A stretch of 64,000 nucleotides of DNA from Viridibacillus arenosi (lineage in GTDB: Bacteria > Bacillota > Bacilli > Bacillales_A > Planococcaceae): the NCBI RefSeq assembly GCF_001955655.1, contig NZ_MSPW01000005.1, positions 186,001 through 250,000 on the forward strand, read 5' to 3'. Numbering within the stretch: the stretch's first letter is position 1; each line of letters opens with the position of its first letter. Shown one piece after another: positions 1 through 64,000 of the stretch. A program made the translations under genes and the position numbers. The notes under the pieces are model-generated. The model saw nothing but the letters and a program-made list of their open reading frames with translations, was not told the DNA's origin and searched no databases.

Positions 1-109
1 CTTCAATTCCTTCAGCTGTCGATACATAATCCCACACCTTCTGAATAGGGGCATTTACGAGCACTGTTTGTTTTATATCTTGTAATTTCTCTTGACTATT
101 GTTTGTCAT
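1..109 (-). CDS. SRPBCC/AHSA1-family protein, N-terminal part only
   Basis: The minus strand opens with ATG at 109 behind a GGAGA ribosome site and runs off the left edge after 36 codons. The peptide contains QTVLVNAPIQKVWDYVSTAEG, the beta strand and first helix that begin AHSA1/START-type ligand-binding proteins (a pattern of VxAPxxKVWxxxT). In Bacilli such genes usually sit with an ArsR-type repressor, which would lie outside the window. Function beyond a small hydrophobic-ligand binding fold cannot be given. The assignment depends on a short fragment. Confidence 0.6.
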   Translation of the reverse strand, partial: MTNNSQEKLQDIKQTVLVNAPIQKVWDYVSTAEGIE

Positions 110-140
110 TAATATTCTCCTTTTCCGACTAAAATTATAT

Positions 141-184
141 AACCATTTGGTTTCGTATCATGATTATATAAAACCATTTGGTTT
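141..184. promoter_or_regulatory. Twin inverted-repeat operator upstream of the SRPBCC gene
   Basis: The motif AACCATTTGGTT (AACC, four bases, GGTT) occurs at 141-152 and again at 172-183, 31 bases apart, about three helical turns, so both copies face the same side of the DNA. It lies just upstream of the minus-strand SRPBCC start. This is the layout expected for a dimeric repressor. By analogy with other AHSA1 operons an ArsR-type protein is the likely binder, which is an inference. Confidence 0.5.
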
Positions 185-289
185 CATGTCAATAAAATAG
201 ATAACCTAATCTTGTGATTTCAATTATTTACCGAAGTACTATATGATTATTAGTCAAAGGGACTGTTATTAATTAGGGGGGCTAAATAG

Positions 290-970
290 ATGACCAACAT
301 TTTAATTGTGGATGATGATGTTAATATTCTAAATTTGGTAGAGGTACATTTACGAGATGCTGGATACCATGTATTTAAGGCAAATGATGGTATAGAAGCA
401 TTGCGCATTCTTAAAGGTACGCTCTGTGATTTAGCAGTTATTGATGTGATGATGCCATATATGGATGGCTATTCTTTAACAAAAGAAATACGTCAGCAGT
501 ACGATATTCCTGTTATCTTACTAACTGCAAAAAACCAAATTACCGATAAGGAAAAAGGCTATGATTCTGGCACTGATGATTATCTTGTAAAGCCATTTGA
601 ACCACAAGAATTACTATTTCGTATTAAAGCATTATTACGTCGTTATGATAAACAAGTTGATGATTCTGTCGTTCGTCTAGGTGATATCTCAATAAATAAA
701 GCAAATTATGAAGTACAAATTGGCACTCGTACAATATTTTTGCCATTAAAGGAATTTGAATTAATGTATTTTTTAATGTCTCACCCTAAACAAGTATTTT
801 CTAGAGAGCATTTAATTGAACAAGTTTGGGGATTAGACTTTGCAGGTGATGATCGTACGGTAGATGTTCATATTAAACGGCTGCGTGAGCGCTTTTCAGA
901 CTTAACAGATACCATTCATATTAAAACTGTACGGGGAATCGGTTACTTATTGGAGGACAAAAGTATATGA
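290..970 (+). CDS. hssR: Haem-sensing response regulator HssR
   Basis: OmpR/PhoB-family response regulator of 226 residues: receiver domain at about 1-118 with acidic pocket DDD 8-10, phosphoacceptor Asp52 (VIDVMMP) and Lys in VKPFE, then a winged-helix DNA-binding domain at about 128-222 (DDRTVDVHIKRLRERF). It reads closely like Staphylococcus aureus HssR, including the position of Asp52. The stop overlaps the start of the kinase gene by four bases (ATGA at 967), so the two are translationally coupled. The known role is to activate hrtBA when haem accumulates; the target genes lie directly downstream. A GGGGGG-rich ribosome site precedes the ATG. Confidence 0.85.
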   Translation: MTNILIVDDDVNILNLVEVHLRDAGYHVFKANDGIEALRILKGTLCDLAVIDVMMPYMDGYSLTKEIRQQYDIPVILLTAKNQITDKEKGYDSGTDDYLVKPFEPQELLFRIKALLRRYDKQVDDSVVRLGDISINKANYEVQIGTRTIFLPLKEFELMYFLMSHPKQVFSREHLIEQVWGLDFAGDDRTVDVHIKRLRERFSDLTDTIHIKTVRGIGYLLEDKSI

Positions 971-2346
971 GATCCCTCTACTTTAAATTCATTATAGTGA
1001 CGATTGGCATTATGCTCCTAAGTGGCGTGCTATCATTCTTTATATCCAATACGTATTATCAACAAAAGCTAAAACCATTTAACGATGCAAAGAATACACA
1101 AATTGCTTTAGACATTGCTGAATTTGCCGAAAAACACCCTACCACTGACTTGAAGGACTATCTCGAAACTCTGTCATACATCGGTTATCAACTGTACTTG
1201 GTTGATACATCTAGGGAAGGTACTTATTTTGGTGCAGAATTTCGTGTAAAGGAACTGCCAAATTCTACAATCGATCAAGTATTAAATAATGAGATTTACC
1301 ACGGCCTTCTTCATTTCCCACAAGAAACATTTGTCACTGGTTTTTTTGCAAATGAGTTGAGAAATACGATTGGAGTTCCGTTAACACATGATAACAAACA
1401 ATATGCACTCTTCCTTAGACCAGACATAAAGTTACTTTTCAATGAGATGCATATTTTATTTGGTTGGCTATTTGCATTAACAATAATACTAAGTATTTTA
1501 ATGGTAATCATTAGTACAAAATATTTAGTAAAACCTATTACTAAATTAACAAAAGCGACGAACTCGTTGGCCGAAGGAAATTTTAACGTCGAGCTCGATA
1601 TAAACCGTAGTGATGAATTAGGAAAGCTAGCAAATAGCTTCTCTCATATGGCAAACCAATTAGAACAATTTGATGATATTCGAAAAGAATTCATCTCAAA
1701 TATTTCCCATGATATTCAGTCTCCACTTTCGAATATTAAAGGTTATACAAACTTATTAGGAAAAGATGATTTACCCTCTGAAGATAAAGAAAAATATATT
1801 GCAGTTATAAATGGGGAAATTGAAAGACTCTCTACTCTAACCAAGCAATTACTTCTCCTCTCATCTTTAGATCAGAATGAGGATATTATGAAGAAAAAAT
1901 CATTCAATATAGCAGAGCAAATTAAAGAACTTGTCCGCCAATATCAATGGGCAATTGGAGAAAAGGGAATTATGCTCAGCTATTCTCTACCTGACTTCGA
2001 AATAGTAGGTGACCCTTTACTACTTAACACCGTATGGGACAACCTCTTAACGAATGCGATAAAGTACAATAAAGAAAATGGAAGCATTGATATAGCAATA
2101 GCCAAAAAAGATTCATCCATTATTGTCACTTTCCAAGATAAAGGGATAGGTTTATCTGAGAATGAAATTGATAGGATATTCGATCGGTTCTACCGTGTAG
2201 ATACTTCAAGAACCCATTCTGTTGAAGGCTCTGGACTTGGTTTATCCATCGTTTCATCTATCGTTAAATTGCATAATGGGAAAATAGATGTTATAAGTGA
2301 AGAAAATGAAGGTACGATCTTTTCTGTGACATTACCCATTCAATAA
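967..2346 (+). CDS. hssS: Haem-sensing histidine kinase HssS
   Basis: Membrane sensor kinase of 459 residues. Transmembrane helices at about 8-28 and 162-184 flank an extracytoplasmic domain of about 130 residues, followed by HAMP (185-237), the H box NISHDIQSPL with His248, an N box (DNLLTNAIKYN) and G boxes (DKGIGL, GSGLGL). Length, the position of the phospho-histidine and ectodomain stretches such as FVTGFF, NTIG and RPDI match S. aureus HssS, which senses membrane haem stress and phosphorylates HssR. It is cotranscribed with hssR through a four-base overlap and followed by a terminator, so the kinase pair is a unit separate from the transporter. Confidence 0.85.
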   Translation: MRSLYFKFIIVTIGIMLLSGVLSFFISNTYYQQKLKPFNDAKNTQIALDIAEFAEKHPTTDLKDYLETLSYIGYQLYLVDTSREGTYFGAEFRVKELPNSTIDQVLNNEIYHGLLHFPQETFVTGFFANELRNTIGVPLTHDNKQYALFLRPDIKLLFNEMHILFGWLFALTIILSILMVIISTKYLVKPITKLTKATNSLAEGNFNVELDINRSDELGKLANSFSHMANQLEQFDDIRKEFISNISHDIQSPLSNIKGYTNLLGKDDLPSEDKEKYIAVINGEIERLSTLTKQLLLLSSLDQNEDIMKKKSFNIAEQIKELVRQYQWAIGEKGIMLSYSLPDFEIVGDPLLLNTVWDNLLTNAIKYNKENGSIDIAIAKKDSSIIVTFQDKGIGLSENEIDRIFDRFYRVDTSRTHSVEGSGLGLSIVSSIVKLHNGKIDVISEENEGTIFSVTLPIQ

Positions 2347-2352
2347 TATTGT

Positions 2353-2400
2353 CAGTTATTATCTTGTGGACTTCTCCATAAATAATAACTGGCTTTTTTT
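2353..2400 (+). terminator. Rho-independent terminator after hssRS
   Basis: Ten-base stem CAGTTATTAT (2353-2362) pairs with ATAATAACTG (2382-2391) and is followed by GCTTTTTTT. It separates hssRS from hrtBA. Confidence 0.75.
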
Positions 2401-2410
2401 GTAATTTCTT

Positions 2411-2430
2411 ATTCATCTTCCGTTCATATT
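2411..2430 (+). promoter_or_regulatory. HssR-like direct repeat in the hrtBA promoter
   Basis: Two nine-base half sites, ATTCATCTT (2411-2419) and GTTCATATT (2422-2430), are separated by two bases. The second half and the two-base spacing correspond to the direct repeat I recall as the S. aureus HssR site in front of hrtAB. It lies 49 bases upstream of the hrtB start and just after the hssRS terminator, where an activator site should be. Binding is inferred. Confidence 0.6.
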
Positions 2431-2478
2431 CAAGATGTACATTATGGATGTAACCAAGAACAGGAGGATGAAGTAGAT

Positions 2479-3570
2479 ATGTTTTCTCTTTCATTAAAAG
2501 AAATTCGGTTTTTCAAACTTAGATATTTATTGATCGGTTTTATCATGTTTTTCGTTGCAGCGTTGGTGTTTATCATTAGTGGATTGGCAAACGGTTTGTC
2601 ATCAGATAACGCATCTTCTATTCAGAACATGAATGCACATGCATTTTACTTAGACAAAGATGCAGACAATCGCCTCGATCGCTCTCGCTTTGATGAAAAA
2701 GTGTTATCGGATATAAAAGACAATAAAAATCTGCAAACAGTCGGTCTACAAATGCTTTCTTTAAAGGAAGTAAACTCAGATAAAAAAGTCGACGTAAGCA
2801 TGATGGGGATTGACCCAAATAGCTTCCTAATGCCTAAAGTAACTGAAGGCTCAACTATTAAATCTTCTAAAGGACCAACAATTGTTGCCGATGACTCATT
2901 AAAAAAACAAGGAATTGAAATCGGCGATAAGTTATACGAAGAAAACTCAGATATTACTTATACAGTAGTTGGTTTTACTGAGAAACAAACGTTCAGTCAT
3001 ACACCAGTAGCTTTTGTAAACAAAGAAAGCTGGGAAAACCTTTTTGCTTCAACACAAAAAGTATCTTATAACGCGATTGTTATAAAGGATGCTAATAAAG
3101 AATTACAAGAAGATGTTTCATCTACTATAAAAGATGGGGTTTGGGTAGAAAAAGGTGATGTTATTAAAGGCATACCTGGTTACGATGCTGAACAAAAATC
3201 ATTATTCATGATGTTGGCATTTCTAATCGTAATAGCAGTATTCGTTTTAACAGCATTCTTCTATATTATGACGATTCAAAAAGTTAACCAATTTGGTGTT
3301 TTAAAAGCAATTGGTGCAAAAAACAATTTCCTCATTGGTTCTACAATTATCCAAGTAATTATCCTATCCATTGTAAGTATTGGTGCAGCAATCGGTTTTG
3401 CAGCAATCTTGCAAGCGATTATGCCAAAGGGTATTCCATTCGTCTTTGACTTTGGTTTAATTCTTATATACTCTGGTGTATTATTTATCGTATCGATTTT
3501 CGGTGCGCTACTTTCAAGTGCTAGCATTGTAAAAGCGGATCCGTTACAAGCTATGGGGAGGGCAGAATAA
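2479..3570 (+). CDS. hrtB: Haem efflux ABC permease HrtB (FtsX/MacB type)
   Basis: Permease of 363 residues with the MacB/FtsX layout: one N-terminal helix (about 14-36), an extracytoplasmic region of roughly 200 residues, then three helices near 236-262, 285-310 and 322-345. The N-terminus LKEIRFFKLRYLLIG, the stretch SAFF/TAFFYIMTIQKVNQFGVLKAIG and the end ADPLQAMGRAE match S. aureus HrtB. It works with HrtA to remove haem from the membrane. AGGAGG lies eight bases before the ATG. The last base is shared with the start of hrtA, so the pair is coupled. Order is hrtB then hrtA, downstream of hssRS on the same strand. Confidence 0.82.
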   Translation: MFSLSLKEIRFFKLRYLLIGFIMFFVAALVFIISGLANGLSSDNASSIQNMNAHAFYLDKDADNRLDRSRFDEKVLSDIKDNKNLQTVGLQMLSLKEVNSDKKVDVSMMGIDPNSFLMPKVTEGSTIKSSKGPTIVADDSLKKQGIEIGDKLYEENSDITYTVVGFTEKQTFSHTPVAFVNKESWENLFASTQKVSYNAIVIKDANKELQEDVSSTIKDGVWVEKGDVIKGIPGYDAEQKSLFMMLAFLIVIAVFVLTAFFYIMTIQKVNQFGVLKAIGAKNNFLIGSTIIQVIILSIVSIGAAIGFAAILQAIMPKGIPFVFDFGLILIYSGVLFIVSIFGALLSSASIVKADPLQAMGRAE

Positions 3571-4256
3571 TGACTAACATTCCATTAGAACTAAAAAATG
3601 TTCGTAAAGTATTTCAGGACGGTGAACAGGAAGTTGAGATTTTACACGACCTTAATTTCCAAGCAATTAAAGGTGAACTCATTGCTATACTCGGCCCATC
3701 AGGTTCAGGTAAAAGTACAGTTCTATCTATAGCAGGCGCACTTTTGAGCCCAGATGGCGGTGAAATGATTGTTAACGGTGAAAACATAGCAAACTATAAT
3801 GACAAACAAAAAGCAGAAGTACGCTTACGTTCAATCGGCTATATATTCCAAGCTTCTAATCTAGTTCCTTATTTAAAAGTAAAAGATCAGCTTAAATTAG
3901 TAGCGGATCTTGCAGACTCTTGGAATAAGGAAGCACAACAAAGAGCAGATGAATTATTAGAATCAGTGGGTCTTGCTCACCGCGCAAATCACTTTGTACA
4001 GCATCTATCTGGTGGTGAAAAACAACGTGTGGCGATTGCACGTTCATTAATGAACAACCCTGATATTATTCTTGCCGATGAACCAACTGCTAGCCTTGAT
4101 TCTGAGCGTAGTAGCGAAATCGTTGCACTCATCGCAAAAGAAGTAAAGGAAAAAAATAAAGCAGCTGTGATGGTAACACACGATGAAAGCATCTTATCTT
4201 ATTGCGATAAAATTTATGAAATGAAAAATGGACAGTTAGCATTAAGAACAACTTAA
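3570..4256 (+). CDS. hrtA: Haem efflux ABC ATPase HrtA
   Basis: ABC ATPase of 228 residues of the MacB/LolD class. Walker A is GPSGSGKST (about 42-50), the signature is LSGGEKQRVAIARSL, Walker B is IILADEPTASLD and the switch histidine is in VTHDE. It directly follows and overlaps hrtB, and the pair sits behind hssRS, which identifies it as the ATPase of the haem-stress exporter rather than a lipoprotein or bacitracin exporter. A strong terminator follows five bases after the stop. The ATPase alone would only give a class assignment; the name rests on the locus. Confidence 0.82.
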   Translation: MTNIPLELKNVRKVFQDGEQEVEILHDLNFQAIKGELIAILGPSGSGKSTVLSIAGALLSPDGGEMIVNGENIANYNDKQKAEVRLRSIGYIFQASNLVPYLKVKDQLKLVADLADSWNKEAQQRADELLESVGLAHRANHFVQHLSGGEKQRVAIARSLMNNPDIILADEPTASLDSERSSEIVALIAKEVKEKNKAAVMVTHDESILSYCDKIYEMKNGQLALRTT

Positions 4257-4260
4257 ATAA

Positions 4261-4291
4261 GGAGACACGGTTCATTACCGTGTCTCCTTTT
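4261..4291. terminator. Terminator after hrtA, possibly bidirectional
   Basis: A perfect ten-base stem GGAGACACGG / CCGTGTCTCC (4261-4270, 4278-4287) with a seven-base loop is followed by TTTT. The convergent gene at 4307 may use the other side, where the tail is less T-rich. Confidence 0.8.
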
Positions 4292-4306
4292 CAATTGACT
4301 GTCATT

Positions 4307-4960
4307 CTACTTTTTTATAAATTTACTTTTTAATATATAAACTTCTTTATTAGCTGATAGCTCTTTGATCAATTTTTGGGGATTCTCGCTAAGTTCCTCA
4401 TAATTGTGAGGTTCTGTTTCATTAGAATATCCATGAATCATATAACCTAAAATCATTTCAGACTCAATATTTTTCTCACCTGCAATTGTACTTTTCCATA
4501 CCGTAAAAGTAGAATCTGATGACATTTTTGGAAGCTGTGTTCTTATACTACTTGAGTTACTCCCATTACCAGAGGTTACACTCAAACTTAATATATTGTC
4601 AGCATTGGATTCAGCTTTTTTAATTGTATTCATAATGATGGTACCACTACCTTTTACTTCATAGTTAAGGAGTAAAACTTCTAAATCTGCTAAATTCCCC
4701 TTTTCATATGCCTCAACCCATAATCTTAAATGATTGTACGATTTGTCTATTTGGTATTCATAAATGAGATATTGTTCCGTAGTTCTATCTAATATAGTTT
4801 CCTCTCTTTTAGTTAGTTTAGGATATATCATCATATTTTTTTTTGTAAACATAACTTGCTGTTCAATCGGTTTATCGATAACTTTTTCTGCAATACTACA
4901 AGCACAAAGTAATAAAACACAGCCTATTATTAATGCTGCTCCTCTTTTTAATGCGCTCAT
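4307..4960 (-). CDS. Putative lipoprotein of unknown function
   Basis: A 217-residue protein with a short positive N-terminus, a hydrophobic core and a lipobox-like LCAC with the candidate lipidated Cys at 21, indicating export and membrane anchoring. The mature part has no cysteine and no motif I recognise. It is mixed alpha/beta in appearance, with a Ser/Asn-rich stretch near 130-140 (SGNGSNSSS). A GGGGGA ribosome site precedes the ATG. It stands alone between convergent hrtA and the next lipoprotein gene, with about 290 bases upstream in which I see only AT-rich sequence. Function unknown. Confidence 0.55.
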   Translation of the reverse strand: MSALKRGAALIIGCVLLLCACSIAEKVIDKPIEQQVMFTKKNMMIYPKLTKREETILDRTTEQYLIYEYQIDKSYNHLRLWVEAYEKGNLADLEVLLLNYEVKGSGTIIMNTIKKAESNADNILSLSVTSGNGSNSSSIRTQLPKMSSDSTFTVWKSTIAGEKNIESEMILGYMIHGYSNETEPHNYEELSENPQKLIKELSANKEVYILKSKFIKK

Positions 4961-5211
4961 ACATCCCCCATCCTTCTAAAAGATGCATATTTAGCATCTT
5001 AACCCCAAAATAGCGATTCAAATTTTATAAAAAATCTCAACTTCTATAATATTTTCTGCAGAATCATTTAGATTCTAATACTCTATATAAAAATTTCTCC
5101 TTTATTTTGAGCTTAACTGTAACAATCTATAGAGGCGTAAAAAATTGATACATTTTATAGTTTTCACTTCCTCTACTTTGTAAGTCCTATAATTATTATT
5201 CTACCTAAACA

Positions 5212-5244
5212 AAAAATACCCTTTAGATTTAGAAATCTAAAGGG
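5212..5244 (-). terminator. Terminator after the ydhK-like gene
   Basis: The inverted repeat CCCTTTAGATTT / AAATCTAAAGGG (5219-5244) is followed on the minus strand by TATTTTTTG. It lies seven bases past the stop of the ydhK-like gene. Confidence 0.75.
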
Positions 5245-5250
5245 CAAATA

Positions 5251-5802
5251 TTATTCAGCTTTTATTTCATTCTCTGTTAACCATTTATGGTTTTCCACTG
5301 CTTTACCACCCGTAGTTGGTTTGTAGTTAACCATATATACTGTTGTTGGCTCCGCGGAGTCGATTTTGGCATTAGCACCATACATGCCTTCCATATGTGA
5401 AGCCATTACCTTAACTTCTTTACCAGGTTTGAGTAATTTATCACCCGCATCAACAAGTTCTTGTTGAATAACCCACTTATGGTTCTTCACTTTTTCCTCA
5501 CCATTTGTAGGTGTATATGAAATAGCATATGCATTTGTATCAAAAGCTCCTACTATTATGGCTTCTGCACCCTTCATACCATCCATATGACTTGTTTCGA
5601 TAATCACTTTACTTCCAACTTTATATTTTGGATTTTCTTCTTCTTTTAAATCAGCTGGTATTTCTGCTGATACAGAATGATCCATACTCATATCTTCATC
5701 ATTTACCTTCGTATTTGTTTTTTCATTATTACCAGTACACGCAGCTAATGTTAATGCAAAAACTAGTAATAGTATTCCTATTATACTTTTTTTACTTTTC
5801 AT
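5251..5802 (-). CDS. ydhK: YdhK-family lipoprotein (two DUF1541 domains)
   Basis: Lipoprotein of 183 residues. The start at 5802 is chosen because CCTCCT (AGGAGG on the coding strand, 5816-5821) lies ten bases upstream and the next residues form a clean signal peptide, with lipobox LTLAAC giving Cys22; an upstream ATG would add 17 residues before it. Two tandem DUF1541 copies follow, each with a HM(D/E)GM core (SHMDGMKGA, SHMEGMYGA) and an ending NHKW. The Met/His content suggests metal binding at the cell surface, but no function has been shown to my knowledge. Monocistronic, with its own terminator. Confidence 0.8.
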   Translation of the reverse strand: MKSKKSIIGILLLVFALTLAACTGNNEKTNTKVNDEDMSMDHSVSAEIPADLKEEENPKYKVGSKVIIETSHMDGMKGAEAIIVGAFDTNAYAISYTPTNGEEKVKNHKWVIQQELVDAGDKLLKPGKEVKVMASHMEGMYGANAKIDSAEPTTVYMVNYKPTTGGKAVENHKWLTENEIKAE

Positions 5803-5973
5803 TATTACTCTGCATCCTCCTAGTCGAAAATTAGTATTATATATTTTTCCCAACTAGTATGTACCATTCCCTATATAGCAAAATCCAAACTTTCTAACAC
5901 AATTTATAAAAGCTTAAAATCATTGTCTAGTTCGAACTCCCTTAAGCTATCATAGTTAAATAATCCTTCCTAT

Positions 5974-6813
5974 TTAACCTAATTTAAAATGTTTAGCGAT
6001 TTGCATGTATACAACACCTTCTAATTTTGGCATACGCTTATTAATTTTCAATGCAAAATATAATGTTTTCATAAAATGGAGTGTACAAGTTCTCGCTTTA
6101 AAATATGATGGATCATATCCTATGCTATATAGATGATGATCTAACTTATCGAAAATTTGCTCAGTCCATTCAACGAGTACTTCTTCTGAAACACCCTTTT
6201 TCATCATTTCTTCTATCACTATCATTAAACGCTCTTCTTCATCATCTATATAAACTGCATTTTTCCATAGGCATGCTTTAATAGCTTGCAGTATTGGTGG
6301 TGCCATGCGTAGTTCAAAGGCTGGATGACGTACCGTTGCGGCAGCTAAGTCCGCACCATGCGCTATACTGTGTGCCCATCCCTTACCATCTATAAATCCC
6401 CGAACATCTCGCTCTTTTTGTAAATAATGACCGCTTTTTTCTAAATATGTAGTCAATGCCGCATTAGGTAAGAATCTCAACTCTGCATCTGTTGTTAAAA
6501 GACCTGTCAACAACAACGCTGAAAAAGAACGCGTTAATACTGTATCAGTCTGTTCATCACCGATTTGGGAAAATAAATATTTTTCCGATACAATTTCTTT
6601 ATACAAATATTGCATTTGCTCATGTGAAAGTAACTGCTCCCCAAGCATCTCTATAAATGTTCTATAAATCAGTTGATCACGTAATTCTGCATCGACAGCA
6701 CCTATTTCCTGCAGCATATTGAAAAGTAACTCGTCACCATTATTAGCAATCAAAGTTTTACGTTCTAATATAGACATCGATACCCAATCAATTAAAATCT
6801 GTTTTAAATCCAT
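5974..6813 (-). CDS. DUF2785-family protein
   Basis: All-helical protein of 279 residues with features of the DUF2785 family: the central DVRGFIDGKGWAHSIAHGADL stretch and downstream charged helices. No signal peptide or membrane segment is visible, so it should be cytoplasmic. The start at 6813 is preferred over the ATG four codons upstream because GGAGG lies between them, five bases before the chosen ATG. Family function is unknown. It stands alone, with a 137-base gap to the next gene upstream, and I see no regulatory site. Confidence 0.7.
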   Translation of the reverse strand: MDLKQILIDWVSMSILERKTLIANNGDELLFNMLQEIGAVDAELRDQLIYRTFIEMLGEQLLSHEQMQYLYKEIVSEKYLFSQIGDEQTDTVLTRSFSALLLTGLLTTDAELRFLPNAALTTYLEKSGHYLQKERDVRGFIDGKGWAHSIAHGADLAAATVRHPAFELRMAPPILQAIKACLWKNAVYIDDEEERLMIVIEEMMKKGVSEEVLVEWTEQIFDKLDHHLYSIGYDPSYFKARTCTLHFMKTLYFALKINKRMPKLEGVVYMQIAKHFKLG

Positions 6814-6890
6814 AACATCCTCCATTAATTACCTTCATTTGTCACTGTGTACATTATGCCATGAACATCGAAACAGCTGCATTAGAAATT

Positions 6891-6926
6891 AAAAAGCCAC
6901 CTACCATTCGAACATTGATAGGTGAC
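6891..6926 (-). terminator. Terminator after the zincin gene
   Basis: On the minus strand the arms GTCACCTATC and GGTAGGTGGC pair across a short loop and lead into TTTTTAATTTC. It lies 25 bases past the stop of the gene at 6951. Confidence 0.65.
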
Positions 6927-6950
6927 TTAGATATTCCTACGATTATCTCT

Positions 6951-7793
6951 TTATAATTCATATAACCATTTCTCAGCCATTTGTTTAAAATCATCTCTTC
7001 CCCAAGCAGCAATTGCTTCTATTTCTCCTAAAGTAGCTATCTGATATTGAAAGAAATCATCTGCTAAAAAGTACGCAAGGCGCGTGTGTTCGAATCGCTT
7101 TCCACCGTTAATAGAAAACCACTCGTAAAACAACTCTTTGAAGTTTAGTTGTTGATAATCTTCACGAAATGCGTTTTTAATGTCATTATAATCGTTCCGA
7201 GCAAACGATAACCACTCTGCTCCATCCACATCATAAGAAAAATACTGATGTGGCAATAGATTTGGTACAGCTCGGCGAGACAAATGCGTAGCGGCGCCTT
7301 CTTGGTTTAACCAAGTGATGGGGCTACCCCAATCGATAATTGTCCAATCGATTTTGTTCTTATCTGAAACAATATTGTGTGTAGCATGACCAAACTCGTG
7401 TGCCACAATATATTCTAGATGATTAATTTCCGGAGATAATTTCTCTAGCGCAAAACTGATGTCAGGAATAATTTCTCTATATGTATAAGCATTAGAACCA
7501 TAACCACCAATCAATAAATTTACATCCAATGGGTACTCAACGTCATATTTTTCTTTATAGCTTAATTCAACTCTTTCAATAATTGAAACGATTGTTTCTC
7601 TAACTAATCTAATACGTTCGAAATCATGTTCATATTTACTAATCGATTGTAAAAGCCTTTCTTCTGTATCTTTGCAGTGATACAAAAAATACTCTTGAAA
7701 TACTTTAGGATACTTGTCATAGTATCCTTTTAAAAAGCTAATCGTTGGCTTGTAATTTTCTAAAAAATATTCAGTCGTATCGATTATTTTCAT
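6951..7793 (-). CDS. Putative zinc metallopeptidase (HEFGH zincin)
   Basis: A 280-residue protein without signal peptide or membrane helix. The motif HEFGH at 132-136 sits in YIVAHEFGHATHN, a typical zinc-binding helix, and NQEGAATH supplies Glu165 as a possible third ligand 29 residues later, which fits the gluzincin layout; this resembles DUF2268-type predicted proteases. A Trp- and Tyr-rich C-terminal half could shape a substrate cleft. It lies 14 bases after the histidine phosphatase gene in the same direction, possibly one transcript with the resistance pair upstream. The substrate cannot be inferred. Confidence 0.6.
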   Translation of the reverse strand: MKIIDTTEYFLENYKPTISFLKGYYDKYPKVFQEYFLYHCKDTEERLLQSISKYEHDFERIRLVRETIVSIIERVELSYKEKYDVEYPLDVNLLIGGYGSNAYTYREIIPDISFALEKLSPEINHLEYIVAHEFGHATHNIVSDKNKIDWTIIDWGSPITWLNQEGAATHLSRRAVPNLLPHQYFSYDVDGAEWLSFARNDYNDIKNAFREDYQQLNFKELFYEWFSINGGKRFEHTRLAYFLADDFFQYQIATLGEIEAIAAWGRDDFKQMAEKWLYEL

Positions 7794-7807
7794 CTACTAA
7801 CCTCCTT

Positions 7808-8359
7808 CTAATAAATATGTTCTATCTTCATAAAATTCACACCATCAAATGACAACTTATAGATATCTGGCATTTGTAGCTCTTTCCAAAAAGCAAAATC
7901 ATATTTTACATCAAAGTAATTCATGATCAACACCATCAAATTCCCATGTGTTCCAATCACAATATTACGATTTTGATAAGTATGTAAGACGTCCATCAAA
8001 CCTTCTATACCTCTGGCTTGAGCTTTAAGATTGGATTCTCCATCATCAAATTCGAAATCTGGTTCTTGCCAAACTTTTGTTATTGCTGCAGTAAAGTCCT
8101 TTACTTCTCCATGAGCTAGCTTACGCTCTTGAAAAGTCTTATTTAGTTTAATTTCAGCTTTATTGTATTTTGCTAGAGGCTCAATTGTTTGAATCGCTCT
8201 TCTATATGGGCTAGATATGAATGTATCAATTCCCTCCAATTCAAGCTTTTCCAAAATACTCTTGGCATCTCTTAGCCCTTTTTCGGATAATGGTCGTGTT
8301 AATTCATCCGGTGTATACACTGAATGCGCATGCCTTACTAAGTAAACATTTGTTGTCAT
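7808..8359 (-). CDS. Histidine phosphatase superfamily protein
   Basis: A 183-residue single-domain member of the phosphoglycerate-mutase-like superfamily. The catalytic RH motif is at the N-terminus (VRHAHS, with His10 the expected phosphorylated residue), followed by PLSEKGLRDA, SSPYRRAIQT, the acidic stretch and the second catalytic histidine in GTHGN. Such small cytoplasmic members dephosphorylate sugar phosphates or related small molecules; the substrate is not predictable here. It lies 17 bases downstream of fosB and 14 upstream of the zincin, so cotranscription is likely. Confidence 0.8.
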   Translation of the reverse strand: MTTNVYLVRHAHSVYTPDELTRPLSEKGLRDAKSILEKLELEGIDTFISSPYRRAIQTIEPLAKYNKAEIKLNKTFQERKLAHGEVKDFTAAITKVWQEPDFEFDDGESNLKAQARGIEGLMDVLHTYQNRNIVIGTHGNLMVLIMNYFDVKYDFAFWKELQMPDIYKLSFDGVNFMKIEHIY

Positions 8360-8376
8360 CTCAGCATCTTCCCTTG

Positions 8377-8814
8377 CTATTTTTGTTTACCGTCATTAAT
8401 AAATTCCATATGCTTTTTATGCTGTAAGTAATAATCCATTCTGTCTTGTAATGTACCTGTATGAAATTCGAACTTATGACCATCTAAATCTGTAAAATAG
8501 ATAGATTTCTTATCCCTTTGATCTCTTTGTCTACCAGATAGTATATTTACATTTAAATTTCTAAGTTTCTCATACATTTCATCGAAATCCGAATCTTTTA
8601 TTGTGAATGCTATATGAGTATAAGACTGGTGTATTTCATTGCGTGATATATCTTCTTCTACGTTTAATGCTAGCCATATCCCACCGACATCAAAATATGC
8701 TGTAGAGCGCCCTTTTACTAATAACTTTGCATCAAATACATTTTGATAAAATTTAATTGATTTTTCTAAATTTAAAACTGAAAATAAGAGGTGATTTATA
8801 CCTTGAATATTCAT
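8377..8814 (-). CDS. fosB: Metallothiol transferase FosB (fosfomycin resistance)
   Basis: A glyoxalase/VOC-fold enzyme of 145 residues, close to the usual 138-139 for FosB. Starting at 8814, behind AAGGGCGG, the metal ligands fall at His8, His67 and Glu116, one off the Bacillus cereus numbering. Family stretches HQSYTHIAF, DRQ-type basic residues and DGHKFEFHTGTLQDR are present. FosB opens the fosfomycin epoxide with bacillithiol in a divalent-metal-dependent reaction in the cytoplasm. It sits 40 bases after a TmrB-like gene, forming a small resistance cluster. An ATG ten codons upstream has no ribosome site. Confidence 0.88.
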   Translation of the reverse strand: MNIQGINHLLFSVLNLEKSIKFYQNVFDAKLLVKGRSTAYFDVGGIWLALNVEEDISRNEIHQSYTHIAFTIKDSDFDEMYEKLRNLNVNILSGRQRDQRDKKSIYFTDLDGHKFEFHTGTLQDRMDYYLQHKKHMEFINDGKQK

Positions 8815-8853
8815 GAAAACCGCCCTTTTCCAATTCATTTTCATATATAAACA

Positions 8854-9378
8854 TTAATTTATTTTCTCAACAATGTGCTCAATTATTTCAGTTAAATCTT
8901 TGTTCTCCGTATTAATATAATACGAAAAGTCATTGTTTTCGTATGCTGCTAAACATTTATCTGTCTGCTGAAAACACCAATCCCCCAAAACTTCTCCTCG
9001 CTCTAACAAACGTTTATGAATTGTCTCTTTAGTGGCTGTTAGGCAGAAATGATACACTTCATTATCTACTTGATATAAGCCATCCATGATTTCAGTGAAG
9101 TATTCAATGTTCCTAATAGTCATTGGGACAATCAATGTCTTCCCATACTGCTCATGAAGACATCTGGCTGTTTCCACAAATAACTTTCTCCATAAAATAA
9201 AATCCTGAAAATCTCCACTAGGAGCCTCTTTTTCTTTTATATCATTTGGTAACATATGTCTGAGCATAAATCCCACTACTTCCGGGTCAAAAATAATACT
9301 CTCTTCTAAATTCTCATGCAATAATTCAGTAACGCTTGTTTTCCCAACACCAAAGGCGCCGTTGATTAAAATAATCAT
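8854..9378 (-). CDS. TmrB-like P-loop protein
   Basis: A 174-residue P-loop protein with Walker A GAFGVGKTS at 7-15 directly after the first strand. The order IILINGAFG, FDPEVVGFMLR, DFQDFILWR, LIVPMTI and HKRLLERGE follows B. subtilis TmrB, which confers tunicamycin resistance by an ATP-binding mechanism at the membrane; TmrB is about 197 residues and has an extra C-terminal amphipathic segment that this protein lacks. The truncated end may mean a soluble relative with another substrate. It is the first gene of the run that leads into fosB. The fold is secure; tunicamycin resistance is not. Confidence 0.65.
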   Translation of the reverse strand: MIILINGAFGVGKTSVTELLHENLEESIIFDPEVVGFMLRHMLPNDIKEKEAPSGDFQDFILWRKLFVETARCLHEQYGKTLIVPMTIRNIEYFTEIMDGLYQVDNEVYHFCLTATKETIHKRLLERGEVLGDWCFQQTDKCLAAYENNDFSYYINTENKDLTEIIEHIVEKIN

Positions 9379-9422
9379 AGTTTCTCCTTTTTATCTTTAG
9401 ACTTTTTTATTTACAAATAAAA

Positions 9423-9452
9423 TTAAAGCCCTGTAATTAAATACAGGACTTT
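9423..9452 (-). terminator. Terminator after kimA
   Basis: The arms AAAGTCCTGTA and TACAGGGCTTT on the minus strand form a stem of about eleven pairs with a six-base loop, followed by AATTTTATTT, 70 bases past the kimA stop. Confidence 0.65.
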
Positions 9453-9524
9453 AATTCATTTAAGCTATAAGGATAAGGATTTTCTTTGTATTATATATTC
9501 AATAAAACTTTAAAAAATCCTCTT

Positions 9525-11351
9525 TTATTTTTGCAAATGATATGGAACTGTGATGAGGACTACATTTCTCCGATACAGCAAAGAGGTGTGTATTAACAGA
9601 CTCGACTGATTGTGGAGAATATTTTGCCAACCTTTCTTAGGCAAAAATTGCGGAATGATGACAGAGACTTGATAGTTTGATTTACTCGCTAATCTTTCAG
9701 CTTTGTCTATGAATTTCGTTAGTGGTTGCACAATACTACGATAAGGAGAGTACAGTGTCACCAACTTCACATCGGGTTGCCACTTCTTCCACTGTTCCTC
9801 AAACTTTCTCGTATCCTCTCTTTCAAATGCAATATATACCGCAATAATTTGATCAGCTGACAACGATTTGGCGTAATTTAATGAATTTCTTACAACTTTC
9901 GTAATGCCTGCGACAGGAACAATAATAACATTACCTTCGATTTGTGGAATTTCTTCATCAGCTATTAATCTGAGCTGTGGACCCACCGAATCGTAATGTT
10001 TTTTTATACGATGGAAAGCAAAGATAATGATTGGTAAGAAAATAAACACTGGCCATACTGCAGGCAATTTTGTCACGAAAAACACAATTGTTACAACAAA
10101 TGATATCGTCGCTCCAACCGAGTTGATGATTAGTTTTGTTACCCAGCCTTGAGGTTTTTCTCTTATCCATTTCACAATCATTCCCGTTTGAGATAATGTG
10201 AAAGGTATAAAAACCCCAACAGCATATAAAGGAATTAAATTCTCAGTATTACCATTAAATACGATGATTAATAGAATTGCTGCCAAACTCAATAAAATAA
10301 TTCCATTAGAGTACCCTAAACGATCTCCTCTTATTTGAAACATTCTAGGAATAAATTTATCTTTTGATAGATTCACAGCTAGTAATGGGAACGCAGAATA
10401 CCCTGTATTTGCAGCGAGCACTAATATCAACGCTGTTGTTCCTTGAATGAAGTAATAAACCATATTACGCCCGAAGCTTGCTTCAGCGATTTGGGATACA
10501 ACAGTTGATGTCGCACTCGGTGTAATACCGTAATAATAAGCTAGGAAAACAATGCCTGAAAATAAAATCGCTAGCAAACCGCCCATTGCCATTAAAGTTT
10601 TCGCCGCATTTACAGGTGCAGGTTCTTTAAAATTTGGAATAGCATTCGAAATGGCTTCGACACCAGTTAAAGCAGAACTACCTGAAGCAAAAGCTTTTAA
10701 TAAAATAAACAAGCTAAGCCCTGCGACAGGGGTACCAATTGATGTATGCAAATTCGATGGAACATTACCTGTCACAACATTAAAGATTCCTACACCAATC
10801 AAGATAAATAACGCTAATACAAATAAGTACACTGGATATGCTAAAACAGAAGCGGATTCCGTCACGCCTCTTAAATTCAAAATCGTTAGTAAGATAACGA
10901 ATACAATGGCAATCTCCACATTATAATCATGGAGACTTGGAAGCGCTGATGTTATAGCATCTGTTCCAGCAGATACACTAACAGCCACCGTCAATATATA
11001 ATCGACTAATAATGAACCACCAGCAACAAGACCTGGATTAACCCCGAGATTTTCCCTCGATACAACATAAGCCCCTCCTCCATTAGGATAAGCATAAATA
11101 ATTTGACGATATGACAGTATAAGTGCTGTTAAAAGAATGATGACGCCAAATGCAATGGGTATCGAATACCAAAGCGCTGTTGCTCCAACTGTCACTAAAA
11201 CGATCAATATTTGCTCAGGACCATACGCTACAGAAGATAACGCATCTGATGAAAGGATCGCCAATGCTTTCGTTTTATTTAACCTTTGTTCACCCAATTC
11301 AGTCGATTTCAAAGGTCTACCTATCAACATTCTTTTCAATGAGGCTTTCAT
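9525..11351 (-). CDS. kimA: Potassium importer KimA (KUP-like APC family)
   Basis: A 608-residue membrane protein, one residue longer than B. subtilis KimA (formerly YdaO). About twelve hydrophobic segments (residues about 30-460) with NGGGAYVVSRENLG early and a KUP/APC core, then a cytoplasmic domain of roughly 140 residues. It brings in potassium using the proton gradient and is inhibited by c-di-AMP. The start at 11351 (ATG with GGGTGAG just upstream) is preferred over an in-frame GTG three codons earlier that has no ribosome site. The 5' region carries a c-di-AMP riboswitch with terminator, which strongly supports the name. Confidence 0.88.
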   Translation of the reverse strand: MKASLKRMLIGRPLKSTELGEQRLNKTKALAILSSDALSSVAYGPEQILIVLVTVGATALWYSIPIAFGVIILLTALILSYRQIIYAYPNGGGAYVVSRENLGVNPGLVAGGSLLVDYILTVAVSVSAGTDAITSALPSLHDYNVEIAIVFVILLTILNLRGVTESASVLAYPVYLFVLALFILIGVGIFNVVTGNVPSNLHTSIGTPVAGLSLFILLKAFASGSSALTGVEAISNAIPNFKEPAPVNAAKTLMAMGGLLAILFSGIVFLAYYYGITPSATSTVVSQIAEASFGRNMVYYFIQGTTALILVLAANTGYSAFPLLAVNLSKDKFIPRMFQIRGDRLGYSNGIILLSLAAILLIIVFNGNTENLIPLYAVGVFIPFTLSQTGMIVKWIREKPQGWVTKLIINSVGATISFVVTIVFFVTKLPAVWPVFIFLPIIIFAFHRIKKHYDSVGPQLRLIADEEIPQIEGNVIIVPVAGITKVVRNSLNYAKSLSADQIIAVYIAFEREDTRKFEEQWKKWQPDVKLVTLYSPYRSIVQPLTKFIDKAERLASKSNYQVSVIIPQFLPKKGWQNILHNQSSLLIHTSLLYRRNVVLITVPYHLQK

Positions 11352-11389
11352 TTTTCTCACCCAATCTAGAGGATTTTTTACTTTTAGAG

Positions 11390-11430
11390 AATAAAAAAAG
11401 CCTACAGGTCATCAACAAATAGACCTGTAG
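11390..11430 (-). terminator. Riboswitch-controlled terminator before kimA
   Basis: On the minus strand CTACAGGTC (11430-11422) pairs with GACCTGTAG (11410-11402) and is followed by GCTTTTTTTAT. It lies between the c-di-AMP aptamer and the kimA start, the usual expression platform. c-di-AMP binding is expected to favour termination. Confidence 0.8.
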
Positions 11431-11444
11431 ACATTAGGATTCAT

Positions 11445-11605
11445 GTCTAACAAGCTCCACCTTCCTTCTCATATAACGCTTACGAGGTTAGCTGTCGGAT
11501 TCGGGCCTTGAGTAGCCCTACCTTCTTTAAAGGATTCACCCCTAGGATTACATTGCAATCCATATAAACGGGTCCCCCGTGTATTTCACTTCAGCGATTT
11601 AGAAA
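11445..11605 (-). ncRNA. c-di-AMP (ydaO-yuaA) riboswitch aptamer
   Basis: Read on the minus strand, the region holds the conserved blocks of the ydaO/yuaA class in order: ATCGCTGAAG, GGGGGACCC, GGGGTGAATCC, GGTAGGGCT, CCCGAATCCGACAGCTAACC and GTAAGC, ending in GGAAGG. The class senses cyclic di-AMP and turns off potassium and osmolyte transporters, which agrees with kimA downstream. The terminator follows within 20 bases. Boundaries are approximate. Confidence 0.92.
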
Positions 11606-11670
11606 TTTGAAACTGATGTAATATTACTCCCAAGTTTTAAAAAAGTAAATAAATATTTTTTTACAAATAA

Positions 11671-11701
11671 AAAGTGACTTTTCTCAATGAGAAGTCACTT
11701 T
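11671..11701 (-). terminator. Terminator after the MFS exporter gene
   Basis: An inverted repeat AAAGTGACTT / AAGTCACTTT with a ten-base centre is followed on the minus strand by TTATTTG and an AT-rich tail. It lies about 120 bases beyond the stop of the MFS gene and upstream of the kimA riboswitch. Confidence 0.6.
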
Positions 11702-11824
11702 AAACTGAAGACCTACTATTCTAATTTACTCGTCTATTTTGGAGCGTTTTTTAAATACTTATAAGAAAATTTTTCGTTCTCTACTGAAGAATAGACATTC
11801 CTCTAACTTTTCTATTAATCCATA

Positions 11825-13072
11825 CTAAACAAGTTCATCTCCAGGAACGCCAATATTAGATTTTCTCATTAGATATGTAATACATAGCGTCAATGCTATA
11901 CTCACACAAAGTAAGATTACTTTAGCATCGACGTAATCAAATAACGCACCAAAAATTAATGCGCCAATAGGACCTGTACCAACCGATAACGTTTCGATAA
12001 TACCAAATACTCGACCGCGGTACTCATCATCGATCGATCGTTGAAGCACTATACCAATCGGTGTATTCGCACAAACACCCATTGCAGAAAACACGATCAT
12101 CAACACCATATAAAAAATGAAAGTGCTAATACCATTAAAATTCATAAATAAAGGAATTGTAATACTAGCAACGACGGCACACATCATAAACGCAGCACGC
12201 TTTACAAAATGCAACGGTGATTTCAAATCGCTACGAGTAGATAAATAAATAGAAACTACAAGCATACCAATCGCTCCCGCTCCTTGAATAATACCTACTT
12301 GAGTTGACGGTATACTTAACTTTTCAACTAAGATAAAGACGAGCCCCACACTGACGGCTGAAAAGAAAAAGTTCATCCATAGTGTTGTCATCAATAAAGT
12401 TTGCACAAGTGGCTTTGTACGTAAATACTGGAATCCTTCCTTCATGCTCGCTACCATCGATTCTTTTCTCTTCTTCATAGGTACTTCAAACAATGTAAAA
12501 TCCATCGTAGCTTCTAAACATAGCGCGATGACATAGGCTATAAACATCGTCATTAGGAACACTTCCATTGAGACAAATCCAAATAACATGCCTCCAATAG
12601 ACGGCCCACCAATTGCTCCGATAGAATGTGACACCTGATTAAAAGACACCGCCTTCTGTAAACGTTCCTTACCAACTAAATTCGGTATAGAACTTGAAAA
12701 AGCAATACCATTAAATGCTCCGAATGTAGAAAAAACCGCCGTAATTGTATATATGGCAGGTACTGATATTCCGTACATCAACGTATAAACAATCAAAATA
12801 CCTACTGACAAACTAATACCAACCATACTTGTCACAACTACACGCTTCTTTGGAAAACGATCCGCCACATACCCCGCAACTGGTGCTGCTAGAGCACGTG
12901 GGAGTACATTAAATAGAATATTTGTTGCAAAGCTAAGTGCTGAACCCGTAACAGATAATATGTATAAACTCATTCCAAAGTTGAATACGCCAAAACCAAG
13001 TGACGTCAACATCTTACTCACTAGAAAGGTATACAAATTGCGCTGTGCCTTTCCCGACTGGCTATCTCTCAA
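11825..13072 (-). CDS. MFS efflux transporter (MefA/EntS-like)
   Basis: A 415-residue major facilitator protein with about twelve transmembrane segments. The motif A-like loop DRFPKKR lies between segments 2 and 3 (VADRFPKKRVV), and YRGRVFG marks the second half, typical of the MFS_3 group that includes macrolide and enterobactin exporters. Substrate is unknown. The likely start is TTG at 13072 behind a GAGGG-like site, so initiation may be weak. It is monocistronic; I see no adjacent regulator, although a MarR- or TetR-type factor elsewhere may act on it. Confidence 0.8.
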   Translation of the reverse strand: MRDSQSGKAQRNLYTFLVSKMLTSLGFGVFNFGMSLYILSVTGSALSFATNILFNVLPRALAAPVAGYVADRFPKKRVVVTSMVGISLSVGILIVYTLMYGISVPAIYTITAVFSTFGAFNGIAFSSSIPNLVGKERLQKAVSFNQVSHSIGAIGGPSIGGMLFGFVSMEVFLMTMFIAYVIALCLEATMDFTLFEVPMKKRKESMVASMKEGFQYLRTKPLVQTLLMTTLWMNFFFSAVSVGLVFILVEKLSIPSTQVGIIQGAGAIGMLVVSIYLSTRSDLKSPLHFVKRAAFMMCAVVASITIPLFMNFNGISTFIFYMVLMIVFSAMGVCANTPIGIVLQRSIDDEYRGRVFGIIETLSVGTGPIGALIFGALFDYVDAKVILLCVSIALTLCITYLMRKSNIGVPGDELV

Positions 13073-13286
13073 ATTACTCTACCCTCTAACATCCAATATT
13101 TTTCGGTTCCCGTAATAATTTATTTTACGGTTTGAATGTATTGAAGTCAAAGTACCCTCTATATTTATGAACAAGTAAAAATGATTTATCAAAAGTAAAT
13201 AACTGACCTACTTTAGCCAGTCTATTCGAAAAACTATTCTCTTTCCATATCATTTCTACATGTCTTTGTGACATTTCTTATATAGA

Positions 13287-13646
13287 TTATTCTGCAACAA
13301 TTTCTTTTTGTGCTTTTTTAGTTAATTTTTCAAAAACTAAATTATATGAATGTACAATTAAATTTTCAAATATATCAACAGATAAATCCGACTCCAAATA
13401 CAATGAATTCCAGTGTGTTTTGTTCATATAATACCCTGGAACAATGCTCTTGTAAGTCTCACGTAACTCTACAGCCCGATTAGGCTCACATTTTAAAGTT
13501 ATGATAGGCTTTCTTTCAGCATCTCCACCTAACATTGCAAACATCTTTCCACCTACATGATAACGATCCGCTTGCCAATCCACTTGATAATCATGCGTTA
13601 TACCTGGTAGTCTCTCACAAATTTCTTTTAATTTTTCTTTATCCAT
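13287..13646 (-). CDS. MmcQ/YjbR family protein
   Basis: A 119-residue cytoplasmic protein of the MmcQ/YjbR family. It has the usual features: CERLPGIT near the N-terminus, GGKMFAMLG in the central sheet, LKCEP and the NKTHWNS(L)YL segment that precedes the last helices. The fold is a CyaY-like, double-wing DNA-binding-type domain, though DNA binding is not well established for the family. AAGGAG lies eight bases before the ATG. It is flanked by unrelated minus-strand genes with gaps of 90 and 210 bases. Confidence 0.8.
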   Translation of the reverse strand: MDKEKLKEICERLPGITHDYQVDWQADRYHVGGKMFAMLGGDAERKPIITLKCEPNRAVELRETYKSIVPGYYMNKTHWNSLYLESDLSVDIFENLIVHSYNLVFEKLTKKAQKEIVAE

Positions 13647-13737
13647 TGAAATTACTCCTTTTATAATATAGTCATTTCTGTAAAGAACCGATATAAAGTT
13701 TGACTATTTTTATCTCCTTAACCATTATAGATTCCCC

Positions 13738-14205
13738 CTATTTATCCATTACGATAAATTCTGTTGAGTCGTTACTAAATTCCATCAACTTAGTAAAACC
13801 GAGTTTTTCATATAGATGAATAGCTCTATGATTAAATTTAGCAACAGTTAAACGGATTGGTAAAGAATTTTCATTTTGAATATGATTAAGTATGAATGAA
13901 AAGAAGGTATAACCATACCCTTTACCTGTTAATCCAGGGTTCATTCCTATACCAATATCAACTCGTCCCTCTGAATAGGCGCCAAACATAGAACCACTTG
14001 GTACTTGCGCGGACTGTCCAGTACAAAAAAATCCGATTAATTCTCCATCACTGTCTAATACTGAATAATAAGGATTTTCTAGCATCTCATTTAATGAGTC
14101 TGTGTCTAAATCATTGTTGTAAAAATCATATGGTGCTTCATATCTCCAACTTAAAATCTCCTTTGCAAAATTTACATTCATTTTACCAACAAATAATTCT
14201 TGCAT
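13738..14205 (-). CDS. GNAT-family N-acetyltransferase
   Basis: A 155-residue GNAT protein. The acetyl-CoA site is in DIGIGMNPGLTGKGYGYTFF, where the GxGxG-type loop GLTGKGYG matches motif A, followed by RLTVAKFNHRAIHLYEKLGF, the standard motif B sequence. A GAGGTGA ribosome site precedes the ATG. The acceptor is unknown; the N-terminal half (EILSWRYEAPYDFYN) resembles RimI/RimJ-type small-molecule or protein acetyltransferases only loosely. It appears to be a single gene. Confidence 0.8.
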   Translation of the reverse strand: MQELFVGKMNVNFAKEILSWRYEAPYDFYNNDLDTDSLNEMLENPYYSVLDSDGELIGFFCTGQSAQVPSGSMFGAYSEGRVDIGIGMNPGLTGKGYGYTFFSFILNHIQNENSLPIRLTVAKFNHRAIHLYEKLGFTKLMEFSNDSTEFIVMDK

Positions 14206-14345
14206 TGAATCACCTCTTCCATTTGCTATAAAACAATCTTATTTACCAGTTATTTTTAATCTACTTTCAATATTTGCTTTGCATTTCCAAAGTTATGACG
14301 AATTCTTAAGTCGATTAATTATAAAATTACCATTACAGAAATAAA

Positions 14346-14963
14346 TTAATCTAAATAAACTGGTTCTTGTGGATTATTTAAACTTTTAAATACCCATTCA
14401 ATTTGAGATTGTGTATTCCGAGCTTTTGATAAGGATGGTAATTCATCTTCTGAGAAAAACGCCACCGCATTGGTTTCAATACCCTTCATTGGTTCCCCGC
14501 CAATTATTTCACATCGAATAAACATTTTATAAACATGATAAAGAGATGGGGGATGTGGATGGCACTTCTTATCTAGTACGCCTAATAACTTAACTGCCTT
14601 TACATCAAACCCTGTTTCTTCTTTTACTTCTTTTACTGCGACTTCATTTGGCGTCAGCCCAATGTCAGCCCATCCCCCTGGTAGTGCCCAATAACCATCA
14701 GTATTTTCTCTAACCATTAATAATTTATTATCTTGAAAAATGACTGCTCTAATATCTACTTTCGGAGTGGCATAACCAGTTTCATTTGCAAATAGATCCT
14801 TTATTCTCTTCTTATCTATTCCTGTTTGATACGACAGCATTTCCACGCTAATTTCCCTTATTAACTCAAACCTTTCCAAGTCGTAGACATCCTTTGAATA
14901 AGTTAACCCCGCCTGCGCGATAGATTGAAGCTGTTTCGCCCATTCAAGCCATTTAGGTTCCAT
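14346..14963 (-). CDS. Nudix hydrolase with NUDIX_N domain (YjhB-like)
   Basis: A 205-residue protein with a helical N-terminal region of about 60 residues typical of Nudix_N/YjhB-type enzymes, then a Nudix domain. The box reads GGWADIGLTPNEVAVKEV followed by KEETGF: the metal-binding EE pair is intact, the usual Arg is Lys and the first Glu of the box is Leu, a pattern I associate with this subgroup. Likely reaction is hydrolysis of a nucleoside diphosphate linked to another group, possibly an ADP-ribose type compound. GGTGATG precedes the ATG. Confidence 0.75.
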   Translation of the reverse strand: MEPKWLEWAKQLQSIAQAGLTYSKDVYDLERFELIREISVEMLSYQTGIDKKRIKDLFANETGYATPKVDIRAVIFQDNKLLMVRENTDGYWALPGGWADIGLTPNEVAVKEVKEETGFDVKAVKLLGVLDKKCHPHPPSLYHVYKMFIRCEIIGGEPMKGIETNAVAFFSEDELPSLSKARNTQSQIEWVFKSLNNPQEPVYLD

Positions 14964-15270
14964 TTATCATCACCATCCACCCTAACTAATGTCATATAAT
15001 TACATTCAATTATATAAAACACATGACAACTTGTATATTATTCAAGAAAAGATTACATTTGGAAAACGATTAAACAAAATGGATTCTCTACATTTATCAC
15101 AAATAAAACGAAGATAACGGCAGCTTATTTTCTTCTATCCCCCCTAAATTTCCTGGGCATTCTATGTAAGCATCCAATTTTACTTTTACTATAGTGATAT
15201 TAGAACTAAATTGATTAACTATTTTGATAATTTATTCTAAATATCTCTTTATAGAATATAACGGATTATA
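14964..15270. other. Intergenic stretch upstream of the subtilisin locus
   Basis: About 300 bases between the divergent Nudix and subtilisin genes. It is AT-rich, and I see no gene or clear hairpin. Possible promoter elements for the plus strand lie near 15220-15262 (TTGATA and TATAAC), but the spacing is not convincing. Confidence 0.3.
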
Positions 15271-15391
15271 AAGGAGGAATTCAAAGGGACAAATTAAACA
15301 TTGCCTAGGTAATATTGGCGGAGACATTGCTTTATTCATTATGATTGGCCAAACGTCGGGTGCATTTCTTTTGTACAAAAAACTAATATGA
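15271..15391 (+). other. Ribosome site and short open frame lacking a start codon
   Basis: AAGGAGG at 15271-15277 is a full-strength ribosome site, yet no ATG, GTG or TTG in a useful frame follows at normal spacing. One frame stays open from about 15284 to a TGA at 15389-15391 and encodes a hydrophobic peptide of about 35 residues (containing CLGNIGGDIALFIMIGQTSG). Its TGA overlaps the ATG at 15388 as ATGA, the signature of translational coupling. It could be a small gene that lost its start or one using a rare start codon. Confidence 0.3.
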
Positions 15392-15405
15392 AAAGGATGG
15401 ATAAT

Positions 15406-16323
15406 ATGCCGAAAATCGAATTAGGTAAATACAAAATTTTATCATTTTATAGTGATTTAGAGGTTGTTCCTCCTGGAGTAGATCTCATCAAAGCGAGAGA
15501 AGTTTGGACAGAGGCTTCCGAAGGTAGTGGAGTCGTTGTAGCCATTTTGGATACGGGTATTGCCACACATCACCCTGATTTAACAGACGCCATTATCGGT
15601 GGATATAATTTTACAGATGATGATAATGGTGAGCCAAGCATCTTTGAAGATCATAATGGCCATGGTACACACGTTGCTGGAATTATAGGAGCTAGAAATA
15701 ATGGAGTGGGTGTTATAGGTGTAGCACCTAAATGTAACTTACTCATCCTAAAAGTGTTAGATAAAAGAGGGGCTGGTTCTTATGATCAATTAATCGAAGC
15801 TTTGGATTATGCAATGAAGTGGACAGGTCCTAATGGCGAGAAAGTAAGCGTGATTAATATGTCGCTAGGAGGTCCTACACATACAAATGAATTATATAAA
15901 ACGATAAAAAATGTATATGATGCAGGTATTATTATCGTTGCTGCAGCTGGCAACGGCGGTGATGGTGATTCTGAAACATACGAAATTTCATATCCTGCTT
16001 TTTATGAAGAAACACTTTCGATAGGGTCTGTAAATAACGATTTAGTCCCTTCTGTCTTTTCTCATACTAATCTAAACCTAAAATTCATGGCACCTGGTGA
16101 AGATGTTTTATCGACTCATTTAAATGGGCAATATGTGAAATTAACCGGGACTTCAATGGCAGCTCCACATGCTTCTGGTTCAGTTGCACTAGTTTTAAAT
16201 CTCGTACAAAAATATGATCAAATGCTACTCCCATCACAAATTGAAAGATATTTTAGTAGTCATTCGAGAAAAATAGATTTCCCTATCAGCCAAGTGGGTA
16301 ATGGCTTTATCCAATTAAAATAG
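15406..16323 (+). CDS. Intracellular subtilisin-like serine protease (S8, IspA type)
   Basis: A 305-residue subtilase without signal peptide. Counting from the ATG at 15406, catalytic residues are Asp49 (LDTGIA), His86 (GHGTHVAG) and Ser250 (GTSMAAPH), with oxyanion Asn183 (AAGN). Overall it follows B. subtilis IspA, but the inhibitory LIPY motif of the short propeptide is replaced by ILSFY and the protein is a little shorter. Start 15406 has AAAAGGATGG upstream; an alternative ATG at 15388 overlaps the preceding open frame. YvrJ follows 11 bases later, and a split sigma factor lies downstream, which suggests dedicated control. Confidence 0.85.
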   Translation: MPKIELGKYKILSFYSDLEVVPPGVDLIKAREVWTEASEGSGVVVAILDTGIATHHPDLTDAIIGGYNFTDDDNGEPSIFEDHNGHGTHVAGIIGARNNGVGVIGVAPKCNLLILKVLDKRGAGSYDQLIEALDYAMKWTGPNGEKVSVINMSLGGPTHTNELYKTIKNVYDAGIIIVAAAGNGGDGDSETYEISYPAFYEETLSIGSVNNDLVPSVFSHTNLNLKFMAPGEDVLSTHLNGQYVKLTGTSMAAPHASGSVALVLNLVQKYDQMLLPSQIERYFSSHSRKIDFPISQVGNGFIQLK

Positions 16324-16334
16324 GAGGGGTTAGT

Positions 16335-16493
16335 ATGGGAACCGATGCGGATTGGGTTTATTTAATCTCAAATTTTGGATTTCCAATTGTAATGACAATA
16401 TACCTTTTAATACGTTTTGAAAAAAAACTAGAACGATTAACAGTTGGATTAGACTATCTCCGTGAAGTAATTGTTCAGAAGAAAAAAGGGTGA
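16335..16493 (+). CDS. yvrJ: YvrJ-family small membrane protein
   Basis: A 52-residue protein encoded right after the subtilisin gene; TAGGAGGGG overlaps the subtilisin stop and serves as its ribosome site. It has one transmembrane segment (about 8-26) with the family pattern SNFGFPIVMTIYLLIRFEKKLE, then a charged helix. YvrJ proteins are very short Bacillales proteins; in B. subtilis yvrJ is in the SigO regulon next to sigO and rsoA. The same company here, with a SigO-like and an RsoA-like gene about 450 bases downstream, supports the identification. Molecular role unknown. Confidence 0.8.
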   Translation: MGTDADWVYLISNFGFPIVMTIYLLIRFEKKLERLTVGLDYLREVIVQKKKG

Positions 16494-16540
16494 ATTAAAC
16501 AATCGAATCTCTTGTCTTAACTAATCTGGCCATGATTATG

Positions 16541-16629
16541 GAAAGGGTCATAATATATGAAAACAACATCGACGAATACTAGAAAATTCATAATGTAGAG
16601 GTGCAAAATAGATAAATTATGACCCTTTC
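16541..16629. repeat. Fourteen-base inverted repeat between yvrJ and the sigma gene
   Basis: GAAAGGGTCATAAT (16541-16554) is repeated exactly in inverted form as ATTATGACCCTTTC (16616-16629), with 61 bases between. The second arm is followed by ATTGTAATTTAG, which is not a good terminator tail. The interior contains a 13-codon frame from an ATG at 16558. The rest of 16494-16947 is AT-rich without another gene. It may be a hairpin or a pair of protein sites. Confidence 0.5.
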
Positions 16630-16947
16630 ATTGTAATTTAGTAGTTAAAATTTACTAATTATAAATTTTCTTATAAAAAGCGGGAAGTCCCATTACAAAA
16701 AAACGTTATTTATTTTTAATAATGATATGTGTTTTTTACCAAAAATGATAAAAAAGATACATTTTCATTTCAAATATGTGTGTTATCGTTAAAATTAACA
16801 TAATTACTAAATTAACCCATAAACTAGTAATATAAGCGATAATTCAAACACCACTTTTGCTCCCTTAAAAATTCTAAAATTCATAATACTATTTCTCGAT
16901 CAATTTGTTTTATATTTCTCTTTCACATGAAAGGAGGAGTGTAGCTG

Positions 16948-17538
16948 ATGACAGTTAGAGAAGAAGAATTTTTCAAGAAATATGATGCTATGATGAAACA
17001 ACCTATTATGAAAGAATTCTTAAAAAGTGGTGATAATCAACATATTTTTCATAAGGCAATCAATGACATGGATAAAGAAAGTATCGAACAACTAAATGCA
17101 TCCTTTCGCAGATACTATAAAAACATTATTCTTATTTCTTATATCTCAAAAACCATCCACTTTTCTGCAATTGAATTTGATAAAAAATTACGTAGCTATT
17201 ATAAAAAAAACCTTCCTATTCCCGGTGTAACTGAAGAATCCATCACCCAGGAAAAACACCTATTAATGGACCTTCTAATGTCGACGGATGAAGATACGAC
17301 TTTTATCAACTTTCAACGAAAACAAAAAAACATTAGTGACTATATTGCTAATGCTCATCTAAACTCTAAGATGAAATTGCTATCAAATAAGCAATTACGT
17401 ATTTTGGAATTAATCTACATTCATAATTTTAATAACAAACAAATCGCAAAAATATTAAACGAATCAGAACAAACTATTTCATATAACCATCAAGCTGCTT
17501 TAAAAAAATTAAGAAATGCATGTAAACAGAAAAAATAA
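16948..17538 (+). CDS. SigO-like sigma factor subunit (YvrI type, region 4)
   Basis: A 196-residue protein. The C-terminal third (about 143-192) is a sigma-70 region 4: LSNKQLRILELIYIHNFNNK, then a helix-turn-helix IAKILNESEQTISYNHQAALKKLR. The N-terminal two thirds have no recognisable region 2 but share the pattern and length of B. subtilis SigO (YvrI), which recognises the -35 element and needs the separate RsoA protein for core binding. A matching region-2-like gene follows 130 bases downstream. AAAGGAGGAG precedes the ATG. The likely role is to direct polymerase to a few local promoters, plausibly those of the subtilisin and yvrJ. Confidence 0.75.
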   Translation: MTVREEEFFKKYDAMMKQPIMKEFLKSGDNQHIFHKAINDMDKESIEQLNASFRRYYKNIILISYISKTIHFSAIEFDKKLRSYYKKNLPIPGVTEESITQEKHLLMDLLMSTDEDTTFINFQRKQKNISDYIANAHLNSKMKLLSNKQLRILELIYIHNFNNKQIAKILNESEQTISYNHQAALKKLRNACKQKK

Positions 17539-17670
17539 AATGAGGAATTACTTGTTCAATTCACGTTTGTTATAGTGATAATCTACTTAAAATCGCAATC
17601 ATTTTTCACGTAAAATATTATGTTTTGTTCTTATACCCTTTATTTAGATTTCAGAAAGAAATGGGGAAAC

Positions 17671-17892
17671 ATGATGGAAAACCAAATCTTGCATGAAGTA
17701 GAAAACAAAGACCTAGAACGCATACTAGAAATCTTTAGACCTGCTATTAAGAAAAGTTTGATTAACACTCGTATGCAAGAGCGAGAAGATTTGGAACAAG
17801 AGATCAGTATGAAAATCCTAGAGAAATTAAGTTATTTGCAAGAAATAAGAACACCGGATTTTTTTGAGTTTATCGAATATCATGTAGATTAA
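17671..17892 (+). CDS. RsoA-like co-sigma subunit (YvrHa type, region 2)
   Basis: A 73-residue protein, close to the 79 of B. subtilis RsoA. It has the region-2-like core-binding helix REDLEQEISMKILEKL, preceded by LERILEIFRPAIKKSL. No region 4 is present, so it complements the upstream gene: together they make one sigma factor from two polypeptides. The start is taken at the tandem ATGs (17671/17674) after TGGGGA; a longer frame to 17620 adds 17 residues with no ribosome site. The pairing is inferred from size, motif and adjacency. Confidence 0.7.
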   Translation: MMENQILHEVENKDLERILEIFRPAIKKSLINTRMQEREDLEQEISMKILEKLSYLQEIRTPDFFEFIEYHVD

Positions 17893-18188
17893 TTTGATAT
17901 GAGCTGATTCTATAGTTTCATAATCATAAGCGTCCCTCTTTACGAAATGCTCATGATTTGGTTCTAGTAAAGAATCCGCAAGATCATTTTGGTAAGCCCA
18001 AAATTTAAAAATAAGAGGGAACGTGTCCATATTGCTGATAAGTCTTCCTACAATTGAGTTAAAGATGGATAATCTCCGAAAAAGGCAACGAACAAAGGAC
18101 GAGTTATGTTGGTGCTAATATGTAGTGGGCACTTATCATGGCTATGCCTGCATTTGTTGTCTTTTATAATAATTTAACTTAGTGAAAT
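17893..18188. other. Stretch with coding-like remnants
   Basis: No intact gene is evident. On the minus strand a frame from about 18075 to 17890 reads like real protein (for example FKFWAYQNDLADSLLEPNHE) but has no ribosome site at its ATG (18030) and runs into the antisense of the rsoA-like gene. On the plus strand about 18127-18181 encodes ALIMAMPAFVVFYNN just before a stop, reminiscent of the end of an ExbB/MotA-type helix. Both look like fragments. I cannot assign a family to the first. Confidence 0.3.
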
Positions 18189-18231
18189 AAAAAAGAACTC
18201 ATTTTGATAAATTACTTCTCAAAATGAATTC
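18189..18231 (-). terminator. Terminator after the phnA-like gene
   Basis: On the minus strand GAATTCATTTTGA pairs with TCAAAATGAGTTC (one mismatch) and is followed by TTTTTTATTTC, 20 bases after the stop. Confidence 0.75.
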
Positions 18232-18250
18232 TCCTATAAGCAATCTGATA

Positions 18251-18586
18251 TTAAATCTTTTTAACGAATTCCGATTTTAATTTCATTGCTCCAAAACCAT
18301 CAATTTTACAATCAATATTATGATCGCCTTCAACTAAGCGAATGCTCTTTACTTTTGTCCCTATTTTCAAAACAGAAGAGCTACCTTTTACTTTAAGGTC
18401 TTTAATAACCGTAACCGAATCACCATCGTTTAATACGTTCCCATTAGCATCCTTGATGACTTTTGTATGTTCACTCTCTTCAGATTCTAAAGTCCATTCA
18501 TGCGCACATTCTGGGCAGACAAAAAGACTTCCATCCTCGTAAGTGTATTCTGATTTACATTTCGGGCAGTTTGGTAAATCTAACAT
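18251..18586 (-). CDS. PhnA/YjdM-family zinc ribbon protein
   Basis: A 111-residue cytoplasmic protein with an N-terminal zinc ribbon, CPKC then CPEC ([13 protein letters not shown]... VCPEC), and a C-terminal PhnA domain of SH3-like strands ([29 protein letters not shown]). Length is normal for the family. The start at 18586 lies nine bases after CGGAGG; an ATG seven codons upstream precedes that site. Despite the name PhnA, these proteins are not the phosphonoacetate hydrolase, and their cellular function is unclear. Monocistronic. Confidence 0.85.
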
Positions 18587-18829
18587 CGTGTTTTTTCCTC
18601 CGTTCATTTCGGTCCATTTTCCCCTAAAAATATTTATAGTGCTCCGTATAAATAGCTATTACGAGCTGGACATACTAAAATTATATAAGTTGTTGCTTGC
18701 ATGCTTATATACTGTCATAGTCCTTTCAGATTTACAAGCATTCCTTCAATTCCCGTTTTCACCAAAATGAATTATCATTTATTCTCTCCTCTATAATTCT
18801 TTTATATCCCCATTTTTATGCAAATAAAA

Positions 18830-18871
18830 AACGCCCGATTTTCCAGCTTTAAGGCTGCATTTTCGAACGTA
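18830..18871 (-). terminator. Probable terminator after the YjjG-type gene
   Basis: On the minus strand CGTTCG pairs with CGGGCG (two G-T pairs) and CAGC with GCTG, separated by an internal A-rich loop, followed by TTTTTTATTT. The stem is imperfect but the T tract is strong. Confidence 0.5.
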
Positions 18872-18900
18872 CTAATAACAATAATTTTATTACTATTTTT

Positions 18901-19593
18901 TTATTTACTATTTAGTATTTGATATAACTCACCAAGCTTTTGAATATGATACGTTGGCATAATTTTAGTGTTATTTGACTTCATATGCGGATTAAACCAA
19001 CATGTATCAATGTTTGCTAGCTGTCCACCTTTAATATCTGAACTTAGAGAATCTCCGATAATTAAAGTATCCTCTGCCAAGAAGTTAGGAATTCTTGCAA
19101 AGACGTAATCAAAGTATTCCTTCATCGGCTTTTGAAAACCTGTATCTTCTGAAACAAAAATATCTTTAAATAGCGTATGTAATCCTGAAGCTCGTAGACG
19201 TTTGTCCTGTGTTTTGGAAATACCATTTGTCACTATATATAAATTATATTTGTCTTGTAGGCCTATGATTAATTCCAAGGCACCCTCTATAAGCTGATGT
19301 CCCTCTTCTAAATGAATTCGATAATTTCTTTCTAATAAGGTTCCATCAACTTCCTTACCATATTCTTTGAATAGAAGAGAAAAGCGCGTATTTACTACCT
19401 CATCACGACCAATTTCACCCTTTTCAAAAGCACTCCAAAGGCCTTGATTAATTTCCTTATATCGCTCTTCTATCTCTTTCGTTAAAGGTAAGTTTTGATC
19501 TTTAAAAAGTAAGTATAATGCCTCTTTCTCCGCTGCTCCGAAGTCTAATAACGTATCATCTACATCAAATAATAATGTCTGATATTTTTTCAA
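18901..19593 (-). CDS. YjjG/YfnB-family HAD pyrimidine nucleotidase
   Basis: A 230-residue HAD phosphatase. Motif I is DVDDTLLDF (nucleophile Asp10), motif II the Thr in VTNG, motif III the Lys in QKP and motif IV GDSLSSDIKGG. The YjjG group dephosphorylates noncanonical and normal pyrimidine nucleoside monophosphates, a house-cleaning role in the cytoplasm; B. subtilis YfnB is similar in length. The start overlaps the stop of the preceding YdcZ-type gene by four bases (ATGA), so it is the last gene of the operon with the Crp-type regulator. Why a nucleotidase belongs there is unclear. Confidence 0.8.
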   Translation of the reverse strand: MKKYQTLLFDVDDTLLDFGAAEKEALYLLFKDQNLPLTKEIEERYKEINQGLWSAFEKGEIGRDEVVNTRFSLLFKEYGKEVDGTLLERNYRIHLEEGHQLIEGALELIIGLQDKYNLYIVTNGISKTQDKRLRASGLHTLFKDIFVSEDTGFQKPMKEYFDYVFARIPNFLAEDTLIIGDSLSSDIKGGQLANIDTCWFNPHMKSNNTKIMPTYHIQKLGELYQILNSK

Positions 19594-20054
19594 AGTTGCT
19601 CCCCCACTTCTGCTGTTCTACCACCAAATTTATAGACAATTATACCACCAGCTATGACTAGTACACCTAGTAACTGCCGGAATGTAAAAGGAACTTGCTC
19701 TAAACCAAACCACCCTAGTGAATCCCATAATAATGCAAAACTAAGTTGTGATGTCAGTACAATTGAAATGGCGTACGTCGGACCAAGCAATTTGATTCCA
19801 TTCAAAATGCAAATAACGACGCCGACACCTATTAATCCGCTGAACCAATACCATAGCTGCATATTATGTAAATTAAATACGTTTCCACCTTCAACAATTA
19901 GTCCCATCGTTAGTGAAGCTAAAAATCCCATTCCTAACACTAATGTCGTTGAAGCCCAAGAACCTGTATGTTCATTCACTTTGCTATTAAAAATATTTTG
20001 CAAGCCAACTAATGCACCTGCCACAAGCGCTAATATTAATCCTACAATCATCAT
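19590..20054 (-). CDS. YdcZ/DUF606-family DMT transporter (second copy)
   Basis: A small membrane protein of 154 residues with five hydrophobic segments and the YdcZ (DUF606) pattern ALVAGALVGLQNIFNSKV near the start and GVLVIAGGIIVYK at the end. It belongs to the drug/metabolite transporter superfamily, and half-size members often work in pairs. A second YdcZ-type gene lies two genes upstream in the same operon, so a heteromer is plausible. The start at 20054 is favoured because GGGAG lies five bases upstream; an ATG four codons earlier lacks a site. Substrate unknown. Confidence 0.75.
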   Translation of the reverse strand: MMIVGLILALVAGALVGLQNIFNSKVNEHTGSWASTTLVLGMGFLASLTMGLIVEGGNVFNLHNMQLWYWFSGLIGVGVVICILNGIKLLGPTYAISIVLTSQLSFALLWDSLGWFGLEQVPFTFRQLLGVLVIAGGIIVYKFGGRTAEVGEQL

Positions 20055-20077
20055 CACTACTCCCATCTATATTTGAT

Positions 20078-20776
20078 TCATTCATAAATATTGTGATTGG
20101 CAAGGGTGCTTAATGCTTCACGATTTGTCACGATAATTGACTCCTTAGTACGTTCAATTAGCCCTTCTGCGCATAATTGCTGGATTACTCGATTGAGATG
20201 TCTATAACTCGTTCCGATTAAATCCGCTACATCTCCTAAACGATTTGTACTTAGTCCTCCATCATATTGTGCATCAGAATCATAAAAAGAAATGGACAAT
20301 AGATAACTAGCTAATCTCACTTCTACTGGATATAGCAAATTAAAGCTTAAAAAGTTGGATTTTATATGGAATTTTCTTGTGATGGTATCAAGTAAAAATC
20401 GTAGTAATGGCGTATATTCACTCCCATATTTTTTTAGCCATTGATAATGAATACCAATCATAACAACAGGAGAAACAGCTTCAACTGTATTAATAATATC
20501 TACATCTTGAACGTATTCAATATCACCAATTAGATAAAGTGGGGTCTTAAAAGAGAGTATTAATTTTCTACCTTCCGAGGAGCTTGTAAAAATTTTGATT
20601 TTCCCTTTTACAAGTATATAAAGGTATTGCGACGAATCTCCCTGTGAACAAATATCTTCCCCCTGGTCGAAGCTATACAAGGATAAATGCTCTATTAAAG
20701 ATTTATTAAAAATGGACTCTAATTGATACTCTTTTAAATAGTAATTAAGTTGCTCACGATTATCTAATTTCTTCAT
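20078..20776 (-). CDS. Crp/Fnr-family transcriptional regulator (YeiL-like)
   Basis: A 232-residue regulator with an N-terminal cyclic-nucleotide-binding fold (about 25-130; ICSQGDSSQYLYILVKGKIK) and a C-terminal winged helix (about 150-220; LGDVADLIGTSYRHLNRVI). There is no Fnr-type cysteine cluster and the cAMP-contact Arg/Ser pattern is not clear, so the effector is unknown. It resembles YeiL-type proteins. AGGAGGTG precedes the ATG. It lies between two YdcZ-type transporter genes with gaps of 50 and 24 bases, suggesting it controls this operon. Confidence 0.75.
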   Translation of the reverse strand: MKKLDNREQLNYYLKEYQLESIFNKSLIEHLSLYSFDQGEDICSQGDSSQYLYILVKGKIKIFTSSSEGRKLILSFKTPLYLIGDIEYVQDVDIINTVEAVSPVVMIGIHYQWLKKYGSEYTPLLRFLLDTITRKFHIKSNFLSFNLLYPVEVRLASYLLSISFYDSDAQYDGGLSTNRLGDVADLIGTSYRHLNRVIQQLCAEGLIERTKESIIVTNREALSTLANHNIYE

Positions 20777-20825
20777 GAATCGATTCCACCTCCTATATTT
20801 CCACCTTAGTCATTCTAAACGTTTC

Positions 20826-21251
20826 TCAGAAACCTAAAATAATTACTCCCACTACCATCATTCCAATACCGATAAATTGTGGTAACTTCATCTGTTGCTT
20901 TCCCACACCAAACCAACCTTTAATATCAATAACAAAAGTCAAACCAAGCTGGGCAATGAGCACTACTGATATAGTTAGCGTAACACCAATTCGATGAATC
21001 GCCGAAATATTACTAAAGATAATTATGGCGGCAAAGGCTCCACCAACCAAATAGTAAGGTTTTACTTTCTTGAACATTTGCAAGCTGCCATCTCGGACAA
21101 AAAGGAAGATCAACAAAGCCATGACAAATCCCGTTAATTGCGTTATTGTCGCAGTTTGCCAAATGCCAATATCTTGGCTAATTCGTGCATTAGCTACCCC
21201 TTGTAGCGTAATAAAAGCCCCGCCTAAAAATGCAAAGAGAACTCCGCGCAT
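20826..21251 (-). CDS. YdcZ/DUF606-family DMT transporter (first copy)
   Basis: A 141-residue membrane protein with four to five hydrophobic segments and the YdcZ signature FLGGAFITLQGVANARIS at the N-terminus. It is the first gene of a four-gene minus-strand run (YdcZ, Crp type, YdcZ, YjjG type). It is shorter than the downstream copy and clearly diverged from it, which suits two non-identical halves of one transporter. GGGGGAG precedes the ATG. The substrate is unknown; the nucleotidase in the operon may hint at a nucleotide-related compound, which is speculation. Confidence 0.75.
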   Translation of the reverse strand: MRGVLFAFLGGAFITLQGVANARISQDIGIWQTATITQLTGFVMALLIFLFVRDGSLQMFKKVKPYYLVGGAFAAIIIFSNISAIHRIGVTLTISVVLIAQLGLTFVIDIKGWFGVGKQQMKLPQFIGIGMMVVGVIILGF

Positions 21252-21356
21252 ACTTCACTCCCCCTATTTAAATTGTTCTCTCTATTAAAAAACACATGCA
21301 CTAATTTTGGGAAGGACATATGTCCCTAAAACGTTTGATTATTTAATTCCATATAA

Positions 21357-21396
21357 AAACCTCAAAAAGGGATTACTAAGTATCCACAATTTGAGG
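21357..21396 (-). terminator. Terminator after the EamA transporter gene
   Basis: On the minus strand CCTCAAA pairs with TTTGAGG, with inner pairing GGAT/ATCC, and the stem leads into TTTTTATATGG. It lies about 30 bases past the stop. Confidence 0.6.
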
Positions 21397-21427
21397 CAAT
21401 GTTTACTATATTAATTAAAACCACACT

Positions 21428-22339
21428 TTATAAATGCTTATGCTCTACACGCCGCACAAAAGAAAATCCTGCTTCAGGACGATTTATTAAATAAATACTT
21501 ATTAATATCAATACTAATCCTAACAATAAAGAATATGTAAATGGTTCATTTAGGAACAGCGTACCAATGACAACTGCAATTAAAGGTACTAAGAATGTAA
21601 AAGAAGCTACTTTGCTTGATTCACCAGAACTCATTAAATAGAAATAAGCTGCCGTTGCACCTGGGACTGCGATAACCGTTCCAAATAATAAACAACTAAT
21701 ATAACTAATATTCCATGTTATATCTGAAATTTGTTCTGTTGCTATACCCCCCATACTTAAGATTGTTCCACCAATAATACTTTGAATTGCGACGAGCCAT
21801 AGTCCATGTACTTGTGAACTTGTTTTTTTTACATAAACAACACCAACTGCCCATCCAATACCTGTAATAAGCGCTAACATGATACCAAATAATGATACAT
21901 TACCTGTAAAACCATCCAACGATACTGCAGCTACGCCTAAGAAACCTATAACAAGCCCCACTACTTTAATGGCAGATAATGATTCGTTTAGCCACATCCA
22001 AGCTAAAATTGGTACTAACACTGGTTGTAAATAAACAATAACGGAATATAAACCTGATGGTAAATATTGTAGACCAACTGTTTGTACACCATTAAATATA
22101 ACGGTATTCAACAAACCAACTATCACATAAACTTTCCAATTCCTCTTCCATTCGATTTTGCGCCATTGTGGTAATAATATTCCGGCTAATAGAATACCAC
22201 CAAATAATGTGCGCATTCCTGCATATAACAAAGGCGGTGTATAATTAAGAGCCATTTTGTATATCGGCCAACACATTCCCCAAGCGATGACCACAAATGT
22301 GATTAATAAAGCGGTTTTTGCACGTGATTCTCTCTGCAT
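21428..22339 (-). CDS. EamA-family DMT transporter
   Basis: A full-size 303-residue drug/metabolite transporter with ten hydrophobic segments arranged as two EamA repeats (about 10-142 and 155-290). Typical features are AWGMCWPIYKMAL early, LGLVIGFLGVAAVS at the end of repeat 1 and FLNEPFTYSLLLGLVLI in repeat 2. Such proteins export amino acids or other metabolites; the substrate cannot be told. AAAGGAG precedes the ATG. It is transcribed alone, toward its own terminator. Confidence 0.82.
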   Translation of the reverse strand: MQRESRAKTALLITFVVIAWGMCWPIYKMALNYTPPLLYAGMRTLFGGILLAGILLPQWRKIEWKRNWKVYVIVGLLNTVIFNGVQTVGLQYLPSGLYSVIVYLQPVLVPILAWMWLNESLSAIKVVGLVIGFLGVAAVSLDGFTGNVSLFGIMLALITGIGWAVGVVYVKKTSSQVHGLWLVAIQSIIGGTILSMGGIATEQISDITWNISYISCLLFGTVIAVPGATAAYFYLMSSGESSKVASFTFLVPLIAVVIGTLFLNEPFTYSLLLGLVLILISIYLINRPEAGFSFVRRVEHKHL

Positions 22340-22506
22340 CCCTGTATCTCCTTTGATTTTAACAATGTTCCAAATATATTTACCTGATTTTTTAGAATCA
22401 TCTATCTATTATTTTGGTATCCATTATTATATCTTAAGATAGTATTCTTCGTAAGTAAGGTTAAAAATATTTTATCCATTCATCTATTATTCGAAGAAAT
22501 AAAAAA

Positions 22507-22538
22507 GAGCCATTGAGAGATAATTCCCTCAATGGCTC
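22507..22538 (-). terminator. Terminator after the alcohol dehydrogenase gene
   Basis: A perfect eleven-base stem GAGCCATTGAG / CTCAATGGCTC with a ten-base loop, followed on the minus strand by TTTTTTATTT. Confidence 0.85.
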
Positions 22539-22564
22539 AATATATAAAATCTAATTTTCTATCA

Positions 22565-23728
22565 TTACAATGATGCGCTATAAATATCCATTACATCTTC
22601 TTTATTCAGTTTTGTAAAATTACCGAATTCACCATAAATCATCGCTTTGTCAGCCATAACTTCTAGCTTGCTATCATCAATATCATAATCAGCTAGTCGT
22701 GATGGGGCGCCGATGCTGTTCCAGAATTCGCGAAGTTTTTGAATACCTTCTAATCCCGCTTCTTCATCAGTTTTCCCTTCAGGATCAACACCAAATACTC
22801 TTACAGCTAACTGTTTAAAGCGTGCTGGTTTGACTTTTAAATTGTGTTCCATCCAATGAGGGAATAGAATCGCAAGTCCACCACCATGAGGAATATCATA
22901 AACTGCAGAAACAGCATGCTCAAGATTATGAGATGCCCAATCTCCACGGTAGCCCATATTTAAAATACCATTTAATGCCATAGTACCGTTATATAAAATC
23001 GTAGAACGATACTCATAATTTTCAAGGTCATTTAACAGCTTTGGTGCAGTCTCGATAACAGTTAACAGTAATGATTCACACATACGATCTTGGAAAAGAG
23101 TGTTTTCTTCAAGATGGAAATAATGTTCTAACACATGCGACATCATATCTACCATTCCGTAAATCGTTTGATCTCTAGGAACAGTATACGTATTAACTGG
23201 ATCTAAAATTGAAAATTGTGGGAATGTGACAGTACTTCCCCAACCATATTTTTCGTTTGTTTCCCAATTCGTAATAACAGAACCAGCGTTCATTTCAGAT
23301 CCTGTTGCAGCAAGAGTTAAAACCGTTCCGAATGGAAGTGCTTCTGTTGCAAATGCTTTTTTAACTACTAAATCCCATGCATCACCGTCATATTTTGCAC
23401 CTGCAGCAATAAGCTTCGTACAATCAATTACACTTCCGCCACCAACTGCTAAAATGAAGTCAATGTTCTCAGCTTTACAAATCTCAATTCCTTTTCTAGC
23501 TGTTGAAAGCCGAGGGTTTGGTTCTACTCCAGATAGCTCAAAAACCTCTACGCCAATTTCATTTAACATATTCATTACATTGTCATATAGGCCATTACGC
23601 TTAATGCTTCCGCCACCATAAACAACTAATACCTTTTTACCAAATTTCGGCACCTCAGTTTTTAACTGCTCTAACTGTCCTTGTCCAAAAATTAGTTTCG
23701 TAGGATTCCAAAAAGTGAAATTTTGCAA
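22565..23728 (-). CDS. Iron-containing alcohol dehydrogenase (YugJ/BdhA type)
   Basis: A 387-residue group III alcohol dehydrogenase, identical in length to B. subtilis YugJ and very similar in stretches such as [16 protein letters not shown] (nucleotide site GGGS), [12 protein letters not shown] and [15 protein letters not shown]. The iron ligands are an Asp and three His within [12 protein letters not shown] and [15 protein letters not shown]. It probably reduces aldehydes such as butyraldehyde with NAD(P)H. The start is TTG at 23728 with AAGGAGG about ten bases upstream; the ATG 19 codons earlier has no site and gives an atypical extension. Confidence 0.88.
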
Positions 23729-23854
23729 AATAAAAAACCTCCTTATTCTTCCTTCATTATATATTTTATTTCTAAAAACTAACAATCATTTGATTACATG
23801 CTAAACAAACACTTTTCAATAATTTATATGTATAAAAGATTCTTTAAATCCTCA

Positions 23855-23922
23855 CAAAAAACCCAACTTCTGTTAGGAATACAATTAAAATTAACTGATT
23901 GCTATCCATAAAAAGTTGGGGT
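23855..23922 (-). terminator. Terminator after the SDR gene
   Basis: On the minus strand AACCCCAACTT pairs with AAGTTGGGTT across about 40 bases, followed by TTTTTGTGAG. The loop is long but the T tract is placed correctly. Confidence 0.55.
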
Positions 23923-24039
23923 TTAATTGGGAAAAACGGCTGCACCATGCTCTCCTATTATCATGATTTTTTAACTTAAAATTAATATATTCATTTATAG
24001 CTTCCTGAGAAAATCATTTTTAAAACCACATATTAATAC

Positions 24040-24906
24040 TTAAGATGACATGACCATACCACCGTTCACATGAATACATTGCCCTGTGATATAAGCTCCT
24101 TCATCTGCAGCTAATAAAACATATGCTCCCGCAAGATCGGCTGGTTGACCAGGACGACTCAGTGGAGTGTCTATGCCGAATTCTGCAACTCTCTCCTCAT
24201 CAAATGATGCTGGAATAAGAGGCGTCCAAATGGGTCCTGGGGCTACCATATTTACACGAATCGATTTGTTGGCGAGATTCTGCGCTAAACTACGAGTAAA
24301 ACCAACAATGGCACCTTTTGTAGCTGTATAATCCATGAGCGTTGGATTGCCTACGTAAGGATTAACCGAAGCCGTATTAATAATAGAATTCCCCTGTTTT
24401 AAGTGTGGTACTGCAAACTTACTCATATAAAATACGGAGTAAATATTGGAGCGAAACGTTTTGTCCCATTGTTCTGCAGTTATATCCTCAATATTTTCAG
24501 CAGTATATTGTATTGCTGCATTATTAACGAGAATATCAAGTTGCCCAAATTCACTTACAGTTGTATCAACCAGTTCTTTACACTTTTCTTCATCTGTAAC
24601 ATCTCCAGGAAGTAAGAGACAGCGAACACCTTCTGCTTCTACTAGTTTCTTTGTATCCTTTGCATTACTATCTTCATCAAAGTAGTTAATGGCTACATGT
24701 GCCCCTTCTTTTGCATAGGCAATAGCAATTGCACGCCCAATTCCGCTATCTCCCCCCGTTATTAAAGCAATGCGGTCTTTTAATTTACCACTTCCAATAT
24801 AATTAGTCGGTTGTACTGGTAGAGGGTTCATTTGTGATTCTATTCCCGGTTGCTTCTGCTGTGTTTGCCCCGGTTGCCCATCTGTTTGGCTTTCATAAAT
24901 ATTCAA
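24040..24906 (-). CDS. Short-chain dehydrogenase (YhdF/YhxC-like)
   Basis: A 288-residue classical SDR with an N-terminal extension of about 40 residues rich in Gln and Pro, as in the Bacillus YhdF/YhxC group. NAD(P)-binding motif is TGGDSGIGRA, the strand-4 motif is NNAA and the active site is Ser with YTATK (YxxxK). The C-terminus ends in GGMVMSS. Substrate unknown; related proteins are often general-stress induced. The start is TTG at 24906 behind GGAGGAG; no nearby ATG in frame fits. Monocistronic. Confidence 0.85.
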   Translation of the reverse strand: MNIYESQTDGQPGQTQQKQPGIESQMNPLPVQPTNYIGSGKLKDRIALITGGDSGIGRAIAIAYAKEGAHVAINYFDEDSNAKDTKKLVEAEGVRCLLLPGDVTDEEKCKELVDTTVSEFGQLDILVNNAAIQYTAENIEDITAEQWDKTFRSNIYSVFYMSKFAVPHLKQGNSIINTASVNPYVGNPTLMDYTATKGAIVGFTRSLAQNLANKSIRVNMVAPGPIWTPLIPASFDEERVAEFGIDTPLSRPGQPADLAGAYVLLAADEGAYITGQCIHVNGGMVMSS

Positions 24907-25063
24907 TGAAATCTCCTCCTTAATTTTTTAATATACTATTTCTCTACCCTAGGAACTTACCTGTTAAACGAGGTAACCTAAGAGTTCAATCGGATATCAA
25001 TAAACTTTATGGAGGCGAATTTTTTTACATTACAAATGAAAATTCTCTTTTAAAAAAAGAAAT

Positions 25064-25094
25064 CCCATATAAAACACTTAATGTTTTATATGGA
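25064..25094 (-). terminator. Terminator after the flavin reductase operon
   Basis: TCCATATAAAACA / TGTTTTATATGGGA on the minus strand forms a stem of about twelve pairs with a five-base loop, followed by TTTCTTTTTTT. Confidence 0.7.
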
Positions 25095-25153
25095 ATATTA
25101 GAAAATTTATTATTTTATTTAAAGTACTTTAGTGTAATATACAATTAACTTTA

Positions 25154-25723
25154 TTAAAAATCGTATTCTGCATCTTTTGCTTTACGAATTTCCGCGTATG
25201 CATCTGCAAGCTGTACTGTGTCATCTACTAAACGCTCTATACGAAAAAGTACATCATCATTCACAATTTCTTTTCTATGAAAATCTTTTTCCTCTATAAA
25301 TACATATGTTTGGACGATATGTGCTTTCATATACGCTAATATTGGTTTTAACTGCTGCTCCAACATTAAGTAATGCTTTGCAGTGCCCGCTGTTACAAGC
25401 ATACTTACCACTTTATCTCGGAAAGCATTAACTGGTAGTAAGTCAAAAATGTTTTTTAATGTAGCTGGGATAGACGCTTGGAATGTCGGTGTACCAATAA
25501 TAATTGTATCTGCCGCCATTATTGTTTCCGTTACATATTTTGTATCTCCTTCGTAGTCCCAATAATTTCGCCCATCACTAAAGACCATTTCATATTCAGC
25601 AAGATCTACTAATGTTACTTCTGCATCCGGATATTTTTCTCTTGCTATTTTAAGTGTATGGTCCATAGCTGTTCTTGTTTTTGACCCTACATTGGAGCCT
25701 GCGATGCCTACAATTTTCATCAT
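25154..25723 (-). CDS. NADPH-dependent FMN reductase family protein
   Basis: A 189-residue flavodoxin-like reductase. The FMN phosphate loop is GIAGSNVGSKTRT and the second flavin segment is TPTFQASIPATLKNIFD. It probably supplies reduced flavin to the LLM-type monooxygenase encoded four codons upstream. It is the last gene of a MarR, dioxygenase, LLM oxidoreductase, flavin reductase operon. The start at 25723 follows AAGGAG by about eight bases; an in-frame GTG two codons upstream overlaps the spacing region. Confidence 0.8.
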   Translation of the reverse strand: MMKIVGIAGSNVGSKTRTAMDHTLKIAREKYPDAEVTLVDLAEYEMVFSDGRNYWDYEGDTKYVTETIMAADTIIIGTPTFQASIPATLKNIFDLLPVNAFRDKVVSMLVTAGTAKHYLMLEQQLKPILAYMKAHIVQTYVFIEEKDFHRKEIVNDDVLFRIERLVDDTVQLADAYAEIRKAKDAEYDF

Positions 25724-25732
25724 ATACACTCC

Positions 25733-26791
25733 TTATTTTTTCGCTGTATATTTCTTAACGGCAGGTAATATTTCCGTTGCAATAAGTTCAATGTTCTTCG
25801 CAATTTTATCGAATGGTACGCCACCAAAATCTATTTGTGCCATAAAACGCTGTTGCCCAAACAATTCATATTGATAGAGCATTTTTTCAATAATTTGTTG
25901 TGGGCTACCAATCATTAATGCGTCACGATAATCAGTCGATTGCGCAAATTGTTGTTTTGGATAGCCACCACCACGTAAAGCAAGCATGCCTGAATTAGCG
26001 TGTGGATAGTACTCACGAAGTGCATCCTGAGTAGTTTCGGCTGTGTAGAAAAGACTTGTTGTCGCAATTGGTAACGCCGCAGGATCAAAGCCACTGCGCT
26101 CTGCTGCTTCTCGATATGCATCAACAGAAACTTTAAAATTTTTAGCAGGACCACCAAGTGTTGTCAGCATCATCGGTACACCAGCATACCCAGCTTTAAT
26201 TGCACTAGCAGGTGGTCCACCTACTGCACGCCAAATCGGCATATGTCCACCCTCGGGTTGAGGTAAAATGGAAGCACTTTTTAGCGGTGCACGGAACTGT
26301 CCTTCCCACGTTACTTTATCCTCATTGTTTAACTTCAATAGAAGCTCCATTTTTTCTTCAAATAATTCTTCGTAATCGCGTACATCATATCCAAGTAAAC
26401 TATATGCTCCAACACGTGAACCACGACCAGCAACAATTTCTGCTCGACCTTTAGAAATTAAATCTAGTGTGGCAAAATCTTCATATACACGTACAGGATC
26501 AGAAGTACTTAATACCGTTGCAGAACTAGCAATTTTAATGTTTTTTGTTGCTTGAGCAATCGCACCTAAAATAACCGTATGTGCTTGTGTGGTAAAATAC
26601 TGTTGATGACTTTCACCAACTGCAAATACATCAAGTCCCGCTTCATCAGCTAATTTACTTGCTTCAATCAATTCATGAATACGCTGTTCAGCACTTATCA
26701 AAGTACCTGTATGAGGGTTCATTAAATGATCCCCAATCGAATATAAACCAAATTCAATCCCTTTATCTTTATCAATACGATATTGTTCCAT
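25733..26791 (-). CDS. LLM-class flavin-dependent oxidoreductase
   Basis: A 352-residue bacterial-luciferase-like (alpha/beta barrel) enzyme. Family features are FGLYSIGDH, GLDVFAVGESHQ, TVLSTSDPVRVYEDFATLD and RAEIVAGRGS. These enzymes use reduced FMN, here probably from the neighbouring reductase, to oxidise organic or sulfur compounds. The dioxygenase and MarR genes upstream suggest it takes part in aromatic or quinone turnover or detoxification. The start at 26791 lies nine bases after AAAGGAG; an ATG two codons earlier is too close to that site. Confidence 0.82.
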   Translation of the reverse strand: MEQYRIDKDKGIEFGLYSIGDHLMNPHTGTLISAEQRIHELIEASKLADEAGLDVFAVGESHQQYFTTQAHTVILGAIAQATKNIKIASSATVLSTSDPVRVYEDFATLDLISKGRAEIVAGRGSRVGAYSLLGYDVRDYEELFEEKMELLLKLNNEDKVTWEGQFRAPLKSASILPQPEGGHMPIWRAVGGPPASAIKAGYAGVPMMLTTLGGPAKNFKVSVDAYREAAERSGFDPAALPIATTSLFYTAETTQDALREYYPHANSGMLALRGGGYPKQQFAQSTDYRDALMIGSPQQIIEKMLYQYELFGQQRFMAQIDFGGVPFDKIAKNIELIATEILPAVKKYTAKK

Positions 26792-26806
26792 TTTCATTCG
26801 CTCCTT

Positions 26807-27748
26807 TTAATCAAGTGGCACTAACTTTGCTTCTATTTCTGAACGTTTTTCTTCTAAAAAAGGTGGTAAATCTAATTTTCCTCCGAGCTCTTCTACCGTC
26901 GAATCTGCAGTGAAACCAGGACCATCTGTCGCAATTTCAATTAAAATCCCATTTGATTCGCGGAAGTATAAGCTTTGGAAATAGAAACGATTTACAATCC
27001 CTGTTGAGTGGAAGCCTCGTTCTTTTATGACTTCATCCCAATAGCGCAACTCATTTTCGTCCTTTGCACGTATCGCTAGATGATGAATACTCCCTCGCCC
27101 TGGTTTTTCACTTGGTCCTTCCTGTTGTTTAATAACAATCTCTCCAAATGACTGTCCTGCCTTAGATTGAAATATTGCTTCTTTTTCAGAACGCGATACT
27201 TCCACGTAACCAAACATATCCTTTAAAGTTTTCGCTAAACGTTCTAAGTACCGTACCGTTATTTCTACTGTACCCATCCCTAAAATTCGATGCTTTGGCT
27301 CGACGATAGAATCTTGCCATTCTGACCATTTTTCAGGAACTTCTTCGCCATCATTATTGATTAGAATCATTCGTAAGCCTTCAAAGTCTTCGAAATGTAA
27401 CGCATCTCTGCCGGCATAACTTGTAATTTCTCCATGCTTTACATCCAATAGCTCAAAGCGTCTTTGCCAATACTCAAGACTTTCAAATGAAGGTACAAGT
27501 AAACCAATTTGTGTGATTGCATTTGTACCGCGGACTGTTCTTCCTGCAATAGGCATTTCAAAGAACGATAACTCTGTTCCAGCACTACCTGTTAAATCTC
27601 CATAAAAAAGATGATACATGCTGGGGTCATCCTGATTAACTGTTTTCTTCACTCTACGTAGCCCTAATACTTTTTGATAAAATTGATTATTTAATTGAGC
27701 ATTTTTTGTAATCATCGAAATATGATGATGTCCAGAAATTGTATGCAA
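26807..27748 (-). CDS. VOC ring-cleaving dioxygenase (MhqA/MhqO-like), module A
   Basis: A 313-residue protein of two vicinal-oxygen-chelate domains, the size of B. subtilis MhqA/MhqE/MhqO hydroquinone dioxygenases. Metal-ligand candidates are His in SGHHHISM, His in GSIHHLAI and Glu in ILIEIATDGPGF. The stretch LRRVKKTVNQDD is characteristic of the group. The expected role is cleavage of hydroquinone-type rings. The start is TTG at 27748 behind GAGGAGG. A 12-base palindrome sits upstream between this gene and its MarR gene. About half of its residues appear shared with the second dioxygenase at 29033. Confidence 0.82.
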   Translation of the reverse strand: MHTISGHHHISMITKNAQLNNQFYQKVLGLRRVKKTVNQDDPSMYHLFYGDLTGSAGTELSFFEMPIAGRTVRGTNAITQIGLLVPSFESLEYWQRRFELLDVKHGEITSYAGRDALHFEDFEGLRMILINNDGEEVPEKWSEWQDSIVEPKHRILGMGTVEITVRYLERLAKTLKDMFGYVEVSRSEKEAIFQSKAGQSFGEIVIKQQEGPSEKPGRGSIHHLAIRAKDENELRYWDEVIKERGFHSTGIVNRFYFQSLYFRESNGILIEIATDGPGFTADSTVEELGGKLDLPPFLEEKRSEIEAKLVPLD

Positions 27749-27767
27749 AGTTGTTCCTCCTCTTAAC

Positions 27768-27779
27768 TTGACTAGTCAA
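27768..27779. promoter_or_regulatory. Palindrome between marR and dioxygenase, module A
   Basis: TTGACTAGTCAA is a perfect 12-base palindrome between the MarR gene and the dioxygenase gene. It could be an internal operator for the MarR protein. It does not resemble the MhqR-type box found in module B. Confidence 0.4.
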
Positions 27780-27798
27780 ATGATGATGTAAAAAAAAA

Positions 27799-28242
27799 TT
27801 ACTCAGGCGGTAATTCTCTTTTTTGACTATATTTATGAACACGAGTCATTAATTCATATAGAGTTTTTTGTTCTTCTTCGTTTAGTACATCATCAAAAAA
27901 TGAAGTTTGAAATGCTAGTTGCTCTGGCATTGCTTGATCTAAAATAGCTTCTGCTTTCGCAGTCAGGTTAATTGTTTTCGTTTTCCAATCTTGTTTACGT
28001 ACAATGTAATTTTCTTTTTCAAGGCGTGCTAGCATACGCGAAATACCACCTTGCGTAACTGTTACCTTCTCAGCTAATTCACTTTGTGTAAGGGGCTGAT
28101 ATATACGAATTTGCATTAGTACATCAAATTGAGCAGTTGTTAAATCAAAACGTTTTAAAAAGTCATTCGACAATTGATTACTTTGATTCGTAAAACGCAT
28201 TAAACGCAGCCAGATTAATGACCCCATTGTATTATTACGCAT
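27799..28242 (-). CDS. MarR-family regulator, module A
   Basis: A 147-residue winged-helix regulator: dimerisation helices at both ends, recognition region [27 protein letters not shown] split over helices 3 and 4, and a wing with [17 protein letters not shown]. It lacks cysteine, so thiol-based sensing of the YodB or OhrR kind is unlikely; direct ligand binding is more probable. It is the first gene of the four-gene module and probably represses it. GGAGG precedes the ATG. A nine-base inverted repeat overlaps its likely promoter. Confidence 0.82.
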
Positions 28243-28269
28243 ATGTTTTCCTCCGAATCGTTGTTCTTG

Positions 28270-28295
28270 TTATCACTTTACTACGCAAGTGATAA
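28270..28295. promoter_or_regulatory. Inverted repeat in the module A marR promoter
   Basis: TTATCACTT (28270-28278) and AAGTGATAA (28287-28295) form a perfect nine-base inverted repeat with an eight-base spacer. On the minus strand it overlaps a possible promoter, TTGATA then 17 bases then TAAAGT, so a bound MarR dimer would block transcription. Autoregulation is inferred. Confidence 0.5.
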
Positions 28296-28340
28296 AATAT
28301 CAAGTAATTGAACTTATCATTTGATTGACTTTAGTTGTTA

Positions 28341-28368
28341 AAAAAGGAGAGAATTTTTTATTCCCTCC
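28341..28368 (-). terminator. Terminator separating modules B and A
   Basis: On the minus strand GGAGGGAAT pairs with ATTCTCTCC (one G-T pair), loop AAAAA, then TTTTTTAAC. It follows the flavin reductase stop at 28389 by 20 bases. Confidence 0.7.
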
Positions 28369-28388
28369 TCTTACTGCTATCATTTCTT

Positions 28389-28928
28389 TTATTTACGTAA
28401 AGGTTTTAATGCGCCACTCCAAGCAATGACTTGATCTAGCATATCGTTAACAGATGCCGCTTGAACGTCGGCTGGTTTGAAAACACTACCGTTCTCAAAA
28501 TCAGTAAATAATGATAATGCAGGATGTACACGAACATCTGCAACTAATAATTCTCCAAGAATTCCACGTAAATGTTCAGCTGCACGCGCACCGCCTACTG
28601 AACCATAACTTACGATACCTGCTGCTTTGTTATTCCACTCAGCACGTAGTAAATCCAATGCATTTTTTAATGCTCCCGTAATACTGTGATTGTATTCTTG
28701 AACAATGAATACAAATCCATCACAGCCATTAATTTTCTCCGACCAACCGCTAATTCCTTGAGTATCACCATTTGGATCTCCTAAAAACGGTAATTTAAAG
28801 TCTGCGATATCAATGATTTCATAGTCTGCATCCCCACGTTGATCAGCAAGACCCTTCACCCATTCCCCTACTTGTGGACTTACTCGACCTTCACGTGTAC
28901 TTCCTAAAACAATACCTATTTTCAACAT
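28389..28928 (-). CDS. NADPH-dependent FMN reductase, module B
   Basis: A 179-residue flavodoxin-like quinone/FMN reductase. It begins LKIGIVLGSTREGRVSPQVG, the phosphate loop of the family, and has the flavin segment QEYNHSITGALKNALD. It probably reduces quinones or azo compounds by two electrons, or supplies reduced flavin, alongside the dioxygenase upstream. The start at 28928 has AGGAGG seven bases before it. An in-frame GTG at 29006 would add 26 residues and also has a weak GAGGTG, so a longer form cannot be excluded. Confidence 0.8.
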   Translation of the reverse strand: MLKIGIVLGSTREGRVSPQVGEWVKGLADQRGDADYEIIDIADFKLPFLGDPNGDTQGISGWSEKINGCDGFVFIVQEYNHSITGALKNALDLLRAEWNNKAAGIVSYGSVGGARAAEHLRGILGELLVADVRVHPALSLFTDFENGSVFKPADVQAASVNDMLDQVIAWSGALKPLRK

Positions 28929-29032
28929 TTTTTTTCCTCCTAAATCTTCTTCTGTATTTTTAGTAGCTTTTCCAAACAACTTATCAATAAAACCCAATTC
29001 TTTCACCTCATAGAATAATACTTGCCCTTCTC

Positions 29033-30010
29033 TTACTCTTTAATAAACTCTTTTGTGCTTCTTACTGTATCAATTGGACGAACTAATTTTTCGATTTGCT
29101 CACGTTTTGGTTCTAAAAATGGAGGTAAAGATAACTTTTCTCCAAGTGTTTCATAAGGTTCATCACCCATAAAGCCAGGACCATCCGTTGCAAACTCAAA
29201 TAAAATTCCTTGTGCAACTCTTACATACAATGACTCAAAGAAATGACGATTAACGTAACCTGACGTATTAAATCCGAAACCTTCCATACGCTGGATCCAC
29301 TCTTCTAAAACAGAACGGTCTTCTATGCGGTATGCCGTGTGATGAACTGATCCATAGCCTTGTTGTGCTTGAGGGAGAATTGTATTGTACTCCACGACAA
29401 CTTGTGCACCGTTACCTCCCTCGCCAACTTCAAACAAGTGGAATGGCCCTTCTTGAGCAATTTCTTTAAATGCTAGTGCTTTTTCCATCATTTCTTTAAA
29501 GTAATCAAAGTTAGCAATGCGGATAAAGATCGGTCCTAATCCTGTTATTGCATATTCTAAAGGAACAGGCCCATCTTGCCATGGTGTACCACTAGCTACT
29601 CCTTTATTGTTTTCATCAGAAATTAGTTGGTAGCGCTGATCATCAAAATCTACAAAAGAAAGAGTCTTTTTACCAAATTGTTCAATAATACCAGTATGTG
29701 CTACTTTTAATCGATCAAAACGTTCTACCCAATAATTTAATGCTGTATCACTTGGAACACGGAATGATGTTTTTGAAATTTCGTTTGTACCATGTACCCC
29801 TTTAGGGATGCCAGGGAAATCAAAGAAAGTCATATCCGTTCCTGCACTCCCTTTATCATCTGCAAAAAATAAATGATACGTTTGAATATCATCTTGGTTA
29901 ACTGTTTTTTTCACTAAACGCATTCCTAAAACATATGTGAAAAATTCGTAGTTTTTTTCTGCACTACTTGTTATAGCTGTTACATGGTGAATTCCCTTTA
30001 AATGGTTCAT
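29033..30010 (-). CDS. VOC ring-cleaving dioxygenase (MhqO-like), module B
   Basis: A 325-residue two-domain VOC protein. The N-terminus LKGIHHVTAITS and the stretch LVKKTVNQDD are typical of MhqO/MhqA proteins; metal-ligand candidates are His in GIHHVT, His in GSVHHTAYR and Glu in ILFEFATDGPGF. The likely reaction is ring opening of hydroquinones under quinone stress. The start at 30010 follows GGAGGA by seven bases. A near-textbook MhqR operator lies 41 bases upstream, so this gene should be derepressed by quinones, with the flavin reductase 26 to 100 bases downstream cotranscribed. Confidence 0.85.
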   Translation of the reverse strand: MNHLKGIHHVTAITSSAEKNYEFFTYVLGMRLVKKTVNQDDIQTYHLFFADDKGSAGTDMTFFDFPGIPKGVHGTNEISKTSFRVPSDTALNYWVERFDRLKVAHTGIIEQFGKKTLSFVDFDDQRYQLISDENNKGVASGTPWQDGPVPLEYAITGLGPIFIRIANFDYFKEMMEKALAFKEIAQEGPFHLFEVGEGGNGAQVVVEYNTILPQAQQGYGSVHHTAYRIEDRSVLEEWIQRMEGFGFNTSGYVNRHFFESLYVRVAQGILFEFATDGPGFMGDEPYETLGEKLSLPPFLEPKREQIEKLVRPIDTVRSTKEFIKE

Positions 30011-30050
30011 ATTATATTCCTCCATAATTATATTTAGTTTATCCACTAAA

Positions 30051-30072
30051 TATATCTCGATTTCGAGATATA
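30051..30072. promoter_or_regulatory. MhqR-type operator before the module B dioxygenase
   Basis: TATATCTCGA (30051-30060) and TCGAGATATA (30063-30072) form a perfect ten-base inverted repeat with a two-base centre. The core TATCTCGA...TCGAGATA corresponds to the MhqR box I recall from B. subtilis. The regulator gene next to it reads like MhqR. Confidence 0.7.
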
Positions 30073-30085
30073 CGGTTAAAAAAAT

Positions 30086-30520
30086 TTATATATCCTTTGC
30101 GTGAATGCCAACTCTCTTCAGAAGATCAATGAAAATTTCTAATTCCTGATCGGATAATTCTTCAAAGATTGCATTGACTTTCTTCTCATGCTTAGGAAAC
30201 GTGTTATCCATAAATACTTTTCCTAATTCCGTAATCGTTGCATAAGTTACTCGACGATCATCAGGACAAGCTCTTCGACGTACTAACTCTTTTTTCTCTA
30301 ATTTATCTACAACATAAGTAATACTACTACTTGCAATTAAAATTTTCTTACCAATATGTTGTATAGGCTGTTCACCCTTATGATATAGCAATTCCAAGAC
30401 TGCAAATTCGGTTTGATTTAAACCATACTGTTGCATGTCTTTTCTCACAACATCTTGAACAGATTGTGATGCTCGAAGTAATACTGTCAGTGCTTTGAGA
30501 TTATTATTTATTTGCATCAT
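30086..30520 (-). CDS. mhqR: MarR-family quinone-responsive repressor MhqR
   Basis: A 144-residue MarR protein. QYGLNQTEFAVLELLYHKGEQP, SSSITYVVDKLEKKELVRR and DDRRVTYATITELG follow B. subtilis MhqR, which represses dioxygenase and quinone reductase genes and responds to methylhydroquinone and related compounds. The single wing cysteine is in RRACPDDRR. AAAGGAG precedes tandem ATGs. Operator-like sequences lie both in front of this gene and in front of the dioxygenase gene downstream, so it should control itself and the module. Confidence 0.78.
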   Translation of the reverse strand: MMQINNNLKALTVLLRASQSVQDVVRKDMQQYGLNQTEFAVLELLYHKGEQPIQHIGKKILIASSSITYVVDKLEKKELVRRRACPDDRRVTYATITELGKVFMDNTFPKHEKKVNAIFEELSDQELEIFIDLLKRVGIHAKDI

Positions 30521-30545
30521 ATTTTTCTCCTTTCGAAGAATATAA

Positions 30546-30580
30546 TTATCTCGAATTCATTTATCTTGAATTTAAGATAA
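30546..30580. promoter_or_regulatory. MhqR-like sites in the mhqR promoter
   Basis: TTATCTTGAATTTAAGATAA (30561-30580) is a near-perfect inverted repeat with the TATCT...AGATA ends of the MhqR box, and TTATCTCGAATTC (30546-30558) contains a further left half. They lie 25-60 bases upstream of the mhqR start, fitting autoregulation. Confidence 0.55.
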
Positions 30581-30705
30581 ATTTAACAGAGATTTTTTAC
30601 GTTGTCAACAGATTGAATTATAGATTATTGCCATGAACTAAACTTTATTAACAATTACTGAAACTAAAGATTGTCGATTTTTACTTTCTCATTTTTTCAA
30701 AAAGA

Positions 30706-30740
30706 AAAAGCCTGTTTTGAATAGAATCATCAAAACAAGC
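30706..30740 (-). terminator. Terminator after the yhcN-like gene
   Basis: On the minus strand GCTTGTTTTGA pairs with TCAAAACAGGC (one G-T pair), followed by TTTTTCTTTTTG, 45 bases past the stop. Confidence 0.75.
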
Positions 30741-30784
30741 TCTAATTACTTGTTATCCTTTAAATTACTTCCTTACAGTAATAC

Positions 30785-31300
30785 TTAACGGGCATCAGGG
30801 AATACTCTTTTTACCGTATCCGAAAATTCTTTAAAAATCCCTTCAACCGGCTCATTTGCTCTGATTTTTTCCCCATATTCATTCATTTGTTTAACAAAAT
30901 CAGGATTTAGGGACACATATACATTTTTGAAATCAGCATTCGCTGCTCTTGCTTGATCTGCAATCTTATCCTCAAGCGTTTTATCTCCATTAACGCCCTC
31001 TTTCAGCGTAACCGCTACATAAGCATTTTTATTCGTTACAATAACATTTGCTTTTTCTACTTCCTCCATTTTAGCAATTTTGTCTGCAACGTCATCTGCC
31101 AATTCTAGTCTATGTTCATCATTAGTCGGTGTTTTTTCTGTTGTTGTTTCCTCGTCCTTAACTGTTTCATTTGCGCCATTCGTCGTTTCATCTTTAACTG
31201 TTTCATTTGTGGCCGTTTCATTTGAATTTCTATTCGTTCCACATGCAGCTAAAGAACCCATAAGTAGTACCACCATAGATAGTTGTAAAATTTTACTCAA
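30785..31300 (-). CDS. YhcN/YlaJ-family sporulation lipoprotein
   Basis: A 171-residue lipoprotein. The signal peptide ends in lipobox SLAAC (Cys20), followed by a low-complexity Thr/Asn/Glu region of about 40 residues with repeated NETVKDE units, then the YhcN/YlaJ domain (about 65-165: LADDVADKIAKMEEVEKANV, NKNAYVAV). Family members are made in the forespore or found in the spore membrane, which marks the organism as a spore former. The start is TTG at 31300 behind GGGAGG. Sigma-G control is expected from the family but I could not define the promoter. Confidence 0.82.
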   Translation of the reverse strand: MSKILQLSMVVLLMGSLAACGTNRNSNETATNETVKDETTNGANETVKDEETTTEKTPTNDEHRLELADDVADKIAKMEEVEKANVIVTNKNAYVAVTLKEGVNGDKTLEDKIADQARAANADFKNVYVSLNPDFVKQMNEYGEKIRANEPVEGIFKEFSDTVKRVFPDAR

Positions 31301-31578
31301 TTAAAATCCTCCCTTTTATAAGTTAGTGAGGTTAGGTTGCACTATTTTTAATTGTTTATTCCTTACTTTAACAAACATACGGAAAATTAATTTTGCAAAA
31401 ATGCTCTGTACAAACATTTGCTAAAATAAATCACTCTATTCCATTTATCCAGAGAACCTATAATTTTTTTTAACTATTAATAAAAAAATTCGATACTATT
31501 TGAAAATTGCACTTATTATTATAAAAATTAAATCGATATAGATATAAGTAAAAGAAAAAATATACTCGGAGATGAAAC

Positions 31579-33318
31579 ATGAAAAAGGCCAAAATAACAC
31601 TTACAAGAAAATTAATAATACTATGTACGCTTCTATTGATTATTCCTACATCAATCATTGGAATCAGTACATACTCTACTTCAAAAAAGGAACTAACAGC
31701 TTCTGGTAAAGAGGAACTACAGCAAAGTACACATATGGTTATTGCTATGATTGCTCTATTAAATCAAGAAGTTGAGGCGGGAAATCTGACACTAGAAGAA
31801 GCTCAAGAAAAATTAAAAGTTGAATTATTCGGGAAAAAGGACGCCGACAATATACGACCAATTAAAGAAGAATATACTATTAGAGGTACCGGTTTTGTTT
31901 ATGCCGTCGACGAAAATGCTGTTAACGTGATGGATCCTAGAAATGAAGGAACAGAACTCATAAATACAGAAACAGAAGACGGTGTATTCATAGGAAAAGA
32001 ACTTTTAAAAGCAGGAGAAAAAGGTGGTTATTTTACTTACAAATGGATGAATGCAAAAACCAATAAAATTGAAGGAAATATAGCTTACGCTCAGAAAGAA
32101 CCTAATTGGGGATGGACAGTTGCTGCCAAATCATTTGAAAGGGAATTTAATGACGGTGCCTCAAAAGTAGCGATCACAATTGGCATTATTGGAGGTTTAT
32201 CTGTAATCCTAGGAATTATCGCTGCCTACTTTTTCTCTAGAAGATTAACGAAGCCAGTTATTCAAATTAGTCACGAACTAAACCGAGCAGCCTCTGGTGA
32301 TTTTTCTGGGAACGATGTGGAAGTAACTACAAATGATGAAATTGGTCTACTGACGAATGATTTTAATACCATGAAATCCACCATGAAAGAACTTCTCACC
32401 CAAATCAGTCAATCAACAGAACATGTGGCATCATCATCAGAACAGTTAACAGCTATCGCAGATGAAACACGCAAAGCAACAGAAGAAATAACAAATTCAA
32501 TTCAGCTTATCGCGAACGGATCAGAAGAAAGTACTAATAGTCTACTAGAGAGTTCACAATCTCTGGAAGAAGTAACTGTAGCCATTCAAAATCTAGCTGA
32601 AAATGCTGCAGATATTTCTGAGGCAGGCACAATGATTATGACTCAAGCACAACAAGGTAATCTTTACGTTGAACAAACTGTACAACAAATTAACTCAATC
32701 AATCAGAAAGTGAATGCAAGTGGCGAAGTGCTACAATTACTTGATTCAAGTTCAAATGAAATTGGTGAAATTTCTAAGGTAATTACTGATATTGCCGATC
32801 AAACAAATTTACTTGCGTTAAATGCTGCAATTGAAGCCGCACGTGCAGGCGAACATGGCAAAGGATTCGCCGTTGTTGCAGAGGAAGTTCGCAAACTTGC
32901 AGAACAATCTCAAAGATCTTCTCAGCAAATTTCAAATTTAATAAAAGATATTCAGCAAAACATGTCTCGGTCAACAGAATCCATTAACCATGTTAAAGTT
33001 GAAGTACAAGATGGACTAAATATTGTCAGCAAAACTGATACAAGCTTTAAAGAAATCGTCGGTAAGCTAGAAAATATGAAAGAAAAAGTAACTGATATGG
33101 CTGCTACTGTAGAGGAAATGTCCGCTAGTGCTCAAGAAGTTGCAGCTACCGTCGTCAATAATTCACATGCTACAAAAGAAGCTTCTGAGCATTCTCAAAG
33201 AGTAGCTGCAACAACGGAAGAACAATTAGCAGCGATGCAAGAAGTCTCTTCTTCTACAAAATCGTTGTCAAACCTTGCAGTTGAATTGCAGGACTTGGTT
33301 AACAAATTTAAAATGTAA
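31579..33318 (+). CDS. Methyl-accepting chemotaxis protein with Cache domain
   Basis: A 579-residue chemoreceptor: transmembrane helices at about 10-31 and 196-219, a periplasm-facing sCache_2-like sensor between them ([33 protein letters not shown]), HAMP (about 220-272) and a long coiled-coil signalling domain. The conserved hairpin tip is [20 protein letters not shown] plus [19 protein letters not shown], which binds CheA/CheW. sCache_2 domains often bind small organic acids, but the ligand is not predictable. CGGAGATG precedes the ATG. Monocistronic, followed by a strong terminator. Confidence 0.9.
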
Positions 33319-33340
33319 GATCGATGATAATTGCAAATCT

Positions 33341-33380
33341 AAAGGCGACATTTTGTTCAATATGAAGAAATGTCGCCTTT
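33341..33380. terminator. Bidirectional terminator between chemoreceptor and DUF418 genes
   Basis: A perfect 13-base stem AAAGGCGACATTT / AAATGTCGCCTTT lies between convergent genes, with AATT/TTAG flanks on both sides. Confidence 0.75.
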
Positions 33381-33395
33381 AATTATGTTCTATTT

Positions 33396-34484
33396 TTATT
33401 TAGTTAAATATCTCATTAACCACTCTGCTGGTCCCCTTGAGTATTTTCGTTTCCAAAGTCCGCTAAATAAAATACATAAAAAATAAAATACAATACAAAA
33501 GCTGTAAATAAAGAATAGTGATTGATGCTCAGCTCGACCAATCCATTCTAAAAAACTTACACCAATCAGAATATGTGCGATGTAGTGTGTTAACGTCATT
33601 TGCCCAGAAGCAATGATTGATGTAACAAGTTTACTTTTTGAAAATCGCTCAGTGATATATAAGGAGATGATCAAAATGATAAAGGCTGAGCCACTTGTAG
33701 AGATAATATAAAGAATACTTGGCAATATAGGACCTGTATTAAATAAAAACTCCGCTACTTCGGTTTTTAAAATGGAGGCAGTTTGTGAAATCAATATCTT
33801 CGACAGAGCTTCTGAGAACACAAGAATTATCACGCCTACGATTAATACTTTGCGACGTATACGATTACTTTGCAGATCAAAACTGCCAATGACAAATCCA
33901 ACTAATATAAAGGCAAACCATGGGAAGATTGGATGATAACCATTAAAGAATAGATTACGCAAAAATCCATTAATCGTCCAAAAATCCATATAATCCATGT
34001 ACAATGCATAAGGATTCCACCCTACAAACACATCAAATGTTAACTGTAAAATTTGTGCAATCGTAACAACTGCGAGCACAATGTATAAGAGTATTTTTTG
34101 TTGGAAACTAATTAAGAATGCGATGAAAAATAAATAGACACCGTAATAATGGAGAATATCACCTGTCCACCCTACTAAATACAATCCCAAACCTACTATA
34201 AATAAAAATAATGCTCGTTTCCAAATGACGATTCGCATGTCCCCAATCAATTGATCATTGTTTCCTTCTCTTGCCTTACGAGTCATTAGCGCGATACCGA
34301 TACCCGCCAGCAATACAAAAAGTGCCGACGCTCGCCCTTCAAAAAGTGCAGTCAAATGAACTAACCAATCAGGTCCATTCGTCCCTGCTCCAGTAATAAC
34401 AGTAAAATTCACAATGAACATACCGAACATTGCTAAAGAACGAGCGAAATCGAGGCCTGTAATACGCCTTATAGTTTTACTCAC
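33396..34484 (-). CDS. DUF418/YeiB-like membrane protein
   Basis: A 362-residue polytopic membrane protein with about ten hydrophobic segments. GLDFARSLAMFGMFIVNF near the N-terminus and FEGRASALFVLLAGIGIAL are typical of the DUF418/DUF1624 group, relatives of heparan-alpha-glucosaminide acyltransferase-like proteins; QMTLTHYIAHILIG marks the C-terminal DUF418 part. Possibly an acyl-transfer membrane enzyme, but none of the close relatives has a known reaction. GTG at 34484 is the best start because AGGAG lies nine bases upstream; the ATG three codons earlier abuts the site. Confidence 0.75.
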   Translation of the reverse strand: MSKTIRRITGLDFARSLAMFGMFIVNFTVITGAGTNGPDWLVHLTALFEGRASALFVLLAGIGIALMTRKAREGNNDQLIGDMRIVIWKRALFLFIVGLGLYLVGWTGDILHYYGVYLFFIAFLISFQQKILLYIVLAVVTIAQILQLTFDVFVGWNPYALYMDYMDFWTINGFLRNLFFNGYHPIFPWFAFILVGFVIGSFDLQSNRIRRKVLIVGVIILVFSEALSKILISQTASILKTEVAEFLFNTGPILPSILYIISTSGSAFIILIISLYITERFSKSKLVTSIIASGQMTLTHYIAHILIGVSFLEWIGRAEHQSLFFIYSFCIVFYFLCILFSGLWKRKYSRGPAEWLMRYLTK

Positions 34485-34621
34485 ATAACCCATCTCCTAA
34501 ATGGTGATATCAACATCTTTCTCATAACTATTAAGAAACTAAAATATTTTCATTTTTTACCTATCGTTAGGTAAATTATAATTGAACGATGTCCATTTTT
34601 CAACATAAAGTCTTAAGAAAA

Positions 34622-34658
34622 AAAAATTCTAAATGCTATCAACTTCTGACAGCATTTA
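34622..34658 (-). terminator. Terminator after the O-methyltransferase gene
   Basis: On the minus strand CTAAATGCTGTCA pairs with TGATAGCATTTAG (one G-T pair) around a five-base loop, followed by AATTTTTTTTTC. Confidence 0.8.
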
Positions 34659-34783
34659 GGATTCTTACGGATATATAGATTGTTACGATTTTGAATTTAA
34701 ATATTTAAAAATGAATTTCGTATATGTTAACACTTCCAATACGTACAAGCGTTCCCTTTCTTAATCATACTAAAAATTAACAC

Positions 34784-35452
34784 TCATTTTACAACACTAA
34801 TCACAAAACCATCATATCCTTTAGATCCTACTGTTTGAAGGGCAGTAGACTCGATTCTAGGTTCGCTTTCTAGTAAGCTTATAAATTTGCGTATACCTTG
34901 TACTCGTTCATCTTTACTTGTCTCGTTTATTACCTCTCCATCGCGTACTACATTATCTGCAATAATAATCGCCCCTGGCATAGCCAATTCTAATGCCCAT
35001 TTTAAGTAATGAGGATTATTGGGTTTATCTGCATCTATGAAGATTAAGTCAAATGGGGCTATTACTCTTTCTTTTATGTTTGGCAATGTTTCAAGTGCTT
35101 TGCCCACAATTACTTCTACTTTATCCTGACACCCTGCTTGTCTGATATTCCGTTCCGCTATTTTTGCATGTTCTTCCTCTGCCTCTAGTGTGTATACTTT
35201 TCCTTTTTCAGGTAGAGCACGTGCCAGCCATATAGTGCTGTATCCACCGAGTGTACCAATTTCTAATACGTTCTTTGCCCCTTTAATCTTAGCTAATAGA
35301 TACAATAACTTTCCTTGAGTTGGAGCGACATCAATTTCAGGTAAGCCCGCTTCTTTATTTACATGTAAAACGCGTTCCAGAGTTGAATCAAATGGTATTA
35401 GTTTATCAATAAAATACTCATCTACTTCATTCCAAATTAAATCATTTCCCAT
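34784..35452 (-). CDS. Class I SAM-dependent O-methyltransferase (YrrM-like)
   Basis: A 222-residue cation-dependent O-methyltransferase of the catechol/caffeoyl-CoA type. The SAM motif is VLEIGTLGGYSTIWLA, the acidic ribose ligand is in TLEAEEEH, and the metal site is supplied by FIDADKPN and ADNVVRDG. The chosen ATG at 35452 follows GGAAATGGGG; an ATG 11 codons earlier has no site. It is divergently transcribed from a LysR-type regulator across a shared promoter region, so that regulator probably controls it. A catechol-type acceptor would fit the aromatic-stress genes nearby but is inference. Confidence 0.82.
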   Translation of the reverse strand: MGNDLIWNEVDEYFIDKLIPFDSTLERVLHVNKEAGLPEIDVAPTQGKLLYLLAKIKGAKNVLEIGTLGGYSTIWLARALPEKGKVYTLEAEEEHAKIAERNIRQAGCQDKVEVIVGKALETLPNIKERVIAPFDLIFIDADKPNNPHYLKWALELAMPGAIIIADNVVRDGEVINETSKDERVQGIRKFISLLESEPRIESTALQTVGSKGYDGFVISVVK

Positions 35453-35487
35453 AATTTTTACCCCATTTCCTTCCCATATTTTCATGC

Positions 35488-35551
35488 TTATAGGTTTAGT
35501 GTATGTTAAAATAAACCATAAAAAAAATATATTATTTTTACTAATCTATAA
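35488..35551. promoter_or_regulatory. Divergent promoter region with mirrored half sites
   Basis: TTATAGGTTTAGT (35488-35500) and ACTAATCTATAA (35540-35551) are near-inverse copies (one base inserted, one changed) in the gap between the divergent O-methyltransferase and LysR genes. They may be sites for the LysR protein at the two promoters. Confidence 0.35.
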
Positions 35552-35577
35552 ATTTTATTTATGAGTTGGAGGAGAAT

Positions 35578-36465
35578 ATGAATATACACGGACTAAGGTT
35601 GTTTCACCAAGTTGCCCAGACTGGCAGTTTCACTAAAGCAGCGGAATTATTGCGAATCAGTCAACCAGCCGTTTCTAGCCAGATCAAAAAATTCGAACAT
35701 GAAATAGGCGCTCCTTTATTGAAGCAACAAGGGAGAGGTGTAATTTTAACGGAATTTGGAGAGGAGTTAGCTGAAAAAGCTAAGAATTTTTTTGCGTTTG
35801 AAGGACATATCGAATCGTTTATTGAAGACCACCTTCTCGCCAAAACGGGGACAATTCATATTGCGGCTACCTATCTACCCGCTAATTTCTTAATTCCTAA
35901 ATGGGCAGCTACTTTTAAATCTGCAAATGAAGATATCAATTTAGTCATTACCACAACAAATACGAAAGAAGCCTTTGAGCAATTAAAACAATATAAAGCT
36001 GATGTTGCTATTTATGGTGGTAGAATTTCAGAAAGGCCAGAGGAAGTTGAATGGGAAGAATTATTTGAAGATGAGCTTTGGTTTGTTGTTTCACCTCAAC
36101 ATCCATATGCAAATCAGAGCATTTCTTTAGCTGAAATGGTTAAGGAACCCTTTATTATGCGTGAAGAAGGTAGCTCAATGAGAGACCACCTTTTTGCGTT
36201 ATGTCATACCTACCAAGTGAAGCCACCAAAAGTTGCTTTGCAATTTAACGGATTAAATGAAACTATTCGTTCAGTAATGGCTGGTTACGGTGCAAATTTT
36301 ATTTCATCTCTTGTTGTACGTGATTATGTAGAAAATAATCAATTAGCTAGGGTGTACGTCCAAGGTATCCATGTGACACATAAAATTGCTATATGTACGA
36401 GAAAAAGTGAGAAACAAAGCGCACTCGTAACAAAATTTATAGAGACATGTAAAAAAATGCTTTAA
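35578..36465 (+). CDS. LysR-family transcriptional regulator
   Basis: A 295-residue LysR-type regulator: N-terminal winged helix (FHQVAQTGSFTKAAELLRIS, then QPAVSSQIKKFEHEIGAPLL) and a C-terminal periplasmic-binding-like effector domain from about residue 90. GGAGGAG lies five bases before the chosen ATG at 35578, which is four codons into the longest frame. It is divergent from the O-methyltransferase gene, the usual layout for a LysR protein and its target. The effector is unknown. Confidence 0.85.
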   Translation: MNIHGLRLFHQVAQTGSFTKAAELLRISQPAVSSQIKKFEHEIGAPLLKQQGRGVILTEFGEELAEKAKNFFAFEGHIESFIEDHLLAKTGTIHIAATYLPANFLIPKWAATFKSANEDINLVITTTNTKEAFEQLKQYKADVAIYGGRISERPEEVEWEELFEDELWFVVSPQHPYANQSISLAEMVKEPFIMREEGSSMRDHLFALCHTYQVKPPKVALQFNGLNETIRSVMAGYGANFISSLVVRDYVENNQLARVYVQGIHVTHKIAICTRKSEKQSALVTKFIETCKKML

Positions 36466-36487
36466 TAATATTTCAGATAGAACACTT

Positions 36488-36754
36488 TCACTCAAAGCGG
36501 TACTCTAATATGATTGCGAATTGTTCAGCACTACCAGTTTGGAAATTCACTTCACCTTTGAAACCATTTAAATCTCCAGTACCTGAACCTATCACAACAT
36601 TGCGTTTTGATGTAAGTACACCATTTTCAAATTTACCGACATGTTCTAATACAAAAGTTCCTGAGCGATCACCTAAACTTCCTGTGAACTGTTCATAACC
36701 ATAAACGGTAGCAGAACCATCAGCTTTTCAAATGTAGAAATACATAGATCCACC
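36488..36754 (-). pseudogene. Decayed DUF3224-family gene
   Basis: The minus strand encodes the C-terminal two thirds of a DUF3224 protein: YGYEQFTGSLGDRSGTFVLE, then VVIGSGTGDLNGFKG, ending EYRFE and a stop at 36488. Just upstream of that block an in-frame TGA (36728-36730) interrupts the expected continuation MYFYI, and further upstream the frame is closed by more stops and the usual N-terminus is absent. It has no start codon or ribosome site. It is therefore a truncated, inactivated gene. Confidence 0.7.
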
Positions 36755-36816
36755 TCATCAAGAGAAGTTTGAGCAAAGCTTACTTCAATTTGGAAATAAT
36801 AACGCCTGTTTAGATG

Positions 36817-37410
36817 TCATTTTTGAAAATCTTTATCCCCGTTACTTATAACGGAATGAATTCCTTCTATAAAAGTATTAATGAGAACTAAAAAGCTTTT
36901 ATCAATATCAAGTGGCATTCCGAAGCCACCCATTTGTTCAATTGATGTAAATCCATGTAAAATACTTCGCAACCCTCTAACCATATGAATCGCCGTTTCA
37001 TCGTTCAAGTTGTAGGCTTGTAACACTTGAACAACTAGCTGTACTACTGACTCCTGGACACGCTGTAATTCTTTATCGTTAGCATCCACGAAACGATTGC
37101 TAGCTTCATACAGCCCAGGGTGAGTTCTGACAAATTGAATATATGACTCACTTACTGCACGTACTGCATCATCACCTGCTTTTCCGACTGCTGCTTGCAG
37201 CATATATTCATGTAGTTTTTCAACTCCATGAATGGCTAACTTCTGCTTCAATCCATTTAATCCTTCAAAATGATTATACAAAGAAGGTGGTCGTACCCCC
37301 AATTTCTCTGCTAACGAGCCTAGTGAAAGTTGGTCTACCCCATTCTCGTCAACTAGTTCTGTTGTTTTCTCTAAAATAATTGATAAATCTAATTTCATAC
37401 GTCGAGTCAT
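36817..37410 (-). CDS. TetR/AcrR-family regulator
   Basis: A 197-residue TetR-type repressor. The helix-turn-helix lies at about 28-50 (LSLGSLAEKLGVRPPSLYNHF), and the C-terminal ligand domain is of the WHG/TetR_C_33 kind (RGLRSILHGFTSIEQMGGFG). It is encoded 26 bases after the MBL hydrolase gene in the same direction, so the pair forms an operon with the enzyme first. A palindromic site in front of the hydrolase gene is a probable operator. The ligand may be the hydrolase substrate, which is inference. Confidence 0.82.
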   Translation of the reverse strand: MTRRMKLDLSIILEKTTELVDENGVDQLSLGSLAEKLGVRPPSLYNHFEGLNGLKQKLAIHGVEKLHEYMLQAAVGKAGDDAVRAVSESYIQFVRTHPGLYEASNRFVDANDKELQRVQESVVQLVVQVLQAYNLNDETAIHMVRGLRSILHGFTSIEQMGGFGMPLDIDKSFLVLINTFIEGIHSVISNGDKDFQK

Positions 37411-37436
37411 TTCAATATCACTTCCTATTTGGTTTA

Positions 37437-38144
37437 TTAAAATTTCATTTCTGCTTCAGCTATTGCTTGCTCCATTTTAGTTCTTGGTTGCTCCAGCATA
37501 TTACCATGCCCAACAGCAAGTAGACTAGGTTTATAACCAATTAATTTCTTTGCACTTTCAAGAGCTATATGTTTATCCCATGTAGCTAAAGCTGGGAAAG
37601 GAAATAAAGGATTCATTAAACCTGACACTACTACTTTGCCTCTAGTAATGAGGGCATCACCTGCAATTAGACTACGATTACGTGTATCAAAAAGAGTTAT
37701 GGAACCTGGTGTATGTCCTGGAGTGGCGATCACTTCTAATGAACCTATACGATCTCCATTCTCTAATAATAAATCCGGTTTGGTTTTAATGTTCTTTGGA
37801 ACCCCACCACGAATTGGTGTGTTTTTTTCATTGGGTAACAAGGTGGAGTTTCCATCCAATAATAGGGCATCCCTAGAAGAAATGCTTACTTGAGCATTAG
37901 GCAACAATTCTTTTAGCGCATCTAGTGCACCTATATGATCATTATGTGCATGGGTAAGTACAATTCTTGTAATCGGTTTTCCTATACTCTTGGCAGCATC
38001 TATTATTCCCTTTGTGCTGAAAGGTAGTGCAGCATCAATCAATGTAAGCTCATTTTCCTCCTCCACTAAATAGCAATTAACCGGAAAAATCCTTGGCATA
38101 AAAGACAACTGAAATACCGTACCAATTTTCGTAATTCTCATCAT
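37437..38144 (-). CDS. MBL-fold metallo-hydrolase
   Basis: A 235-residue metallo-beta-lactamase-fold hydrolase. The zinc motif is THAHNDH (HxHxDH) at about 64-70, followed by His in ATPGHTPGS, Asp in AGDAL and the last His in AVGHGN. It is of the small glyoxalase II/lactonase-like type; the substrate is unknown. AAGGAG precedes tandem ATGs. A TetR regulator follows in the same operon, suggesting inducible expression. Confidence 0.85.
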   Translation of the reverse strand: MMRITKIGTVFQLSFMPRIFPVNCYLVEEENELTLIDAALPFSTKGIIDAAKSIGKPITRIVLTHAHNDHIGALDALKELLPNAQVSISSRDALLLDGNSTLLPNEKNTPIRGGVPKNIKTKPDLLLENGDRIGSLEVIATPGHTPGSITLFDTRNRSLIAGDALITRGKVVVSGLMNPLFPFPALATWDKHIALESAKKLIGYKPSLLAVGHGNMLEQPRTKMEQAIAEAEMKF

Positions 38145-38186
38145 TTATCAAACTCCTTCTTCAAAAACTAACTTTATTATCATAAT

Positions 38187-38203
38187 AACTAATGTGATTA
38201 GTT
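38187..38203. promoter_or_regulatory. Palindromic operator before the MBL/TetR operon
   Basis: AACTAATGTGATTAGTT is a 17-base palindrome (seven-base arms, three-base centre) 43 bases upstream of the MBL start. It is the natural binding site for the TetR protein of this operon; inference from position. Confidence 0.55.
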
Positions 38204-38255
38204 TTTGCAATATTATAATTTATGTTTTGAATATAAAAATTGTTAGGCATAAATA

Positions 38256-38291
38256 AAAATAAATCCACTTCAAAATTAATCGAAATGGATT
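38256..38291 (-). terminator. Terminator after the ECF sigma operon
   Basis: On the minus strand AATCCATTTC pairs with GAAGTGGATT (one G-T pair) around a ten-base loop, followed by TATTTTTATTT. Confidence 0.65.
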
Positions 38292-38318
38292 CTTACTTTT
38301 GTACAATTATCAAGTTAT

Positions 38319-39344
38319 TTAATCAATGGAAACCTCAATTGTTTTCATTTTATATTTCTCGCTACCTTTTGCTTCCCCTAAACTCAAAATCATGGTCGGT
38401 TCAATGTAAAGTTTTGTAGCCCTTTTATCAATGACTCCTATTGATTGACTCCATTCAGTAGTTACACCATTATCCATACTTGAACCTCCATTATCTACAA
38501 CGTGATATACATTGCCGACATCATCACGAATAGCAAGAGCAGGACTTGCCAAATGCCATTTTTTTAATAATCTCGATTCAGTGATTTGTTTCATCTTAAT
38601 AATCGTTGAAACATCTGTTTTGCGAATCTCATTTATAATTAATGTCATGCCTGCATCTGTTATAGATTGATTTACTAACTGAATTTCATCTTGGACTTTC
38701 TCTAGTTCAAAATTAAACTTCCAATCTCCATTAACCGTTTCATCCGTTGTATCATTTGTAAAACTTTTAGGAGACCACTGCACTTGAACTTTTTCTAGGT
38801 CTTTTTTGAATGTTGGCGTTACACGTGCTAAACCTACATATTTCGTTGGACTAATTTGTTGAAGCGAATCTCCTCCACCAATTGCAACACTACCTTCAAC
38901 GTCTATGAACTGTCCAACTCTTGGATTTACTCCTAAATCATGTTCTGTTTCTAATGCGTAAGTAATTGTAATTGTATTACCGTCATATACAGCGTTTTCA
39001 ATCATCATTGTAATGCCATTACTTATTTCTAATTGCTCAATATCCGTTGCGTAGTCTGAATATTGTTCATAAAACTTATCATTGTCAGAAGTAAAATAAT
39101 TGACGATACCTTTTATAAATGGGAATTGTGATGCTACACTCGGTATCGCAAAACTAACTGTAGTTGCACTTCCAACTAATATCATTAACGCTACCGCTGC
39201 AATACCCCAAACTGGACGTTTAATTTTAGGTATTTTTTTATTAATAATACGCTGCTTCATACGAGCCTTTTCAATATCCGTTACATCCATTGGTTCAATA
39301 TCTTCCACATTTAAATTTGCCCACTTTTTATATTGATCTGTCAT
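38319..39344 (-). CDS. DUF4179 protein, likely anti-sigma factor
   Basis: A 341-residue single-pass membrane protein: about 45 cytoplasmic residues, a transmembrane segment near 46-66 (VWGIAAVALMILVGSATTV) and a large extracytoplasmic DUF4179 domain. The start at 39344 overlaps the sigma stop as ATGA, a coupled arrangement. In Bacilli, DUF4179 proteins are encoded after ECF sigma genes and are thought to hold them inactive at the membrane. No zinc-finger anti-sigma motif is visible in the short N-terminus, so the contact with sigma must differ from the ZAS type. Confidence 0.75.
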   Translation of the reverse strand: MTDQYKKWANLNVEDIEPMDVTDIEKARMKQRIINKKIPKIKRPVWGIAAVALMILVGSATTVSFAIPSVASQFPFIKGIVNYFTSDNDKFYEQYSDYATDIEQLEISNGITMMIENAVYDGNTITITYALETEHDLGVNPRVGQFIDVEGSVAIGGGDSLQQISPTKYVGLARVTPTFKKDLEKVQVQWSPKSFTNDTTDETVNGDWKFNFELEKVQDEIQLVNQSITDAGMTLIINEIRKTDVSTIIKMKQITESRLLKKWHLASPALAIRDDVGNVYHVVDNGGSSMDNGVTTEWSQSIGVIDKRATKLYIEPTMILSLGEAKGSEKYKMKTIEVSID

Positions 39345-39913
39345 GTCCATCGCTCCTCCAAACTCTTTGTTAAGGAATACGCTAGCTTTCTCTTCCCACG
39401 GTATAAGCGGTTATCTACTGCTGCTTTTGATATAAAAAGAGCGTCTGCAATTTCGCCGTTCGCCATCTCTAGGAAATACTTCATTGTGAATATATCTCTG
39501 TCTACTGGTTCCAATTTACTTAGCTCAAACAGCAATTCATTTCTCTCTTCACGCTGCAAAACCTGATCTTGGATTAAATTTCCTGAAGTAAGATTAGCTG
39601 TCCCATCAAGCACCTGCTCTCTCGCTTGTCGCCTCTCTAATACTCGGTATTGGTCAATGGCTTTATACTTTGCAATCATGCCAATCCATTTTTTGAATTC
39701 GATTGCATCACCCTTAAATTGCATCGTATTTTGCCATACTGATAAAAAAACATCGCTCACACACTCTTCGACTAAATCCACTTTTCCAAGGGGGTGTAAA
39801 ATTTTATAAACAATTGTTTTTATAAGAGGCATATAAGTATCGATAACATATTCAAGTGCAGCTTCATCTTGCCTCTTTAATCGTTTAACGAAATTTTTCT
39901 CTGAAACTCTCAT
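39341..39913 (-). CDS. ECF-type RNA polymerase sigma factor
   Basis: A 190-residue sigma-70 family protein with region 2 (about 10-80: LIKTIVYKILHPLGKVDLVEE, CVSDVFLSVWQN) and region 4 (about 125-180: LEPVDRDIFTMKYFLEMANG, EIADALFISKAAVDNRLYRG). Regions 1 and 3 are absent, which defines the ECF group. The membrane partner is coded immediately downstream with a four-base overlap. AAAGGAG lies eight bases before the ATG, and a perfect 18-base palindrome stands just before that site. Autoregulation is usual in such pairs. Confidence 0.85.
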   Translation of the reverse strand: MRVSEKNFVKRLKRQDEAALEYVIDTYMPLIKTIVYKILHPLGKVDLVEECVSDVFLSVWQNTMQFKGDAIEFKKWIGMIAKYKAIDQYRVLERRQAREQVLDGTANLTSGNLIQDQVLQREERNELLFELSKLEPVDRDIFTMKYFLEMANGEIADALFISKAAVDNRLYRGKRKLAYSLTKSLEERWT

Positions 39914-39932
39914 GGCATGATCTCCTTTTGAA

Positions 39933-39950
39933 TTGAAAAAGCTTTTTCAA
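39933..39950. repeat. Perfect 18-base palindrome before the ECF sigma gene
   Basis: TTGAAAAAGCTTTTTCAA lies 20 bases upstream of the sigma ATG and four bases before its ribosome site. In RNA it would form a hairpin next to the site; in DNA it could be an operator. Both are inference. Confidence 0.55.
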
Positions 39951-40070
39951 TATATACAACGAACTCCACTTATCGATATTCTCATATTTTTTTAAAAAAA
40001 TTAAGAAATCATTTATTACAATCACGAAAACATACAAATTACCCCATCTTAAACCCACTTTACTCTAAAC

Positions 40071-40103
40071 ACTAAAAAAGCATCCATTTCGAAATGGATG
40101 CTT
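40071..40103 (-). terminator. Terminator left behind the LysE remnant
   Basis: AAGCATCCATTTC / GAAATGGATGCTT (40078-40103) is a perfect 13-base-arm palindrome with TTTTTT following on the minus strand, 36 bases past the stop of the LysE fragment. Confidence 0.8.
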
Positions 40104-40138
40104 GATTTATAAAACATTAACTATAATCTACAATATAT

Positions 40139-40345
40139 TTATTGAGGGGCCTTTGTCTGAAGCAATTTCAAACCCATCCCGATAAATATTATGCCTGTAA
40201 TCTTGTTCAAATATATTCCCATTCTTTCGCCATCTCTAATTTTCCGGGAAATAAATGCGGAAAAATAAGTAATAAATATACACCATACAAAACTAGTGAT
40301 TGTAAATGTGAGTCCTAAAATGATAAATGGTATAGGACCAGCTGG
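40139..40345 (-). pseudogene. C-terminal remnant of a LysE/RhtB-family exporter
   Basis: The minus strand carries 68 codons reading ILGLTFTITSFVWCIFITYF, SAFISRKIRDGERMGIYLNK, ITGIIFIGMGLKLL and a TAA at 40139-40141. This is the last two transmembrane segments of a LysE-type amino acid exporter (usually about 205 residues). An in-frame TAG directly precedes the block and no upstream part of the gene exists. The original terminator survives. It is a deletion remnant. Confidence 0.65.
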
Positions 40346-40444
40346 CTAATACTTCTCCCTACTAAAAATTAATTACTCCATACATTACGATAGCTCCACC
40401 ATTCCCTCATTATTCCATATGAAGAGACATCGAACTTAAGTTTT

Positions 40445-41002
40445 TTATCTATAATTGTTATGTGTTGGTTGAAACAGATCCTCATTACTATTTCTAACAA
40501 CAGAAAAATTGTCTACATTATAATGACCATGAAGTATTTCATTATGGTGGTTTATTATCTTTTCAGCAGATAAGGTTGAAGAATCTGTTGTTGAATGACC
40601 ATCTTCTACTAAAGTAACATCGAAATGATTTATTGTTGCAGTTCTAACAGCAGTATCAATGCAATGTTCTGTTTTACATCCCATAATTACAATATGCTCT
40701 ATTTCATAATCTTTTAAAAATGCCAGTAATGGCGTACCATAAAACGAGTTTGTAGCCTTCTTATCAAATACCTTTGAATTGGAGGGGACTTTAATTTCCT
40801 TATGGATTTGAAATCCTTTACCTTCACCTTGAGCCACATCTTTATCTCTTATAAAGACAACCAATGCATTCGAATCTATCGCCTTATCTATAACTGAATT
40901 AATACTATCCAATAGGTTTACTTTATTCAAAACACATTGCTCTTTTTCGTTACCATCAATTAATTCTTGTTGAGCATCAATTACTAATAATGCTTGTTTC
41001 AA
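40445..41002 (-). CDS. Isochorismatase-family cysteine hydrolase
   Basis: A 185-residue cysteine hydrolase. The triad is Asp near residue 8 (LLVIDAQQ), Lys in FDKKATNSF and Cys in IMGCKTEHCIDTAVRTA, with the cis-peptide region preceding the cysteine. Members act on isochorismate, nicotinamide, N-carbamoyl compounds or biuret-type amides. Location upstream of the urease operon, though in the opposite direction, makes an amide such as a urea precursor conceivable but unproven. TTG at 41002 lies eight bases after AGAGG and is preferred to a TTG two codons earlier. Confidence 0.78.
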   Translation of the reverse strand: MKQALLVIDAQQELIDGNEKEQCVLNKVNLLDSINSVIDKAIDSNALVVFIRDKDVAQGEGKGFQIHKEIKVPSNSKVFDKKATNSFYGTPLLAFLKDYEIEHIVIMGCKTEHCIDTAVRTATINHFDVTLVEDGHSTTDSSTLSAEKIINHHNEILHGHYNVDNFSVVRNSNEDLFQPTHNNYR

Positions 41003-41636
41003 TAGCAAAACCTCTTCTCATTCTAATTTAAATATCTTCTTCATCAAACAATTTTCCCACTGTTATGATTCATAATTACCTCTTCTCTTTTGTAAGGTTA
41101 GAAGCACTATGAATTAAATTATGTTTCATTTTCTATTTCGGTATCGTATCAACATAATCCTCTTTTACATTACTATTGACCTTCACTTAGTGCTTATGTT
41201 AAATGCGTTTTTATACTAACAGCACACACAAAAACTGTGAGAAATCCGCATTATTATCTTAATCCGGGATAAGCGTTGCTGTATGTTGCCCCGCATTAAA
41301 TTTCACAAGCCTCAAATAGAGTCATTTAAACGAGGCTAATACCTCTTAAAATATATATATTTCCTTATATCTATATAGGTATGAACTCATACTTCTAACT
41401 TGATATCATTTTAAATTGACGCTTAACTCGGTCAACTTGATTTTTAGTTCCAGCATCATTGCGTTAAACTTCATCTTAAATTATTTGTATGTTAAAATTC
41501 TTTAGAAAGGTTTAACTACTGGGCTCTTTGAGAAAATAAACATATAAATATTTATTTTATTTTTTAGTTAATCTTCACCTTTCTTTCAAATAAAAACAGT
41601 TTTATTATTTGAATTTTATAATAGGAGGTTTGAACT
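41003..41636. other. Long intergenic region upstream of urease
   Basis: About 630 bases between divergent genes. It holds a GlnR/TnrA-like site at 41490 (separate entry), an inverted repeat AGCCTC/GAGGCT at 41309-41337 without a good T tract, and AT-rich sequence with candidate -10 elements near 41540-41555. On the minus strand a 17-codon piece near 41268-41330 (FNAGQHTATLIPD then stop) looks like the tail of a lost gene but is too short to assign. Confidence 0.35.
41490..41506. promoter_or_regulatory. GlnR/TnrA-like site upstream of ureA
   Basis: TGTTAAAATTCTTTAGA fits the TGTNA, seven bases, TNACA pattern of the nitrogen regulators TnrA and GlnR with one mismatch (G for C). It is 131 bases upstream of the ureA ATG. 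Urease control by nitrogen status is known in B. subtilis. With AT-rich sequence a chance match is possible. Confidence 0.3.
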
Positions 41637-41939
41637 ATGCATTTATTGCCGCGTGAAATTGATAAACTTATGATTGTAGTGGCAGCTGACCTTGCAAGGC
41701 GCCGAAAGGATAGAGGTCTAAAATTGAATCATCCTGAATCTGTTGCCCTTATTACGTATGAAGTACTGGAAGGCGCAAGGGATGGAAAGACTGTTGCAGA
41801 ACTAATGGAATACGGTGCTACCATTTTAACTCAAGATGATGTTATGGATGGAATTCCTGAATTGATCGAAGATATTCAGGTTGAAGCAACTTTCCCAGAC
41901 GGTACGAAATTGGTAACTGTCCACAGTCCAATAAGATAA
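41637..41939 (+). CDS. ureA: Urease gamma subunit
   Basis: A 100-residue UreA, the normal length. [20 protein letters not shown] and the C-terminal [15 protein letters not shown] are diagnostic. It is the small structural subunit of the (alpha beta gamma)3 urease that hydrolyses urea to ammonia and carbamate in the cytoplasm. AGGAGG lies eight bases before the ATG. It opens a seven-gene run ureABCEFGD in which spacings are 0 to 35 bases, so one transcript is expected. Confidence 0.95.
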
Positions 41940-41954
41940 AAGGAGGGTTGCTAT

Positions 41955-42278
41955 ATGAGACCAGGAGAATATATTTTAAAAGAAGAAGAGATCATCTGTA
42001 ATGAAGGCAGCGAGGTAGTTACTGTTAATGTCATCAATACAGGAGACCGCCCTATTCAAGTCGGGTCACATTTCCACTTTTACGAAGTAAATGACGCACT
42101 TCAATTTAATAGAAATGAAGCATACGGCAAGCGATTGAATGTCCCTGCTGGAGCGGCAGTTCGTTTCGAACCCGGAGATGAGAAAGAAATACCACTTATT
42201 GATTTTGCAGGAGAACGCCGTGTATATGGATTTAATAATAAAGTAGACGGCAAATTAGAAAGCGAGGATGCATCATGA
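41955..42278 (+). CDS. ureB: Urease beta subunit
   Basis: A 107-residue Ure[38 protein letters not shown] and [10 protein letters not shown] are typical. It packs with UreA and UreC in the urease trimer. AAAGGAGG overlaps the end of the gap after ureA. Its stop overlaps the ureC ATG by four bases (ATGA at 42275), giving coupled synthesis of beta and alpha. Confidence 0.95.
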
Positions 42279-43987
42279 GTTTTAAAATGTCCCGAAAACA
42301 ATATGCTGAAATGTACGGACCAACTACTGGTGACTCAGTCCGTCTTGCTGATACAGATTTGTTTATTCAAATCGAAAAAGATTACACTTCATACGGAGAA
42401 GAAGTTGTCTTCGGCGGAGGAAAGGTCATTCGAGATGGCATGGGTCAACACCCTCTTGCAACCCGCGCAGAAGGTGTTGCGGATACAGTTATAACAAACG
42501 TTATCATTTTAGATTACACAGGCATTTGCAAAGCTGATTTAGCTATCCGTGATGGCAAAATTTTCGGTATAGGTAAGAGTGGTAATCCTCTTGTCATGGA
42601 TAATGTAGATATTATCATTGGCGCATCAACAGAAATAATTGCCGGCGAAGGGTTAATTGTTACAGCTGGAGCCATTGATACACACGTTCACTTTATTAAT
42701 CCAGAACAAGTTCAAACTGCGTTGACATCTGGAACAACAACATTAATCGGCGGCGGTACAGGTCCTGCAGCGGGATCTAAAGCTACTACAGTTACTCCAG
42801 GTGAATGGAATATTCATCGTATGCTAGAAGCAGCAGAAGGACTTCCTATAAACGTTGGATTTACAGGTAAAGGCCATGCAGCTTCAATTGACCCTTTAAC
42901 TGAGCAAGTTAGAGCTGGTGTCATTGGCTTAAAAGTGCATGAAGACTGGGGTGCTACTGGTTCATCGCTTGACTACGCATTAAGAGTAGCAGATGAATAT
43001 GACATTCAAGTTGCCCTTCATGCAGATACGTTAAATGAAAGTGGTTTTATGGAAAATACTATGGCTGCTGTAAAAGACAGAGTTCTTCACATGTATCACA
43101 CTGAAGGCGCTGGCGGTGGTCATGCACCAGATTTAATCAAATCGGCAGGTTATCATAACATTCTGCCATCATCAACGAACCCCACCCTCCCTTATACTAT
43201 AAATACTATCGACGAACATCTTGATATGGTCATGGTTTGCCATCATTTAAATCCTTCCGTTCCGGAAGACATTGCTTTTGCAGATTCAAGAATTAGAAGA
43301 GAAACAATTGCAGCTGAAGATATCCTACACGACATGGGTGTATTTAGTATGGTTAGTTCCGATGCTCAGGCGATGGGGCGTGTCGGCGAAGTCGTTCTAC
43401 GCACATGGCAAGTAGCTGACAAAATGAAAAAACAAAGAGGACTTCTATCAGGCGATAGCAAACACGCTGACAACAACCGGGCAAAGCGCTATATCGCTAA
43501 GTATACGATTAACCCGGCCATTACACATGGGATATCAGAACATGTAGGGTCTATTGAAGTTGGCAAAATGGCCGATTTAGTACTATGGTCTCCGAAGTTT
43601 TTTGGTGTGAAACCAGAAATGGTTCTTAAAAATGGACTTGCTGTTACTGGATTAATGGGCGATACGAATGCCTCTATCCCAACTCCACAGCCTTATATTT
43701 ACCGCCCTATGTATGCTCAACACGGAAAAGCTTTAGCAAAAAGTTCAGCAACTTTCATTTCTCAAGCAGCATTTGATGACGGCGTTCATGAAAAACTTGG
43801 TCTAAATAAAATCATTCTCCCAGTTGGCGGAATTCGTACGTTAACTAAAAAAGATATGAAATTAAATTCTGAAACACCAAATATTACAGTGGATCCACAA
43901 ACATATGAAGTAAAAGTAAACGGAGAGTTGCTGACTTGTGATCCGGTTGATACGGTACCTATGGCGCAACGCTATTTCTTATTCTGA
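42275..43987 (+). CDS. ureC: Urease alpha subunit (catalytic)
   Basis: A 570-residue catalytic subunit, the length of the Sporosarcina pasteurii enzyme. Nickel ligands fall at the same numbers: His137 and His139 (DTHVHF), carbamylated Lys220 (GLKVHEDWG), His249 (LHADT), His275 (MYHTEG) and Asp363 (SSDAQAMG). The mobile flap has MVCHHLNP with its Cys-His pair. All residues needed for urea hydrolysis are present, so the enzyme should be active once nickel is inserted by UreEFGD, which are encoded directly downstream. Confidence 0.97.
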
Positions 43988-43998
43988 GGTGAAAAATA

Positions 43999-44454
43999 AT
44001 GATAATTGAAGAAATCGTAACAAACTTAGAACAGATGAATCCAAATGACATAAAAAAACGCCATATGGAGAAAGTCTATTTGGAAAGCGCGCATTTAATG
44101 AAGCGTATCCAACGTGTTAAAACCGATCACGGTAACGAACTTGGCATTCGCTTAAAAGCCCCTCGTGACCTTGTTGCTGGTGATGTATTGTATATGGACG
44201 AAAACAATATGATCGTAATAGATGTTTTATCTGATGATCTACTTGTCATCAGTCCTCGAGACATTAAAGAGATGGGGACAATCGCTCATCAACTTGGCAA
44301 TCGTCACTTACCAGCTCAGTTTGAAGAAAATGATATGTTAGTTCAATACGATTATTTAGTTGAGGAGTTACTTCAAGAACTAGGTATTCCTTTTAAACGC
44401 GAAGAACGAAAAGTAAAACAGGCCTTCCGTCATATAGGTCATAGTCATGACTAG
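43999..44454 (+). CDS. ureE: Urease accessory nickel chaperone UreE
   Basis: A 151-residue UreE. The N-terminal peptide-binding domain ([31 protein letters not shown]) is followed by the metal-binding domain with [10 protein letters not shown] (the conserved interface His). The C-terminal tail has only a short histidine cluster, HIGHSHD, rather than the long His-rich tail of some UreE proteins, so nickel storage capacity is modest. GAGGTGA precedes the ATG. It overlaps ureF by eight bases. Confidence 0.92.
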
Positions 44455-45133
44455 TAAGATTCTTTCTTTATTCCAGTTATGTGATTCTAATTTCCCTACT
44501 GGTGCCTTCAGTCATTCTTTTGGATTGGAAAGCTATATACAGGAAGATAAAGTACATGACCAGGAATCATTTTTCGAGTGGCTTAAAGTATATTTACATG
44601 AGCAACTCATCTACTCTGATGGACTTGCTTGTCGCTTCGCTTTTGAAGCACTTTTAGAAGATGACCTCCACAAGGTCTGGGAACTCGATCGTCTCTTAAC
44701 TGTTCAAAACCTACCTAGAGAAACACGGGAAGGTACTCAAATGATTGGAAAGAGAATGCTACAACTGACAGATTCACTTTATGAAATGCCCACCCTCTCT
44801 AAATACAAAGAGGAAATTAAAAAGAAGAATTCATTTGGTCACCCTACTATTGTCTTTTCAATGGTAGCTCACGGACTCGAAGTAACAAAGTCAGAAGCTA
44901 TTCAGTACTATTTATATTCTGCAATTTCTAGTCAAGTTCAAAATGCGGTACGAGCTATACCACTCGGACAAACAGCAGGACAAACTATATCTCATAAATT
45001 TATACCTGAAATAACTGGTGCCGTTGATCGTATTATGCAATTAACAGAAGATGATTTCGGCATAGTTTCTCCAGGAATAGAACTATCTCAAATGAATCAC
45101 GAACGTGTCAACATTCGTATATTCATGTCTTAA
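44447..45133 (+). CDS. ureF: Urease accessory protein UreF
   Basis: A 228-residue all-helical Ure[21 protein letters not shown] at the N-terminus and the C-terminal [20 protein letters not shown] are family hallmarks. UreF binds UreD-urease and gates GTP hydrolysis by UreG during nickel insertion. Its start lies inside the end of ureE, so translation is coupled; no separate strong ribosome site is visible. Confidence 0.93.
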
Positions 45134-45168
45134 AGGTTTAAAAACGAATAAAAAAAGGAAGTGTTTTA

Positions 45169-45780
45169 ATGGAACCAATCAAAATTGGCGTTGGTGGCCC
45201 TGTTGGTGCAGGTAAAACAATGCTTGTAGAAAAATTAACACGCCATCTTGAAAATGAAATAAAAATGGCAGTAGTTACAAATGATATTTATACAAAAGAA
45301 GATGCAAAATTTTTAATACAAAATGGTGTTCTTCCTGAAGATCGTATTATCGGTGTAGAAACAGGCGGCTGTCCTCATACTGCTATTCGTGAAGATGCTT
45401 CTATGAACTTCGCTGCCATTGATGAATTAGTAGAACGTCATCCAGACGTTGAACTTATTTTTGTTGAAAGCGGCGGTGACAATCTAGCTGCTACTTTTAG
45501 TCCTGAACTCGTTGACTTTTCTATCTACATTATTGACGTTGCACAAGGTGAGAAAATTCCTCGTAAAGGTGGACAAGGAATGATTAAATCCGATTTGTTC
45601 ATCATTAATAAAACAGACCTAGCTCCGCATGTAGGTGCTAGCCTTGAAGTAATGGCGAAAGATACAAAGGTTTTCCGCGGAGACAAGCCTTTTGTTTTCA
45701 CTAACTTAAAAAACGATGAAGGTTTACCTGAAGTGATTGACTGGATTAAGAAACACGCTTTCTTAAATGGTTTAGATTAA
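45169..45780 (+). CDS. ureG: Urease accessory GTPase UreG
   Basis: A 203-residue SIMIBI GTPase. The P-loop is GGPVGAGKT at 9-17, the metal-linked CP(H) motif is in [11 protein letters not shown], and [10 protein letters not shown] and [10 protein letters not shown] form the switch and base-specificity regions. UreG delivers nickel to the UreC active site with UreE, UreF and UreD. AAAGGAAG precedes the ATG, the best ribosome site in the accessory half of the operon. Confidence 0.95.
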
Positions 45781-45781
45781 A

Positions 45782-46606
45782 ATGACAGACTGGACTGGTG
45801 TTTTATCTCTAGACCTAGAAGAACGAAGAGGAAAAACCGTCGCTAAGAATGTGTATTTCCAAGGTGCACTGAAAGTTATGCGACCGATTTACCACGATAA
45901 TTCAGGACAGGTCTGCTATTATCTTTTAAATCCCGGCGGTGGTTATTTAGATGGTGATCGATACAAGATGGAGATATCGGCCAACGAAGGTGCTAAGGTA
46001 ACACTAACAACGCAATCCGCTACGAAAGTGTATAAAACACCGAAAAGCTTTGCTTATCAGGAAACAACTATTTCTTTAAAGCGAGGAAGTTACTTAGAAT
46101 ACCTGCCTGATCCATTGATTGCTTATGAAAATGCTCGTTATAAGCAAAAGAATGTAATTCATATGGAAAGTGGTGCAACTTTTCTATATACAGATATTCT
46201 TACCCCTGGATGGTCTCCTAGTGGCACAAGATTTAGCTATGATACCGTTCAATTAGTCACTGAGATTCATTTAGATGGAAAACTTGGCATGTTTGATCAT
46301 ATTAAGTTAACTCCACATAACCAAAACTTGTCAGGTCTAGGTTTTATGGAAGGCTACACTCACTTAGGCTCTATGGTTGCGGTCAGCGAAAATACAGATA
46401 ATGCTCTCCTTGATGAACTTTATGAAACAATTCAAATTGAGGAAGCCGATTTTAAAGTTGGAATTTCTAGACTAGCTGTGCCTGGCTTCAGCATTAGAAT
46501 CTTAGCAAATTCAACACAACTGATTGAACGAATCTTTAATAGCTGCCATAAGATTATTAGTGAAAAGTGGACTAATCATACTCCTAATTCTTTACGGAAG
46601 TACTAA
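45782..46606 (+). CDS. ureD: Urease accessory protein UreD
   Basis: A 274-residue UreD (UreH in some naming). YYLLNPGGGYLDGDRYKMEI, TLTTQSATKVYKTP and LEYLPDPLIAYENARYKQ are diagnostic. It forms the scaffold on urease through which nickel passes. It begins one base after the ureG stop and has no clear ribosome site, so it probably depends on termination-reinitiation. It closes the operon; the following 276 bases hold only an inverted repeat near 46795. Confidence 0.93.
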   Translation: MTDWTGVLSLDLEERRGKTVAKNVYFQGALKVMRPIYHDNSGQVCYYLLNPGGGYLDGDRYKMEISANEGAKVTLTTQSATKVYKTPKSFAYQETTISLKRGSYLEYLPDPLIAYENARYKQKNVIHMESGATFLYTDILTPGWSPSGTRFSYDTVQLVTEIHLDGKLGMFDHIKLTPHNQNLSGLGFMEGYTHLGSMVAVSENTDNALLDELYETIQIEEADFKVGISRLAVPGFSIRILANSTQLIERIFNSCHKIISEKWTNHTPNSLRKY

Positions 46607-46794
46607 CATAATCGGTGTCATTTATTTCTTTTAAAAATACGATAAAATAATTTCATATTCATAAATAGATATCTATAAGGGCTTCACAACTTACAATGCC
46701 ACATTGTGCAGATAAAATCGGATTCTCCTAAACTGTACACTTTTAAACAACAGTCTCAATTAAAGCCTATATAATAAAACGAATAGATTACTTC

Positions 46795-46826
46795 GATATC
46801 GTACTTGTTCAATAAGTACCGAATAT
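46795..46826. promoter_or_regulatory. Inverted repeat upstream of the His-rich protein gene
   Basis: GTACTT (46801-46806) and AAGTAC (46814-46819) form a perfect pair with a seven-base spacer, and flanking GATAT and ATATC extend the symmetry. It lies about 60 bases upstream of the gene at 46883. It may be an operator; a metal-dependent repressor is one guess. It does not match the E. coli NikR palindrome. Confidence 0.3.
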
Positions 46827-46882
46827 CCATAATAATCTAGAGAAAAAATAAAAATAGAAACTTACGTGAGAGGGGATTACGC

Positions 46883-47347
46883 ATGCCTGAAGATAATAAT
46901 GCAAAACCTGAACTTGAAGATTTTGAAGTTGAAACCGTATTTGAAAATCGTATTCACGAACGACACGCATTTACATTTAAAGTTCAAGGGGATGAATTTA
47001 AGGGACATTTTCATGAAGGTGAGATCCATTGGCTCCACCCTCACCCAAAGCAAATGATTGGTGAAAAGAAAGTAGAAATCATTGAAAAAACCATACACTC
47101 ATTAATGAGACAATATGGTATTTCAAAAGAGATAAAAGACCTTGAAATTAAACCTGCATTTGAGGACCGCGTACATGAGCGGCAGCAATTTTCATTGCAA
47201 GTGCAGGGTGAAAAATTCAAAGGCTTTGTACATGAAGGAGAAATTCAATGGTTTCACCCTCAACCTAAGCAAAAGCTCGAAGATAACCTTGTTCAGGCAA
47301 TTGAATCAGAAATCCATGAAAAAGTGGCAGAACAAGAAAATGATTAA
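46883..47347 (+). CDS. Histidine-rich tandem-domain protein next to urease
   Basis: A 154-residue soluble protein made of two copies of one domain: residues 20-57 align with 93-130 without a gap at an offset of 73. Shared positions include F, HER, VQG, FKG, HEGEI, W and HP.PKQ. Twelve histidines occur, seven of them at 25-54 (HFHEGEIHWLHPHPKQ). The FKG...HEG.I.W pattern resembles the short DUF5342/YheE proteins of Bacillus, here duplicated. Placed between ureD and a probable nickel importer, it may bind or store nickel; that is inference. GAGAGGGG precedes the ATG. Confidence 0.6.
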   Translation: MPEDNNAKPELEDFEVETVFENRIHERHAFTFKVQGDEFKGHFHEGEIHWLHPHPKQMIGEKKVEIIEKTIHSLMRQYGISKEIKDLEIKPAFEDRVHERQQFSLQVQGEKFKGFVHEGEIQWFHPQPKQKLEDNLVQAIESEIHEKVAEQEND

Positions 47348-47380
47348 CGATAAATGCTGGTAACACAAAAATTTCCAGAA

Positions 47381-47415
47381 AAAAGGAGGTCTCCATTAAA
47401 GGGAGACCTCCTTTT
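47381..47415. terminator. Bidirectional terminator between the His-rich gene and the ABC operon
   Basis: AAAAGGAGGTCTCC / GGAGACCTCCTTTT is a strong perfect stem between convergent genes with A and T tracts on both sides. Confidence 0.85.
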
Positions 47416-47421
47416 CTACTA

Positions 47422-48021
47422 TTACTTATTAAAATCAATCACACGATGACAAAGTCTTTGCATTAGCTTATATTCATGTGTAACAACTACTATCCCCATC
47501 TCTCTCTTTTTAGCAATTTCAATAACAGCATGCCAAATCTGTGCTTGTGTGTTTGCATCTAACATTGTTGTCATTTCATCTGCAATGAGAAAACGAGTAT
47601 TCGGTCCCAATGCTCTAGCAACGCAAAACCTTTGTAACTCTCCTCCAGATAATTCATGCGGCCAGCGTGTTAGCCATTCTTGCTCAATCCCTAGTAAATC
47701 TAACAACTCTTTATCAGGTTGATATCCTTCGTTAAGAATTTTATGCATTTTCCATCGTGGATTGATCGCTTTTTCTGGATGTTGAAGGACCATTTGAACA
47801 GGATGGTATCCGTTCTTTGGTAATGGAGCTCCATTAAAATACACAGCGCCTTCAATAGGTGATTCAAAACCTGCTAATATTCGGCAAAGGGTAGTTTTAC
47901 CTCGTCCACTTGGGCCTGTGATACCTACAATCTCTCCGGGTTCTAACGTTAAATTAACTCCTTGGAATAGCCATGGTCCATCACTATATCTAAATCCAAT
48001 GTCCTTTGCTTCAAGTTGCAT
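47422..48021 (-). CDS. ABC transporter ATPase, nickel/peptide class (NikE/OppF-like)
   Basis: A 199-residue ABC ATPase with Walker A GPSGRGKTT (about 35-43), signature LSGGELQRFCVARAL and Walker B FLIADEMTTMLD. It is shorter than typical OppF (about 300) and lacks the C-terminal oligopeptide domain, as in many nickel-type NikE proteins. Its start overlaps the preceding ATPase gene by eleven bases. It is the last gene of a five-gene importer operon that converges on the urease cluster, which is the main reason to favour nickel. Confidence 0.75.
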   Translation of the reverse strand: MQLEAKDIGFRYSDGPWLFQGVNLTLEPGEIVGITGPSGRGKTTLCRILAGFESPIEGAVYFNGAPLPKNGYHPVQMVLQHPEKAINPRWKMHKILNEGYQPDKELLDLLGIEQEWLTRWPHELSGGELQRFCVARALGPNTRFLIADEMTTMLDANTQAQIWHAVIEIAKKREMGIVVVTHEYKLMQRLCHRVIDFNK

Positions 48022-48934
48022 GAATACACCTCACCATTCCATCACGAAGTTCCCTCATTTCAGGTGGTGCTTGTTGGCATTCAGCTGTTGCCATTTCACA
48101 GCGCGGCGCAAACAAACAGCCCGGTGGCAATGAACTCGGATGCGGTTGCGAACCTGGAATTGGGATAAATTCATTTTGAGGTAACGCTCTCCATAACGCC
48201 TTAGTATAGGGATGACGTATCGCCTCTCCCTTACCTACAAAGTCCTCTACAGGTGCTATCTCTACCGTAGTCCCTGCATAAAACACGGCAATTTTATCTG
48301 CAATTTGAAGAGCTGATTCAATATCGTGTGTGATCAACATGACAGCACAACCGTTATCGACAAATTCCCTAAAATTATCTAATGCTTCTTTTACAACAAT
48401 AGGATCTAGTCCTGGAGTTGGTTCATCCGCAATAATCACCTTTGCGTCACTTACCATGGCTGTCGATAATAGCGTTCTCCTTGCCATACCCCCTGAAAGT
48501 TGAAACGGATACATGCCTTCAACTTCTTTTCCAAGGCGATATCGTTCAAAGACTTTCCGTTGGGCAGATACTGCATCCCCATTTTTAACAGCGGTGCGAA
48601 CTTGACTTCCAACACGCATAAGAGGATCTAAAAAATTTACAGATTGAGGAACAAGAGCGATTTCCTTACCTCTAAAAGCAGTTTGGCGAGTAGGTGTTAA
48701 TTCCTCACCTTCATATTTAATGATGCCACTAACATTCGCGTTGCTCGGAAGGATTCCAAGAATGGCATGTGCAAGTAAACTTTTCCCCGATCCACTCGCA
48801 CCTACAACTGCTAAAATTTCGCCTGCTTCAAGAGTTACATTTAAACTTGAAATCACCTTATGATTTATCTCTTTAAATCCATCTGTATATTGTTTAAAAG
48901 ATACTGATAAATTTTCTACTTCAAGAATAGACAT
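48011..48934 (-). CDS. ABC transporter ATPase, nickel/peptide class (NikD/OppD-like)
   Basis: A 307-residue ATPase with Walker A GASGSGKS, signature LSGGMARRTLLSTAM and Walker B VIIADEPTPGLDP. The C-terminal oligopeptide/dipeptide transporter domain is present and includes the cysteine pattern GCLFAPRCEMATAEC. It forms the nucleotide-binding heterodimer with the product of the overlapping downstream gene. GAGGAG precedes the ATG. Class is certain; the substrate is inferred from the urease neighbourhood. Confidence 0.8.
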   Translation of the reverse strand: MSILEVENLSVSFKQYTDGFKEINHKVISSLNVTLEAGEILAVVGASGSGKSLLAHAILGILPSNANVSGIIKYEGEELTPTRQTAFRGKEIALVPQSVNFLDPLMRVGSQVRTAVKNGDAVSAQRKVFERYRLGKEVEGMYPFQLSGGMARRTLLSTAMVSDAKVIIADEPTPGLDPIVVKEALDNFREFVDNGCAVMLITHDIESALQIADKIAVFYAGTTVEIAPVEDFVGKGEAIRHPYTKALWRALPQNEFIPIPGSQPHPSSLPPGCLFAPRCEMATAECQQAPPEMRELRDGMVRCIHAT

Positions 48935-48972
48935 TTGTTAACTCCTCTTAATATTACACGTAGTATTTATGA

Positions 48973-49827
48973 TTAATCATGCGTCCGAGTAGGGTCCATG
49001 AGCACTCTAAGGTTTTCTCCAATTTGATCAAATGTTCTCACGACAATCAACAGACAAAGCCCTGGGAAGAAAGCGAGCCACCACATACCTGAAGATAAGT
49101 ATTTCATCGATTCTGATAAAATAATTCCAATTGCTGGCTCATGCGGTGATAATCCTAAGCCTAAAAACGTAACTGCAGCCTCGTGTAAAATGACATGAGG
49201 GAAAAGTAACATAAATCCAATTAGGAGCTGCGGTGCAATATGCGGAAGGATATGATGCAACGCAATCCACCACCTGGTTTTCCCCATCTTCTGAGAAACC
49301 TGAACAAATTCTGCGGAACGAACTTGCATAACTTCTGCCCGAATGACTCGTGCAAGACTTGGCCAATGAGTTAAGGTTAGTCCAATGACAATCCCTTTGA
49401 ATCCTCCTCCTAATGTAAATGCAATAAGGATTAGGGTTACAAGATGTGGGACACTTAGAAATAGATCAATGATCCATGAAATAAGACGATCTGCCATTTT
49501 GCCCATTGTTGCTGCCGCCATACCAAGGAATAGAGCAATCAAAGTACTTCCAATTGCTCCAATCAAGCCAACTCCTATACTTAAAGAAAGTCCCATTACC
49601 GTTCGCGTAAACATATCTCTTCCTAACCAATCCGTACCAAAAAGATGAGTTAGCGAGGGCGCTGAATTGCGTTCATTCAAATTCGTTATAATTCTCTCCT
49701 CATCAAGTAAAACACCACCTAATATAACAATGGCTAAAAATACAATTGAAATTAGGATTTTAAATAACGTTCGTTGTTTTCGATTGAGTGGGCATCTCAT
49801 TTTCGCATTTTTCAGGCTTGGAATCAT
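48973..49827 (-). CDS. ABC transporter permease, nickel/peptide class (NikC/OppC-like)
   Basis: A 284-residue inner-membrane permease with an N-terminal helix (about 20-42), a short outer segment (LFGTDWLGRDMFTR, the OppC/NikC hallmark) and five more helices with the EAA-type loop around SQKMGKTRWWIALHHILPHI. Its ATG overlaps the stop of the first permease as ATGA. It pairs with that permease to form the channel. Confidence 0.82.
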   Translation of the reverse strand: MIPSLKNAKMRCPLNRKQRTLFKILISIVFLAIVILGGVLLDEERIITNLNERNSAPSLTHLFGTDWLGRDMFTRTVMGLSLSIGVGLIGAIGSTLIALFLGMAAATMGKMADRLISWIIDLFLSVPHLVTLILIAFTLGGGFKGIVIGLTLTHWPSLARVIRAEVMQVRSAEFVQVSQKMGKTRWWIALHHILPHIAPQLLIGFMLLFPHVILHEAAVTFLGLGLSPHEPAIGIILSESMKYLSSGMWWLAFFPGLCLLIVVRTFDQIGENLRVLMDPTRTHD

Positions 49828-50840
49828 AACTTCCTCACCTCTTTCATCCTCGGATCTAATACGTGATAGCTCAAATCAGCCAGCAAATTCCCTACAAAAA
49901 CAAATATTGTACTAAATATAACTAACCCTAATAAAAGAGGAACGTCCCCTCTAAGCCCCGCTTCTACGGTAGCTTGTCCTAAGCCAGGATAAGAAAACAC
50001 TTGCTCTGCCAACACTGCTCCACCAAATAATTCACTAAAAGCCGCAAATTGTAAGGTAATTGCAGGCAAAGCAACATTGCGTAATCCATGTCTCCAAAAT
50101 AAGACAAAACCTTGCTCGCCCCTCGCTCTTGCGAATAATACATAGTCACTAGCAAGAACATCTATTAGCTTTTGGCGAGTATGAAGCGCTACATTAGCAA
50201 CACCTAATATACTAAGTGTCAGTACTGGTAGAATTAGATGCTGGATTCGATCGATCATAGTAACATTTTCTGAAAGTACCCCGGCTGGCACCCCCATTCC
50301 AACTGGAAACCAACCTAGCCATACTGCAAAAACGATAAGAATGAGAAGTCCCATCCAGAAAGTAGGAGTCGACGCTAGCGTGAAACAGTACCACTTAATC
50401 ATTCTGTCAATCCAAGTCCCTTTTTTCATAGCCGCTACAACACCCATGACAAAGCCAATAACACCTGATAACAGCCAAGCTGCTAGCATAAGAACGAGAG
50501 AATTTAAAAATCGTTCACCAATAATTTCACTTACAGGCCTTCTAAAAATCATCGAAGTCCCTAAATCACCTTTTAATACAGCAGAGCCCCAACTTAAAAA
50601 TTGCACCATAACTGGTTGATCTAACCCCCAGTACTCAGCTATCTTCTCTCGTTGCTCAGGACCTACTTTCAACATATCAGCACCAATGTAGGCTTGAATT
50701 GGATCAATCGGAGAGTTTTTCACTAATAAAAAGGAAATAAAACAAATGGCTACCAATAATGTAGCCATTCGTACACCTTTCATCAATATAAATAACCCAA
50801 GCTTTCCGCCTTTGGATTTAGGCATGGTTATTTCGTCCAT
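49824..50840 (-). CDS. ABC transporter permease, nickel/peptide class (NikB/OppB-like)
   Basis: A 338-residue permease: an N-terminal helix near 15-35, SPIDPIQAYIGADML, then YWGLDQPVMVQFLSWG (the OppB/NikB pattern), and five helices with the EAA loop ARARGEQGFVLFWRHGLRNV. The start is uncertain because the gene begins inside the end of the binding-protein gene; ATG at 50840 is chosen, with a TTG two codons earlier and an ATG five codons later as alternatives. Coupled translation is likely. Confidence 0.8.
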   Translation of the reverse strand: MDEITMPKSKGGKLGLFILMKGVRMATLLVAICFISFLLVKNSPIDPIQAYIGADMLKVGPEQREKIAEYWGLDQPVMVQFLSWGSAVLKGDLGTSMIFRRPVSEIIGERFLNSLVLMLAAWLLSGVIGFVMGVVAAMKKGTWIDRMIKWYCFTLASTPTFWMGLLILIVFAVWLGWFPVGMGVPAGVLSENVTMIDRIQHLILPVLTLSILGVANVALHTRQKLIDVLASDYVLFARARGEQGFVLFWRHGLRNVALPAITLQFAAFSELFGGAVLAEQVFSYPGLGQATVEAGLRGDVPLLLGLVIFSTIFVFVGNLLADLSYHVLDPRMKEVRKL

Positions 50841-52450
50841 TTCCAATCGACGATGTTATCTGTAGCAGGCCAACCATGACCGTGAACATGGATTCTTTGA
50901 TCTCCGATATCAAGTCCATCTTTCACCAAATACAAGTGATTGATATTTACTAACCACGCCCAAGGAGCATCACCTTTTGCACTTAAACCAGTTGTGCCAT
51001 CCCATTGTGCTTTTTTCCAATACTCTATTGCTTCTTTTTCATCTTTCGAGCTAAGGGCTTTTTCAAAATATTCATCTACCGTTTTATTTTGATAATAACC
51101 TGTATTGTAATACTCTATTCCAGCAGACTCACTACTATAAATATTGTACATTTCGTGTGGGTCATGGCTACCCCATCCCATTAGAACAGGATTCGAATAC
51201 ATTTTCTTAGCAATCATGTCCCAGCTTCCGCCTTCTAATTTGATATTAATTCCTAATTGTTTCATCATATCCGCCACAGAAATGGCAAGTGATTGTCTAA
51301 TTGCATCATTCGCTAAGTAATATAGTGTGAACTCAGCTTTTAAAGAACCCTTCTCAAGAATTCCATCTCCATCTGTATCTTTCCATCCCGCATCACTCAA
51401 CAACTTCTTGGCACTATCCATATCAGCATCTTTTATCACTGTTTCAGAATTCCACCAAGGAAGACCATCTACTGATGTATACGCTGGCGTACCATGTCCC
51501 TCTAACACTCCGTCTACAAGCGCTTGTCGATTTACTCCAATATTAATTGCATGACGAATAGCTGGATCTGCTGTTGCATCATTTCCAATCGGTAAACCAT
51601 CTTCATTTACTTCACCTGATTTTACAAACGGGAAGACAATGCCTCGATTATCTACTGTTTGTATTGTTTCTAGCCTCATGCCTTTCACTATTTGCTTACT
51701 AAATGCAGCGGGTATATATGCTAGATCTACAGTCCCTGCTTGTGCAGCAGCAAATGCAGCATCTTCATTTAAAAATAAAAACGTTATCTGTTTCAAATCC
51801 GACTTTTTATCATAGTATTCCGGATTAGCTTTTACAATAAGTTGCTGCCCCTTATCCCATTGTACGAGCTGAAAAGGACCTGAACCTATTGGATTTTCAG
51901 CATAGTCTTTGCCATATGCATGTTTCGGCACAATTCCAGTTGCAACCAAAGAGTTTGCAAACGTTGATTGCGGTTCTTTTAATGTGAATTCCACTGTATA
52001 ATCATCTACTGCTTCTACTTTGACCATACCATTAAGATCAACAACCGATCCATTGTTAATAGCTGTTTCAAATGTAAAAACAACATCAGCGGAAGTTAGT
52101 GGCTCACCATCTGAGAACTTCACATCTTCACGCATTTTCACCGTCCAAACCTTACCATCTTCACTAACTTTATAACTTGTCGCCAGATCATTCACGACGT
52201 TAAGTTTGTCATCTCTTTTTAAAAGCGTACTTTGGAATAGAGGTGAGCCATAGCGCCCCCATCCAGTTGTTGGATCAAAGCCAGCTTCTGGCTCAGAATC
52301 AAACGCCAACACGAGCTCGTCCTTTTTATTCCCATTAACTTCTTTGCTTTCTTCATTTGACGGATTGGATTTAAATAAATTACAACCAACTAATGTAAAA
52401 GAAGACATAAAAATAACTAAAACTAACACACTAAATAATTTCTTTTTCAT
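50828..52450 (-). CDS. ABC transporter substrate-binding lipoprotein (SBP family 5)
   Basis: A 540-residue family 5 binding lipoprotein (peptide/nickel class). The signal peptide ends in lipobox TLVGC, and the mature protein has LATSYKVSEDGKVWTVKMRE and PIGSGPFQLVQWD, standard for the family. Histidines are frequent near the end (RIHVHGHGW), which would suit metal or metal-chelate binding. ATG 52450 follows GGGGTGA by six bases. It is the first gene of the operon. Nickel is the favoured substrate because urease needs it and no other nickel transporter is present in the window; a peptide substrate remains possible. Confidence 0.75.
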   Translation of the reverse strand: MKKKLFSVLVLVIFMSSFTLVGCNLFKSNPSNEESKEVNGNKKDELVLAFDSEPEAGFDPTTGWGRYGSPLFQSTLLKRDDKLNVVNDLATSYKVSEDGKVWTVKMREDVKFSDGEPLTSADVVFTFETAINNGSVVDLNGMVKVEAVDDYTVEFTLKEPQSTFANSLVATGIVPKHAYGKDYAENPIGSGPFQLVQWDKGQQLIVKANPEYYDKKSDLKQITFLFLNEDAAFAAAQAGTVDLAYIPAAFSKQIVKGMRLETIQTVDNRGIVFPFVKSGEVNEDGLPIGNDATADPAIRHAINIGVNRQALVDGVLEGHGTPAYTSVDGLPWWNSETVIKDADMDSAKKLLSDAGWKDTDGDGILEKGSLKAEFTLYYLANDAIRQSLAISVADMMKQLGINIKLEGGSWDMIAKKMYSNPVLMGWGSHDPHEMYNIYSSESAGIEYYNTGYYQNKTVDEYFEKALSSKDEKEAIEYWKKAQWDGTTGLSAKGDAPWAWLVNINHLYLVKDGLDIGDQRIHVHGHGWPATDNIVDWKWTK

Positions 52451-52459
52451 TGAACTCAC

Positions 52460-52895
52460 CCCATAATAAAAAATTCCTCTCCAAAAAAACCTTACCTATT
52501 TATAGAATAAGGAATAAATTGACAGGTTAAAAAAGCTTTCCATAGTTAAAATCCAACCTATAGCCAACACAAAAAACTATATTCAATTAATTAAGCTATA
52601 AATAACAAAGATGTCCATAATGTCTTTCTGACAGGTGTTGTTACAGGAGGTATTACACATTTGTGCCTATATAGAAGGTAGGCAATTTCTTAGCTAGAAG
52701 ATGGTAGAAGTGATTGTACGGTGCATAAACCATATAAGTAATAATAGATAAGTAGATTAGTCTACGGATATAGTCCCAATTCTTATCTATCCTATTTTAT
52801 AGTTAAATCATTAATAATGGCAACTTTTAAATTTCCTGAATGGTTCAATTTACATCTTCAGCTGCAAATTATGTAGCGTAATTGATTGTACAACA
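52460..52895. other. Intergenic region upstream of the ABC importer
   Basis: About 440 bases with no gene. A plus-strand piece near 52606-52680 (VFLTGVVTGGITHLCLYRR then stop) resembles the tail of a membrane protein but has no beginning. I see no cobalamin or nickel-cobalt riboswitch on the minus strand and no clear NikR palindrome. The promoter of the ABC operon must lie here but could not be fixed. Confidence 0.3.
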
Positions 52896-52922
52896 AAAGC
52901 CCACCTATAAAGGTGGGCTTGA
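52896..52922 (-). terminator. Terminator after the DinB gene
   Basis: AAGCCCACCT / AGGTGGGCTT, ten perfect pairs with a four-base loop, followed on the minus strand by TTGTTG. It lies 20 bases past the stop. Confidence 0.8.
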
Positions 52923-52941
52923 TCATCAAGCAATTTTATTA

Positions 52942-53415
52942 TTATGATTGCATTTCTTTTGTTGGTCCCATTACACCTGGCACTGTTAATCCGGCTTGGC
53001 GTAATAGCACTGTCATTTGACCAAGATGATGTGTTTGATGGTCAACTACTGCACGTAATAGTTTACCACGTGCAATCGGCCCTCCGAAACCATTTACTTC
53101 TTCAAGTAATGCTTCATCTGTTAGTTTTGCTGCTTCTACTTTATAAGCCTCTATTACTTGCTCATATGCATCAACTATTTCAGCTACGTCTGTAGGCGCT
53201 TCTTGATCACGGCCAGGTCCTGGTATTTGTAGTCCTGCAAAATGACCAAATGCTGCTCCAGCACCAACTAAATGCCAAGCCAACCATCCAAGTGTACTAT
53301 GCCCTTCCACAATACTTTGATCTAACTTGTCATTCGTCAATTCTTTAAATACACGTAATGCGCTCGATGAAGATGCAGACCAATCTTCGAGAAAATCTTC
53401 TACTTTACGATACAT
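52942..53415 (-). CDS. DinB-family protein
   Basis: A 157-residue four-helix-bundle protein of the DinB/YfiT superfamily. The metal triad is His in LAWHLVGAGA and the pair in DHQTHHLGQM. Members include thiol-dependent transferases that use bacillithiol, though most have unknown reactions. ATG 53415 follows AGGAG by eight bases and is preferred to a GTG three codons upstream. Monocistronic. Confidence 0.82.
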   Translation of the reverse strand: MYRKVEDFLEDWSASSSSALRVFKELTNDKLDQSIVEGHSTLGWLAWHLVGAGAAFGHFAGLQIPGPGRDQEAPTDVAEIVDAYEQVIEAYKVEAAKLTDEALLEEVNGFGGPIARGKLLRAVVDHQTHHLGQMTVLLRQAGLTVPGVMGPTKEMQS

Positions 53416-53873
53416 ATTCTTCACTCCTATGCTAAATAATGTTCTACAAGTTTATCATATCGAAATGAACATGAGATATGCAATTTTAAGGAGTTAGGGG
53501 GTGCTTTTTTGTTTATATTCATATCACTACACTAAATAATTTTTATTGAATCACGAATACTAACTTTCTATTTTTATTCTTATTCATTAAATAATCAAAA
53601 ATAAGTCTAACTATTCTACCTCACTAATTTCGGGACAATCCCTTTTTTGTGTTTTAACATAAATTTTCAATTTTAAAAGAAATAAAAGGTCGCAATAAGA
53701 ATCTAGAATGCCATAATTTGAGTAGGGAATTTTAAATCAATTTACAAAAAAAGTATTTATTATCTAAAACAGAATAATTTATCATCTAGATTTCATAAAT
53801 ACAGTTATCAATATATTCGTTTTTTTATAGACTTAACATTATGAATGCCCTATAATAATCGATATAATCAATA
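53416..53873. other. Intergenic region upstream of guanine deaminase
   Basis: About 460 AT-rich bases between divergent genes. Two TATAAT-like boxes occur at 53851 and 53863. The conserved GGTTTCTACC core of a purine riboswitch is absent. No gene is visible. Confidence 0.35.
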
Positions 53874-53888
53874 AAATACGAACATTAA
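53874..53888 (+). promoter_or_regulatory. Possible PurR box before guanine deaminase
   Basis: AAATACGAACATTAA contains the CGAACA core of the B. subtilis PurR box and lies ten bases before the start codon region of the guanine deaminase gene. PurR boxes normally occur as inverted pairs; the only partner candidate, TATTCGT near 53816, is about 60 bases away, further than usual. Weak evidence. Confidence 0.3.
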
Positions 53889-53898
53889 GGTGATTTTT

Positions 53899-55269
53899 AT
53901 GACTGAATATACGCAAATTTTCAAGGGGACGGCTTTTTCTAGTACGTCACCAAAAGAAGTACAAATTCTAAAAGATTATCTATTCTTCATTAACGCTGAC
54001 GGCATGATTGAAAAAGTCGTTGCACCAGAACATATCGATTATCAATCTTTATTAGATACATATCAAGATAAAGAAAACTTTCATCAATTGACTGATGGTC
54101 AGTATTTCTTACCTGGATTTATCGATCTACACGTTCATGCTCCGCAATGGGCTCAATCTGGAACTGCATTAGACATTCCCCTATATGACTGGTTGAACAC
54201 ATATACTTTCCCAATCGAATCTAAGTTTTCTGATTTAGATTTTGCAAAAGAGGTCTATGAAGACTTAGTCAACACCCTACTTGCTAATGGCACAACTACA
54301 TCACTATATTTTGCAACTGTTCATAAAGAAGCGAGCTTATTGCTAGCTGAAATTTGTGCTGAAAAGGGACAACGCGGTCTAGTTGGTAAAGTTGTCATGG
54401 ATGACCCTGAACAAAACCCAGATTTTTATCGTGATGCAGATACACAAACAGCATTAGCAGATACAGAAGAGTTTATCTTAGCTGTTAAAGCGTTAGCAAA
54501 ATCAACAAAACAAGGTGTGTACCCAGTTGTGACACCGCGCTTTATACCAAGCTGTACGGATGGTGCTTTAAAAGGTTTAGGGGAATTAGCTGCTAAGTAC
54601 AATACGCATGTTCAATCTCACTGCAGTGAAAGTGACTGGGAACATGGTTATGTACAAGATCGATTCAAAAAGAATGATGCCTTCGCCTTACATGATTTCG
54701 GTCTATTAGGCGATAAATCCGTGATGGCCCATAGTAATTTCTTAAATGATGAAGATGCAGAGTTATTTGCTGAAACAGGTACTGCTGTAGGTCATTGTCC
54801 AATCTCCAATGCCTATTTCGCTAACAGCGTCATTCCAATCGCTCACCTACATTCAAAAGGTGTGGATATTGGTTTAGGTTCTGATGTTTCTGGCGGCTTT
54901 TCACCAAGTCTATTCGATAATGCTAGACAAGCAGTCATGTCATCGAGAATGTTAGAAGATGGTGTTGATGCGTCTCTTCCAGCTGAAAAACGTGGTGTAC
55001 CAAATTCTCGTATTACGATAAATGAAGCATTCTATTTAGCAACTGCTGGTGGTGGAGAAAGTTTAAGCTTACCTATTGGTCGTTTAGAAGAAAACTATAC
55101 TTGGGATGCACAAATAATCGATACAAAAATAGCATCTGCAAAACTACCGATTTTTGATGTCAATGAAGATTTAAACGATATCTTCCAAAAGATTATGTAT
55201 CTTGTTCGACCGGAAAACATTAGTGAAGTCTGGGTTCAAGGAAACAAAGTTCATGAAAGAACAAAGTAA
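53899..55269 (+). CDS. guaD: Guanine deaminase (amidohydrolase type)
   Basis: A 456-residue amidohydrolase of the type found in E. coli GuaD and mammals, not the short cytidine-deaminase-like GuaD of B. subtilis. Metal and catalytic motifs are DLHVHAPQW, QSHCSESDWEH, HSNFL and GLGSDVSGG; the PQW and C.ISN (HCPISNAYF) elements are specific to guanine deaminase. It converts guanine to xanthine and ammonia in the cytoplasm. ATG 53899 follows AAGGTGA. A purine permease gene lies 87 bases downstream. Confidence 0.88.
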   Translation: MTEYTQIFKGTAFSSTSPKEVQILKDYLFFINADGMIEKVVAPEHIDYQSLLDTYQDKENFHQLTDGQYFLPGFIDLHVHAPQWAQSGTALDIPLYDWLNTYTFPIESKFSDLDFAKEVYEDLVNTLLANGTTTSLYFATVHKEASLLLAEICAEKGQRGLVGKVVMDDPEQNPDFYRDADTQTALADTEEFILAVKALAKSTKQGVYPVVTPRFIPSCTDGALKGLGELAAKYNTHVQSHCSESDWEHGYVQDRFKKNDAFALHDFGLLGDKSVMAHSNFLNDEDAELFAETGTAVGHCPISNAYFANSVIPIAHLHSKGVDIGLGSDVSGGFSPSLFDNARQAVMSSRMLEDGVDASLPAEKRGVPNSRITINEAFYLATAGGGESLSLPIGRLEENYTWDAQIIDTKIASAKLPIFDVNEDLNDIFQKIMYLVRPENISEVWVQGNKVHERTK

Positions 55270-55356
55270 TCTGAAACATAATTAACGTTAAAATAGAAAT
55301 ATTATTTGTGGAATGAAGGCATTAGACAAACTTAAAATTTTGAGGTGTGCATCTTA

Positions 55357-56709
55357 GTGGAAACGCAAAATAATAAGCTAGCTAAAGATAAAATCAATAC
55401 CCCGCATTTAACCGTTTTACCCGATGAAAAAGTATCATTCGGTCAATCAGCCCTTCTAGGTTTACAACATGTAATGGCTATGGACGTCTATGTAGTACCC
55501 TTCCTGATTGCAATGTTAATCGGTTTACAATCGGGGCAGGCAACTGCTTTGATTCAATCGACTTTTATAGCGGCAGGGATCGCAACGATTGTCCAAACTT
55601 ATTTCTGTATGAAACTACCTATTGCCCAAGGTCCATCTTATGTTCCACTTGGTGCAATTGTTGGTATTTATGTCGCTAGTGGCGGTGGTGAACTAGGTTG
55701 GAGCTCAGTTTTAGGAGCAAGTTTAATCGGTGCTATTTTAGTAATCATTTTAGGCTTTACTGGGGTTTTCAATAAGATTGTGAAAACTTTCATTCCACCA
55801 GTTGTCGGAGGTACAATTATCTTCGTCGTTGGTCTTTCGTTAATGCCTGTTGGTTTAAGTGATAATATCTATAAAGGGGCAGGCGCTACGATCAACCAAA
55901 ACATCTATTTGGCTCTTATATCCGCTATAGTACTAATTATTTGTGTTATGCTAGGTTCTTTCTTCCGTAAGAAAGGTCGCGTTTTCCGTATCACTTCTGT
56001 AATTATTGCATTAATCGCAGGTAGTGTTGCTGCTAAATTTATGGGTGTATTAGATTTATCGGCAGTTTCTCAAGCAAAATGGTTTAGCATGCCCCAAATT
56101 CCTTTTGCAGACTTCAGTTTCACTTTTAACATTTCTGCGATTATTACAATGGTTATTATTTATATTGTTTTAATGGCTGAAACAACAGGTACTTGGTTTG
56201 CTGTAAGTAATGTAATCGATAAACCATTAACAGATAAACAAATTAATCGTGGGGTTATTGGGGAAGGAATTGGCTGTTTTATCGCTTCATTATTAGGCTC
56301 AACTCCCGTGACAGGATACTCAACGAATGCAGGTGTTATTTCTATCACAGGTATTGCAAGCCGTCGTGTCTTTGTGGCTGCCGGTGCTTGGTTTGTATTG
56401 TTCGGATTTTCAGGTAAATTAGCTGCTTTAATCTCTGCGATTCCATCAGCCGTAATAGGTGGTGTATTCGTTATTGTTTGTGGCATCATTGCGATTAGCG
56501 GTTTACAAGTGATGAAGAATGAGAGAATTGATGAAAAAGAAATGTACGTTATCGCTGTACCAATGATTTTGACATTAGCGTTAACACTACTTCCTGACGA
56601 TTTCTTATATTCTTTACCAACTACAGTGCAATATTTATTTGGCTCACCTGTTGCAACAGCGGCAATAGTAGCGATAGTGTTAAATAAGTTATTACCTAGT
56701 ATTAAATAA
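55357..56709 (+). CDS. NCS2-family purine/uracil permease
   Basis: A 450-residue nucleobase:cation symporter-2 protein with about 14 hydrophobic segments. LLGLQHVMAMDVYVVPFLIA, MKLPIAQGPSYVPLGAI and the signature region of segment 10 (ATTGTWFAVSNVI, GEGIGCFIASLLGSTPVTGY) place it with xanthine/uracil/uric acid permeases. GTG 55357 follows GAGGTG by nine bases; a GTG four codons earlier is part of that site. Next to guanine deaminase it most likely brings in guanine, xanthine or urate. Followed by a strong terminator. Confidence 0.85.
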   Translation: METQNNKLAKDKINTPHLTVLPDEKVSFGQSALLGLQHVMAMDVYVVPFLIAMLIGLQSGQATALIQSTFIAAGIATIVQTYFCMKLPIAQGPSYVPLGAIVGIYVASGGGELGWSSVLGASLIGAILVIILGFTGVFNKIVKTFIPPVVGGTIIFVVGLSLMPVGLSDNIYKGAGATINQNIYLALISAIVLIICVMLGSFFRKKGRVFRITSVIIALIAGSVAAKFMGVLDLSAVSQAKWFSMPQIPFADFSFTFNISAIITMVIIYIVLMAETTGTWFAVSNVIDKPLTDKQINRGVIGEGIGCFIASLLGSTPVTGYSTNAGVISITGIASRRVFVAAGAWFVLFGFSGKLAALISAIPSAVIGGVFVIVCGIIAISGLQVMKNERIDEKEMYVIAVPMILTLALTLLPDDFLYSLPTTVQYLFGSPVATAAIVAIVLNKLLPSIK

Positions 56710-56779
56710 AGTAACTAGATTGAAGGTTGATAGATTTCAGAAATACTCTCCCTTCTCTAATGCGATAAAAAGATATAAT

Positions 56780-56820
56780 AAAACCTCTGCTAACATTTAA
56801 TTGAGCAGAGGTTTTTATTT
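56780..56820 (+). terminator. Terminator after the purine permease
   Basis: AAAACCTCTGCT / AGCAGAGGTTTT with a twelve-base loop, followed by TATTTTATG. Strong stem, also usable in the other direction. Confidence 0.85.
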
Positions 56821-57042
56821 TATGTTTGTACTGGAGCAAGTCAATCGATAAAGAACATATACGAAAACACTATATTTGCCCTTGAGCAATCGTTTTTTTA
56901 TCGAATTCCTATCACTACATTTTTTAAAAAATTCATGCTGTTCTATTGCTTCATAGAATACGTCAATATGATTCCAAGTTTTCACGCACATATAATGAGG
57001 TCTTATTCGATTTACTACTTCTTTCCCAATTTCTTTTTTACA

Positions 57043-57070
57043 TTTACAAATCTATAAAAATAGATATAAT
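57043..57070 (+). promoter_or_regulatory. Promoter with operator in its spacer, ArsR gene
   Basis: TTTACA (57043-57048), 16 bases, then TATAAT (57065-57070). The spacer holds the palindrome ATCTATAAAAATAGAT (57050-57065). The expected start of RNA, about seven bases after TATAAT, coincides with the A of the ATG at 57078, so the message would have no leader. Confidence 0.65.
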
Positions 57071-57077
57071 GAAATAC

Positions 57078-57389
57078 ATGGAACCTTTATTGATTTATAA
57101 AGCTTTATCTAATGAAACTCGTAGTCAAATTATGTTGTGGTTAAAAAGTCCAGAGGAATTCTTTGATGAAAAACCTTATTTAGAACAAAACCTCAATTTC
57201 CAAATTGGTGTATGCGTAGGAGATATTCAAGCTAAAGCAGGACTTGCACAATCTGTTATTTCCAGTTATTTATTGACTATGCAAAAAGCTGGCTTGTTGG
57301 AATCTGAGCGAATTGGAAAGTGGACGTACTATCGTCGGAACGAAAAAACTATACAAGAATTTTCCGAGTACATCAAAAAGAAACTATAA
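57078..57389 (+). CDS. ArsR-family regulator, apparently leaderless
   Basis: A 103-residue winged-helix repressor: LLIYKALSNETRSQIMLWL (ArsR start), VCVGDIQAKAGLAQSVISSY (recognition helix) and WTYYRRNE (wing). A Cys in VCVGD might bind metal but no full metal-site pattern is seen. The ATG at 57078 lacks any ribosome site, and the promoter places the RNA start on it; another in-frame ATG at 57069 lies inside the -10 region. It precedes an MFS exporter gene whose promoter has a near-copy of the same operator, so it should repress itself and the exporter. Confidence 0.75.
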   Translation: MEPLLIYKALSNETRSQIMLWLKSPEEFFDEKPYLEQNLNFQIGVCVGDIQAKAGLAQSVISSYLLTMQKAGLLESERIGKWTYYRRNEKTIQEFSEYIKKKL

Positions 57390-57415
57390 AAGGAAGGGGG
57401 TCTTTTTTTACTTTA

Positions 57416-57439
57416 ACATATCTACAAATACAGATATGT
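57416..57439 (+). promoter_or_regulatory. ArsR operator in the MFS promoter
   Basis: ACATATCT (57416-57423) and AGATATGT (57432-57439) form a perfect inverted repeat. Its core ATCTACAAATACAGAT differs from the ArsR-promoter operator at three of sixteen positions. It lies between a candidate -35 TTAACA (57413) and -10 TATGTA (57435). Confidence 0.6.
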
Positions 57440-57466
57440 ATATACGAATGGAGGATTACATTTAAA

Positions 57467-58642
57467 ATGAAAAAAATTAACCCGTTGCTTATCATTATTC
57501 TAGCTTTAGGCGTATTCGGCATTATTACCACAGAAATGGGTATTATAGGTGTACTTCCACAGATTACTGAAAAATTTAATATCTCGACTTCACAAGCCGG
57601 ATTGCTTGTAAGTATATTTTCTTTAGTCGTTGCCATTTCAGGTCCATTCCTGACATTACTTGCTTCTGGTATTAACCGTAAAGTCATTCTATTAACTTCC
57701 GTTTTTATTTTTGCAATTTCAAATATTGTTTATGCCTACACAACTATGTTCGATGTGATGTTAGTTTTCCGCATTATCCCTGCTATTTTTCACCCTGTAT
57801 TTTTTTCAGTTGCCCTCGTGACAGCAGCTAAACTTGTCTCTCCGGAAAAAAGTAGCAAAGCAGTTACAAAAGTTTTCTCTGGAATAACGGTCGGATTTGC
57901 ATTTGGTGTTCCTTTGACTTCTTATCTCGCAGAAAAGATTTCACTAGAAGCGGGTTTTCTATTTGGAGCCGTTGTTAGTATAATTGCTTTCATAGGAATA
58001 CTATCTTGGCTTCCCTCCATGCCTGTTAAGGACAAATTGTCTTATGGTAAACAGCTTGGGATATTACGCAAGCCCCAATTGTGGCTAAATATCGTAACAG
58101 TTATTTTTATCTTTGCAGCTATGTTTTCTGTGTACAGCTATTTTGCTGAATATCTAAGCCAAGTGACTCATATGAACGGGTCATGGATTAGCATCATGCT
58201 GATGGCCTTTGGTACAATTATGATTTTCGGGAATTTTTTATTTGGAGGTTTTTTACACAAAAGTATTACAAAGACCGTTATCATGTTCCCTCTACTATTT
58301 GTAGTAATATACTTATTTACTTATTATCTCGGTTCTTATTCCATTCCGATGGTTGTGATCGTATTCATTTGGGGGGCTGTGCATTCTGGGGGGCTTATTG
58401 TCAGTCAAGCATGGTTAACGACAGAGGCAAGAGAAGCTCCGGAATTCGGAAATAGCTTGTTTGTCTCATTTTCCAATCTTGGTATTGCCATTGGAACTAC
58501 TATCAGTGGTTGGTTTATCTCTCACTTTGGAATACATAATTTAATCTGGGTTGGTATTGCATTTTCACTACTTGCTTTCATACTAATCATGGTAAAAATA
58601 CAAATTTACAAACCGAATACATCGGAAGTAAACATTCGTTAA
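57467..58642 (+). CDS. MFS exporter of the DHA1 family, ArsR-controlled
   Basis: A 391-residue major facilitator protein with twelve segments. ITTEMGIIGVLPQITEKFNI and LVSIFSLVVAISGPFLTLLA place it with DHA1 drug or sugar/purine exporters (AraJ, YdeR, PbuE relatives). The start at 57467 is taken after GGAGG, 12 bases upstream; the frame is open 49 codons further but that part overlaps the ArsR gene and is unlike any MFS N-terminus. Control by the ArsR protein is inferred from the shared operator. Substrate unknown. Confidence 0.82.
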   Translation: MKKINPLLIIILALGVFGIITTEMGIIGVLPQITEKFNISTSQAGLLVSIFSLVVAISGPFLTLLASGINRKVILLTSVFIFAISNIVYAYTTMFDVMLVFRIIPAIFHPVFFSVALVTAAKLVSPEKSSKAVTKVFSGITVGFAFGVPLTSYLAEKISLEAGFLFGAVVSIIAFIGILSWLPSMPVKDKLSYGKQLGILRKPQLWLNIVTVIFIFAAMFSVYSYFAEYLSQVTHMNGSWISIMLMAFGTIMIFGNFLFGGFLHKSITKTVIMFPLLFVVIYLFTYYLGSYSIPMVVIVFIWGAVHSGGLIVSQAWLTTEAREAPEFGNSLFVSFSNLGIAIGTTISGWFISHFGIHNLIWVGIAFSLLAFILIMVKIQIYKPNTSEVNIR

Positions 58643-58879
58643 ACTAACAGGAATCGTTAGTTCAATAAAGGTGCTCAGCAAAAGCATATTTTATTCTTAA
58701 TGAACAGAAAGCTCGTAACATACTTGTCAGATTTGGAATGGAAACATCCTTATTTAGCGCAATTTTCTAATGTTATTATCAATACTCGTGTCGAATGATG
58801 TGAAATTTATGCTTGAGTAATAACGAATGGTGTGATAATCTGAAAAACAGATAAATTTTCTTAGAAATTAATTGAAATT

Positions 58880-58945
58880 ATATGTATAACCTCAATAATA
58901 CGGCTTGAGGGTCTCTACCAGGAACCGTAAACTCCTGATTACAGA
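58880..58945 (+). ncRNA. Adenine-sensing purine riboswitch
   Basis: The aptamer shows the purine-class blocks: TATAACCTCAATAATACGG (P2 with loop 2), GTCTCTACC (J2/3) and AGGAACCGTAAACTCCTGAT (P3 and J3/1). P2 pairs CCTCAA with TTGAGG, P3 pairs CAGGA with TCCTG, and a short P1 pairs TGTA with TACA. The specificity base in GATTA is T where guanine riboswitches have C, which points to adenine. The gene downstream is pbuE, as in B. subtilis. Confidence 0.92.
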
Positions 58946-58983
58946 AAATGTCTTTTCATTTTTTGTAGTCAGGAGTTTTTTTG
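58929..58983 (+). terminator. Riboswitch-controlled terminator before pbuE
   Basis: AAACTCCTGATTACA (58929-58943), which includes the P3 and J3/1 bases of the aptamer, pairs with TGTAGTCAGGAGTTT (58963-58977) and runs into TTTTTTT. Aptamer and terminator are mutually exclusive, so adenine should turn the gene on. Confidence 0.88.
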
Positions 58984-59147
58984 TTTTCCAATATTAGGTG
59001 ATGACCAATTTGTGAAGAGTAATTCGGAGATGAATATAATGACAATTTATCATTGATGAGTAAAGTTGGAAAGTAATTCATTTACTTTTACCGTCAATAG
59101 CTAAGTATTCTATTTTATCAATTTAGTAGGAAAAGGAGAATTTTATA

Positions 59148-60314
59148 ATGAATTTTAAAGTTTTTATACTCGCAGCTTCTACTGTCGCAGTAGGACTCGT
59201 TGAATTAATTGTAGGTGGAATATTACCAATTATCGCTGATGATTTAAATGTGACTCTTGGTACCGCAGGACAGCTTATTAGCGTATTTGCACTTGTATTC
59301 GCTATTTCTGGGCCTATACTTCTTACACTAACCGCAAGAATTGAAAGGAAACGTTTGTATCTTATTGCACTATTTATATTTTTCATTGGGAATTTGATGA
59401 CATATTTTAGTCCTAACTTTTCTTTAATAATGGTTTCAAGGGTTATAACTGCAATGAGTACTGCACTAATTATTGTACTATCGCTAACTATTACAGCAAA
59501 AATTGTTTCGCCTGCTCATAGATCTAAAGCTATAGGCGTTATTTATATGGGGATTAGTTCTTCACTTGTTTTAGGAGTACCTCTTGGTATTTTGATTAGC
59601 AATGCTTTTGGATGGCGAGTAATATTTCTTGGGATTGGTTTCTTATCAATCGGATCTATGATTCTCATTCACACATTTTTAGAACCGATACCTACAGAAG
59701 GAGATGTTAAGCCGCTATCTGTACAACTAAAGGCACTTGGAAGTTTTAAAATTGCTAGTGCACATCTTGCAACAATGTTTACTTTAGCAGGGCATTACAC
59801 AATTTATGCTTATTTCACTCCTTTCTTAGAATCCACTTTAAATCTTAACCAATATTGGATCAGCATATGTTATTTACTGTTTGGTATTTCAGCAGTATTT
59901 GGCGGGGCATTTGGGGGAGCACTTGGAGATTGGCTAGGGGCACCTAAAAGTATTTTACTGGTTATTGGCTCCTTCGCCTTAGTATTATTTTTGCTCCCTT
60001 ACTCGACTATTTCGCTTTTCCTATTCCTAGTGGTCATGATGATATGGGGCGCACTAAGTTGGAGTCTTGCTCCACCTCAACAAAATTATCTTATTCAAAC
60101 GGATCCTAATACTTCTGATATACAGCAAAGCTTTAACAATTCTGCCTTGCAAATAGGGATTTCTTTAGGATCTGCAATCGGAGGTATTGTACTGGAACAA
60201 ACAGGTACCGTCACAAGTACAGCACCCGTTGGAGGAGCAATTGTTATTATAGCTTTACTATGTGCAATATTTTCACTTACGAGACCTGCTTTAACAGTGA
60301 ATGAAGCTAAGTGA
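59148..60314 (+). CDS. pbuE: Purine efflux pump PbuE
   Basis: A 388-residue MFS protein, the same length as B. subtilis PbuE (YdhL) and alike through most of its length, for example [36 protein letters not shown] and SSDIQQSFN-type [16 protein letters not shown]. It exports hypoxanthine and adenine and protects against toxic purine analogues. AAAAGGAG precedes the ATG. An adenine riboswitch stands about 200 bases upstream, confirming the identity. A strong terminator follows. Confidence 0.93.
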
Positions 60315-60345
60315 ATAAAAGAAAATATATAATCAAACATTAAAA

Positions 60346-60388
60346 GAAGGTTGTCGATGAGCACAAACACTCGTCAGCAACCTTTTTA
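60346..60388 (+). terminator. Terminator after pbuE
   Basis: AAGGTTGTCGATGAG pairs with CTCGTCAGCAACCTT (two mismatches or wobble pairs) and is followed by TTTAG. Confidence 0.75.
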
Positions 60389-60445
60389 GAGAACCGTTCT
60401 TTTCTTCATTCACTTTTAAATACAGATGTTCTTTTTTTATTAAAT

Positions 60446-60484
60446 ATAAAAATACTCCCTTAGATATTTCTATCCAAAGGAGTA
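60446..60484 (-). terminator. Terminator after the ABC exporter operon
   Basis: On the minus strand ACTCCTT and GATA pair with TATC and AAGGGAGT around a small loop, followed by ATTTTTATATTT, 42 bases past the ATPase stop. Confidence 0.6.
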
Positions 60485-60526
60485 AAATGGTTAAACTATT
60501 TATAAACGTCTAAATTTCATCTAACC

Positions 60527-61435
60527 TCATTCTTCTTGATAAAACATTGAATACAAATCATTTAATGTTACTTTCCCAAAACTAAACTCTGTTATTTGAT
60601 TCTCTTTAAGAAATGCTAAAATATTTCCTAATTCACCTGAATCATATCCGCGGACATCTAGTAAAGTAGTGCCGTTTGACAATGATTGCACTTTTGTTTC
60701 TGGAAACTCTTTTGAAATCTCTTCTTTTAACTTATCGGTCATTTCTGATATTCGAACTATTGTGATTTCTCTTTCTTCAAACCCTGGAGATATGCTATTA
60801 ACAAGTATTAACTCTCCATTTTTTATAAAGAAAATACGATCCGCATATTTCTCTAAATTCTCTAATAAATGGGAAGCTACAATAATCGTTTTCCCTTCGG
60901 ACTTCTTTTTAACTAGTATTTGCGAAATAAGCTCAACATGAGTAGGATCCAACCCATTCATCACTTCGTCCATTAACATGACTTGGGTATCTGATACAAT
61001 TTGCATCGCAAAACACAGCCTTTGGCGCATTCCCAAAGAATACGTCCCTGTACTCTTATGTATATATGATGCCATTCCTAGTTCTTGTATCGTATTGTCG
61101 ATCAATTTTGGATTACTATTCCACATTGAGGAATAAATTTTTAGATGCTCTTTTCCAGAAATCTGATTATATAAGTCACTTTGATCAGGCATCATGGATA
61201 CTAATTGATGCATTTTCACTTCATTCTTTTTATTTGTATATTCTAACTCATCATTTAAAATGACTTTTCCAGTATTTGGATTGATGTAATTCATGATGAC
61301 ATTCATAAGCGTTGACTTCCCCGTTCCATTGGGAGCTACCAAACCAATAATTTCGCCTGAATTGAACATTACAGAGATGTCTTTTAAAATGTCTCTCCCC
61401 GAAAACTGAACAGCAATATTTTTTAATTCAATCAT
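60527..61435 (-). CDS. ABC exporter ATPase
   Basis: A 302-residue ATPase of the ABC-2 exporter class. Walker A is APNGTGKST (about 35-43), the signature is TYSLGMRQRLCFAMQI (SLGMRQR in place of LSGGQ, common in this class), Walker B is VMLMDEVMNGLDP and the switch His is in VASHLLENL. A C-terminal extension of about 80 residues follows. In Walker B the catalytic residue is Glu in MDEV, so activity is expected. It is the last of three genes; both permeases precede it. Substrate unknown, possibly a peptide or drug. Confidence 0.8.
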   Translation of the reverse strand: MIELKNIAVQFSGRDILKDISVMFNSGEIIGLVAPNGTGKSTLMNVIMNYINPNTGKVILNDELEYTNKKNEVKMHQLVSMMPDQSDLYNQISGKEHLKIYSSMWNSNPKLIDNTIQELGMASYIHKSTGTYSLGMRQRLCFAMQIVSDTQVMLMDEVMNGLDPTHVELISQILVKKKSEGKTIIVASHLLENLEKYADRIFFIKNGELILVNSISPGFEEREITIVRISEMTDKLKEEISKEFPETKVQSLSNGTTLLDVRGYDSGELGNILAFLKENQITEFSFGKVTLNDLYSMFYQEE

Positions 61436-61458
61436 AACTTTCCTCCATCTCTGTTAAA

Positions 61459-62652
61459 CTAAAGTAGCTTAAATTTTCTTTGATTACTTATCAAGAAAGT
61501 GAAGACCAGAAAAATAAACGTACACAATCCCATTACCAAGATTCCACTTCCAAAAGTGAGTGTTTCAGAGCCATAGAGAAAGTTCCGATACCCTGAAATT
61601 ATTTGTCCTACTTGAACATAGCTCGTTGGATACCATTGAACATTCCAAACAGCACCAAGCCCTCTTTCAAAGTAAATAAATTCAGCAATAACAAACATGA
61701 AACCTACCACTAAATTTGCAAACTCGTTTTTCAACAACACACTTACAAATAGTAACAATGAAATGATGAACAAAAACCAAAAAACAATGAATAGCATGTT
61801 TTGAACTAGATATTCCCCCATCAATATATTTGAAAATGCATCCTTACCAGAAGAATAAATTGGAACAGGTAAATCAAAATCACCAAACCCATTTCGACCA
61901 CCAATTATCAATAGACCTACAGAAAGTGGGATAATCGATATGAGACTTCCTAATAAGGAAACTAATCCTTTAACAATTAACTTTCTCCAATCTGAAAGTG
62001 GCAAACCTTGTAACAATGTAGGATTCCGTCGATCCTTCAACACGATATCCACAGTGAGGAGTATACAGCTAACAATAAGAATTAGCGGCAGATAAGAGTT
62101 TAGCAGGCGTTGCAATGTTTGTAACGCTGTCCTTTCTTCGAAAACATTTACAGATAAATTAGATTTCCCTTCTGTATATGCTTTGTAACGACTTGCAGAA
62201 TATAAATACGCATAGTGTCCGTCCATCGTTGCATAAATATTTCCAAACGTATAGTAACCCGGATTGTAGTATAGGACACCCATTGCATTGGGAAAAGTCA
62301 ACTTATCAGCGTACGTATACCACTTAGATGTAGCCTCAGCATACTCTTTCAGGTTGTGCTGTTTGATAGCTTCTAATCTTTCTCCTTCATATTCATTCCA
62401 TTCTTGAAATATTGAAACCGCAAAACTCGATAAATAGTGCGTCCCTTCATCAATCACAACATTATTTAGAAATGCTTCCCTCGTTAGATACCGTGCCTCA
62501 ATTTCACTTACATCTACTCTTTCAATTGGGTTATATGTTGGAGCTATTTTTAGTGCAAAATCACACGAGAAGAAAAGTAAAATGACATAAATTGCAATAT
62601 TTTTTCTATTGCTAATAAATTGTAAAAATTCAAACTTAAAATACGCCCACAT
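61459..62652 (-). CDS. ABC exporter permease, second subunit
   Basis: A 397-residue ABC-2-type permease. One helix (about 18-36) is followed by an extracytoplasmic region of about 150 residues (Tyr- and Glu-rich, with YYNPGYYTFGNIY), then five or six helices from about 186. The short loop KDRRNPTLLQGLPLSDWRK between helices resembles the ATPase-contact loop of ABC-2 permeases. GGGGATGAG precedes the ATG. It lies 11 bases after the first permease and 23 before the ATPase. Confidence 0.75.
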   Translation of the reverse strand: MWAYFKFEFLQFISNRKNIAIYVILLFFSCDFALKIAPTYNPIERVDVSEIEARYLTREAFLNNVVIDEGTHYLSSFAVSIFQEWNEYEGERLEAIKQHNLKEYAEATSKWYTYADKLTFPNAMGVLYYNPGYYTFGNIYATMDGHYAYLYSASRYKAYTEGKSNLSVNVFEERTALQTLQRLLNSYLPLILIVSCILLTVDIVLKDRRNPTLLQGLPLSDWRKLIVKGLVSLLGSLISIIPLSVGLLIIGGRNGFGDFDLPVPIYSSGKDAFSNILMGEYLVQNMLFIVFWFLFIISLLLFVSVLLKNEFANLVVGFMFVIAEFIYFERGLGAVWNVQWYPTSYVQVGQIISGYRNFLYGSETLTFGSGILVMGLCTFIFLVFTFLISNQRKFKLL

Positions 62653-62663
62653 GATCTCATCCC

Positions 62664-63782
62664 CTATACCCTTTTTAGTTTTCCAGTAGTCAAGAATAGC
62701 TTTACAGCAATTACCATTATGGCAATACTCATCCAGATATAAAGAAGTCCATATGTGCTATTTAAGATAACTGGGTTTTCAAGATCGAGCGTCTGCCCAT
62801 TCAATATATTAGGAAAGTTCAAATAGTTAAATGGATTATATGGAACAAGATTCATCATATTTGGAAATAACATAGGGAAAATAAACAATAACAATTCTAA
62901 AAATAGCGTCAAATACATATTCTTCAATAAAACATTTAAAATTACTGATAATAGAATTGCAAAAATGGCAATGCTAATCATATAAAGTATAGATAAACCT
63001 ATGTATTTGTATATTGGATAAGCTTCAAAAATACCATTAAAGATGGCAATAGGATAAGAAGGATTTCCTAATCCCTTAAAATAAACCAATGGCAGGCTAC
63101 AAACAAATAACTCTAGAAGAAATACACCTACTATGAGCATCGATGAAGTACATTTAGCTACAACGTATTTATCAAAAGCTATAGGATAACCCTTAATCAG
63201 AGATGTATGTTGGAATTCTTCTATCATGATTCCACATGAATAAATACACATGAAAATAAACCAAACCGAACCTAACACACCAAATAGGTAAGCGAGAAAT
63301 TGAAAGAAAGATAATGAATCAATAGTTAGTAAAATCCCTGTTTCCTTCATATATTGATAAAATACACTACCCAATTGATTTTCTACTTTCGAAGGTAGAT
63401 AAATCGCGACATCATCAAACCCCTCCATATCAAATGACTGAGCTCTTAAATTTGCAAGGTCTATTGCTGTATCCAAAAACAATTCTGGTAGATTCATTGT
63501 TAGTGCCATACGTTGCTTAGCTACAAATTGTTGCTGAAGTACTAAGTTCTTATACAAGTCACTACCATTCCCACTATCAGTAGCATCTACATTTTGAAAT
63601 CTATTCAAAGCTGAAGAAAGCGATTGATATTCACCCGATTTTTCTATGACTGAGTTTCCTAAATCCTCAGTTTTCACAAATAAAACTAAGCCAAAAACAA
63701 ATAATGCAACGATAATACAAGCAAAAATATTTTTTTTATTTGATTTCTCTAGGATTAAAAAAGTCCTTAACATCTTCCACAT
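62664..63782 (-). CDS. ABC exporter permease, first subunit
   Basis: A 372-residue ABC-2-type permease with the same plan as its neighbour: one helix (about 18-38), an extracytoplasmic stretch of about 120 residues, then about five helices. The contact-loop sequence EEFQHTSLIKGYPIAFDKY is present. Sequence identity to the second permease is low, so the exporter is a heterodimer. ATG 63782 follows GGGGG by six bases; an ATG two codons upstream abuts that site. First gene of the operon; the promoter lies in 63783-63900. Confidence 0.75.
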   Translation of the reverse strand: MWKMLRTFLILEKSNKKNIFACIIVALFVFGLVLFVKTEDLGNSVIEKSGEYQSLSSALNRFQNVDATDSGNGSDLYKNLVLQQQFVAKQRMALTMNLPELFLDTAIDLANLRAQSFDMEGFDDVAIYLPSKVENQLGSVFYQYMKETGILLTIDSLSFFQFLAYLFGVLGSVWFIFMCIYSCGIMIEEFQHTSLIKGYPIAFDKYVVAKCTSSMLIVGVFLLELFVCSLPLVYFKGLGNPSYPIAIFNGIFEAYPIYKYIGLSILYMISIAIFAILLSVILNVLLKNMYLTLFLELLLFIFPMLFPNMMNLVPYNPFNYLNFPNILNGQTLDLENPVILNSTYGLLYIWMSIAIMVIAVKLFLTTGKLKRV

Positions 63783-64000
63783 AAGCATCCCCCAAATAAA
63801 TTATTGTAAAAAACAATTTATTTTAATCTCTGTATTAAATACGAACATAATAATTAGTACTAAAATTTTTATATTTAGTAGTATCGAAATATTATATTTT
63901 CAAAAGTCAATCAACATACCAAAACTGTAGATATGAAATATACCAACAGTTTTTACTGTGTGTGGACTAGACATGGTAAGTTGAGAATTAACCACGCAGT
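63783..64000. other. AT-rich leader region at the right edge
   Basis: No gene is visible. It must hold the ABC exporter promoter. AAATACGAACATAA at 63837-63850 shares twelve bases with the possible PurR box at 53874. AAAACTGT (63921-63928) and ACAGTTTT (63946-63953) form a small hairpin, perhaps a weak terminator of a plus-oriented transcript. Confidence 0.3.

Follow-up and report, generated by a model that had tools for sequence, protein, structure and literature searches.

SigO-RsoA is a rare natural sigma factor in two pieces, best known through the oxalate decarboxylase of Bacillus subtilis. In that organism the pair (YvrI-YvrHa) activates oxdC-yvrL, yvrJ and its own operon, according to the sections cited of PMC8103513, and the part of PMC10028694 cited here describes it as active and as needing both halves. 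Intracellular subtilisins (ISPs) have protein-turnover roles and are recognised by a LIPY/F motif, [LVI]-[IFLV]-P-[YFH], within an N-terminal extension (PMC6220982, sections on these enzymes). A review, in the part drawn on here, proposes a system made up of a sigma factor, a one-helix holin, an amidase and a leaderless cargo (PMC9527704). The 64,000 nucleotides of Viridibacillus arenosi analysed here (the window) carry, in this order and all on the + strand, genes for a subtilase, YvrJ, a SigO-like protein and an RsoA-like protein. On sequence grounds, we think it likely that they form a SigO-RsoA-type split-sigma module that switches on a leaderless subtilase together with YvrJ.

The four genes and their products

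The initial annotation had placed a region-4-only sigma-like protein at 16948-17538 and its region-2-only partner at 17671-17892, and both sets of coordinates are correct. The SigO-like protein (196 aa, 16948..17538, +) contains sigma region 4 at residues 143-190 (PF04545, 30.7 bits against a cut-off of 24.1). In the AlphaFold model (mean pLDDT 79.3, pTM 0.40) region 4, at about residues 134-196, follows a low-confidence linker and a confidently predicted helical part, residues 1-87; region 4 is thus present as claimed, but "region-4-only" overlooks this extra N-terminal domain. The modelled region 4 superposes on WhiG (7lq4) with Z 10.3 and an rmsd of 1.4 over 63 residues. None of 10 SigO N-terminal segments matched the Pfam models of sigma region 2. 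Foldseek paired the whole model with complete sigma factors (E 0.002-0.006), though the rmsd was about 22-24, and a second aligner covered little of the N-terminal part. That this part is a remnant of region 2.3/2.4 is offered as a lead only.

The two top matches of the RsoA-like protein (73 aa, 17671..17892, +), the region-2-like partner, are PRK14082 (74.5 bits, cut-off 86) and NF041489, "sigma-O factor regulator RsoA" (58.6 bits, cut-off 100); PF12645 (HTH_16) is matched above its cut-off (27.4 against 22 bits). It is the single PRK14082 match in the V. arenosi genome. No solved relative was found by sequence up to E 0.1, and a fold search gave weak helical matches, among them region 2 of SigC (2o7g; Z 3.0, rmsd 3.3 over 51). 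The proposed kinship with SigO and RsoA stands in part: the RsoA model is among the two top matches, but below cut-off, and the SigO-like protein matches general sigma models only (TIGR02937, 41.2 bits, below 42.9). As judged from these profiles, both halves resemble B. subtilis SigO and RsoA but are divergent.

Upstream lies an ISP-related protease of 305 aa (15406..16323, +; PF00082, 181.7 bits). All three triad motifs (DTG, GHGTH, GTSMA) are present, its closest solved relative is 6f9m (E 9.3e-85), and no leader was seen by eye. The most likely start is the ATG at 15406, with an alternative in-frame ATG at 15388; position 15271, where the region first described begins, starts no gene that we can support: it is the head of a frame that lacks a start codon there, and the same frame ends early in V. 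soli. The stretch 15270-15390 was also considered as the remains of a second yvrJ, but it scored 1.1 bits and this reading was rejected. The altered inhibitory motif noted earlier is confirmed, LGKY standing where canonical ISPs have LIPY/F. The LIPY/F motif occurs in 22/23 subtilases unlinked to SigO and in all five SigO-linked subtilases of Paenisporosarcina, and in none of 24 other distinct linked sequences; since the window protein has LGKY in its place, we file it as ISP-related and not as a canonical ISP.

On the subtilase tree the linked and unlinked labels take 2 changes, against a mean of 18 after shuffling (0/500 shuffles as low). As sampled, SigO-linked subtilases are separate from housekeeping IspA, Paenisporosarcina excepted; its linked subtilase is a canonical LIPY-bearing IspA and, as read from the sequences, a separate recruitment. 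The 24 unlinked sequences, one of which was lost, were hand-picked from high-scoring unlinked matches, so the tree cannot show that linked lineages never stand alone. Copies of named loci (L042, L043, L046, L048, L056) and L216, which lacks an open frame, were left out beforehand; the linked row L156 lies at a contig edge and adjoins yvrJ, with SigO out of view.

The yvrJ gene (16335..16493, +) starts 11 bases past the stop codon of the protease gene; the gap holds an AGGAGG-like site. The gene encodes 52 aa with one hydrophobic segment followed by one charged segment. Its PF12841 match (53.7 bits, gathering cut-off 29.5), with the PF00082 match above, bears out the reported YvrJ gene and IspA-like protease upstream of the sigma pair. 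YvrJ matches occur in 253/261 genomes of the family, and the second YvrJ of the V. arenosi genome sits in a DUF1659-DUF2922-YvrJ operon; YvrJ therefore has wider roles. Comparison of YvrJ with the holin BhlA/UviB (PF10960) by hhalign gave a probability of 0.9% (E 0.058 over 14 columns) from shallow alignments, and membership of the BhlA holin family is not supported. Between yvrJ and sigO are 454 bases containing an inverted repeat (16541..16629, +) whose 14-base arms start at 16541 and 16616 and enclose a long loop. The fold of 16530-16645 has a z-score of -3.54, and 0/200 shuffles were equally stable. The repeat has no Rfam match, and a terminator scan found no terminator-like site; it may be a transcript end or an RNA element.

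Recurrence of the core in related Bacilli

The same-strand order subtilase-yvrJ-sigO-rsoA is kept in the congeners V. arvi and V. soli. Comparing gene order, as the initial annotation had proposed, shows that outside the genus the exact order was seen in Paenisporosarcina only, and that other genera have the four genes in varying order. A SigO search gave 98 matches across 79/261 genomes. In 39 loci chosen from these (the highest scorers and a spread of weaker ones), the fetched stretch contained an RsoA-like ORF in 38, a YvrJ ORF in 35 and a full-length subtilase in 12. A hand count among the matches listed puts a minimum of 19 subtilases no more than 5 kb from a SigO match, where fewer than one would be expected by chance, an estimate that assumes 1-3 subtilase genes per 3-5 Mb genome.

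A second set was centred on YvrJ; it counts 79 of 80 loci, L149 having no recognised yvrJ ORF, and several locus tallies count related strains separately. Here sigO or rsoA is present at 62/79 loci and both at 59/79. Loci with a sigma part, compared with those lacking one, have a subtilase at 20/62 vs 1/17, a PLA2-like protein at 13/62 vs 1/17, a glutaredoxin at 19/62 vs 2/17 and an amidase_2 at 5/62 vs 2/17. A hydrolase (subtilase, PLA2-like or amidase), mostly leaderless, is found at 27/62 SigO-bearing loci; at the remaining 35/62 subtilase, PLA2-like and amidase_2 genes are all absent within 7 kb, some stretches being short. Directly after yvrJ (gap below 250 bases) come amidase_2 genes in 3/81 cases and amidase_3-like genes in 6/81, the family being Pfam-confirmed for L133, L160 and L190 only; SigO/RsoA is out of view at seven of these nine loci. 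On this gene-content evidence, the sigO-rsoA-yvrJ core recurs in related Bacilli with exchangeable cargo and is not private to Viridibacillus.

Other identities were tried for the neighbourhood. As an anti-phage system it was rejected, the hits in PADLOC being limited to one generic subtilase model, partial matches to IetS and weak ones to HTH models. Proteins beside some of the loci, considered as possible lactococcin-972-like bacteriocins, had no match where examined in Pfam (the small proteins of L053 and L056, the large one of L153) or in NCBIfam (the small and large proteins of L162).

Candidate promoters

An unseeded search of 100 sigO/yvrJ upstream regions put a LexA-like palindrome, AGAACATATGTTC, at the top of 12 motifs and a GGTTG...TCTCTTT motif in fifth place; the promoter motif was therefore trained on these regions with words found enriched as seeds. 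Its form is GGTTGTWA / TTTTGATWA, about 20 bases, then TYCTTTA. It scores above 12 bits in 25/52 held-out cargo regions vs 19/306 other genes of the same loci (Mann-Whitney p 5e-12), and before 9/24 subtilases in this cargo test. In the 150 bases scanned, the three Viridibacillus subtilase regions are among those that miss, with -3.2 bits in the window, 5.8 in V. arvi and 3.7 in V. soli.

Outside those 150 bases, at 15222..15256 (+), is a candidate SigO-RsoA promoter for the window subtilase, TTTTGATAA ... TCTCTTTATA. For the window scan the cargo-test matrix was re-estimated without Viridibacillus sequences. With a flexible spacer this site ranks 4 of 127,926 positions at 14.6 bits (best + strand site 15.4), and with a fixed spacer it falls at 15221 and ranks 64 of 127,934; sites scoring as high occur elsewhere in the window. 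Its elements are TTTTGATAA and TCTCTTTA, and it is a variant in that the first stands where the motif has GGTTGTAA. V. arvi retains the site, and V. soli retains most of it. A weak candidate before sigO (16894..16927, +) ranks 164 of 127,934 (fixed) and 209 of 127,926 (flexible), and V. arvi has a similar one; the sigO promoters of many relatives carry strong motif sites. In Paenisporosarcina the linked subtilases lack the motif (L057 -1.9, L058 3.3, L182 -4.0, L192 0.3 bits) and yvrJ has its own, so adjacency there may not mean co-regulation.

The statement that no oxdC is present is true of the locus but not of the genome, where a different contig encodes a bicupin oxalate decarboxylase (572.7 bits against a cut-off of 254.2). 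Within 400 bases upstream of the longest oxdC reading frame the best SigO-type site scores 7.4 bits; the best on the oxdC strand within a 4-kb stretch scores 9.4 bits. A LexA-type box lies between -100 and +45 of 32/58 sigO genes, against 0.58 expected; Bacillus glycinifermentans is one species with such a box before sigO. No box was found near the window sigO, and the perfect CGAACNNNNGTTCG is absent from the V. arenosi genome, whose lexA itself has CGAACNNNNGTTT-type boxes. The uvi genes of UviA-UviB-bacteriocin systems, compared below, are UV-induced.

Proposed function of the module and comparison with known systems

In the mechanism that we propose, the SigO-like protein (region 4) and the RsoA-like protein (region-2-like) would jointly bring RNA polymerase to GGTTGTWA/TTTTGATWA-type promoters. 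Acting at 15222-15256, the pair would activate the operon of subtilase and yvrJ; the 16894 site might also allow weak self-activation. The subtilase lacks the LIPY/F self-inhibition motif and is probably produced only on demand, and YvrJ may aid its action at or beyond the membrane. By analogy with B. subtilis, we infer that the pair is active in V. arenosi with both halves required, and that it would act at these candidate promoters in this strain. A regulon dedicated to the protease had been suggested: neighbourhood, motif and variant site agree with a protease output, but other cargo types occur besides the protease and there is therefore no single private output. As the functional end point, a cytoplasmic protease is doubtful, because the cargo (amidases, PLA2-like proteins, the protease), mostly leaderless, adjoins a one-helix membrane protein, which suggests release.

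The split-sigma explanation can be extended accordingly to release of the cargo. YvrJ would act as a pore or translocator of holin type, with the split sigma driving both synthesis and release of leaderless hydrolases, possibly for altruistic lysis or competition; the layout would be that of UviA-UviB-bacteriocin and TcdR-TcdE, with unrelated parts. We hold this tentatively, at somewhat less than an even chance. It draws on the lack of a strong N-terminal hydrophobic segment in most cargo (simple hydropathy scan), the amidase genes directly after some yvrJ, the LexA-type boxes of relatives and the system proposed in the review. Against it count the hhalign result, the yvrJ-amidase loci with no SigO/RsoA in view, the near-ubiquity and second operon of YvrJ, and the window sigO without a LexA box. 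The general form is a shade more speculative: SigO-RsoA-YvrJ would be a release module common to many Bacilli, in many species under LexA-type control, with a holin-like YvrJ and exchangeable leaderless hydrolases. If true, B. subtilis oxdC would be one cargo among many, and the module would parallel UviA-UviB and TcdR-TcdE without being related to them.

It is rather unlikely that the pair instead induces a cytoplasmic protease to turn over proteins when cells face acid or stationary stress, with YvrJ incidental or an anchor: ISPs are intracellular and no leader was seen, but the sampled SigO-linked subtilases stand apart from the IspA lineage, and subtilase alternates with amidases and PLA2-like proteins, families whose substrates are walls and membranes. 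That subtilase and sigma pair have come together through chance or joint mobility and are unconnected in their regulation is very improbable, the yvrJ-sigO gap, the Paenisporosarcina case and the weak window sigO site being outweighed by recurrence across genera in differing orders and orientations and by the common promoter motif. The module matters because its core stands next to leaderless hydrolases in numerous genera: together with a testable promoter motif, this indicates what regulon and function to look for, and it offers a hypothesis for YvrJ and a possible new route of leaderless protein release.

Like B. subtilis SigO-RsoA, the locus has separate region-4 and region-2-like proteins from adjacent genes, with yvrJ close by; unlike it, the cargo is a subtilase, oxdC lies elsewhere without a good site, and the sequences are divergent, RsoA falling under the equivalog cut-off. 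The protease shares family, triad motifs, a similar length and the apparent want of a leader with intracellular subtilisins (IspA; 6f9m, 2x8j, 2wv7), and differs in LGKY for LIPY/F, its separate lineage and its linkage to SigO-RsoA. From UviA-UviB-Bcn5/TcdR-TcdE, as presented in the cited part of PMC9527704, it differs in its split sigma, in undetectable YvrJ-BhlA homology and in having enzymes as cargo; it resembles them in combining a dedicated sigma, a small membrane protein and a leaderless cargo, with amidases near in some relatives and a LexA-type box in many.

Layout and products of the split-sigma locus

The locus lies on the forward strand of the window, in a genome of 4.43 Mb assembled in 44 contigs. 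A subtilase gene (15406–16323, with a further in-frame ATG at 15388) is followed after 11 bases by yvrJ (16335–16493), and from their arrangement the two look like an operon. The next 454 bases separate yvrJ from the SigO-like gene (16948–17538) and contain a 14-base inverted repeat with a long loop (GAAAGGGTCATAAT, 16541–16629), whose folding stability exceeded that of all 200 shuffles; its right arm is also present in V. arvi, and it gave no Rfam match. The RsoA-like gene (17671–17892) completes the module. An open frame at 15270–15390, between the putative subtilase promoter and the subtilase start, has a good ribosome site ahead and no start codon at its head; it ends early in V. soli and may be a decayed small gene or a leader.

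The SigO-like protein is 96% identical to its counterpart in V. arvi DSM 16317 and 74% to that in V. soli. Comparison of the predicted structure with WhiG confirmed region 4 (Z 10.3, rmsd 1.4 over 63 residues); the initial annotation had described the protein as region 4 only, a description that does not cover the N-terminal helical part, also confidently predicted. The proposed region-2 partner has the PRK14082 and RsoA models as its top profile matches, both with scores under the cut-off. The closest solved structures of the subtilase are intracellular subtilisins (ISPs; best 6f9m, E 9.3e-85); the triad motifs are intact and no leader is visible by eye. The inhibitory motif is altered, as had been noted: LGKY occupies the position of LIPY/F, which PMC6220982 describes as participating in inhibition.

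Recurrence, cargo and protease lineages

Of the family's 261 genomes, 79 contained SigO homologues (E 1e-6); these amounted to 98 matches, two of them (both in one genome, G042) being pieces of one gene. Among 39 loci fetched by choice (the top-scoring and a spread of weaker ones), the stretch contained an RsoA-like ORF in 38, a YvrJ ORF in 35, a full-length subtilase in 12 and a subtilase fragment in two. A scan with the YvrJ alignment yielded 234 matches, the best 80 of which were taken as named loci; yvrJ was recognised in 79 and, with related strains counted separately, sigO or rsoA accompanied it in 62 and both in 59. Within 7 kb of yvrJ a subtilase was found at 20/62 loci with a sigma part versus 1/17 without, a glutaredoxin at 19/62 versus 2/17, a small protein (c4) at 13/62 versus 1/17, amidase_2 at 5/62 versus 2/17, and a phospholipase A2 (PLA2)-like protein, assigned from CCxxHDxCY (the PLA2 signature) and Pfam scores under cut-off, at 13/62 versus 1/17. 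Subtilase, PLA2-like or amidase_2 occurred at 27 of the 62 sigma-bearing loci and none of the three at 35, within the same distance. Further neighbours include amidase_3 and a protein that resembles glycoside hydrolases and bears peptidoglycan-binding domains; in several linked subtilases, c4 is also found as the C-terminal tail.

Cargo-bearing genera include Anoxybacillus, Priestia, Exiguobacterium, Lysinibacillus, Neobacillus, Rummeliibacillus, Melghiribacillus, Salimicrobium and Mesobacillus; the Bacillus glycinifermentans module carries PLA2-like and glutaredoxin genes. Gene order is variable: outside Viridibacillus, the subtilase-yvrJ-sigO-rsoA order recurs only in Paenisporosarcina among the loci examined, with other orders elsewhere.

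A cysteine-bearing family of about 60 residues (KCxCxxRKTQxF; fetched loci L045:5539–5718, L153:6051–6233 and others) occurs either as a separate protein encoded next to yvrJ or the subtilase, or as a C-terminal fusion to SigO-linked subtilases, and had no convincing family match. Eight SigO modules (L053, L056, L066, L130, L141, L142, L153 and L162) adjoin genes for a protein of about 130 residues with a hydrophobic N-terminus and a membrane protein of about 680 residues, neither with a family match in the cases tested, and in some, where the stretch reaches, an ABC ATPase; the set looks like a bacteriocin-type cluster.

Of the 56 subtilases placed in a tree, 33 were linked (drawn from SigO/YvrJ neighbourhoods) and 23 unlinked (picked from matches); on this tree the two labels changed twice, and none of 500 shuffles was as low. 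Linked sequences form two large groups, whose mutual relation is unsure because of long branches, and a Paenisporosarcina group nested within the IspA clade, which is a separate recruitment. LIPY/F is present in 22/23 unlinked and 5/5 Paenisporosarcina sequences and in 0/24 other linked subtilases. The nine top-scoring subtilases of the family-wide search are all SigO-linked.

Candidate promoter and LexA-type box

A motif (GGTTGT..., about 20 bases, TYCTTTA) was trained on 100 sigO and yvrJ upstream regions, seeded with words found enriched beforehand. It exceeded 12 bits in 25/52 held-out cargo upstream regions (subtilases 9/24) and at 19/306 other genes of the same loci, several of which, for example four in locus L157, may be regulon members. 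The Viridibacillus subtilase regions were misses, that of the window because its site lies more than 150 bases upstream. With the matrix re-estimated without Viridibacillus sequences, the candidate site before the window subtilase ranked 4 of 127,926 (flexible spacer) and 64 of 127,934 (fixed); that before sigO was weak (209 and 164, respectively). At sigO and yvrJ of B. glycinifermentans, comparable TTTTGATT-type sites score about 12 bits. The reported absence of oxdC holds at the locus and fails genome-wide: a bicupin oxalate decarboxylase gene lies elsewhere (G000:C33:155148–156242, stretch L246), with no good SigO-type site upstream.

An unseeded run ranked the palindrome GAACATATGTTC first. 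It contains the core of the LexA box, given as CGAAC(n)4GTTCG in PMC4551915. Such boxes occur at −100 to +45 of 32/58 sigO genes (0.58 expected), the same interval of the window's sigO having none, and CGAACNNNNGTTT-type boxes are found at lexA genes in 12/12 genomes checked. It is possible that a repressor other than LexA with a similar site acts at the sigO genes.

Proposed role and comparison with known systems

We propose, as the most likely mechanism, that some signal would raise SigO and RsoA levels, and that the two would jointly transcribe subtilase-yvrJ. Since the protease is without the canonical self-lock, we infer that tight transcription may stand in for it. Release of leaderless enzymes is our leading, still tentative, idea of the module's function.

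The split sigma factor is already known from B. subtilis. As far as our literature search reached, the novel features are leaderless hydrolases as cargo beside SigO-RsoA, distinct lineages of SigO-linked subtilases, a promoter motif shared across genera, and a LexA-type box before sigO.

The source genome has a second YvrJ, in a DUF1659-DUF2922-YvrJ operon (L062:4352–5033, contig C33), and several Syntrophomonadaceae records show YvrJ followed by an amidase_3-like gene with no SigO in view. YvrJ, listed in Pfam as a family without known function, has one hydrophobic segment and then a charged one, the layout of small holins as described in PMC9527704. No sequence homology was found between YvrJ and the holin BhlA. 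In 9/81 cases, seven with no SigO in view, yvrJ directly precedes an amidase gene, an order that resembles that of holin genes, which precede endolysin genes.
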